From: a virus
IMG/VR virus record: IMGVR_UViG_3300031578_000249
Coordinates: 1-29,747 of that record
Reading direction: 5' to 3' (one strand)
DNA length: 29,747 nt
Shown: positions 1 to 29,747 of the stretch, piece by piece
Layout: every line of letters begins with the position of its first letter
Position numbering within the stretch: position 1 is the stretch's first letter
Program-made: the position numbers and the translations under genes
The notes under the pieces: generated by a model
The model's database searches: none
What the model was told of the DNA's origin: nothing
What the model saw: the letters and a program-made list of their open reading frames with translations, nothing else

Positions 1-1
1 C

Positions 2-1213
2 ATGTATTTGATTATTGATCAATTGCGTCACAAAAAACAATTACGTCCGGAAATGCCATCAATTATTTCAGAATTGGCGAATCAATCCAATTTTATAAAT
101 ATCGAATCACTTTTGAACGAAATCAATCATGATTTTTTGAAACGTCAAATGTCATTGTTCATTCAGAATTTCGGAAATGAAATCAAATCACCGAACGGAA
201 GTGTTGACAAAATGATTGAATTGATGGATTCAGCAAAAAAAATGATTTTGAATGATGAATCAAAGGAAATGAACAACGTTGATCACATTTTCAACGTGAT
301 TGAATTACACAACAAAGTCAAAAACGGCGAACAAACCGGTGTTGAAATAGGTTTTGACGCGTTGAAACAAAACGTGGTGTTGGAACCGGTTGACATGATG
401 GTTGTCGGTGGACGTCCGGCAATGGGAAAAACGGCGTGGATGATTTCAGCAATCAAAAAAATGGCGTTTGATCAAAACAAAAAAATTGCGGTTTTTTCAT
501 TGGAAATGTCAAACGTTCAAATAATGCGTCGAATGTTGGCGAATGTTTGTGAAATAGATTCAAACAAAATGCGTTTTGGAAAATGCAATCAAAATGAATT
601 GGATTTGATTTTCGAGGTCCAAAAACAACCGGAATGGAACAACGTTCATTTTTTTGAAGGTTCACACAATATTTTGGACATCACAAAAAAATTGATTAAA
701 CTGAAAAACACAACCGGAATTGACGCGTTTTTTGTTGATTATTTGCAAAAAATCGTTCCGGAAAAATCGGAAAATAGATATTTAGAGGTCACACGAATTT
801 CAAACGAATTAAAACGTTTGTCAATGCAATTGAAAATTCCATCAATAGCGTTGGCGCAATTGTCACGCGAAGGTTCAAAATTGGGTGCGCGTCCAAAATT
901 AACCGATTTGAAGGAATCCGGCGAAATAGAACAAGACGCGTCAATTGTTGCGTTCCTTCATCGACCGGAATATTATGGAACCATGTCAGATGATTCCGGT
1001 GAATCAACGGAAAACATCGGTGAATTTATTGTCGCAAAAAATCGTGATGGCGAAATTGGAATTCATAAAATGGATGTTGATTTGAAATTTTCACAATGGA
1101 ATGATTCAAAAAAAACAAATTGGTTTGAATCAAATCCGGATTCATTCATTGAAACAAACAAGGCAATTAAAAATTTTCAATCGGAATTTGATCATGATGA
1201 AACACCATTTTAA
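2..1213 (+). CDS. dnaB: Replicative DNA helicase, DnaB type (5' end outside the window)
   Basis: Hexameric replicative helicase that unwinds the phage fork. The 403 visible residues contain a Walker A motif (G-G-R-P-A-M-G-K-T, about residues 136-144), the DnaB-style sentence SLEMS near residue 165, a Walker B strand ending in V-D-Y-L near 245, and the Q-L-S-R-E/K-E-S-G-E-I-E-Q-D-A block near 285-315 typical of the RecA-like DnaB C-terminal domain. The open frame starts with the second base of the window and the visible N-terminus already lies inside the DnaB N-terminal domain, so the true start is upstream; the ATG at 2 is probably internal. The protein ends D-H-D-E-T-P-F, an acidic tail closing in Pro-Phe like SSB tails. 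The stop touches the next start directly (TAA then ATG), so it is co-transcribed with the NinG-type gene. Confidence 0.93.
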   Translation: MYLIIDQLRHKKQLRPEMPSIISELANQSNFINIESLLNEINHDFLKRQMSLFIQNFGNEIKSPNGSVDKMIELMDSAKKMILNDESKEMNNVDHIFNVIELHNKVKNGEQTGVEIGFDALKQNVVLEPVDMMVVGGRPAMGKTAWMISAIKKMAFDQNKKIAVFSLEMSNVQIMRRMLANVCEIDSNKMRFGKCNQNELDLIFEVQKQPEWNNVHFFEGSHNILDITKKLIKLKNTTGIDAFFVDYLQKIVPEKSENRYLEVTRISNELKRLSMQLKIPSIALAQLSREGSKLGARPKLTDLKESGEIEQDASIVAFLHRPEYYGTMSDDSGESTENIGEFIVAKNRDGEIGIHKMDVDLKFSQWNDSKKTNWFESNPDSFIETNKAIKNFQSEFDHDETPF

Positions 1214-1774
1214 ATGATTAGAAAAAACAAAAAATGTTCAATTTGCGGAATCGATTTTTTTCCATTCAAAACAACACAACGTGTTTGTTCTGTTAAATGT
1301 TCAATTGAATTTTCGAATCAAAAAATCAAAAGTGAGGCAATAAAAAAGTCACGAAAACGAACAAATGAATTGAAAAATGAATGGGAAACAAAAACATTGT
1401 CGGAATGGAAAATTGATTTGGAAAAAGTGTTCAACCGGATGATCCGAATTCGTGATGAAAATTATGGTTGTGTTTCGTGTGGTTGCAATTTGAAAGGAAC
1501 AAAATATGACGCCGGTCATTTTTACGCAAAAACTTATGGTTTTTTAAGATTCAACGAATTCAATGTGCATGGTCAATGTGTTCAATGTAATCAACACAAA
1601 GGATCAAACGCGTTGGAATATAGGCAAAGAATCACACAACGAATCACAATTGAACAATTGCAATGGTTGGATGATCATCGTCACGAAAAATGGAAACCAA
1701 CAATTCCGGAAATAAAAAAGATGATCGAAATTTGTAAATTGAAAATAAAAGTATTGAAGGATGAACAACATTGA
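1214..1774 (+). CDS. ninG: NinG-type recombination nuclease (HNH-like zinc protein)
   Basis: 186 residues that resemble lambda NinG (Rap), a structure-specific endonuclease that cuts branched recombination intermediates. Two cysteine clusters are visible: an N-terminal one at C8, C11, C25 and C29, and a central one at C86-x-x-C89 with C122-x-x-C125. Histidines H102 (in A-G-H-F-Y-A), H119 and H128 (in C-N-Q-H-K-G) sit where an HNH-like metal site is expected. The middle is lysine-rich. It starts at the base after the helicase stop and its end overlaps the following gene by 14 bases. Its place between helicase and annealing protein fits a role in recombination-dependent replication. NinG is the best reading; a general HNH nuclease is the alternative. 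Confidence 0.82.
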   Translation: MIRKNKKCSICGIDFFPFKTTQRVCSVKCSIEFSNQKIKSEAIKKSRKRTNELKNEWETKTLSEWKIDLEKVFNRMIRIRDENYGCVSCGCNLKGTKYDAGHFYAKTYGFLRFNEFNVHGQCVQCNQHKGSNALEYRQRITQRITIEQLQWLDDHRHEKWKPTIPEIKKMIEICKLKIKVLKDEQH

Positions 1775-2177
1775 ACAAATCACCATGAAAATAAATGAAA
1801 TCGTTCGTTGGTATTATGAAACACCGCCGGATTTCACCGGAATAAACGATTTGATGAATCAACGAATCCAATTGTCAACATTATTGTTTTGGTATTCAAC
1901 CGAATTGGGAAACGTTCGTAAAACGTGGAAACAATTGGAAGTGGAAACAGAACGAACGCGCCGAAATTCAGTCAAACAAATGTTGGATTCCGGACATCCG
2001 GTCACAAAGGCAACGGAACATGGAAAAATCAATTCGTTGGATGATTACGCAAATGAAAAATCGTTTGATGGATTGTTTCACCAAATGAAATTTGTTTTTG
2101 ATTCAGCAAATGAAATTTTGAATTGCATGAATCAACATATTTCAAACCTAAAAAAAGAGATTGAAACCGGATCATGA
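1761..2177 (+). CDS. Hypothetical protein, 138 residues, helical
   Basis: Not recognised. The product is predicted from its composition to be mostly helical, with a run of charged heptad-like residues near positions 45-65 and another at the C-terminus (N-L-K-K-E-I-E). No cysteine cluster, membrane segment or signal peptide is seen. The ATG lies inside the end of the NinG-type gene (14-base overlap in another frame), which suggests translational coupling within the replication operon. The stop codon is part of the sequence AACCGGATCATGA, identical to the left arm of the hairpin at 4556-4586, but no right arm follows; two long T-runs follow at 2178-2186 and 2189-2198. Codon choice matches the neighbouring phage genes. 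Confidence 0.8.
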   Translation: MNNIEQITMKINEIVRWYYETPPDFTGINDLMNQRIQLSTLLFWYSTELGNVRKTWKQLEVETERTRRNSVKQMLDSGHPVTKATEHGKINSLDDYANEKSFDGLFHQMKFVFDSANEILNCMNQHISNLKKEIETGS

Positions 2178-2207
2178 TTTTTTTTTACTTTTTTTTTTGT
2201 TCAATGC

Positions 2208-2237
2208 TTGTTTATATAAGTTTAATTTATATATTTG
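2208..2237 (+). promoter_or_regulatory. Bacteroidota-type early promoter, copy 1
   Basis: A TTG element (2208-2210) is separated by 19 bases from TATATTTG (2230-2237), matching the -33 TTG / -7 TAnnTTTG consensus of Bacteroidota sigma-A promoters. The same 30 bases occur without change at 5238-5267. It lies in a non-coding gap and faces the small genes starting at 2278, whose A-rich leader ends in ACAAAACAAA. Confidence 0.8.
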
Positions 2238-2241
2238 CAAT

Positions 2242-2259
2242 GTGTGAAACGAATCACAC
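2242..2259. promoter_or_regulatory. CRP/FNR-like palindrome over the presumed transcription start
   Basis: The inverted repeat GTGTGA-N6-TCACAC begins five bases after the -7 box of the promoter at 2208-2237. Its core TGTGA-N6-TCACA is the textbook recognition pattern of CRP/FNR-family regulators. A site over the start of transcription would most simply act as a repressor operator. The second promoter copy (5238-5267) lacks it. A 5' UTR hairpin is the alternative reading. Confidence 0.5.
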
Positions 2260-2277
2260 GACAAAAAACAAAACAAA

Positions 2278-2490
2278 ATGAACACACAAAACATTAAAAA
2301 AGCAATTGAATTATTCGAATTAGAGTCAAAAAAAAATAATATAACTATAAAAAGTTGTTCTATAAATTTCAACTATTTTGTTCAACAAACAAATATTTCA
2401 AAAAATGAATTTATATCAAATTTTTCACAACATCCATTCTCTTTAATAAGGGGTTATGTAATGTTAACGAATGGATATAAAAAGCATTAA
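2278..2490 (+). CDS. Hypothetical small protein, 70 residues
   Basis: Not recognised. First gene behind the promoter at 2208; the start is chosen because it directly follows the A-rich leader ACAAAACAAA. The protein is lysine- and asparagine-rich with an N-terminal amphipathic stretch and the motif F-S-Q-H-P-F near residue 50. A similar I-S-Q-H-P ending occurs in the 31-residue ORF at 29272. Codon use differs from the surrounding phage genes: TTA, ATA, TCT and AGT codons are common and AG/CT dinucleotides are more frequent, so it may be a recent arrival. No membrane segment or cysteine motif is visible. Confidence 0.6.
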   Translation: MNTQNIKKAIELFELESKKNNITIKSCSINFNYFVQQTNISKNEFISNFSQHPFSLIRGYVMLTNGYKKH

Positions 2491-2539
2491 AAAAAAAAGA
2501 GAGGGATTCACATCCATAACGAACAACAAAACAAAGGAC

Positions 2540-2725
2540 ATGAAAACATTAGATCAATTACAAAAAATGAAAATTCTAAAAAATCCATTGAACGCCAATG
2601 AGATTTTGAATTTAGCACCGGAAAATAATGATGAACAATTAGTTTTAATAGAATTAGTAAAACTATTAAAAGAGGAAATAAAAATCAAACTATTTTCCGA
2701 CATATCACATCGTTTAAATGATTAA
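2540..2725 (+). CDS. Hypothetical small protein, about 61 residues
   Basis: Not recognised. The frame is open from an ATG at 2471 (84 residues, overlapping the previous gene by 20 bases). The ATG at 2540 is preferred because it follows a leader of the type used throughout the window (AACAAAACAAAGGAC). The product is acidic in the middle and rich in leucine and isoleucine (L-V-L-I-E-L-V-K-L-L-K-E-E-I-K), which suggests one long amphipathic helix. Leucine is mostly TTA and CTA and the AG/CT depletion of the phage genes is weak here, as in the preceding gene, so the two may form one acquired early module. Confidence 0.55.
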   Translation: MKTLDQLQKMKILKNPLNANEILNLAPENNDEQLVLIELVKLLKEEIKIKLFSDISHRLND

Positions 2726-2757
2726 ATTTTAATAACAAAAAACAAAAAACAAAACAC

Positions 2758-3405
2758 ATGAAAACAAATGAATCATTGTTTGAATTGTTGTCGAAAATTA
2801 ACGTCAACGATAAAACAGAAAAAAGAAACGGATTGACTTATTTGTCTTGGTCGTGGGCGTGGTCCGAATTCAAAAAACACGTTCCAAATGCGAAATATGA
2901 AATCATTCGTGATGAAAAAACCGGATTTCCTTACATGGTTGATGGTTTTGGAATTATGGTTTCAACGCGCGTCACCGCAAATGACGAATCACATGAAATG
3001 TGGTTGCCGGTCATGGATGGTGCGCACAAATCAATGAAATCGGAAAAATGGTCATATTCTGTCAACGAATGGTCAAACGGCAAAAAAACCGGACAAATGA
3101 TTGAAAAATTTGTTGAACCGGCAACAATGTTTGACATCAATACGGCAATCATGCGTTGTTTGGTCAAAAATTTGGCAATGTTTGGATTGGGAATTTATAT
3201 TTATAGCGGTGAGGATTTGCCGGAAGGATGGACGCCACCAAAACCGGCAATCGACAAAAAACGTTTTGAAAATGCGTTGGCGTCAATAGAGAAAAACGAA
3301 TTCACATCCGAAAAATTGATTGAAAAATTTCAATTGACAAATGCGCAACAAATCGAATTGAACAAATTGATTGAATCAATCAAAAAAAATGAGTTAACAA
3401 AGTAA
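2758..3405 (+). CDS. DUF1071/Sak-type single-strand annealing protein
   Basis: 215 residues that match the DUF1071 family, thought to be single-strand annealing recombinases of the Sak3 group. Diagnostic pieces are L-T-Y-L-S-W-S-W-A-W near residues 26-35, a predicted strand with Y-E-I, the block M-V-S-T-R-V, and M-W-L-P-V-M-D near 80-90. The C-terminal third, after P-E-G-W-T-P-P-K-P, is a charged helical extension that may contact partner proteins. The start follows AACAAAAAACAAAACAC. It is followed by Gp157-like and OB-fold genes, a set common in phages as a recombination module. The family assignment is from memory; its annealing function is inferred from relatives. Confidence 0.8.
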   Translation: MKTNESLFELLSKINVNDKTEKRNGLTYLSWSWAWSEFKKHVPNAKYEIIRDEKTGFPYMVDGFGIMVSTRVTANDESHEMWLPVMDGAHKSMKSEKWSYSVNEWSNGKKTGQMIEKFVEPATMFDINTAIMRCLVKNLAMFGLGIYIYSGEDLPEGWTPPKPAIDKKRFENALASIEKNEFTSEKLIEKFQLTNAQQIELNKLIESIKKNELTK

Positions 3406-3430
3406 TATAAACACAAAAAACAAAAACAAA

Positions 3431-3922
3431 ATGGGAAATTTATTTCAGATTTCAATGGAAATGCAATCAATCATGAATGAATTGATTGAAAACGATGGTG
3501 AATTGACGCCACAATTGGAACAAATGTTGACAATTGCAGAATCAAATTTGAATGAAAAATCGTCAAATTATGCTTATGTGATCCGGTCAATGGAATATGA
3601 CAATGACATAATTGATTCAGAAATTAAAAGGTTGCAAGGTTTGAAAAAAACACGAACGAACGCAATCGATCGTTTGAAAAACGCGTTGTCAAATGCAATG
3701 ATTATTTGTGACATCAACGAAATCACAACGGCAACGTCAAAAATTTCATTCAGAAAATCAACAACATTGGAAATATTGGATGAATCAAAGGTTCCAAAAG
3801 AATATAAAACAAATGTTGTCACAACAAAAATTGATAAAAATCAAATCAAAAGTGATTTGAAAGCCGGAAAAACCATCAACGGCGTTGAATTGGTGGAAAA
3901 TAAAAATTTACAAATTAAATAA
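3431..3922 (+). CDS. Siphovirus Gp157 family protein
   Basis: 163 residues with the layout of the Gp157 family first seen in Streptococcus thermophilus phages: a helical N-terminal half with E-L-I-E-N-D-G-E-L near 18-26, a central coiled coil (E-I-K-R-L-Q-G-L-K-K) near 63-75, and a C-terminal part with P-K-E-Y-K, then D-K-N-Q-I-K-S-D-L-K-A-G-K-T-I-N-G-V-E-L-V. Gp157 proteins are found beside recombination and SSB-like genes; their biochemical role is not firmly known. The gene is preceded by ACAAAAAACAAAAACAAA and ends two bases before the OB-fold gene, so the two are translated as a pair. Confidence 0.82.
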   Translation: MGNLFQISMEMQSIMNELIENDGELTPQLEQMLTIAESNLNEKSSNYAYVIRSMEYDNDIIDSEIKRLQGLKKTRTNAIDRLKNALSNAMIICDINEITTATSKISFRKSTTLEILDESKVPKEYKTNVVTTKIDKNQIKSDLKAGKTINGVELVENKNLQIK

Positions 3923-3924
3923 TT

Positions 3925-4317
3925 ATGTACGAAAACAAAATCGTTGGAACAATCGAAACAATTTTCGATGTTCAACAAATTAGTCAAACATTCAGAAAAC
4001 GCGAATGTGTAATCAATAGCGGTGGAACATACGCGCAACAAATATTGGTTCAATTTACCAATGATCAATGTGATTTGTTGGATGGTTTGAAATTGGATGA
4101 TCATGTTGAAATTGACATCAATATTCGTGGCAAGGAATGGACCGGTCCGAATGGTGAAGTGAAATATTTTGTAACGTTGCAAGGTTGGAAAATATCAATC
4201 CAAAATGACATGAACGTTTCGTCAAAACCGGCAACACAAACGCCACAAAAACCAAAACAGAATCCACAACCGGAAACAATTCAATCAACGGATCCGGATG
4301 ATGATTTGCCATTTTAA
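3925..4317 (+). CDS. DUF3127-type OB-fold protein with SSB-like acidic tail
   Basis: 130 residues. The N-terminal 90 look like the DUF3127 family (small OB-fold proteins of Bacteroidota and their phages): G-T-I-E-T-I-F-D-V-Q-Q-I-S near 8-20 and R-G-K-E-W-T-G-P-N-G-E-V near 69-80. A flexible Pro/Gln/Lys-rich linker follows, and the last residues are D-P-D-D-D-L-P-F. Such an acidic tip ending in Pro-Phe is the partner-binding tail of single-stranded DNA-binding proteins. This strongly suggests a phage SSB or SSB substitute that recruits replication and repair proteins. Direct ssDNA binding is inferred, not visible. It sits directly after the Gp157 gene. Confidence 0.82.
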   Translation: MYENKIVGTIETIFDVQQISQTFRKRECVINSGGTYAQQILVQFTNDQCDLLDGLKLDDHVEIDINIRGKEWTGPNGEVKYFVTLQGWKISIQNDMNVSSKPATQTPQKPKQNPQPETIQSTDPDDDLPF

Positions 4318-4329
4318 AAACAAAACACA

Positions 4330-4551
4330 ATGGAAAAACAACAATCAAAAAAAATCGAGATTAAGCAATTGAAACATTTGTCGAATGACATTCGTGACAT
4401 CATTCATGTATATTGCCAAAAGAATGAAATGTCAACACATGGTTTCGCGGTGTTGACCGGCGTTCATCCAAATCAATTGTATTTGTTTTTGAACAAACAA
4501 CGCGGTTTGAATTTGACAACCATCGAACGAATTGCGGAAATAATTTCATAA
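4330..4551 (+). CDS. Small helix-turn-helix DNA-binding protein
   Basis: 73 residues. The C-terminal half (about 35-72) reads as an XRE-like helix-turn-helix: G-F-A-V-L-T-G-V-H-P-N-Q-L-Y-L-F-L as the two DNA-binding helices, followed by L-N-L-T-T-I-E-R-I-A-E-I-I, the usual closing helix. The N-terminus is lysine-rich. This is the only obvious single-domain candidate regulator in the window and could bind one of the palindromes at 2242, 10134 or 28383, which is inference. It is the last gene before the hairpin at 4556-4586. Confidence 0.72.
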   Translation: MEKQQSKKIEIKQLKHLSNDIRDIIHVYCQKNEMSTHGFAVLTGVHPNQLYLFLNKQRGLNLTTIERIAEIIS

Positions 4552-4555
4552 AACA

Positions 4556-4586
4556 AAAACCGGATCATGAATTGTGATCCGGTTTT
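4556..4586 (+). terminator. Hairpin after the HTH gene, probable terminator
   Basis: A perfect 12-base inverted repeat (AAAACCGGATCA at 4556-4567 and its complement at 4575-4586) with a 7-base loop starts four bases after the HTH gene stop. The right arm ends in four T, so a U-tract is short; partial termination or 3'-end protection is possible. The core CCGGATC also forms the hairpin at 13768. Confidence 0.6.
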
Positions 4587-4604
4587 CACTAAAAAATAAA
4601 AACA

Positions 4605-5180
4605 ATGTATTTGATATTTGACACCGAAACAAACGGATTGATTAAAAACATGGACGCGTCACCATCACACACAAACAATTTTCCAAACGTCATTCAATTG
4701 GCGTTCGTTTTGTTGGATGAACAATTCAATGAAATCGATTCGTTTTGTGAATTAATCATTCCGGATGGATGGACCATTCCAAACGAACGTTTTTGGATTG
4801 AAAACGGATTCAGCACCGAAACAAACGCGCAAAAAGGAATTCCAATGTCGGACGCTTTAATTCGTTTTTGTGACGCGGTTGACCGGTCAAAAACGATAAT
4901 TGCGCACAATTTAACGTTTGATCACAAAATCATGTCGGCGGAAATGATTCGATACAACATTGCACCGATGAAAAAACCGGAACATAAAATTTGCACAATG
5001 AAACAATCGATGAATTTTTGCAAGGCGAAAAACAAAAACGGCGGTTTGAAATTTCCACGTTTGGATGAATTACATCGTAAATTGTTTAATTGTGGTTTTG
5101 AGAATTCACATGACGCGTTGTCGGATGTTCACGCAACAATCCGTTGTTTTGTGGAATTACGAAATCGAAACATTTTGTAA
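4605..5180 (+). CDS. DEDDh 3'-5' exonuclease (DnaQ-like)
   Basis: 191 residues with all three exonuclease motifs of the RNase H-fold DnaQ group: Exo I D6-T-E8-T-N-G, Exo II N-L-T-F-D106, and Exo III H169-D-A-L-S-D174. These supply the four acidic metal ligands and the general-base histidine, so the protein should be an active 3'-5' exonuclease on DNA (or RNA). The length fits a stand-alone proofreading or nucleic-acid trimming exonuclease. The start follows AAAAATAAAAACA after the hairpin at 4556-4586, and a U-tract terminator follows at 5186. With the helicase, annealing protein and SSB-like protein it completes the replication/recombination block. Confidence 0.9.
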   Translation: MYLIFDTETNGLIKNMDASPSHTNNFPNVIQLAFVLLDEQFNEIDSFCELIIPDGWTIPNERFWIENGFSTETNAQKGIPMSDALIRFCDAVDRSKTIIAHNLTFDHKIMSAEMIRYNIAPMKKPEHKICTMKQSMNFCKAKNKNGGLKFPRLDELHRKLFNCGFENSHDALSDVHATIRCFVELRNRNIL

Positions 5181-5185
5181 AAATT

Positions 5186-5216
5186 AAACGTCCGGCAATG
5201 TTGGACGTTTTTTTTT
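5186..5216 (+). terminator. Intrinsic terminator after the exonuclease gene
   Basis: Stem AAACGTCC (5186-5193) pairs with GGACGTTT (5203-5210) around a 9-base loop and runs into an uninterrupted row of T to 5216. This is a standard Rho-independent terminator and closes the replication block before the next promoter. Confidence 0.85.
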
Positions 5217-5237
5217 GTGTTTTTTTTGTGCAATGTG

Positions 5238-5267
5238 TTGTTTATATAAGTTTAATTTATATATTTG
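5238..5267 (+). promoter_or_regulatory. Bacteroidota-type early promoter, copy 2
   Basis: TTG (5238-5240), 19 bases, TATATTTG (5260-5267). All 30 bases are identical to the promoter at 2208-2237, and CAATG precedes both. It follows the terminator at 5186 and drives the genes from 5297 onward. It lacks the palindrome that follows copy 1. Confidence 0.82.
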
Positions 5268-5296
5268 TATTCAAGAAACACAAAAAACAAAACAAA

Positions 5297-5599
5297 ATGA
5301 ACACAAAAAACACACAAAATGTTGAAAATCAATCGCTTTATGTTTCACCAATTCGTGAACGAAATATTGATAAATTTGGGGAAATTCAAAACCAATGTGA
5401 ATGTTGCGGAAAACCAATGAAGGAAACAGATTCAAAAGTTGTTCACATGGGGGTTGATTGGATGGCTTACAACACACACGAAACAATTGTTGTCGATGGC
5501 GTTGAATTTATAAAGGGAACCGAAATCGAATCACAAGGTTTTTTCAAAATTGGAAATGATTGTGCAAAAAAAATGAATGGTTTCACTTTCGAATTTTAA
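5297..5599 (+). CDS. Hypothetical zinc-binding small protein, 100 residues
   Basis: Not recognised by name. The frame is open from further upstream, but the ATG at 5297 is chosen because it lies 30 bases after the -7 box of the promoter and directly follows CAAAAAACAAAACAAA. Cysteines C34-E-C36-C37-G-K-P form a zinc-knuckle-like turn; C89 (G-N-D-C-A-K-K-M) could be the fourth ligand, with H50 and H61 as alternatives. The C89 segment resembles the end of small proteins in which a loop carrying the object of binding lies between two metal half-sites. The N-terminal 30 residues are polar and probably flexible. First gene of the early unit behind promoter copy 2. Confidence 0.75.
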   Translation: MNTKNTQNVENQSLYVSPIRERNIDKFGEIQNQCECCGKPMKETDSKVVHMGVDWMAYNTHETIVVDGVEFIKGTEIESQGFFKIGNDCAKKMNGFTFEF

Positions 5600-5609
5600 T
5601 CATAAAAAA

Positions 5610-5634
5610 GGAACCGGACGCGTTGTTCGGTTCC
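5610..5634 (+). terminator. Hairpin after the small zinc protein gene
   Basis: GGAACCG (5610-5616) pairs with CGGTTCC (5628-5634) around an 11-base loop. No T-run follows; the sequence goes straight into the A-rich leader of the next gene. It may be a weak terminator, an mRNA processing or stabilising hairpin, or an attenuator that lowers downstream expression. Confidence 0.45.
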
Positions 5635-5650
5635 ACTTAAAAAAAACAAA

Positions 5651-5857
5651 ATGAAAAATAAAATGATTAGGGAAAATATGATTCACAAATTGACATTGTT
5701 GGAAACGTGTGAATATAGAAAACGCGGTTTGGAATTAGTTGGAAAATATACACATGAACCGCCACAATTTAGAAACGATTTGTTTGAAATATTTGACAAA
5801 TTGTCGGATGATGATTTGTTGAAATTGTATAACTTAAAAATTAATATTTATGAATAG
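5651..5857 (+). CDS. Hypothetical small protein, 68 residues
   Basis: Not recognised. A lysine- and glutamate-rich, probably helical protein with C-E-Y-R-K-R-G near residue 20 and an acidic stretch F-D-K-L-S-D-D-D-L-L-K-L near 48-59. The start follows AAAAAAAACAAA. The last codons overlap the next gene's start by 8 bases, suggesting coupled translation with the zinc-finger protein at 5850. No membrane segment or metal site. Confidence 0.65.
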   Translation: MKNKMIRENMIHKLTLLETCEYRKRGLELVGKYTHEPPQFRNDLFEIFDKLSDDDLLKLYNLKINIYE

Positions 5858-6167
5858 TTTTGAACAAGGTGATTCAGTTGAAATAATTTCGAAAAAAACA
5901 TTTGGAATTGTTGAAGGAATCGAAAACGGAAAAATAATTGTCACAACAATTGATCACAAAACATTGGAATTGGAATTGAATGATATTCAAAAACACGATT
6001 CAACAATTGAAATTGATTGTGATGAATGTGATGGATCCGGTGAAACGGATGTTTTGGATTGCCGAACCAATTCCAATGATTGTTGTGGTGGATGTTATAA
6101 AACAATAAATTGTGACCGGTGCAATGGATCCGGAACAATGACAAAGGATATTTTTGAACTAATTTAA
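5850..6167 (+). CDS. SH3-like protein with a DnaJ-type cysteine-rich zinc finger
   Basis: 105 residues in two parts. Residues 5-48 look like a small beta-barrel of the SH3/KOW kind (E-Q-G-D-S-V-E-I-I, G-I-V-E-G-I, G-K-I-I-V-T-T). Residues 57-95 carry two C-x-x-C-x-G-S-G motifs (C57/C60 and C88/C91) with C71, C78, C79 and C82 between them, the signature of the DnaJ central zinc-finger domain. There is no J domain, so it is not a co-chaperone of the usual kind; such isolated zinc fingers occur in phage and may act in protein or nucleic-acid binding. Translationally coupled to the 68-residue gene before it. Codon use is phage-like, unlike the methyltransferase that follows. Confidence 0.75.
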   Translation: MNSFEQGDSVEIISKKTFGIVEGIENGKIIVTTIDHKTLELELNDIQKHDSTIEIDCDECDGSGETDVLDCRTNSNDCCGGCYKTINCDRCNGSGTMTKDIFELI

Positions 6168-6178
6168 AATAAATAAAG

Positions 6179-6955
6179 ATGAAATTATTTAATATAGACG
6201 AACAATATTATATCCCTAAAAGGTTTTTAGGTGAAGAAACGAAAAATGGTGGGCTAACTAAAAATAACCCTAGGAAATGGACTTCAAATGAAATTGAATG
6301 GGCATTAAGTCTTAAAGAAAAAGGATTTAAAAATAAAGATATAGCAAAGTTTTTATATAGAGAATTAGTTAGCGTTTCTATAAAGATGAAAAGAATTGCT
6401 AAAAATAATGGCATTACATATAACGAACCACATAGAGAAGATAAATATTTACACAATGATTTATTTTTAGCAGAAATCAATCCTAAATTAGTTTTAGATT
6501 TATTTTCTGGTGCAAATTCTTATTATGATGGTAAAGTAGAGGAACTTTATACAAACGATATAGATGAAAGATTTAATACTTACTATTCTGAAAAGGCGGA
6601 GAAATTAGTATGCAAATTATATTATGAGGGTGCAAAGTTTGATTTAATAGATATTGATCCATTTGGTTCCGCTTATGATTGTTTTGATTTATGTGTAAAA
6701 ATGGCTAAAAAAGGGTTAATAATAACTCTTGGTGAAATAGGACATAAAAGATGGAAAAGGTTGGATTTCGTTAGAAGCCATTACGGGATTGAAAAATTGG
6801 AAGATTTTACAAGCAATAGAATTGTTGATGAAATTATAAAAATAGGTGCAAGGAATAAGAAAAAACTAATACCTATTTTTTTGAATGATTATAGAAATAT
6901 ATCAAGAGTATATTTTAAAATAGAAACAATGAAAATTACAGAACAATGGGAGTAA
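6179..6955 (+). CDS. Trm1-like methyltransferase with N-terminal HTH, foreign composition
   Basis: 258 residues. Residues about 33-75 (K-W-T-S-N-E-I-E-W-A ... K-D-I-A-K-F-L ... S-I-K-M-K-R-I) look like a Myb/SANT-type or homeodomain-like helix-turn-helix. A class I SAM-binding motif follows at V-L-D107-L-F-S-G111, then N-D-I-D near 128, then D158-I-D160-P-F-G-S. The D-P-F-G form of the catalytic motif is typical of Trm1, the tRNA guanine-26 N2-dimethyltransferase, rather than of D/N-P-P-Y adenine DNA methylases. The product could modify RNA or, given the HTH, DNA; the target is unknown. Leucine is mainly TTA and arginine AGA, and AG/CT dinucleotides are roughly five times as common as in the terminase gene, so it was almost certainly acquired recently. 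No own promoter was recognised. Confidence 0.78.
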   Translation: MKLFNIDEQYYIPKRFLGEETKNGGLTKNNPRKWTSNEIEWALSLKEKGFKNKDIAKFLYRELVSVSIKMKRIAKNNGITYNEPHREDKYLHNDLFLAEINPKLVLDLFSGANSYYDGKVEELYTNDIDERFNTYYSEKAEKLVCKLYYEGAKFDLIDIDPFGSAYDCFDLCVKMAKKGLIITLGEIGHKRWKRLDFVRSHYGIEKLEDFTSNRIVDEIIKIGARNKKKLIPIFLNDYRNISRVYFKIETMKITEQWE

Positions 6956-7001
6956 TTGCACCTAACGCAAAAGGCGTAACTAAAAACTAAAAAAATAAAA
7001 C

Positions 7002-7331
7002 ATGGAAAATTTTGAAAAATACGAACACGACATTCACAATTTGCCAACACCGGACCAAATGAAAACATTTGATGAAATGATTGGATTTTTAAAAACACGC
7101 GCCAATTGTCGTGTTGATTGCGTTCATTTTTTCGTGTTGGATCTTCATTCACATTTGAAAAAAATTCAATTAATGGTTGAATCAATTCCAATGGAAAAAA
7201 GAAAAACACATTTTGAATGCAAACAAATCAAACATCGGTTGTCAATTATTTTAAAAAATTATTTGGATGGAAATATTCAACAAACCGGAACATTGAATGT
7301 GGACACCACATTTTCATCATACAAAAAATGA
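7002..7331 (+). CDS. Hypothetical protein, 109 residues
   Basis: Not recognised. Predicted helical, with histidines and cysteines scattered (D-C-V-H-F-F-V-L-D-L-H-S-H near 44-56) that might bind metal, although no clear ligand spacing is visible. The start follows AAAAAAATAAAAC, 46 bases after the methyltransferase stop. Codon use returns to the phage pattern (TTG leucine, CGT arginine, few AG/CT), so the methyltransferase insert ends before this gene. It is the last gene before the promoter at 7336. Confidence 0.7.
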   Translation: MENFEKYEHDIHNLPTPDQMKTFDEMIGFLKTRANCRVDCVHFFVLDLHSHLKKIQLMVESIPMEKRKTHFECKQIKHRLSIILKNYLDGNIQQTGTLNVDTTFSSYKK

Positions 7332-7335
7332 ATTA

Positions 7336-7365
7336 TTGAAAAACATTATTTTTTCACTAAATTTG
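7336..7365 (+). promoter_or_regulatory. Bacteroidota-type promoter before the membrane protein/endolysin genes
   Basis: TTG (7336-7338), 19 bases, TAAATTTG (7358-7365), 31 bases before the ATG at 7397. It fits the -33/-7 consensus at the best spacing and lies in the only gap of this part of the window. Confidence 0.7.
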
Positions 7366-7396
7366 TGATTCAGCATTAAACCAATAAATAAAAAAC

Positions 7397-7648
7397 ATGA
7401 AAAAACAAGAACAACAAACATCAAAAAAACCATCATTGAAAATTCGAATTGTCGGAATGTTGATTTTTCCGGTTGCGTTGTTATTTTGGTGCATTGACCG
7501 ATTGATTCACGTCATCATGCCACATGCAACACACAACAAATTCACCGATTATTTGAAAAACATGGAAAACATCAAATGGACCATTGCGCGAATCATCACA
7601 TTGTTTATTCCATTTATGTTGTGGAAATTGTTTTGGTGGATCGTATAA
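7397..7648 (+). CDS. Two-helix membrane protein, holin candidate
   Basis: 83 residues. After a basic N-terminus (many Lys), hydrophobic segments at about 17-40 and 60-82 are separated by a polar, histidine-containing loop. Size, two membrane helices and its position 11 bases ahead of the endolysin gene suggest a holin or another membrane partner of lysis, which would permeabilise the inner membrane. The C-terminus ends in aromatic residues (K-L-F-W-W-I-V), with no charged tail, which is less typical. A second holin-like protein is encoded at 27643, so only one of the two may be the main holin. Confidence 0.6.
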   Translation: MKKQEQQTSKKPSLKIRIVGMLIFPVALLFWCIDRLIHVIMPHATHNKFTDYLKNMENIKWTIARIITLFIPFMLWKLFWWIV

Positions 7649-7659
7649 AAAACTGAATC

Positions 7660-8250
7660 ATGATCAAACCAATTTTCAACAATAAACGATTCACATTGTC
7701 CGAATTATTGACCGCGCAAAGGGAATCTGAACGAAATGATGACGAGGATGTTTTTTTGGATGTTCCGTTCACAAACGAAATTTGTCCGATTTCCATTGAT
7801 GAAAATGAATTGCGTCAATACATAAGAAACGCCGAAATAAAGCGAAAAATAACATCATTGACAATTCATTGCACCGCGTCACATCAAACCGCTACAATTA
7901 GCGGAATTTTGGCAATGTGGAAACGCAAAGGATGGAAAAACGTCGGTTATCACATTATATTGCCGTTGACCGGTTTTTCAGTTTTGGCAGATTTTAACAA
8001 TGTCACAAACGGCGCAATTGGTTATAATCAAAACGGCGTTCACATTTCATATATTGGCGGAATTGACGAGAACATCAAAGCAATTGACAACCGAACAGAT
8101 TCGCAAAAACGATTGATTGACGTTTTTATTGTTGAAATGGTAAAACGATTTCCGAAAATTAAGGTGATCGGACACAATGAAGTCGCGAACAAAGCATGTC
8201 CATCGTTCAAAGTGAAAAACGAATATCCGGAACATTGGACCGGAATATAA
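7660..8250 (+). CDS. Endolysin: N-acetylmuramoyl-L-alanine amidase (Amidase_2/T7 lysozyme type)
   Basis: 196 residues. The amidase domain spans roughly 64-190. Zinc ligands are H70 (L-T-I-H-C-T-A), H172 (I-G-H-N-E-V) and C180 (K-A-C-P-S-F); the H-to-C distance of eight and a lysine two residues before the cysteine (K178) match T7 lysozyme. Y97 in V-G-Y-H fits the catalytic tyrosine. It cleaves the amide bond between muramic acid and the stem peptide, degrading the cell wall at lysis. The first 60 residues are a charged extension with no signal peptide, so release probably needs a holin. It follows the two-helix protein and precedes terminase. Confidence 0.92.
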   Translation: MIKPIFNNKRFTLSELLTAQRESERNDDEDVFLDVPFTNEICPISIDENELRQYIRNAEIKRKITSLTIHCTASHQTATISGILAMWKRKGWKNVGYHIILPLTGFSVLADFNNVTNGAIGYNQNGVHISYIGGIDENIKAIDNRTDSQKRLIDVFIVEMVKRFPKIKVIGHNEVANKACPSFKVKNEYPEHWTGI

Positions 8251-8262
8251 AATTTTAAAAAT

Positions 8263-8769
8263 ATGGAAACGAACAAAAACACCGCAAAAACCGATTCAAA
8301 AACAACCAAACGAACAAACACACGTTCAATCAAAAAAACGCCGGTAATCGAAAAACAATCAACAAATTCCGACATATTAAAAGAGAAACCCGAACAAACA
8401 CAAACAATAAACGCCAAAAAACGGATGTTGAAAGCAATGGAAAACAATTTGTGTATTGTCACAAGGGCGTCAAATGTTGCAAAAATTCATCGTTCAACTC
8501 ATTATCAATGGATCGTCGATGATCCGGAATATAAAAAACAAATTGATGAATTGTCGGAAATCGTTCATGACATGGTTGAAAACGAATTGTTTCAACAAAT
8601 AAAAGGTGGAAACACAACATCAACAATTTTCTACATGAAATGCAAAATGCGTTCACGCGGTTATATTGAAAAATCTGAAATGGATTTGAATTTCAATCAA
8701 CCGGATTTTTCACAATTGACAACGGATGAAATTCGTCAAATGCTAAAAATTGAAAATGAACAAAAATGA
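8263..8769 (+). CDS. terS: Terminase small subunit
   Basis: 168 residues. A long lysine/threonine-rich flexible N-terminus (1-48) precedes a helix-turn-helix near 50-90 (N-L-C-I-V-T-R-A-S-N-V-A-K-I-H-R-S-T), which should recognise the packaging start in phage DNA. The middle D-M-V-E-N-E-L-F-Q-Q-I-K-G-G-N-T-T-S-T-I-F-Y-M-K-C is the oligomerisation block common to small terminases of the phBC6A51/Terminase_1-like kind. The C-terminal end contains acidic residues that may bind the large subunit. The end overlaps the large-subunit gene by 14 bases, the usual TerS-TerL arrangement. Confidence 0.85.
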   Translation: METNKNTAKTDSKTTKRTNTRSIKKTPVIEKQSTNSDILKEKPEQTQTINAKKRMLKAMENNLCIVTRASNVAKIHRSTHYQWIVDDPEYKKQIDELSEIVHDMVENELFQQIKGGNTTSTIFYMKCKMRSRGYIEKSEMDLNFNQPDFSQLTTDEIRQMLKIENEQK

Positions 8770-10126
8770 TGTCATCAAACAAATGTTGTTTTTTGAATTG
8801 TGCCGTCGTGATTTTTGGACATTTTGCAAATTTTATGACAAACAATTTTTCAGTCAACGAACATTTTTGAAGGATGTCGCGACGGCGTTTCAAAAAATTG
8901 AAAATGGTGAAATCAAATCGTTGTCGGTTTCCATGCCACCACGCGCCGGAAAATCATTCATCACATCATTGTTTTGTGCGTGGACCATTGGCAAACATCC
9001 ATCGGAATCCGTTATGCGAAACACATGCACCGCGACGTTGTACAAGAAATTTTCTTATGACGTGCGTGACATTGTGCGTTCGGAACAATTTCAACAAGTT
9101 TTTCCAAATGTCCGATTGTCGGATGACAAATCAAATTTGGATGGATGGAACACAAATTCATCAAAACAAGTTGGTTATTTTGGTGCCGGTGTTGGTGGAA
9201 CAATCATTGGTTTTGGCGCGTCAAAATTAGCAATCACAGATGATTTGTATAGAAATTTAGAGGACGCAATAAACGAAAACCAAAACGCGCGAATCATCCA
9301 ATGGAAACAAGGAACGCACGATTCACGTTTTGAATCCGGATGTTCACGAATTGACATCGGTACACGTTGGACGCGCGACGATTTGATTGGTCAAAACATT
9401 GATTCCGGCGTTTATGAAAAAATAATCATGATAGAAGCATTGAACGAAAATGATGAATCGTTTTGTGAACATGTGATGACAACGGATGAATATTTGGAAA
9501 AAAGAAAAAAAACAACACCGGAAATTTGGTTGGCGGAATATCAACAAACGCCAATTGATTTGACCGGACGTTTGTTTGGATCATTGGAAATAATGAATCC
9601 AAATGAATTTGAATTGATGATGGACCGCAAAAATCCAAATGGAGATTCAATTTTTGATGGTTTCATTGCTTATTTGGACGTCGCAGATATGGGAACGGAT
9701 TTCACCGCGTTGTCAATTGCCGGAATAAGCGGTTCGGAAATTATTGTTTGCGATTATGTTTTTGACCGGTCCAACACCGATGTCACAATTCCAATGGTTG
9801 CGTCCAAATTGGAAAAATGGGGTGTGAAATATTGTCGCGTTGAATCAAATTCAATGGGTGCCATTTATTCACGACAATTGCAGAAACAAACAAAATGTAG
9901 AATTTTGCCGGTTCCAAATACACAAAACAAAATGACGAGAATCATCATGAATTCGGATTTCATTTTGAACCGGATGAAATTCGTGAAATATGACAATCCA
10001 CAATCGGTTCAATTTATTGAAAACGTTTTGTCATTCAGTAAGGAAGGAAAAAACAAACATGATGACGCGCCGGATTGTTTGTCGGGTTTGTCAATGTTGA
10101 TTCAATCAATGTTCACTAATATTTGA
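8756..10126 (+). CDS. terL: Terminase large subunit (packaging ATPase/nuclease)
   Basis: 456 residues from the ATG at 8756; the frame extends to a TTG at 8750, but ATG is preferred. The ATPase half has a Walker A variant M-P-P-R-A-G-K66-S-F (about 60-68) and a Walker B/catalytic strand L-A-I-T-D162-D163. The nuclease half starts with the RNase H-like strand Y-L-D308-V-A-D and ends with D436-D-A-P-D-C-L. These metal-binding acids cut concatemeric DNA, while the ATPase drives it into the prohead through the portal. The N-terminal F-W-T-F-C-K-F-Y region matches the adenine-binding lead-in of this family. No intein or intron interrupts the gene. It is followed by an unusual 149-base non-coding region. 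Confidence 0.95.
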   Translation: MNKNDVIKQMLFFELCRRDFWTFCKFYDKQFFSQRTFLKDVATAFQKIENGEIKSLSVSMPPRAGKSFITSLFCAWTIGKHPSESVMRNTCTATLYKKFSYDVRDIVRSEQFQQVFPNVRLSDDKSNLDGWNTNSSKQVGYFGAGVGGTIIGFGASKLAITDDLYRNLEDAINENQNARIIQWKQGTHDSRFESGCSRIDIGTRWTRDDLIGQNIDSGVYEKIIMIEALNENDESFCEHVMTTDEYLEKRKKTTPEIWLAEYQQTPIDLTGRLFGSLEIMNPNEFELMMDRKNPNGDSIFDGFIAYLDVADMGTDFTALSIAGISGSEIIVCDYVFDRSNTDVTIPMVASKLEKWGVKYCRVESNSMGAIYSRQLQKQTKCRILPVPNTQNKMTRIIMNSDFILNRMKFVKYDNPQSVQFIENVLSFSKEGKNKHDDAPDCLSGLSMLIQSMFTNI

Positions 10127-10133
10127 CAACAAA

Positions 10134-10174
10134 CGTTCAACAAGTGTTAAACAAGTGTTCAACACAATTGAACA
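10134..10174. promoter_or_regulatory. Array of four phased TGTTnAACA-like palindromes
   Basis: Four related 9-base units, CGTTCAACA, TGTTAAACA, TGTTCAACA and ATTGAACA, have centres at 10138, 10149, 10160 and 10170. The spacing of 11, 11 and 10 bases puts them on one face of the helix. The third is extended to the perfect palindrome GTGTT-C-AACAC. It lies just behind the terminase gene and about 70 bases before the structural-gene promoter. Likely a cooperative protein-binding array (operator or packaging site). Confidence 0.55.
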
Positions 10175-10183
10175 AACGGCAAC

Positions 10184-10212
10184 AAAGGAAATAAAAGGAA
10201 ATAAAAGGAAAT
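10184..10212. repeat. Three tandem copies of a 10-base A-rich repeat
   Basis: The unit AAAGGAAAT(A) occurs three times with an exact 10-base period (GG at 10187, 10197 and 10207). A-tracts repeated with helical periodicity tend to curve DNA. The repeat separates the palindrome array from the promoter at 10245. Confidence 0.7.
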
Positions 10213-10230
10213 AATATAAAAAAAACAAAG

Positions 10231-10262
10231 TTGTGATTTTTTTGTAATTTTGTAAAAATACA
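10231..10262 (+). promoter_or_regulatory. Late-type promoter before the portal gene
   Basis: TAATTTTG at 10245-10252 fits the -7 box TAnnTTTG, but no TTG lies at the usual distance upstream. The stretch TTTTGTAATTTTGTAAAAAT is shared almost exactly with the site at 11471-11491, including bases after the -7 box. The ATG follows 24 bases after the box. A phage-specific late promoter, possibly needing an activator bound upstream, is the best reading. Confidence 0.55.
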
Positions 10263-10275
10263 CGAATCAATAAAA

Positions 10276-11466
10276 ATGGAAAACAATTTTTGGTCATCGG
10301 TGTTTGGTTGGGCGTCCGGAAAAAACGATTGGAACAGAAACCGAAATCAAACAAATGAATTTTGGGGAACGAAAAAACCGGTTTGGGTTGATACCAACAA
10401 ACCAATTGAGTTGTTTTTGGCAATTCCGGAATTGCGGTCGGTTGTTGAACGTCGCGCGTCAATGATGTCAAGCGCAAAACCAAAAATTGTTGATGATAAT
10501 GGAAATGTAATTGAAAACCATGCATGGTTGCAAAAAATTATTGATCAACCGAATCCATCGCAAAGTTGGTCGGATGTCATTTTTTCATTGTCAATCAATG
10601 ACGCGTTGTTCAATAACGCCTTTGCATATTCACCAAAAAGGGCGTTTGATTATCGAAACATTATTATTCCATTGCCAACATCAAAAATCAAAATTGATTT
10701 GTCCGGACGTTTTTTGAATCAATTGGATTCCGGCGGTTTGTTTGATGGTTTTAAATTTTACTACAATGACAATGATTTCGAAAATATTTCAATCGATGAC
10801 ATGTTGTATTTCACAACGCCGGATGGAATCAATTTGATCAATCCATCAAACAGAATTGAAACATTGAAATATCCGTTGTCAAATATTGTTGCGCAATATA
10901 AAAAACGAAATGTTTTGTTGGAAAATTTAACCGCGTTGGGAATTTTGTCAACACAAAAATCCGACATGGGCGGTTCATTGCCGTTGACAGATGAAGAACG
11001 AAAAACCATTCGGAACGATTGGAAACGTCGAAACAAAGATGAAATTATCATGACCGAATCAAATGTCAGTTGGACGCCAATGAATTTTCCAACAAAGGAT
11101 TTGATGTTGTTCGAGGAATTAGACGCCGATCGAATGGCAATCATTGACGCGTTCGGAATGTCACATCATATTTTTTCAAAGGAATCCGGATCAACGTTTT
11201 CAAATGTTCGGGAAGGTATGCGGATGACATATCAAGACACAATAATACCGGAAACCAAACAAATGTATGACAACATTTCAAACCAATGGAAATTGCCGGA
11301 AACCGGTGTTCATTTGGTTCCGGATTTTTCACATGTTGCCGTTCTACAAAATGACATTAAGGAACAATCGGACGCAATGGAAAAACGCGCAAACGCCGTT
11401 GAAAAAATTATTCAAATGGGGTTAAATTTGACAGATGATGAAATTCGTTTATTGTTGCACATATAA
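10276..11466 (+). CDS. Portal protein (HK97 family)
   Basis: 396 residues, close to the usual length of HK97-type portals. Typical pieces are F-L-A-I-P-E-L-R-S-V-V-E-R-R-A near 50-64 (clip/wing start), L-I-I-D-Q-P-N-P-S-Q-S-W near 90-100, a central segment with L-E-N-L-T-A-L-G-I-L, and the C-terminal S-G-S-T-F-S-N-V-R-E-G-M-R region near 305-317 that forms the channel helix and crown. Twelve copies make the ring at one capsid vertex, which docks terminase and later the tail connectors. It is followed by protease and capsid genes in the canonical order. Confidence 0.9.
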   Translation: MENNFWSSVFGWASGKNDWNRNRNQTNEFWGTKKPVWVDTNKPIELFLAIPELRSVVERRASMMSSAKPKIVDDNGNVIENHAWLQKIIDQPNPSQSWSDVIFSLSINDALFNNAFAYSPKRAFDYRNIIIPLPTSKIKIDLSGRFLNQLDSGGLFDGFKFYYNDNDFENISIDDMLYFTTPDGINLINPSNRIETLKYPLSNIVAQYKKRNVLLENLTALGILSTQKSDMGGSLPLTDEERKTIRNDWKRRNKDEIIMTESNVSWTPMNFPTKDLMLFEELDADRMAIIDAFGMSHHIFSKESGSTFSNVREGMRMTYQDTIIPETKQMYDNISNQWKLPETGVHLVPDFSHVAVLQNDIKEQSDAMEKRANAVEKIIQMGLNLTDDEIRLLLHI

Positions 11467-11482
11467 AAATTTTGTATTTTTG
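11452..11482 (+). promoter_or_regulatory. Promoter before the prohead protease gene
   Basis: TTG at 11452-11454 inside the end of the portal gene, a 20-base spacer and TATTTTTG at 11475-11482, only 19 bases before the ATG at 11501. The surrounding TTTTGTATTTTTGTAAAAAT matches the site before the portal gene. Confidence 0.6.
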
Positions 11483-11500
11483 TAAAAATACAACGAACGA

Positions 11501-12262
11501 ATGAAAAAAGAATTCAAAAATTACGAAACAAAATCATTGACAGAAATCAAAGATATTGATTTAAAAAATCGTCAAGTCGCAATATATTTATCAAAATTCA
11601 ACAACATTGATTCAGATGATGACATGATTTTGAACGGATCATTCAAAAATTCAATCAATCAAAATGGTCCATTGTCAACGTCAAACCGCAAAATTCAATT
11701 TTTACGTCATCATGATTGGGAACATCAAATTGGAAAATTTGTTGAATTGAATGAAGATGAAAACGGATTGTTTGCGGTTGGTCAATTGGGAACATCAACG
11801 AAAGGTGAGGACGCGTTAAGAGATTACGACGAAGGAATAATCAATGAACATTCAATTGGATTTCAATACATTTCGGACAAAATAAAATGGGCGGAAGATT
11901 CAACAAAAACAAACGGCGGTTTTTTCCAAATAACTGAATTAAAGTTGTGGGAAGGTTCTGCGGTCACATTTGGATCAAATGAACAAACCAATGTTGTTGA
12001 CGTCGTGAAATCGATGGATGACAAAGTGAATGAAATAAACAAATTGACAAATCAAATGGATTTGGTCATCAAATCAATCCACAATGGACGTGGTTCGGAT
12101 GATCGTTTTCATAATTTAGGAATGAAATTGAAGTTTTTGAACGCACGTTTGATTGAAGTTGTAAACACAAAACCGGTTGACAAAAATCATTTTGCCGTTG
12201 GACAACAATCAAAATCGTTCGATTGGGAAAAAGTAGATTTATTAATTCATCAAAAAAAATAA
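11501..12262 (+). CDS. Prohead serine protease (HK97/S78 type)
   Basis: 253 residues. The protease domain (about 20-170) has the fold markers of HK97 gp4-like maturation proteases: F-L-R-H70-H71-D-W with the catalytic histidine, and E-H117-S118-I-G-F with the nucleophilic serine next to the second histidine, followed by L-K-L-W-E-G-S-A-V-T-F-G. It should cleave the N-terminal scaffolding part of the major capsid protein during prohead maturation and then itself. The C-terminal 80 residues form a helical tail. It sits between portal and capsid, its standard place. Confidence 0.9.
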   Translation: MKKEFKNYETKSLTEIKDIDLKNRQVAIYLSKFNNIDSDDDMILNGSFKNSINQNGPLSTSNRKIQFLRHHDWEHQIGKFVELNEDENGLFAVGQLGTSTKGEDALRDYDEGIINEHSIGFQYISDKIKWAEDSTKTNGGFFQITELKLWEGSAVTFGSNEQTNVVDVVKSMDDKVNEINKLTNQMDLVIKSIHNGRGSDDRFHNLGMKLKFLNARLIEVVNTKPVDKNHFAVGQQSKSFDWEKVDLLIHQKK

Positions 12263-12265
12263 AAG

Positions 12266-13492
12266 ATGGAACATTTAGAAATGACGCCGGAAATGGTTGT
12301 CGAAAAAATTCAAAACGTGATTGACGAAATCAAAGATGGTTTCGCAACAAGTGAGGAAGTTGAATCCTTAAAATCGGAATTGGAATCGTTAAAAGCAAAA
12401 GCGAACACCGATCAAACAACCGAATTAAAAACAAAATTTGTTGAATTGGAATCACAAATCAACGCATTAAAAGAATCTAAAAAAGAACAACCAATGAAAA
12501 AAAAGTCAGTTTTTGACATGATTAAAGAGAAAGCAGAAAACATAAAAAACATCATTGGTCAAAAATCCGGTGTTGTTTCGTTGATTGTTAAAGCAAATCA
12601 AAATCCGGTTGACATTGATGGTCGCGAATTGTACGCACAAGAAATTGAAGGCACAACAATGCGTCCGGTTCGTGCAACGCGAATCATTGATTTGTTTCGT
12701 CGTGTTCCGGTTTCAACGGAATTTGTGAAATATCGTGAGGAAGATATTGTTACGCGTGACGCAAAGGTTGTAATAGCGTGTGCAACGTCAACGCACACCA
12801 CGAAAAAAAAATGGAAAGTAAGAACCGTACAGATTGCAAAAATTCGTGATTTTGTTGATGTATGCATTGACATGATGGATGACTATAATTTCGTTACTTC
12901 GGAAATCGAAAATTTGGTTGAATCATCGGTGAAATTGGTTGAAGATTCTGAAATTTTGTTGGGTGTTGGTGATATTTTGTCAATCGATTCGATTGCGTCA
13001 ATATTTGATCCGGCAAACGTTTTGGCACCTTTTACCGGCGCGTTTACGTTTCCGACAATTGCAGAATTGACCGGTGCAATGAAAGCGCAAATTTATACGT
13101 TTGGGGCGCAAAATAGTTGGGAAGCAAATACAATTTTAATGAATTACAACGATTATGTGAAATTTCAACACACGAAAAACGCAGATGGTGATTATTTGTT
13201 GCCAAATTTCGTTTCAACCGGTTCGGCAATTTTGAACGGAATGAACGTTGTGACATCACCATTGGTTGCGCCAAATGAATTATATGTGTTTGATTCAACG
13301 CGTGGTGTGATTTTAGAACGTCAAGGTGTTGAGGTGCAAATGTCGTATGAAAACAACGATAATTTCGAACATGAAGTTGTGACAATCAAAGCGGTTGAAC
13401 GAATTCAATTCCATGTTGCAACAATTGAGGAAAACGCGTTCATGAAGTGTGATGACATCGCAACGGCGTTGACATTAATCACCGCCCCATAA
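12266..13492 (+). CDS. Major capsid protein (HK97 fold) with N-terminal scaffold domain
   Basis: 408 residues. Residues 1-75 are a charged coiled coil (E-S-L-K-S-E-L-E-S-L-K-A-K) that acts as a built-in scaffold, followed by a lysine-rich stretch (M-K-K-K, 77-80). The mature chain probably begins near residue 100-110, where the sequence turns into the HK97-like shell domain: R-I-I-D-L-F-R-R-V-P near 138-147, the long spine helix region near 200-225, and the A-domain strands I-L-M-N-Y-N-D-Y and V-V-T-S-P-L-V-A-P-N-E-L-Y-V-F near 290-345. The exact cleavage site is inferred. The protease gene directly precedes it, three bases away. Confidence 0.9.
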   Translation: MEHLEMTPEMVVEKIQNVIDEIKDGFATSEEVESLKSELESLKAKANTDQTTELKTKFVELESQINALKESKKEQPMKKKSVFDMIKEKAENIKNIIGQKSGVVSLIVKANQNPVDIDGRELYAQEIEGTTMRPVRATRIIDLFRRVPVSTEFVKYREEDIVTRDAKVVIACATSTHTTKKKWKVRTVQIAKIRDFVDVCIDMMDDYNFVTSEIENLVESSVKLVEDSEILLGVGDILSIDSIASIFDPANVLAPFTGAFTFPTIAELTGAMKAQIYTFGAQNSWEANTILMNYNDYVKFQHTKNADGDYLLPNFVSTGSAILNGMNVVTSPLVAPNELYVFDSTRGVILERQGVEVQMSYENNDNFEHEVVTIKAVERIQFHVATIEENAFMKCDDIATALTLITAP

Positions 13493-13511
13493 AAACCAAA
13501 AACAACGGATC

Positions 13512-13787
13512 ATGAAAAAAGTCAAAATCATTCGTAAATATGGACAATTCGAAGTCGGACAAATTGTCCAAGTCGATGAAAAAACGTCAACATTTTTGTT
13601 GATGAATTGCGTCGCATGTGTTCACATTGAACCGAAAAAATCCGGATGTTCGGATGATTGTGATGAATGTGATGATTGCAATGGTAAAAATAAAAAACGC
13701 GTTGTTGTTGAATCAATTTTGGAAACAGAAACGAAACCAACAACACGCAAAAAAAGAACAACAAAAAAACCGGATCAAAACGTTTGA
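13512..13787 (+). CDS. Small SH3-like protein with an acidic cysteine cluster
   Basis: 91 residues, not recognised by name. Residues 1-40 look like an SH3/KOW-type barrel (V-K-I-I-R-K-Y-G-Q-F-E-V-G-Q-I-V-Q-V). Cysteines C33/C36, C46/C50 and C53/C56 form C-x-x-C or similar pairs in a very acidic loop (D-D-C-D-E-C-D-D-C), suggesting a metal site. The tail is basic (T-R-K-K-R-T-T-K-K-P). It lies between capsid and connector genes, where phages often encode head-stabilising or accessory head proteins; a virion role is inferred. Its last four codons and stop fall within the hairpin at 13768. Confidence 0.7.
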   Translation: MKKVKIIRKYGQFEVGQIVQVDEKTSTFLLMNCVACVHIEPKKSGCSDDCDECDDCNGKNKKRVVVESILETETKPTTRKKRTTKKPDQNV

Positions 13788-13794
13788 TCCGGTT
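13768..13794 (+). terminator. Perfect 12-base hairpin over the end of the small SH3-like gene
   Basis: AACCGGATCAAA (13768-13779) pairs with TTTGATCCGGTT (13783-13794) around a three-base loop, with the TGA stop inside the right arm. T-tracts are absent downstream, so full termination is uncertain; it may reduce expression of tail genes relative to the capsid or protect the capsid mRNA 3' end. Shares the CCGGATC core with 4556-4586. Confidence 0.6.
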
Positions 13795-13812
13795 AATTAA
13801 AAACATTGAACA

Positions 13813-14322
13813 ATGTCAATTTTAAACATAACATTTTCGGATTTCGGCAAAGGAAAATTTGAATTGCATGGTGGAATTTATGAACAACCAAAAATTCAAT
13901 CGTACATTGACAAATTTGAAAAACGTTATTTGTTAAAATTGTTCGGCGCGGAATTGTTTGGATTGTTTGAATCGGATTTGAGCAATGGACAACCACAAAC
14001 ACAACGATTTGTTGATGTGTTTGAATCGTTTGATTACGATGATGGATGTCGAATTGTTTCATCCGATGGAATTATTGAAATGTTGAAGGGATTTATTTAT
14101 TTTGAATATGTTCGTGACCTTATTTCGCAAATGTCGGTGAACGGAAACGTCAAGCCGGTTGGTGAAAATTCGGAAACGATTCAAATGTTCGAAACAACAT
14201 TGTTGACGCGTTACAATGACGCGGTGATGAATTTTCAAAACATTCAAAAATTCATGTGTGACAATTCATCCAATTATCGTGAATTCAATGGTGTTGGTGT
14301 TCGAACAATTTATTGGTCATGA
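13813..14322 (+). CDS. Putative head-tail connector protein
   Basis: 169 residues. Not matched to a named family with certainty, but it has the size, position and helix-rich character of the gp6-like adaptor that binds the portal (Y-I-D-K-F-E-K-R-Y-L-L-K-L-F-G near 30-45; G-F-I-Y-F-E-Y-V-R-D-L near 95-105). Related proteins follow the capsid gene in other Bacteroidota phages. The start codon overlaps a short inverted repeat ACATTG-AA-CAATGT. The end overlaps the next start (ATGA), so both are co-translated. Confidence 0.65.
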   Translation: MSILNITFSDFGKGKFELHGGIYEQPKIQSYIDKFEKRYLLKLFGAELFGLFESDLSNGQPQTQRFVDVFESFDYDDGCRIVSSDGIIEMLKGFIYFEYVRDLISQMSVNGNVKPVGENSETIQMFETTLLTRYNDAVMNFQNIQKFMCDNSSNYREFNGVGVRTIYWS

Positions 14323-14996
14323 AGGATGTCACAAAAATAATTCAATCCATTGTGGATGACATCGACAATTCAATTGTTGGTGAATTTGACGCGTTGGAAC
14401 AAAAAACGTTCGTGTGCAAAACAAAATGGTTGCGCGTCGGACAAAAAGTTGTTTCGACAGATGGTGAATTTATTGTGACTGAAATAAAACGTGACGAATG
14501 GATTGTTGCGGTTCCGGTTGGTCATTTGAACGATTTGAACGGATTGTTTTATATAAAAAATCCGTTTTATATAACCGGTACCAAATTGGCAACAAATCGT
14601 GAATGGACCATTGCGGACAACGATTTGACCGAAAAATTGCCGTTGATATGGATGTTGGAATTGATTTCGGAAACGATTTTTGGACGTGGTTCGAGTTATC
14701 AACGAACAATTAATGTTGAATTGTTTTTTTTGGATGAAACCGATCCATCACAATATTACACAATTGATCATCGTGAACAAGTTGTGGAACCGATGGAACG
14801 TTTGTTGGTTGAATTCATTGAAACAATAAACAGAAAACGCGAATTTGAAAACGTTGATGAATATCGAATCCGAACATTTTCGAGATTCGGAACAGAAAAT
14901 GACAATGGTGTTTTGCAAAATGTATTGGACGCGAATTTGTCCGGTTTAAAATTGGAATTCACATTGTCGAAATTTAAAGAAAATTGTATTTGTTAA
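14319..14996 (+). CDS. Putative tail completion/terminator-type structural protein
   Basis: 225 residues from the ATG at 14319, chosen over a TTG six bases upstream because it forms a stop-start overlap with the connector gene. The middle is beta-rich (K-W-L-R-V-G-Q-K-V-V-S, E-F-I-V-T-E-I) and the C-terminal part has an alpha/beta pattern seen in tail-completion proteins (N-V-E-L-F-F-L-D-E-T-D; L-K-L-E-F-T-L-S-K-F). It ends in C-I-C. Position between connector and major tail protein supports a head-tail joining or tail-terminator role. Function is inferred from order, not from a clear motif. Confidence 0.62.
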   Translation: MKDVTKIIQSIVDDIDNSIVGEFDALEQKTFVCKTKWLRVGQKVVSTDGEFIVTEIKRDEWIVAVPVGHLNDLNGLFYIKNPFYITGTKLATNREWTIADNDLTEKLPLIWMLELISETIFGRGSSYQRTINVELFFLDETDPSQYYTIDHREQVVEPMERLLVEFIETINRKREFENVDEYRIRTFSRFGTENDNGVLQNVLDANLSGLKLEFTLSKFKENCIC

Positions 14997-15018
14997 TAAA
15001 AATTAAAAACTAGAAATT

Positions 15019-15921
15019 ATGAATGTATGTGATTGCAAAGTTGGATTATCCAACACCGGACGTCCAAATTGTGTTCCGTTTCAATCGGTGACGTCAACGT
15101 TGATTTTGACGCCATTAGTGGGAAACGATGGTGTGAAAAATTCAATTAATTTGTTGGCACCAATTCCAAATTGGTCCGATTTAGTTAATCAACCGGATCC
15201 ATCAAAACGATGGTTTCCATTGCCTAAATTCGAAAATGTTGAATTGCCAAAAGCGGATTCGATATTTGAAGAGGCGAATAGCGGTCGAATGGTTTTCATT
15301 CGTCAAGGGAAACGATCATTTGCCGGTGAATTATGGGCGGAAGATTCAACACCCGAATTTTTGGGTAAATTAAGAAAATCACGATGTGTTGATTTTGGTG
15401 TGTTTATTGTTGACGTGAACGGAAATTTAATCGGTTCAAAAGTTGGTGACGAATTGTTTCCAATTCCGGTTGACAACTCGTCATTCGATCCAAAATTGAT
15501 GTTCGCGACAGATTCAACAACACAAAAAATCATGGTCGGATTTGATTTTGATCGTTTGTTTGATGAATCAACAATGAAAATGATCACACCAAACGAATCC
15601 GGAATCAATTTCAATGATTTGGATGGTTTGATTGACGTGTTGTTGACTATCAACACCATCACACAAACAAGCGCAGATTTAACGGCTGTTTTTTGTTATG
15701 GCACCGCGTACAATCCAACACCATTTGTTGGTGCAAATTCGTTGACAGATTGGTCAATTTCCGATGGAATCACAACGTTCAATCCGGACGCAATTGTTGA
15801 AACGGCAAATGGAAATTATAATTTAGACTATACATCACAAACAATTGGTGTTGGTGTTGAATTAACGTTTTCAGTAAACAAAACCGGATTTGAAGGTTCG
15901 GAAAGTGGAACAACAATTTAA
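15019..15921 (+). CDS. Putative major tail (tube) protein
   Basis: 300 residues. Predominantly beta with few charges, long glycine/serine/asparagine stretches and a C-terminal Ig-like portion (T-F-N-P-D-A-I-V-E-T-A-N-G-N-Y near 250-265) as often appended to tail tube proteins. The N-terminus has C4, C6 and C18, unusual for a tube protein. Position upstream of the tail chaperone-like genes and tape measure is that of the major tail protein. No specific catalytic motif. An outer tail-completion protein is a less likely alternative. Confidence 0.6.
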   Translation: MNVCDCKVGLSNTGRPNCVPFQSVTSTLILTPLVGNDGVKNSINLLAPIPNWSDLVNQPDPSKRWFPLPKFENVELPKADSIFEEANSGRMVFIRQGKRSFAGELWAEDSTPEFLGKLRKSRCVDFGVFIVDVNGNLIGSKVGDELFPIPVDNSSFDPKLMFATDSTTQKIMVGFDFDRLFDESTMKMITPNESGINFNDLDGLIDVLLTINTITQTSADLTAVFCYGTAYNPTPFVGANSLTDWSISDGITTFNPDAIVETANGNYNLDYTSQTIGVGVELTFSVNKTGFEGSESGTTI

Positions 15922-15931
15922 TATTTGAGAT

Positions 15932-16093
15932 ATGGACATAATAATTGGAAAACGAACAATCAATTCAAAAGTTTTTGAAGGGTTGACAATGAAACAAGCG
16001 GTTGAAAAATATCCAAATTTGGATGAAAAATTCATTCGTGAGGCGTTCAAAATAGCGAATCCGAATCGTTCACGTCCGAAATCAAAAAAATAA
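15932..16093 (+). CDS. Small basic protein, 53 residues
   Basis: A short gene that fills the gap after the tail tube candidate. It starts at ATG 15932, ten bases after the previous stop, and its codon use follows the phage pattern. The protein has an I-I-I-G-K start, a helix K-Q-A-V-E-K-Y-P-N-L-D-E-K-F-I-R-E-A-F-K and a strongly basic end (R-S-R-P-K-S-K-K). It may bind nucleic acid or the tail; no family is recognised. It is followed 18 bases later by the terminator stem at 16112. Confidence 0.55.
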   Translation: MDIIIGKRTINSKVFEGLTMKQAVEKYPNLDEKFIREAFKIANPNRSRPKSKK

Positions 16094-16111
16094 ATTGTTC
16101 AAAAAAAATGG

Positions 16112-16147
16112 AAATGGTGATGTTGAAAAATGTCACCATTTTTTTTT
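16112..16147 (+). terminator. Intrinsic terminator inside the structural region
   Basis: AAATGGTGA (16112-16120) pairs with TCACCATTT (16133-16141), followed by an unbroken run of T to 16147. This is a strong Rho-independent terminator located between the tail tube and tail chaperone/tape measure genes, and it is immediately followed by a new -7 box. Confidence 0.85.
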
Positions 16148-16148
16148 G

Positions 16149-16156
16149 TAACTTTG
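16149..16156 (+). promoter_or_regulatory. Late-type promoter core after the internal terminator
   Basis: TAACTTTG matches TAnnTTTG and is followed by TGAAAACATC, similar to the other late-type sites. It lies one base after the terminator T-run and 14 bases before the ATG at 16171. A TTG at 16123 is 23 bases upstream, slightly too far for a good -33 element. Confidence 0.5.
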
Positions 16157-16170
16157 TGAAAACATCAAAA

Positions 16171-16611
16171 ATGATTGGTGAAACATTGATTGAAAAACAA
16201 TTGCGTTTGGCGGTGTTGTTGGATGACGCAAAAACATGGTTTGACGTCCACAATGATCAAATAAAAGGTTTGATTTTGCGGTTGATTAAGGATGAACAAT
16301 TGGAAAAAAAAGGTGTTGACAAATTTGAACAAATTATTGGATTGTATTCAACAATGACAGAAATGATCAATCCGGAAAAAATTGCCGGAACACCATTCAC
16401 ATTGAAGGACACCGGACAATTTTTCAATTCAATGTTTGTTGAAGTTTTGACAAATGAATTGGTGATCCACGCGAACGCGGACAAAATGCAATCGTCAGAT
16501 TGGTGGACAACAAATATTTTGGGTTTGACAGAAAACAACTTAAATATTTACATTGATGAATTACGGAAAAAATATATTTCGTTCACGCGTTTCATTTTGG
16601 GAATCAATTGA
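16171..16611 (+). CDS. Putative tail assembly chaperone-like protein
   Basis: 146 residues from ATG 16171. The frame is open from an ATG at 16108, but that start lies inside the leader/terminator hairpin, so the downstream ATG after CATCAAAA is chosen. Helical protein with D-A-K-T-W-F-D-V-H near 19-27 and T-D-T-G-Q-F-F-N-S-M-like segment near 83-90. Its place, two genes before the tape measure, and the 58-base overlap of its frame with the next open frame fit the tail-chaperone position of siphoviruses. The F-N-S-M-F-V-E-V-L segment is also found in structural proteins, so a minor virion role is possible. Confidence 0.6.
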   Translation: MIGETLIEKQLRLAVLLDDAKTWFDVHNDQIKGLILRLIKDEQLEKKGVDKFEQIIGLYSTMTEMINPEKIAGTPFTLKDTGQFFNSMFVEVLTNELVIHANADKMQSSDWWTTNILGLTENNLNIYIDELRKKYISFTRFILGIN

Positions 16612-16615
16612 CGAA

Positions 16616-17020
16616 ATGGTTTTGTTTGATTGGAAAAATTGCATGGATGGAAAAATTGAATTTGTGAACAAAGAACGAAAAAAACATCCGGACAATTTTA
16701 AGCAATGGGAAAAATTACATGATGAATTTTTGGTTCGTTTTGGAATTAGTGCAAAATTTGAAAATTATTTGAATTTAATTCGTAAAAAATCGGTTTTGGA
16801 ATGTGATGTTGTTTTGACCGGTGATCGATTCAAATTGAATAAAATTGAAATATTAAAACAAAAAATTGAATCATTAAAAATGAATTTTGGTGATGGTTTG
16901 ACAATTGAAAAATCATTGATCCATTTGTCAAAATGGTTGGGTTTTCAATTAAAAATAAAAGAAATAAAAGTTGTTGAATTTTATGAAATAGTTGACGAAT
17001 ATGGCACAAGGACAAATTAA
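16616..17020 (+). CDS. Second pre-tape-measure protein (tail chaperone candidate)
   Basis: 134 residues from ATG 16616, four bases after the previous stop; the frame remains open back to 16553 (TTG/ATG at 16553/16556). The start M-V-L-F-D-W-K-N-C-M-D-G-K is favoured because related proteins ahead of tape measures in Flavobacteria-type phages, as remembered, begin with a similar L-x-D-W-x-K-C-x-x-G pattern, and also share the block L-I-H-L-S-K-W-L-G-F found here near 105-115. Predicted helical. The end overlaps the tape measure start by 20 bases. A role as tail assembly chaperone is inferred from position. Confidence 0.62.
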   Translation: MVLFDWKNCMDGKIEFVNKERKKHPDNFKQWEKLHDEFLVRFGISAKFENYLNLIRKKSVLECDVVLTGDRFKLNKIEILKQKIESLKMNFGDGLTIEKSLIHLSKWLGFQLKIKEIKVVEFYEIVDEYGTRTN

Positions 17021-20000
17021 GAGGTCGGAAATAGCGGAATCCGATTTATATAAAGAAATAAGAGATTCAGCACAAAAAACAATTCAGCAATTGAATTTGA
17101 TGAACGCGTCATTGAAACAAAGCGCGGAAATAATCAAAAACGAATTGTCTGTTGGTTTGGAAAAAACCACAAAAGGAATTCAGAACGTCACAAACGCGTC
17201 GATTCAGTCAGAAAAAATTATGCAACAATCGATTAAAACGGAACAAGAAAAAACGAAGTTGCAAAAAGAAATGTTGAAAGCGGACCAAGAAATTCAAAAA
17301 GTCGAACAACAAAAACAAAAAACCAAACAAACGCAATTGAAAACGGATCAACAATTGAACCGCGAAAAAGAACGTCAAGAAAAATTGAATGAAAAACAAT
17401 TAAAACAAACAAAGGACCAAAACAACGCATATCAACAACTAGTTATTCAAACAAGAAATCAAAAAAACGAATCAAAACGTTTAGGTGCGGAAATGTTGAA
17501 ATTGGAACAATCCGGTCGAAAAAATTCCGCCGAATACAGAAAACTATCAAAGGAATTTCAGAATGTCACACGTTCGGCGCAAAAAGGTGATCAACAATTG
17601 AAAAAATTGGATCGACAAGTTGGTGACAATTTCCGGAATGTGGGAAATTATCGTTCGGCGTTGGGTAAATTGACCGGCGCGTTGTCATCAATGGGTTTGG
17701 CGTTTGGTTCGGCAATGATTATTCGAAACGTGTTCAATGTTGTGAAGGATTTTGATCAAGCACAAGCGAATTTGTCATCCGTTTTGGGTGTGACGAGAAC
17801 CGAAATGACAGAATTGACAGAAACCGCAAAACGTTTGGGCGCAACAACAAAATTCACCGCGTCACAAGTTAGTGAATTGCAATTGGAATTTGCAAAATTA
17901 GGTTTTTCACAAGAGGAAATAAACAATGTGACCGACGCAACATTGCAGTTGGCGAGTGCGTCGGGAACGGATTTGTCGAACGCCGCCGCAATTGTTGGTG
18001 CAAATGTTCGCGCATTTGGTTTGTCAACATTAGAAACACAACGCGTTGTTGATGTCATGGCAAAATCATTCACGTCATCATCATTAGACATTGACAAGTT
18101 TTCAACGGCGTTGGGAATTGTTGGTCCAATTGCGAAATCATCCGGTCGAACAATCGAACAAACAACCGCAATGATTGGAACATTGACGGATCGAGGAATT
18201 GACGCGTCCACCGCCGGAACCGGTTTAAGAAATGTGTTTTTGGAGTTGGCAAAAACCGGAATGACGTTTGAACAAGCAATGGACCAAATAAACAACGCAA
18301 CAGATAAAAACGCGGTTGCATTGGATTTGTTTGGAAAACGTGGTGCGGTGATTGGAACAATTTTGGCGGAAACCGGTGATGACGTCGCAACATTAACCGA
18401 AAAATTAAATAATGCCGGTGGTTCGGCGCAAACAATGGCGTTGAAACAATTGGACACATTGTCCGGATCATTAGACATTTTGAATTCGGCGTGGGAAGGT
18501 TATATTTTAGGCGCGTCAGAATCCGGCGGTGTGACCGATACATTGAAAGATTTTATCATGTCATTGGCGGAAAATTTGGAAACAATTTTGGATGTCGTGG
18601 TGAATGTTGGAAAAATGTTCATTTGGTATAAGGGTGTCACATTGGCGCAAATTGGCGTTAATAAAATTTTAGCGTCATCATTTTTACAAGGTGCAAAAAA
18701 CATGGGCGTCATGAAAGGCGCAACGCAAATTTTAGGAAATTCGATTCGTCAATTGGGTTCATTCATAAAAACAAACATTGTCGGAATTGCATTGATGGGA
18801 ATCATGGAATTGGTTCGTGAATTTTCTAATTTGAATGAAATTGCCGGAACAACATCGGACGCAATGAATAACATTGCCGAATCACAATCAAATTTGGCAA
18901 ATGAAAGCGCAAAAGAGGTTCGACAAGTCAGAAACTTATTTTCCGCATTGCGTGACACAAATCCGGAATCAAAAGAACGTTTGAATTTGATGAACACGAT
19001 CAATTCAAAGTACAAAACAACGTTAGGAAATTACAAATCCGAAGTTGAATTTTTAAACGCAATAACAGAAGCGGAAAAAAATCTAATTGAGCAAATCGGA
19101 CAACGAACACAATTGAAATCAAAACAAATTGCGTTTGAATTGTTGTCAGAAGAAATGGCAAAAATCCAATTTGAAGTTGATAAAAGCGCGAAAGCAATTC
19201 AGCAATTTTACAAAGGTTCATTCGGTGAACAAGCATTGAAAAATTTATTTGACAAATTCGGTGCAACCGGAATTAATGAATTGGAAAATATATTTGACGC
19301 GTGGCAATCACAATTGGACGAAATCACACCATTGTTCAATGTTGCGCGTGAATCTTATGAAAAAACATTGTTGGAAATGGAAAAAACCGGTGAAGGTGTT
19401 TCGATTCCATTATTTCCAACCGGTGATGAAGGTGATGAAGGTGATGATAAAGCGGTTGAATCATTCATGGACCGAATCAAAAAAGTTGCATTAAAGAAAA
19501 AAGAAATTGACGATTTGTTGGTTTCCGATATTCCGGACGCGCAATCATCATTGGATGAACGAATGAAGGTTCAAACCGATTCAATCGAACGTGAATTGCA
19601 AAAACAAACAATTGAATTGAAACAACAATTGTTGGATCGTGAAATCACACAAGAACAATTTGACGAAAAAATTATTCAATTACAAATTGAATCATTGGAA
19701 AAACAACGTCAACTACTAATTGACTATGGAAACGACGTTGTTGAAATTGATGAAAAAATATTGGACAAAAAGTTGGAATTGTTGCAGAAACAAGAAAAGG
19801 AAACAGAAAAAACAACCACAAAAGAAACCGAAACAATAAAAATTTCAGCAGATGAACAAATCAAAATCATTGAATCATTGACCGACGCGTTTGAACGTTT
19901 GGCAGATCGTCGAATTGATAAATTGGATCAAGAAATGACAAAGGCAAAACAACGTTTTGATTTGTATTCAGAATTGGCGAAATCCGGAAACATCAACGCG

Positions 20001-20597
20001 CAACAATCATTAGCAGAAGAACAACGAATCATTGATGAATCACAACGTCAAAAAGAACGATTAGAAAAACAAAAACAACGTGTTCAATTGGTTTCCGGCG
20101 CATTGCAATCGTATATTCGAAACGCCGATGATCCGGATGTCAAAAATCCATTGGTAAAAACAATCACCGATGTTTCATTGTTGACACAATTCATTCAATC
20201 ATTGCCGGCGTTTGAAAAAGGTATTGAGGACACCGGAACAAATGGAAATGGTGTTGATGGCAAAGGTGGATTTTTGTCAATATTACATCCAAACGAACGT
20301 GTTTTGACAAAGGACCAAAACAAAAATGTTGGTGAAATTTCGAATGATGAATTGTCCAATTTAGCGTTGAAATACAGAAACGGCGAATTGGAATCAATCA
20401 TCAATGTCAACAACACGAAATCCGATCCGGAAAACAATGAAATTGTCAATCGATTAAAATCGTTAGAACAAACAATTCGAAACAAACCGGAAACAAACAT
20501 TGAATTGGAACGAATCGTTGATGGTGCGTTGACAATTGTTCGGACCACAAAAAGAGGAAATACAAAAGTTTTTAACAGATACCGAACCGAACAATGA
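17001..20597 (+). CDS. Tail tape measure protein (TP901/PhageMin type)
   Basis: 1198 residues from ATG 17001 (a TTG nine bases upstream is less likely). The N-terminus is a long coiled coil (about 40-150, Lys/Gln/Glu-rich). Residues about 220-430 carry the TP901-type tape measure core: S-V-L-G-V-T-R-T-E-M, A-T-T-K-F-T-A-S-Q-V, G-A-N-V-R-A-F-G, S-L-D-I-D-K-F-S-T-A-L, and T-D-R-G-I-D-A-S-T-A-G-T-G-L-R-N-V-F. A hydrophobic region near 520-605 may insert in the host membrane. A second coiled coil lies at about 830-1030. The C-terminus contains the G-G-F-L-S-I-L-H-P-N-E-R-V-L-T motif common to these proteins. Length suggests a long non-contractile tail. Its stop overlaps the next start (ATGA). Confidence 0.93.
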   Translation: MAQGQIKRSEIAESDLYKEIRDSAQKTIQQLNLMNASLKQSAEIIKNELSVGLEKTTKGIQNVTNASIQSEKIMQQSIKTEQEKTKLQKEMLKADQEIQKVEQQKQKTKQTQLKTDQQLNREKERQEKLNEKQLKQTKDQNNAYQQLVIQTRNQKNESKRLGAEMLKLEQSGRKNSAEYRKLSKEFQNVTRSAQKGDQQLKKLDRQVGDNFRNVGNYRSALGKLTGALSSMGLAFGSAMIIRNVFNVVKDFDQAQANLSSVLGVTRTEMTELTETAKRLGATTKFTASQVSELQLEFAKLGFSQEEINNVTDATLQLASASGTDLSNAAAIVGANVRAFGLSTLETQRVVDVMAKSFTSSSLDIDKFSTALGIVGPIAKSSGRTIEQTTAMIGTLTDRGIDASTAGTGLRNVFLELAKTGMTFEQAMDQINNATDKNAVALDLFGKRGAVIGTILAETGDDVATLTEKLNNAGGSAQTMALKQLDTLSGSLDILNSAWEGYILGASESGGVTDTLKDFIMSLAENLETILDVVVNVGKMFIWYKGVTLAQIGVNKILASSFLQGAKNMGVMKGATQILGNSIRQLGSFIKTNIVGIALMGIMELVREFSNLNEIAGTTSDAMNNIAESQSNLANESAKEVRQVRNLFSALRDTNPESKERLNLMNTINSKYKTTLGNYKSEVEFLNAITEAEKNLIEQIGQRTQLKSKQIAFELLSEEMAKIQFEVDKSAKAIQQFYKGSFGEQALKNLFDKFGATGINELENIFDAWQSQLDEITPLFNVARESYEKTLLEMEKTGEGVSIPLFPTGDEGDEGDDKAVESFMDRIKKVALKKKEIDDLLVSDIPDAQSSLDERMKVQTDSIERELQKQTIELKQQLLDREITQEQFDEKIIQLQIESLEKQRQLLIDYGNDVVEIDEKILDKKLELLQKQEKETEKTTTKETETIKISADEQIKIIESLTDAFERLADRRIDKLDQEMTKAKQRFDLYSELAKSGNINAQQSLAEEQRIIDESQRQKERLEKQKQRVQLVSGALQSYIRNADDPDVKNPLVKTITDVSLLTQFIQSLPAFEKGIEDTGTNGNGVDGKGGFLSILHPNERVLTKDQNKNVGEISNDELSNLALKYRNGELESIINVNNTKSDPENNEIVNRLKSLEQTIRNKPETNIELERIVDGALTIVRTTKRGNTKVFNRYRTEQ

Positions 20598-22309
20598 AAC
20601 ATTTTTTGAATGGAATCGAGGTTTCACCGCGTAACGTTTTAGAATTTGGATTGACATCCACATTCACCGGACAACCGGACATTTTGAGAATGGACGCGGA
20701 CAAAATTATTTTGCCACGCGAGGCGAAACAAATAATTGATCAACACATTTCAACATTGGGTTTTTTTGAAGGAATTCCTTATGAAATCCAAATGGGAAAC
20801 AATATCACATTGCAATATTATGTTGATTTGTCAGATGACGCAATTTTTCGTGATTATGAAATAGAGGTCAAAATAAAAAAACGCGGTGGATTTGACAATT
20901 TTTTCGAAAACGCAAATGGAACATCGTTTGAATTAATGGCGTCAAAAGGTGTTCAATTCAATTTGATTGACATTCCTTTTTTAGTGATTCCGGATGACAT
21001 TGTTTCGCGAATTGTTGGTTTGTCAATTTCATTGTTTTCGTTAACTAATATTTTATTTCAAACAATTCGTGAAATATCCGACACAATTTCGGAAATTACT
21101 GAGGCGGTCACGCCAAATGTCGCGGTTCCACCGGCTCCACCATTAGGACATATTATCATGTTGTTTGTTCGTGCAACGGCGCGAATTGTTTATTTGGCGT
21201 TGTTATTAGTTGCAATTATAAATTTGGCAACGCAATTGTTCGAGGTTGTTTTTCCAAAAATTAGATTTTTAAAAGGTTGCACAATCAAAAATTTGATTCA
21301 AACCGGATGTCAGTTTTTAGGTTATCAATTAAATTCAACATTGTTGGACCAATGGTCAAATTTGGCAATTTTACCGGTTCCATTAATTAAAGAAAAAAAA
21401 TCAATTTTTCAGTTTTTAGAAAATGATTTGAACGCGTCATTTACAAAAGGTTATCCGACCGCGTCCGATACGACGCCAACATTGGGTTTGTTGATTGACG
21501 CGGTTGAAACAATGTTCAACGCGCGAACACGCGTGTTCAATGGTGTTGTTCAAATTGAACGTCGTGATTTTTGGTCCACAACAACACAAAACCAAATCAT
21601 TCCGGCGTTGAATTTACAAGATATTAGACAAAGTGAAACGCGTTTCAATACTGATTCAGTTTTCAAACGTTCATATATTCGATATTTGGTTGATTTTTCA
21701 GACATTCATACAATTGACCAATATGATCCATCCGACGCCGAATTTTCAACCGAACCAACAAACATTGTGAATCCGGATTTAGTCACAATAAAAGGATTGA
21801 ACAACATTCAAATTCCGTTTGCGTTGGGTGTTCGAAAAAACGAATTGAATTTTGTTGAAAAATTCGCAAAATCATTGTTTCAAATTGTTGATGTTGTTGT
21901 TAATGCCGTTGGCGGTTCATCAAATTTTGTTGCACAAATACAAAATCGAATTGGGGTGACGCAAATTTCACAACCATTTTTCAGTCAATCAAAAATTTTA
22001 TTTCAAGTTAACGGAAAACAACCGGTTAATTATTTAGATAAAATTAGCGCGTTTGAAATATATCAAAATTATCACAAAATAGACGAAATTAATTTGAATG
22101 GTCAAAAAATATTTGAAAACGCGCCGGTGCGAATGTCTGAAAATGATTTCGTAAATTTGTTGAACAATAATTTTGCGGAAATTGATGGTGTTGTTTGTGA
22201 GATTTTGACAATTCGTTTCAATGATGAAAAATCATTGGCTACAATTACATATCAAATACCGAACAATTACGCCGTTGGCAAAGTTAACATAATAACAATA
22301 AACGATTAA
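20594..22309 (+). CDS. Distal tail/baseplate protein with hydrophobic segments
   Basis: 571 residues, not assigned to a named family. The first gene after the tape measure normally encodes the distal tail or hub protein. The N-terminal 130 residues are beta-rich. Two long hydrophobic stretches (about 136-158 and 185-220, the second with L-A-L-L-L-V-A-I-I) are surprising in a virion protein; they could insert into the host membrane during DNA entry. The rest is mixed with R-I-R-Y-L-V-D-F-S-D-like strands and ends in beta-rich sequence. Start codon overlaps the tape measure stop, so translation is coupled. Confidence 0.65.
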   Translation: MKHFLNGIEVSPRNVLEFGLTSTFTGQPDILRMDADKIILPREAKQIIDQHISTLGFFEGIPYEIQMGNNITLQYYVDLSDDAIFRDYEIEVKIKKRGGFDNFFENANGTSFELMASKGVQFNLIDIPFLVIPDDIVSRIVGLSISLFSLTNILFQTIREISDTISEITEAVTPNVAVPPAPPLGHIIMLFVRATARIVYLALLLVAIINLATQLFEVVFPKIRFLKGCTIKNLIQTGCQFLGYQLNSTLLDQWSNLAILPVPLIKEKKSIFQFLENDLNASFTKGYPTASDTTPTLGLLIDAVETMFNARTRVFNGVVQIERRDFWSTTTQNQIIPALNLQDIRQSETRFNTDSVFKRSYIRYLVDFSDIHTIDQYDPSDAEFSTEPTNIVNPDLVTIKGLNNIQIPFALGVRKNELNFVEKFAKSLFQIVDVVVNAVGGSSNFVAQIQNRIGVTQISQPFFSQSKILFQVNGKQPVNYLDKISAFEIYQNYHKIDEINLNGQKIFENAPVRMSENDFVNLLNNNFAEIDGVVCEILTIRFNDEKSLATITYQIPNNYAVGKVNIITIND

Positions 22310-22313
22310 ACAG

Positions 22314-22553
22314 ATGGACAATTTTGAAAAAAACGCGAATGAAACAATCAATTTGGTCAATCAATTATCGGTCAATTTGAATTCATTAATTAAGGATCAA
22401 AACAATTTGATCAATCAATTGCCGGTTGAAATGCGTGAAAAATTAACAACGGAACAATCCGAAATCAATTCAATCATGAATCATGTGAAAAATGGTGACG
22501 TTGAATCATTAATCAAATTATCGAAACGATATGCCAACACAAATTCAAAATAA
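22314..22553 (+). CDS. Small coiled-coil protein, 79 residues
   Basis: Not recognised. Heptad-like pattern rich in Asn, Leu and Glu (N-L-V-N-Q-L-S-V-N-L-N-S-L) suggests a helical coiled coil, with a basic C-terminus (S-K-R-Y-A-N-T-N-S-K). It is packed between two large tail genes: four bases after one and overlapping the next by 23 bases. It may be a minor tail component or an assembly factor. Codon use is phage-like. Confidence 0.65.
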   Translation: MDNFEKNANETINLVNQLSVNLNSLIKDQNNLINQLPVEMREKLTTEQSEINSIMNHVKNGDVESLIKLSKRYANTNSK

Positions 22554-24837
22554 AAAATTCATTGATGTTTTCGGTGTTGAAACGTCACAATTCATTGCAA
22601 ACGCCGGTGATAAATTAGTTTCTGAAATATTATTTCGGACATCAATTCGAATAACAACAATAAACAATCCGTTGTCATTGGATGTTTCATTAAACGCGAT
22701 CACATCACCAACAATTGGTTGGTTGGATGAAGGATTTCGCGTTGGTGATTGGTGTTTGTTTTTGCGATATGATTCAAATGGTACGTTGTTAAACACATTT
22801 TATTCAAAAATAGAATATGTTGACAATTCGGTTGCTGATTTTACGTCAATTCCGGTTTTTTACGACATTACAAATTTGGAAACGTTGGTCATTCTTGCAT
22901 TGGATTTTTTAGATTCACCGATTCCGCCACCATTAGGGTTTCAAACACCGCGTCCACGCGCTGATATGAACATTTTGGTCAATCAATGTTTGAATTCCGT
23001 TTCCGGACAACCAAATTCATTGATTGATGGTGAACAAACGGATTTTTTGTTTTTGGGTGTTGAAACAATGAATGTTTTGGATGTCATCAATGGAATTTCA
23101 ATTCCAAATCAATCCGGTCAATTTGTTGAATCAATGAATTTGGAACGATTATCAAACACGAATGATGGTTTTTTAGCGTATAAATTGACAATTGTTTTCA
23201 TTCAGTCCGGACCATACAATTCCAATTGGTTTTTCACGAACGAATGTTTGAAGTTTTTCACAAAATTCAAATGGAAATCAATTCCAAATGATGGATTGCC
23301 GTTTGAAACAACAATCATTGATGAAAATGGGAATACCGGTTGGTTCAATCAATCACATAATTCATCACCATCCAATTCCGTTTTGGTTTCCGGAACATCA
23401 AATGTTGATTATATTTCGACAACGAATCACACAATCATTGTTGATGGTCCAATTGATGACATTGGAATTGGTGGATGTTATATTTCAACTAATGATTTAT
23501 ACTATAAAAACCAAACAAGAAATCAAAATCAATTGACAATGTTGATTCCGACATCCGATGTTTCCGGATTGCCGTTTTTAAATTCTGAATTGAATCCATT
23601 TTTAGCCGGTTATGACATTGACATCAAAAACGTTTCCGTTTTAGGTTCACAAACAACAATTGAATTTGATTTTATTCCAAATGTAAATTTTGGACAATTT
23701 ATGTCCAATGTCAATGATGGTGATCGTTTGTTTTATATTTGGGTTAAATGTGGAAACATTAATCATTTGGTTTTTGCAGATCAATTATTCACCGAACCGG
23801 CGGTTGGCGGTGCATTGGAAATGAATTCAGATTTTGGATTTATGGATCATTCGGAAAATGTTGATGAACAAAGTGGAAACAACACCGGATTTGAGGCGAA
23901 CACAGAAGATGACATTTCGTATTTTGGAACATTTCGTTTGACAAAGAATGAAATAATTGATTCATTTTCCGTTTCAATCGAGGCGTTCAACGATGTTACA
24001 TTTGATTCCTTCACTTTGCAACAAACAACATTTGTTTTTTCCGGCGTTCAAATTTCGAATGATGGTAGATATTTATTGAATGAAACACAAAATATTGTTT
24101 CTACTTTACCGAACAATTCAGAAAAAAGAAACGCAAAATTGAAATTGCGTTCGGCGTTGGATGTTGCAAATGAATATGGTGTTGAAATTTATTTTCCTTT
24201 TTTATTACGTTGGGAATATTGGTTGGAACAATTGAACGCGAATGTTGATTTTTATCCGACGCAAAATAGAAATTGGGAACAATATGACAATCAACCAAAT
24301 TGGAATTTGCGTTTGAAATTGTCATTGGTAAAAAATGGTTTGGCGTTTATTCACACAAACCAATTCATTAATAAAAATTATGATTCAGATCCAAACATCA
24401 TTCAGTCAATCGAATTGTTCATTGACGCAACAAATCAAAATGTTGGTGTTGTCACAGAAGGCGAACAAATGCGTGTTGTGGCAACAAATGAATTGGTTTC
24501 CGGAACATGGAACGCACAACGAACATGGGGAATGATTACGATTGAACCAACAGAATCATCACCGCGTTTCATTTGTTCGTCAATTTTGCCGTTTGACAAC
24601 AACCAACAAAATCCATTGGTTCCGTTGAATGGTGTTCAAATGGTCATCACATATCCACAACCAAACATTGCACAAATGGAATGTTTTTTTGATCCGGAAA
24701 AAATCAATTTGTCGAATGGTGTAAAATTCACATGTAAAATAAAACAAAAATGTGATGACGTCATTAAAATAATAAAAATGACAACGGACAATGAATTGAA
24801 AATGACAACGAACGATTTCCAAAAAATTATTTCGTAA
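22531..24837 (+). CDS. Large tail-tip structural protein, 768 residues
   Basis: Not assigned. Mostly beta-rich with many Asn, Ser, Thr and Gly residues, aromatic residues and few lysines, the composition of tail-tip or baseplate proteins. The stretch P-P-L-G-F-Q-T-P-R-P-R-A near 130-140 looks like a proline-rich linker between an N-terminal domain and the rest. Near 440-460 there is a Glu/Asp/Asn-rich loop (M-D-H-S-E-N-V-D-E-Q). The C-terminal 40 residues are lysine-rich. It lies between the distal tail candidate and the fibre gene; a receptor-contacting or baseplate function is inferred. The -7 box for the fibre gene overlaps its stop codon. Confidence 0.65.
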   Translation: MPTQIQNKKFIDVFGVETSQFIANAGDKLVSEILFRTSIRITTINNPLSLDVSLNAITSPTIGWLDEGFRVGDWCLFLRYDSNGTLLNTFYSKIEYVDNSVADFTSIPVFYDITNLETLVILALDFLDSPIPPPLGFQTPRPRADMNILVNQCLNSVSGQPNSLIDGEQTDFLFLGVETMNVLDVINGISIPNQSGQFVESMNLERLSNTNDGFLAYKLTIVFIQSGPYNSNWFFTNECLKFFTKFKWKSIPNDGLPFETTIIDENGNTGWFNQSHNSSPSNSVLVSGTSNVDYISTTNHTIIVDGPIDDIGIGGCYISTNDLYYKNQTRNQNQLTMLIPTSDVSGLPFLNSELNPFLAGYDIDIKNVSVLGSQTTIEFDFIPNVNFGQFMSNVNDGDRLFYIWVKCGNINHLVFADQLFTEPAVGGALEMNSDFGFMDHSENVDEQSGNNTGFEANTEDDISYFGTFRLTKNEIIDSFSVSIEAFNDVTFDSFTLQQTTFVFSGVQISNDGRYLLNETQNIVSTLPNNSEKRNAKLKLRSALDVANEYGVEIYFPFLLRWEYWLEQLNANVDFYPTQNRNWEQYDNQPNWNLRLKLSLVKNGLAFIHTNQFINKNYDSDPNIIQSIELFIDATNQNVGVVTEGEQMRVVATNELVSGTWNAQRTWGMITIEPTESSPRFICSSILPFDNNQQNPLVPLNGVQMVITYPQPNIAQMECFFDPEKINLSNGVKFTCKIKQKCDDVIKIIKMTTDNELKMTTNDFQKIIS

Positions 24838-24842
24838 ATTTG
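24835..24842 (+). promoter_or_regulatory. Late-type promoter core before the tail fibre gene
   Basis: TAAATTTG overlaps the stop codon of the preceding gene and is followed by TAAAAACAC, like the sites at 10245 and 11475. The ATG at 24861 follows 18 bases later. No good -33 TTG is visible. Confidence 0.45.
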
Positions 24843-24860
24843 TAAAAACACAATAAAAAA

Positions 24861-25817
24861 ATGGCTAAAATTCATGAATATCCGATTGAATCATTTGAAT
24901 TGAATGATAATGATTTTTTGGACATCGATTTTTTCGATGTTGGTTCGGTAACGTATCAAACGCGCAAAATCAAAGGAATTGCGGTAAAACAATCAATTGA
25001 CGTTTTTGTCAAATCAACATTGGGTGCGGTTGCAATTTCAAATGATTACAATGATTTAGACAATTTACCGGTGATTCCAACACCAATATCAAATCATTCA
25101 CAATTGGTTTTGGATGATGGGACAAATCCACATGGAACAACAAAATCCGATGTTGGATTGTCAAATGTTGACAACACGTCAGATTTAAACAAACCAATTT
25201 CAACGGCAACGCAAAACGCGTTGGATTTGAAACAAAATGAATTGATTTCCGGAACAAATATCAAAACCATCAATGGGAATTCCGTTTTGGGTTCCGGTGA
25301 TTTAGTCATTGGTGGTGGTGTTCAAAAAATGGTTTATTCCGAATATGCTTACAATATGTCGCTTGCGGTTGGTTTTGCATGGGATGGATTGACAGTTGGT
25401 TCAACGGCGTTGGTCACATTGTTAGATCGTTGGCGTTTACAATCATTTGCCGGAACCGGTCAACCTGATGGTTGTTATTCAAATTTTGTTTTGCCGTCCG
25501 ATTATGTAAATGGGGAAAATATTCGAGTGACGGCAAAAATCACATGTCCGAACGGCGGTAACACATTTTTTGGGATTGGATTGGCTCAAATTGGCAATTT
25601 AAATGAATATGGTGGTGAATTACAAACGGAATGGATTTCGGGCGTTGTTGGGGTTTTAGGCGGTTTTTTAGATGATCAATTTCAATTCGTTTTCAGTGGT
25701 GCAACATTACAACCGAATCAACCGTTTTCGGTGATGATTTATAGAAATCCACAAAACGCCGGTGACACAAATACATCAACTGCATATTTGAACCAATTAC
25801 TAATTGAAACAATTTAA
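24861..25817 (+). CDS. Tail fibre / receptor-binding protein
   Basis: 318 residues. The N-terminal part (1-60) probably attaches to the tail tip. Residues about 85-125 carry phrases common in phage fibres: N-P-H-G-T-T-K-S-D-V-G-L-S-N-V-D-N-T-S-D and L-N-K-P-I-S-T-A-T-Q-N-A-L-D. They are followed by K-T-I-N-G-N-S-V-L-G-S-G-D-L-V-I near 140-155, a typical trimeric beta-helix repeat. The C-terminal 150 residues (from G-G-G-V-Q-K) are beta-rich with aromatic and glycine residues and look like a jelly-roll receptor-binding head. Host recognition is the expected role. It carries its own late-type promoter core. Confidence 0.83.
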   Translation: MAKIHEYPIESFELNDNDFLDIDFFDVGSVTYQTRKIKGIAVKQSIDVFVKSTLGAVAISNDYNDLDNLPVIPTPISNHSQLVLDDGTNPHGTTKSDVGLSNVDNTSDLNKPISTATQNALDLKQNELISGTNIKTINGNSVLGSGDLVIGGGVQKMVYSEYAYNMSLAVGFAWDGLTVGSTALVTLLDRWRLQSFAGTGQPDGCYSNFVLPSDYVNGENIRVTAKITCPNGGNTFFGIGLAQIGNLNEYGGELQTEWISGVVGVLGGFLDDQFQFVFSGATLQPNQPFSVMIYRNPQNAGDTNTSTAYLNQLLIETI

Positions 25818-25821
25818 GAAA

Positions 25822-26097
25822 ATGGAAAAATTAACACAAACTTACCACGAACGAAATTTGCAACGTCAACAAGAATTGGAAACGGCAACAACTAATTTGA
25901 TTAAATTTTTCGTTGATTCCGGTGATGATTTGTTGACCGCGAAACAAAAGGTTTCGGATGTTTCGAGTGGTTCCGCGCAATGGTTGTTTCCGTACGTTTT
26001 AGGAAACAAACAACCATTGATTCAATCAATAAATGATTCGACATTGCCGTTCATGGATTCAACCGCGAAAACTTTTTTGATAAATGAATTGTCATGA
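25822..26097 (+). CDS. Small protein after the fibre gene, 91 residues
   Basis: Start ATG 25822 is chosen over a TTG at 25804 because it follows the fibre stop by four bases. Helical and polar, with Q-R-Q-Q-E-L-E-T-A-T-T-N-L near 14-26 and L-L-T-A-K-Q-K-V-S-D near 37-46. In related phages such small proteins after the fibre can be fibre chaperones or minor tail components; neither is demonstrable here. No cysteines or membrane segments. The end overlaps a very short ORF at 26094. Confidence 0.62.
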   Translation: MEKLTQTYHERNLQRQQELETATTNLIKFFVDSGDDLLTAKQKVSDVSSGSAQWLFPYVLGNKQPLIQSINDSTLPFMDSTAKTFLINELS

Positions 26098-26165
26098 TGA
26101 AAACCGGTGATGTTCTAATTTGCAAAAGGAATATCAACAACCAACAAATTTTTAATTTTAATTGA
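26094..26165 (+). pseudogene. Very short ORF, probable remnant of a truncated gene
   Basis: 23 codons starting in the stop of the previous gene (ATGATGA). M-K-T-G-D-V-L-I-C-K looks like the beginning of a small SH3-like protein that breaks off into A/T-rich sequence (N-N-Q-Q-I-F-N-F-N). The first bases have phage-like composition and the rest does not, so this may mark a recombination joint just before the gene at 26184. It could also be non-coding. Confidence 0.3.
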
Positions 26166-26183
26166 CTATTAAAAAAATAAAAA

Positions 26184-27371
26184 ATGCCAATAGAATGCGG
26201 ATGTATTAAAATTTGTATGTCAGCCGATGGGGTTGACTATGAATGTATTGAATTAAATGAACCTACCGCGTTTTTTAACGGAAAACCATTTTGGCAATTT
26301 AGTTTGTTTGGAGAAAATTTTGAGTTAGTTTTTACGAATACCGGACCTAGTTGGGTTATTGATAATATTGCAGTAATCGGACAACCGCCAAACAATGGGG
26401 CATTGTGGTTTAATTCAAAAGATGAGAAAGATTGTCCGACAAATATTGTATTCGATTACGTTGATGGATTTCTTACAAATGCTTACACAACGGAATGTTT
26501 TCAATGTGAACCAATTGAAGATAGAACCAAACGCGAATTCAAATCAATTCGATTGCCGAAACAATTCATGGAACAAAAACGCGGTTTTGATGAATGTTGT
26601 TCATGTCCACCAATGTTGGTGTTGGCGTCAAATTCAAACGATACATGGAAAAATGACGTAACGTCCGCGTGGATCAAATTAAGTGATCAAATTGACACCA
26701 TTCAATTTGTATTGGAAAAAAATGGTCAACCAACAACATTTGTTCCGACACCAAAACCATTTGTGAACGAACAATTCTCATTTTATACAACCATCAATTG
26801 GATTGATGTTTTCAATTTGGATGGAATTGGATGTTTCACATTGAAGGTGAATTTTAATATTTCCGGAATAAATGGTTCGTTGATTTGGGGTGTTTACGAT
26901 TTACGCGAATATTCAATTCAAAACGCGTTAAAAACGGCACGATTAAAGGTTAAATACAATTTGAAACAAGAAATTGAACAAATTGATTTCACCGGAACCA
27001 ATGTTGTTGACACGTTCCGTTTTTATGGATTCATTGGAAACAGACAACCGAACACCGAAATTGATAATTTAATTTATCAAAATAGGGAAATGAAATCCGT
27101 TGTTCGTGAAAATTTGAATTCGTATATTATCGAAACGGATCCGTTGGAAGAATGTCAGATTTCAAAATTGACAGATTTATTATTGTTATCAGAAAATGAA
27201 TTGTTTATTTCAGATTACAACGCACATAATCATTCATATAAAATTTTGGACATTCCGGTTATTGTTCAAGAATCACCTGAAATTGATTATTTAGTCAAAT
27301 TTCAGCGACGCGCAATTTTGAAATGTGTTGTTGGTGATAAATTCAAAAATAAACGAACATATTTCAAATAA
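26184..27371 (+). CDS. Tail-associated structural protein with mosaic N-terminus
   Basis: 395 residues, not assigned to a family. The N-terminal portion has many cysteines (C5, C7, C11 and a later C-F-Q-C near 110) and contains W-Q-F-S-L-F-G-E-N-F. D-E-C-C-S-C-P-P near 135-142 is a second cysteine group. The remainder is beta-rich with T-F-V-P-T-P-K-P and R-F-Y-G-F-I-G-N-R-Q. Bases up to about 26490 contain AG/CT dinucleotides and TTA codons at a higher rate than the rest, so the gene seems to be a fusion of an imported N-terminus and a native C-terminus. Position after the fibre gene suggests another fibre or appendage protein. Confidence 0.62.
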   Translation: MPIECGCIKICMSADGVDYECIELNEPTAFFNGKPFWQFSLFGENFELVFTNTGPSWVIDNIAVIGQPPNNGALWFNSKDEKDCPTNIVFDYVDGFLTNAYTTECFQCEPIEDRTKREFKSIRLPKQFMEQKRGFDECCSCPPMLVLASNSNDTWKNDVTSAWIKLSDQIDTIQFVLEKNGQPTTFVPTPKPFVNEQFSFYTTINWIDVFNLDGIGCFTLKVNFNISGINGSLIWGVYDLREYSIQNALKTARLKVKYNLKQEIEQIDFTGTNVVDTFRFYGFIGNRQPNTEIDNLIYQNREMKSVVRENLNSYIIETDPLEECQISKLTDLLLLSENELFISDYNAHNHSYKILDIPVIVQESPEIDYLVKFQRRAILKCVVGDKFKNKRTYFK

Positions 27372-27373
27372 AG

Positions 27374-27646
27374 ATGAACGAGTTTTTTATTACGTCCGGT
27401 TCAATTATGACATTGTTGATGTCAATTGTTGGTTTTTTCCTTCATCGAGTTGTGAACGATGTCAAAAAATGTATTGATATAACATTGGAAAACAAATCAC
27501 GAATTGATTTAGTTGAACAACAACAAAAAAATGACGTCAAACGTATTGAGGAAAGAACACAAATTGAATTGCAACAATTGACGCGAAATGTGAATTTGTT
27601 GTCAAAAAACGTTCATGATTTGATTGTGAAAATTTCGGAACGATGA
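27374..27646 (+). CDS. Membrane-anchored coiled-coil protein, lysis-cluster candidate
   Basis: 90 residues. One hydrophobic segment at about 5-26 (I-M-T-L-L-M-S-I-V-G-F-F-L) is followed by a highly charged coiled coil (30-88). This topology, a single N-terminal membrane anchor plus coiled coil, occurs in holin-associated proteins and inner-membrane spanins. It is translated in overlap with the holin-like gene (ATGA at 27643) and stands in a three-gene run with a u-spanin, so a lysis function is probable but not shown. Confidence 0.6.
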   Translation: MNEFFITSGSIMTLLMSIVGFFLHRVVNDVKKCIDITLENKSRIDLVEQQQKNDVKRIEERTQIELQQLTRNVNLLSKNVHDLIVKISER

Positions 27647-27864
27647 AACAAAAAATCATCAATTTTATTTTGAATTTAATTCGAACCAATTCTGATGAAT
27701 CATCAAAACGTTTTTTGGCAATTTACGGAACGTTATTTTTGCAAACTTATGTTGTTTTATTTTATACAACGTCAGAAAATTCGGTTTGGATGTTGATGGA
27801 ATTGGTTTGTTTTGTTTTGGTTATTTCCGGCGTTGCCGTTTACGAACGAAAAAACACAAAGTGA
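27643..27864 (+). CDS. Holin-like protein with two membrane helices
   Basis: 73 residues. After a basic amphipathic start and the phrase S-S-K-R-F (21-24 region), two hydrophobic helices at about 24-42 and 47-67 are joined by a short polar loop (T-T-S-E-N-S-V), and the tail is charged (Y-E-R-K-N-T-K). Small size, two helices and a charged C-terminus fit class II holins, and an S-S-K-R-F lead-in is remembered from holin-like proteins of Bacteroidota phages. It would open the inner membrane to release the endolysin encoded at 7660. Start and stop overlap the neighbours. Confidence 0.7.
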   Translation: MKQKIINFILNLIRTNSDESSKRFLAIYGTLFLQTYVVLFYTTSENSVWMLMELVCFVLVISGVAVYERKNTK

Positions 27865-28301
27865 TGAAATATTTTTTGACATTATTGATATGTTTGACGT
27901 TGATTTCGTGTGATCCGATTAAAAGACATCAACGTTTGGTTGACAAATTTCCACACGTCCACAAAAACGACACCATTGTTCGAATCGATACGTTGTCAAT
28001 TTTGGTTCCACGCGTCCAATATGACACGATTGTTCACGTTGACGTGTTGAATGACACATTGTTCATTGAACGTGATCGTTTACGCGTTCAAATCGTTCGT
28101 GTTCATGATTCCATATTTGTTGACGCGCAATGTGACACAATGTTCATTGAAAAAATAGTTGAACAGAAAATTCCGGTTGTTCATTTTCCGGTTGAATGTG
28201 AGTTTGACAAATGGTTTGACCGGTTGAAATGGTTCGGTTTGATATTTATTTTGTTAGTAATTGTTTTTTTTATGAAAAATGTATTGACAAATAAAAAATA
28301 A
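27864..28301 (+). CDS. Unimolecular spanin-like lipoprotein (u-spanin)
   Basis: 145 residues from ATG 27864, which overlaps the holin stop; a longer frame from 27786 is rejected because it would hide the signal. The N-terminus is a lipoprotein signal peptide ending L-I-S-C16, so Cys16 would be lipidated and placed in the outer membrane. Residues 17-120 are periplasmic with a recurring D-T/S-[IL]-x-[IV] pattern (near 36, 54, 64, 82, 91), probably extended beta. Residues about 122-138 (W-F-G-L-I-F-I-L-L-V-I-V-F-F) form a C-terminal membrane helix for the inner membrane. Outer-membrane lipid plus inner-membrane helix is the definition of a u-spanin, which fuses the two membranes at the last lysis step. 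Confidence 0.75.
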   Translation: MKYFLTLLICLTLISCDPIKRHQRLVDKFPHVHKNDTIVRIDTLSILVPRVQYDTIVHVDVLNDTLFIERDRLRVQIVRVHDSIFVDAQCDTMFIEKIVEQKIPVVHFPVECEFDKWFDRLKWFGLIFILLVIVFFMKNVLTNKK

Positions 28302-28350
28302 ATTGTCGAATTTTGTTTTGAACAATGTAATTTGTTTTTGTTTTTTGTAA

Positions 28351-28380
28351 AATGGTGGGCGGTGGTCCACCATTTTTTTT
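28351..28380 (+). terminator. Strong intrinsic terminator closing the late region
   Basis: AATGGTGG (28351-28358) pairs with CCACCATT (28367-28374) around an 8-base loop, followed by T to 28381. It lies 50 bases after the u-spanin gene and separates the structural/lysis unit from the early genes that follow. Confidence 0.9.
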
Positions 28381-28382
28381 TG

Positions 28383-28417
28383 TTTTCAACAATCATGTGT
28401 TGAACATTTGTTGAATT
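28383..28417. promoter_or_regulatory. Cluster of TGTTnAACA-like palindromes, right-hand copy
   Basis: TTTTCAACA (28383-28391), the perfect palindrome TGTT-G-AACA (28398-28406) and TGTTGAATT (28409-28417). Centres of the last two are 11 bases apart. The units resemble those at 10134-10174, and the cluster lies just upstream of a promoter here as well. Confidence 0.45.
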
Positions 28418-28432
28418 ATTTTTTCGGTTTTG

Positions 28433-28464
28433 TTGTTTTGTATTAAATTTATTTTGTATTGTTG
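28433..28464 (+). promoter_or_regulatory. Promoter-like site before the right-hand early genes
   Basis: TTG (28433-28435), a 21-base spacer and TATTGTTG (28457-28464), one mismatch from TAnnTTTG, 23 bases before the ATG at 28487. It follows the terminator and the palindrome cluster. Confidence 0.5.
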
Positions 28465-28486
28465 CAAAAACAAAAACAAAAACAAA

Positions 28487-28843
28487 ATGAAAAAAACAAT
28501 GTTTGAAAAAATTACACCTATTCGACAACATGTCGAAAACATGAAACGTGATGAATGGATTCGTGATGATTACAATGGTGAAATTCCGATGGAATTATTG
28601 TTGATGTATATTCATGGAATTATTCCAATGATTTCAGATCCGTTAGAATTTGACAAAAACGGATTTTTAAAAAGCACAATTAACGAACAGATTTTAGAAC
28701 GAAAAAAGGAATTGGAAAAATGGAATTCCGGAAAATATTTTTGTGATGATATTTATTTTATTGACGCAATGAAACACGTCAACAAATCACAAATTGATTT
28801 GTTGGAAATGGTCAAAAGGTTGAACAAAACATTGATGTCATGA
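28487..28843 (+). CDS. Hypothetical protein, 118 residues
   Basis: Not recognised. The ATG at 28487 is chosen because it follows CAAAAACAAAAACAAA and because the longer frame starts within the promoter region. Predicted helical with M-E-L-L-L-M-Y-I-H-G-I-I-P-M near 35-48 and a C-terminal L-L-E-M-V-K-R-L-N-K-T-L. The N-terminal 15 residues may be dispensable (a second ATG at 28499). It is the first gene of the right-hand early unit and overlaps the next small gene by the ATGA motif. Confidence 0.65.
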   Translation: MKKTMFEKITPIRQHVENMKRDEWIRDDYNGEIPMELLLMYIHGIIPMISDPLEFDKNGFLKSTINEQILERKKELEKWNSGKYFCDDIYFIDAMKHVNKSQIDLLEMVKRLNKTLMS

Positions 28844-28968
28844 ATGTATATTGGTCACAAAAAGAATTGGAAATCATCAAATATTGGAATGAATCATCCA
28901 AAAATCGTGAACGTCGAAAAATCAATGTTGAATTATGGTTAAAAATCAAAAAACAAAAACAAAAATAA
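28840..28968 (+). CDS. Very small basic protein, 42 residues
   Basis: Starts in the stop of the preceding gene (ATGA at 28840). Helical and basic with W-S-Q-K-E-L-E-I-I-K-Y-W-N near 5-17 and a lysine-rich end (K-I-K-K-Q-K-Q-K). Its last codons coincide with the A-rich leader of the gene at 28970. The N-terminus resembles the first helix of HTH DNA-binding proteins, but there is no second helix. A frame from 28844 is rejected because it lacks the overlap and phage-like codons. Confidence 0.5.
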   Translation: MNVYWSQKELEIIKYWNESSKNRERRKINVELWLKIKKQKQK

Positions 28969-28969
28969 A

Positions 28970-29272
28970 ATGGAAAACAAGCATTTGACACACAAAGAAC
29001 GAATAAAACGAAATTTCGAAAAATTCGAATCCGGAAAATGGAATAAATTTTCTTATGCACATGATTTTGAATGTTCAGTTGAACATGTTCAATCAATATT
29101 CGGTGAAATTTTAGATGAACGAATTGAACAATTCAGATGGGAAAACACCGCGTCCGGCGTTCCTTTGCCTTCATTTCGAATCATTTCAGATCCGGAAACA
29201 ATTGATGTTGTTCCGGACCGAATCATTGATCATGGAACAAAAGTTGAATTAATATACAAATCAAAAATTTAA
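28970..29272 (+). CDS. Hypothetical protein, 100 residues
   Basis: Not recognised. Begins after AAAACAAAAACAAAAATAAA. Residues 5-55 are charged and probably helical (H-K-E-R-I-K-R-N-F-E-K-F), with H-D-F-E-C-S-V-E-H-V-Q near 31-41 that could be part of an HTH. The second half is beta-like (L-P-S-F-R-I-I-S-D, K-V-E-L-I-Y). The stop overlaps the next tiny ORF (TAATG). Confidence 0.62.
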   Translation: MENKHLTHKERIKRNFEKFESGKWNKFSYAHDFECSVEHVQSIFGEILDERIEQFRWENTASGVPLPSFRIISDPETIDVVPDRIIDHGTKVELIYKSKI

Positions 29273-29367
29273 TGAATCAAATAAAAAAATTAATTAAGGA
29301 AATAATGTTTGGAATAAAAGAATCAAACAGATATTTCATAAATATTTCACAACATCCAAAATTTTAA
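29272..29367 (+). CDS. Tiny ORF of 31 residues with an S-Q-H-P end
   Basis: The ATG overlaps the previous stop (TAATG). Lysine/isoleucine-rich start and the ending Y-F-I-N-I-S-Q-H-P-K-F, close to F-I-S-N-F-S-Q-H-P in the protein at 2278. ATA and TTA codons are more frequent than in the phage genes. It could be a real small peptide or the leftover of a longer gene. Confidence 0.35.
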   Translation: MNQIKKLIKEIMFGIKESNRYFINISQHPKF

Positions 29368-29371
29368 AATT

Positions 29372-29747
29372 ATGAATTCAGAAATGACAATTGAACAAGC
29401 AAAACAATTTTTGCGCGAAAACATGACAAATGGAACAATTTGTCCATGTTGCAATAATTATGTGAAAATGTATAAACGAAAATTGACATCGTCAATGGTG
29501 TTTTGTTTAATACATTTTAAAAAACATGTGGACCGAAACGGAAACGAATTTCAAAACTACATTAATATATTGGATCGGTTAAAATTTACTCCAATGCAAC
29601 GCGCCGATTGGCAAAAATTAGTTTATTTCAAATTGATTCAAGCGGAAACAACACAAAGAGGTCATGCGCGTTCCGGTTATTATCGTTTGACAGATTTGGG
29701 AATTAAATTTGTCAATCATCAATCATTGGTTCCGGAATATGTGAAGG
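29372..29747 (+). CDS. Zinc-knuckle plus winged-helix-like protein (3' end outside the window)
   Basis: A frame that stays open from ATG 29372 to the window edge, at least 125 residues, with phage-like codon use. C-P-C-C near 29-32 and C48 (V-F-C-L-I-H-F) form a likely zinc site; V-K-M-Y-K-R-K-L follows the knuckle. Near 98-120 the phrase S-G-Y-Y-R-L-T-D-L-G-I-K-F-V looks like the wing and last helix of a winged helix-turn-helix. Phage proteins with this layout (C-P-C-C, V-K-L-Y-K-R-K-L, then W-R-I-T-x-x-G) are remembered from many Bacteroidota and other phages, with unknown role. Confidence 0.7.
   Translation, partial: MNSEMTIEQAKQFLRENMTNGTICPCCNNYVKMYKRKLTSSMVFCLIHFKKHVDRNGNEFQNYINILDRLKFTPMQRADWQKLVYFKLIQAETTQRGHARSGYYRLTDLGIKFVNHQSLVPEYVK

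Follow-up and report, generated by a model that had tools for sequence, protein, structure and literature searches.

Introduction

Trm1, the tRNA (guanine26-N2) dimethyltransferase (PF02005, TIGR00308; PDB 2dul, 2ejt, 3axs), carries a D-P-F-G sequence as its motif IV. The characterised D-P-F-G enzymes act on tRNA, and so do the characterised enzymes closest to the protein analysed here. To our knowledge, the methyl marks that enzymes place on DNA are at adenine N6, cytosine N4 and cytosine C5. Phage DNA can carry other groups, such as N6-carbamoylmethyl adenine, the product of Mom. A methyl group at guanine N2 lies in the minor groove, and most restriction enzymes do not read DNA from that side. 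We did not find enzymatic DNA guanine-N2 methylation in the portions of the open-licence literature available to us, which is weak evidence of absence. In these portions, papers naming N2-methylguanine in DNA treated it as a damage adduct (for example PMC12051148, PMC4595711), and other papers concerned tRNA or RNA bases.

We analysed a 29,747-base uncultivated virus record (the window, i.e. the whole stretch of DNA), which contains replication, packaging and lysis genes of phage type. At 6179–6955 it encodes a protein in which a predicted helix-turn-helix (HTH) domain precedes a Trm1-type methyltransferase core. This protein is most likely a variant of the phage DNA-modification enzymes, and novel chemistry is plausible.

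Dinucleotide composition of the window

Outside the methyltransferase gene, observed/expected ratios were 0.28 for AG, 0.10 for CT, 0.32 for TA and 1.70 for CG. Against this depleted phage background, the ratios inside the gene (6179–6955) were near expectation (AG 0.90, CT 1.02, TA 0.89), as anticipated by a sequence-only reading that had called the gene a compositional island. The AG and CT counts given in that reading for 6301–6900 were exact (AG 25 + 17 = 42; CT 10 + 6 = 16). A sample of the terminase gene (9001–9600) contained 12 AG and one CT. We observed that TA is also depleted in the phage, where the earlier reading had named AG and CT alone.

To control for protein sequence, codons were redrawn synonymously in 40 genes with the protein held fixed. 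In 37 of these, AG was 0.06–0.40 and CT 0–0.40 of expectation; the methyltransferase gene had 0.94 for AG, 0.70 for CT and 1.25 for TA. The flanking genes at 5850 and 7002 retained the phage composition in this control, in agreement with the earlier reading. The 777-nt methyltransferase gene holds 165 AG, CT and TA dinucleotides, compared to a mean of 45 in other 777-nt windows (sd 11, maximum 92). The depletion was seen in every codon phase and intergenically, and it thus characterises the genome as a whole rather than a handful of proteins.

The same AG/CT/TA depletion (CT 0.10 of expectation) is common to the window and to L025, L026, L073, L074, L081–L095 and L098. It extends over most of the phage lineage, to ~60% portal identity; one relative, L097, is without it. 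A second, weaker compositional island lies at ~2278–2725 and contains two small ORFs, of 70 and 84 aa, in which TA is close to normal and AG and CT are elevated. Neither ORF had a PHROG match. This island is probably another recent insertion.

The methyltransferase gene was recently acquired

The features of the island and its surroundings are as follows.

5850..6167, + strand: upstream slot-flanking gene, 105 aa, Cys-rich and zinc-finger-like, with phage composition
6126..6167, + strand: left anchor, a likely recombination arm; the upstream gene ends in these 42 nt, which the diverged phages L073 and L074 have unchanged and L025 does not
6140..7022, + strand: whole replaced stretch (island), from the L025 alignment; 6145–6997 by composition scan
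6179..6955, + strand: HTH and Trm1-type methyltransferase gene, 258 aa, an intact ORF with ~67 viral relatives
7000..7030, + strand: right anchor, where the downstream gene begins; common to L073 and nearly to L074, not to L025
7002..7331, + strand: downstream slot-flanking gene, 109 aa, of unknown function, with phage composition

L025 is a contig from a sibling phage (terminase 97% identical, same dinucleotide depletion) without the methyltransferase gene. Where the window has 883 bases (6140–7022), L025 carries a different sequence of 83 bases. To the left, window 5640–6139 matched L025 1244–1743 at 99.6%; to the right, window 7023–10164 matched L025 1827–4968 at 97.5%. A log-odds maximal-segment scan that used AG, CT and TA alone, and was independent of the alignment, returned 6145–6997. 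The close agreement of the two methods bears out the sharp edges proposed earlier. The closest protein relatives (91%, 86%, 84% and 70% identity) sit in contigs with ordinary AG/CT/TA ratios, and DNA similarity to these contigs starts and stops near the ends of the gene. Composition, the empty site in L025 and the confinement of similarity to the vicinity of the gene together show that the gene arrived recently in the lineage of the window phage. A comparison for amelioration of the window copy toward phage composition had few lineage-specific changes to draw on.

In L073 and L074, lineage mates at a greater distance, this pair of flanking genes surrounds different content. In L073 the slot (3279–3545) holds an 88-aa hydrophobic protein; in L074 (1977–3296) it holds a 203-aa Mom-like protein (phrog_1384, E = 4e-33) and small unknown ORFs. 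The right anchor shared by the window, L073 and L074 covers ~26–31 bases at the beginning of the downstream gene, and the proteins of the three are elsewhere only ~50% identical. Anchors conserved among otherwise diverged phages are the pattern expected from cassette exchange by recombination, and such exchange at the conserved flanks may account for the variable slot. L025 also carries a phosphoadenosine phosphosulfate reductase-like gene (336–1232; phrog_424, E = 2.8e-19) at a neighbouring variable position, where the window has a different small gene.

The catalytic domain resembles Trm1

The predicted parts of the protein are as follows.

6272..6412, + strand: N-terminal HTH, GcrA/HTH_38/Myb-like, residues ~32–78, from Pfam matches in relatives and an AF2 model
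6422..6928, + strand: Rossmann-type SAM methyltransferase domain, Trm1-like, residues ~82–250, from profile and predicted structure
6656..6667, + strand: putative catalytic motif D160-P-F-G163 (motif IV of Trm1), with D-P-[FY]-G in 66/67 sequences
6731..6766, + strand: family signature GEIGHKRWKRLD, residues 185–196, near-invariant in alignments A2 and A3

The Pfam TRM model matched the catalytic domain of every one of the 50 sequences in alignment A3, at best with E = 4e-9. The AF2 model of the protein (mean pLDDT 85.6, pTM 0.67) was compared to solved structures with Foldseek, and the best five matches were all Trm1 (top E = 1.5e-8). By VIA, Trm1 3axs reached Z 14.6 over 172 residues; RlmI-like RNA methyltransferases tied with it, with fewer residues aligned. 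An hhalign comparison to the profile of an archaeal Trm1, L072, gave 95.6% (E = 1.3e-8, residues 59–249). The Trm1-like core with D-P-F-G claimed from the letters alone was therefore borne out by Pfam, Foldseek and profile comparison. Two outcomes that would have spoken against it were looked for and not seen, namely a match to a known DNA adenine or cytosine methylase and a loss of the catalytic residues in all relatives. With hhalign, we observed no profile similarity to two phage DNA adenine methylases of the Dam/CcrM type (1.9% and 0.1%) or to one DNA cytosine-C5 methylase (0.2%), and the window protein had no PF00145 match. D-P-[FY]-G is kept in 66/67 sequences, the exception being L024 (DSYG). 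Apart from L024, the other 66 members also have near-invariant D107, N126/D127 and a GE.GH.R..R.D signature. Motif IV is DP[FY]G and not the (D/N/S)PP(Y/F/W) of adenine-N6 and cytosine-N4 DNA methyltransferases.

We rejected full Trm1 identity for the window protein. On its own it scored 22.1 bits with Pfam TRM, under the cut-off of 27, and 17.3 bits with TIGR00308, far below the 280.65 bits of the full-length Trm1 family. The Trm1 C-terminal domain is absent, the protein ending at alignment residue 216 of the 343-aa archaeal Trm1, and GE.GHKRWKRLD replaces the TATD of L072. With this domain missing and TATD replaced, the protein is not a Trm1, though profile and model comparisons support a catalytic core of Trm1 type.

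The N-terminal domain is a predicted GcrA/Myb-type HTH

Members of A3 matched HTH_38 (13/50), GcrA (12/50; best E = 2.6e-6 in relatives) and Myb (8/50; best E = 8.3e-6); these matches were weak but repeated. Modelled alone, the HTH (AF2, pLDDT 81.3) matched GcrA, LuxR-type and Myb domains, including the GcrA DNA-binding domain 5yiu at 1.0 Å over 44 columns (Foldseek E-values >0.1). VIA gave Z 6.9, a modest value as expected for 45 residues, and fitted GcrA 5yiu at 1.3 Å with 25% identity; several of the top VIA matches were a Myb repeat of a spliceosome protein. Conserved residues of the HTH are R61, K69, K71, R72 and K75. Most GcrA/LuxR/Myb-type domains bind DNA, with exceptions among spliceosomal Myb repeats. 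The Myb/HTH-like N-terminus noticed earlier holds up as GcrA/Myb/LuxR-type in Pfam and structure matches, and these data support a predicted three-helix HTH of the GcrA/Myb DNA-binding type.

The gene belongs to an uncharacterised viral family

Profile scans of viral contigs returned 67 family loci, mostly full-length, at 37–91% identity; the distant relative L024 (~25% identity) came from an earlier scan. The gene is under purifying selection (dN 0.045, dS 0.475 against L002; dN/dS ~0.1). Family members were found here solely in uncultivated viral contigs. There was no match in 50,697 cultured phage records with five members as queries, nor in plasmid records with one member as query. In the genome collection we observed no host-encoded member, and the sole hit was the canonical archaeal Trm1 (L072). 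No Pfam, PHROG or NCBIfam model spanned the whole window protein, and the family, with ~67 viral members, is uncharacterised. PADLOC matches (CasR, CARF HTH) were set aside as weak HTH matches. PHROG likewise gave the window protein only weak matches, all to the HTH, and Foldseek against viral models returned generic methyltransferases only.

L024 (1188–2093) has the HTH, a degenerate catalytic motif (DSYG) and a position directly upstream of a large terminase-like ORF. It is possibly a derived, non-methylating member.

DNA-modification genes are enriched next to the family

Neighbour HMMs were built from the C5 methylases, amino-methylases and Mom-like proteins near the first relatives and run on all loci, and contigs with similar flanks were merged into 53 flank clusters. 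A C5 (Dcm-type), Dam/CcrM-like or Mom-like gene lay within 150 bp in 14/53 clusters, a count biased for the first loci because the HMM seeds were chosen after these had been seen, compared to 11/443 (2.5%) control genes from the same contigs, 1.5 kb or more distant (P = 8.6e-9, Fisher). One-per-cluster control draws gave a mean of 1.9 and a maximum of 6 (2000 draws). The other 39/53 clusters had no DNA-modification gene within 150 bp. An unseeded census of close neighbour families had DNA amino-methylases (8 clusters) and C5 methylases (7 clusters) at the top. All DNA-modification neighbours within 1 kb share the strand of the family gene, and 16/16 amino-methylase neighbour hits carry (D/S)PPY. 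Sibling contigs exchange the neighbour: L018 has a C5-like gene and L019 a Mom-like gene, and L052 has a C5 gene and L057 an amino-methylase. We observed no tRNA genes in the window and none close to the gene in relatives; scattered ones occur only in L018, L019 and L021. The earlier reading had not chosen between DNA, tRNA and another RNA as substrate; the neighbourhoods and the slot exchange argue for DNA modification over tRNA as the role.

Discussion

In our preferred reading, to which we give a probability of roughly 0.55, this is a mobile accessory phage gene for a DNA-modifying methyltransferase. The GcrA/Myb-like HTH would dock on DNA and choose the sites. The Trm1-type core, with SAM and D-P-F-G, would methylate an exocyclic amine in phage DNA during infection, most likely guanine N2. 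The modified phage genome would then escape recognition by host restriction or by other defences that target DNA, in the way that Mom and orphan DNA methylases act, and phages would swap the gene in and out of the variable slot via recombination at the conserved flanks. DNA as the substrate is suggested by context, that is, by neighbourhood and slot; guanine N2 as the target atom is suggested by likeness to Trm1, and protection is the presumed benefit. Because the slot otherwise holds DNA-camouflage genes in such phages and the protein joins an HTH to a Trm1-type core, the gene may put on phage DNA a methyl mark made by no known enzyme. The narrower proposal, in which a sequence-directed DNA guanine-N2 methyltransferase would use a tRNA-type core to make N2-methyl-2'-deoxyguanine as a minor-groove mark, is one we hold tentatively and lean against.

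Several observations count against the preferred reading. The minor-groove position of an N2 methyl makes the protective benefit not obvious, and both the tie with RlmI-type RNA methyltransferases and the 39/53 clusters without a close modification gene weaken the case for DNA. The presence of the spliceosome Myb repeat among the best VIA matches indicates that Myb/HTH folds can also bind RNA. The main rival is an RNA (tRNA) guanine-N2 methyltransferase that would reshape or protect tRNA in infection, for example against a tRNA-cleaving defence, with the HTH serving RNA binding or dimerisation. A Trm1-type core with DPFG kept, the tRNA substrates of characterised DPFG enzymes and the occurrence of Myb-type folds in RNA-bound complexes are all consistent with it. 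We consider it rather unlikely, since the Trm1 C-terminal domain is absent, the scattered tRNA genes of three relatives do not adjoin the family gene, and the neighbours are DNA-modification genes, with a Mom-like gene in the same slot of L074.

The neighbourhood and slot evidence for DNA would also suit a DNA methyltransferase with an active site converted to act on adenine N6 or cytosine N4, giving an ordinary mark from an unusual core, and exocyclic-amine methylases do share general chemistry. The hhalign values against the two adenine methylases and a motif IV of DP[FY]G in place of (D/N/S)PP(Y/F) make this distinctly doubtful. A DNA-bound regulator or non-catalytic protein, in which the methylase fold is a relic, could be imagined from L024, which keeps the HTH and has DSYG for DPFG; the purifying selection on the gene and the near-invariance of D-P-[FY]-G, D107, N126/D127 and the signature in the other 66 members make it very improbable.

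Were guanine N2 of DNA the target of this phage enzyme, its product would be a base mark of a new kind, located in the minor groove, and phages would have a further way to counter defences. The enzyme would then also be an example of an RNA-modifying core re-targeted to DNA by gain of a DNA-binding domain. Even with an RNA substrate, the ~67 members would represent an uncharacterised viral enzyme family.

Comparison with known systems

Similar to Trm1, the window protein has a Rossmann core with D-P-F-G as motif IV, and Trm1 matches it best, in structure and in profile, over residues ~59–253. Unlike Trm1, it has an N-terminal HTH, lacks the C-terminal domain, carries GE.GHKRWKRLD for TATD, and belongs to a family that sits in phage DNA-modification neighbourhoods. 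The orphan phage DNA methylases (Dcm-type PF00145 and Dam/CcrM-type) occupy the same neighbourhoods and have presumably the same anti-restriction role, but differ in motif IV and show no profile similarity to the window protein. The GcrA DNA-binding domain (PF07750, PDB 5yiu) is a well-fitting small HTH like the window N-terminus; GcrA is a transcription regulator, whereas the HTH of the window protein is joined to a methylase. Mom-like proteins (phrog_1384), which fill this same slot in L074 and sit at adjacent positions in other phages, are a different family and are not SAM methylases of this fold, but they probably serve the same role.
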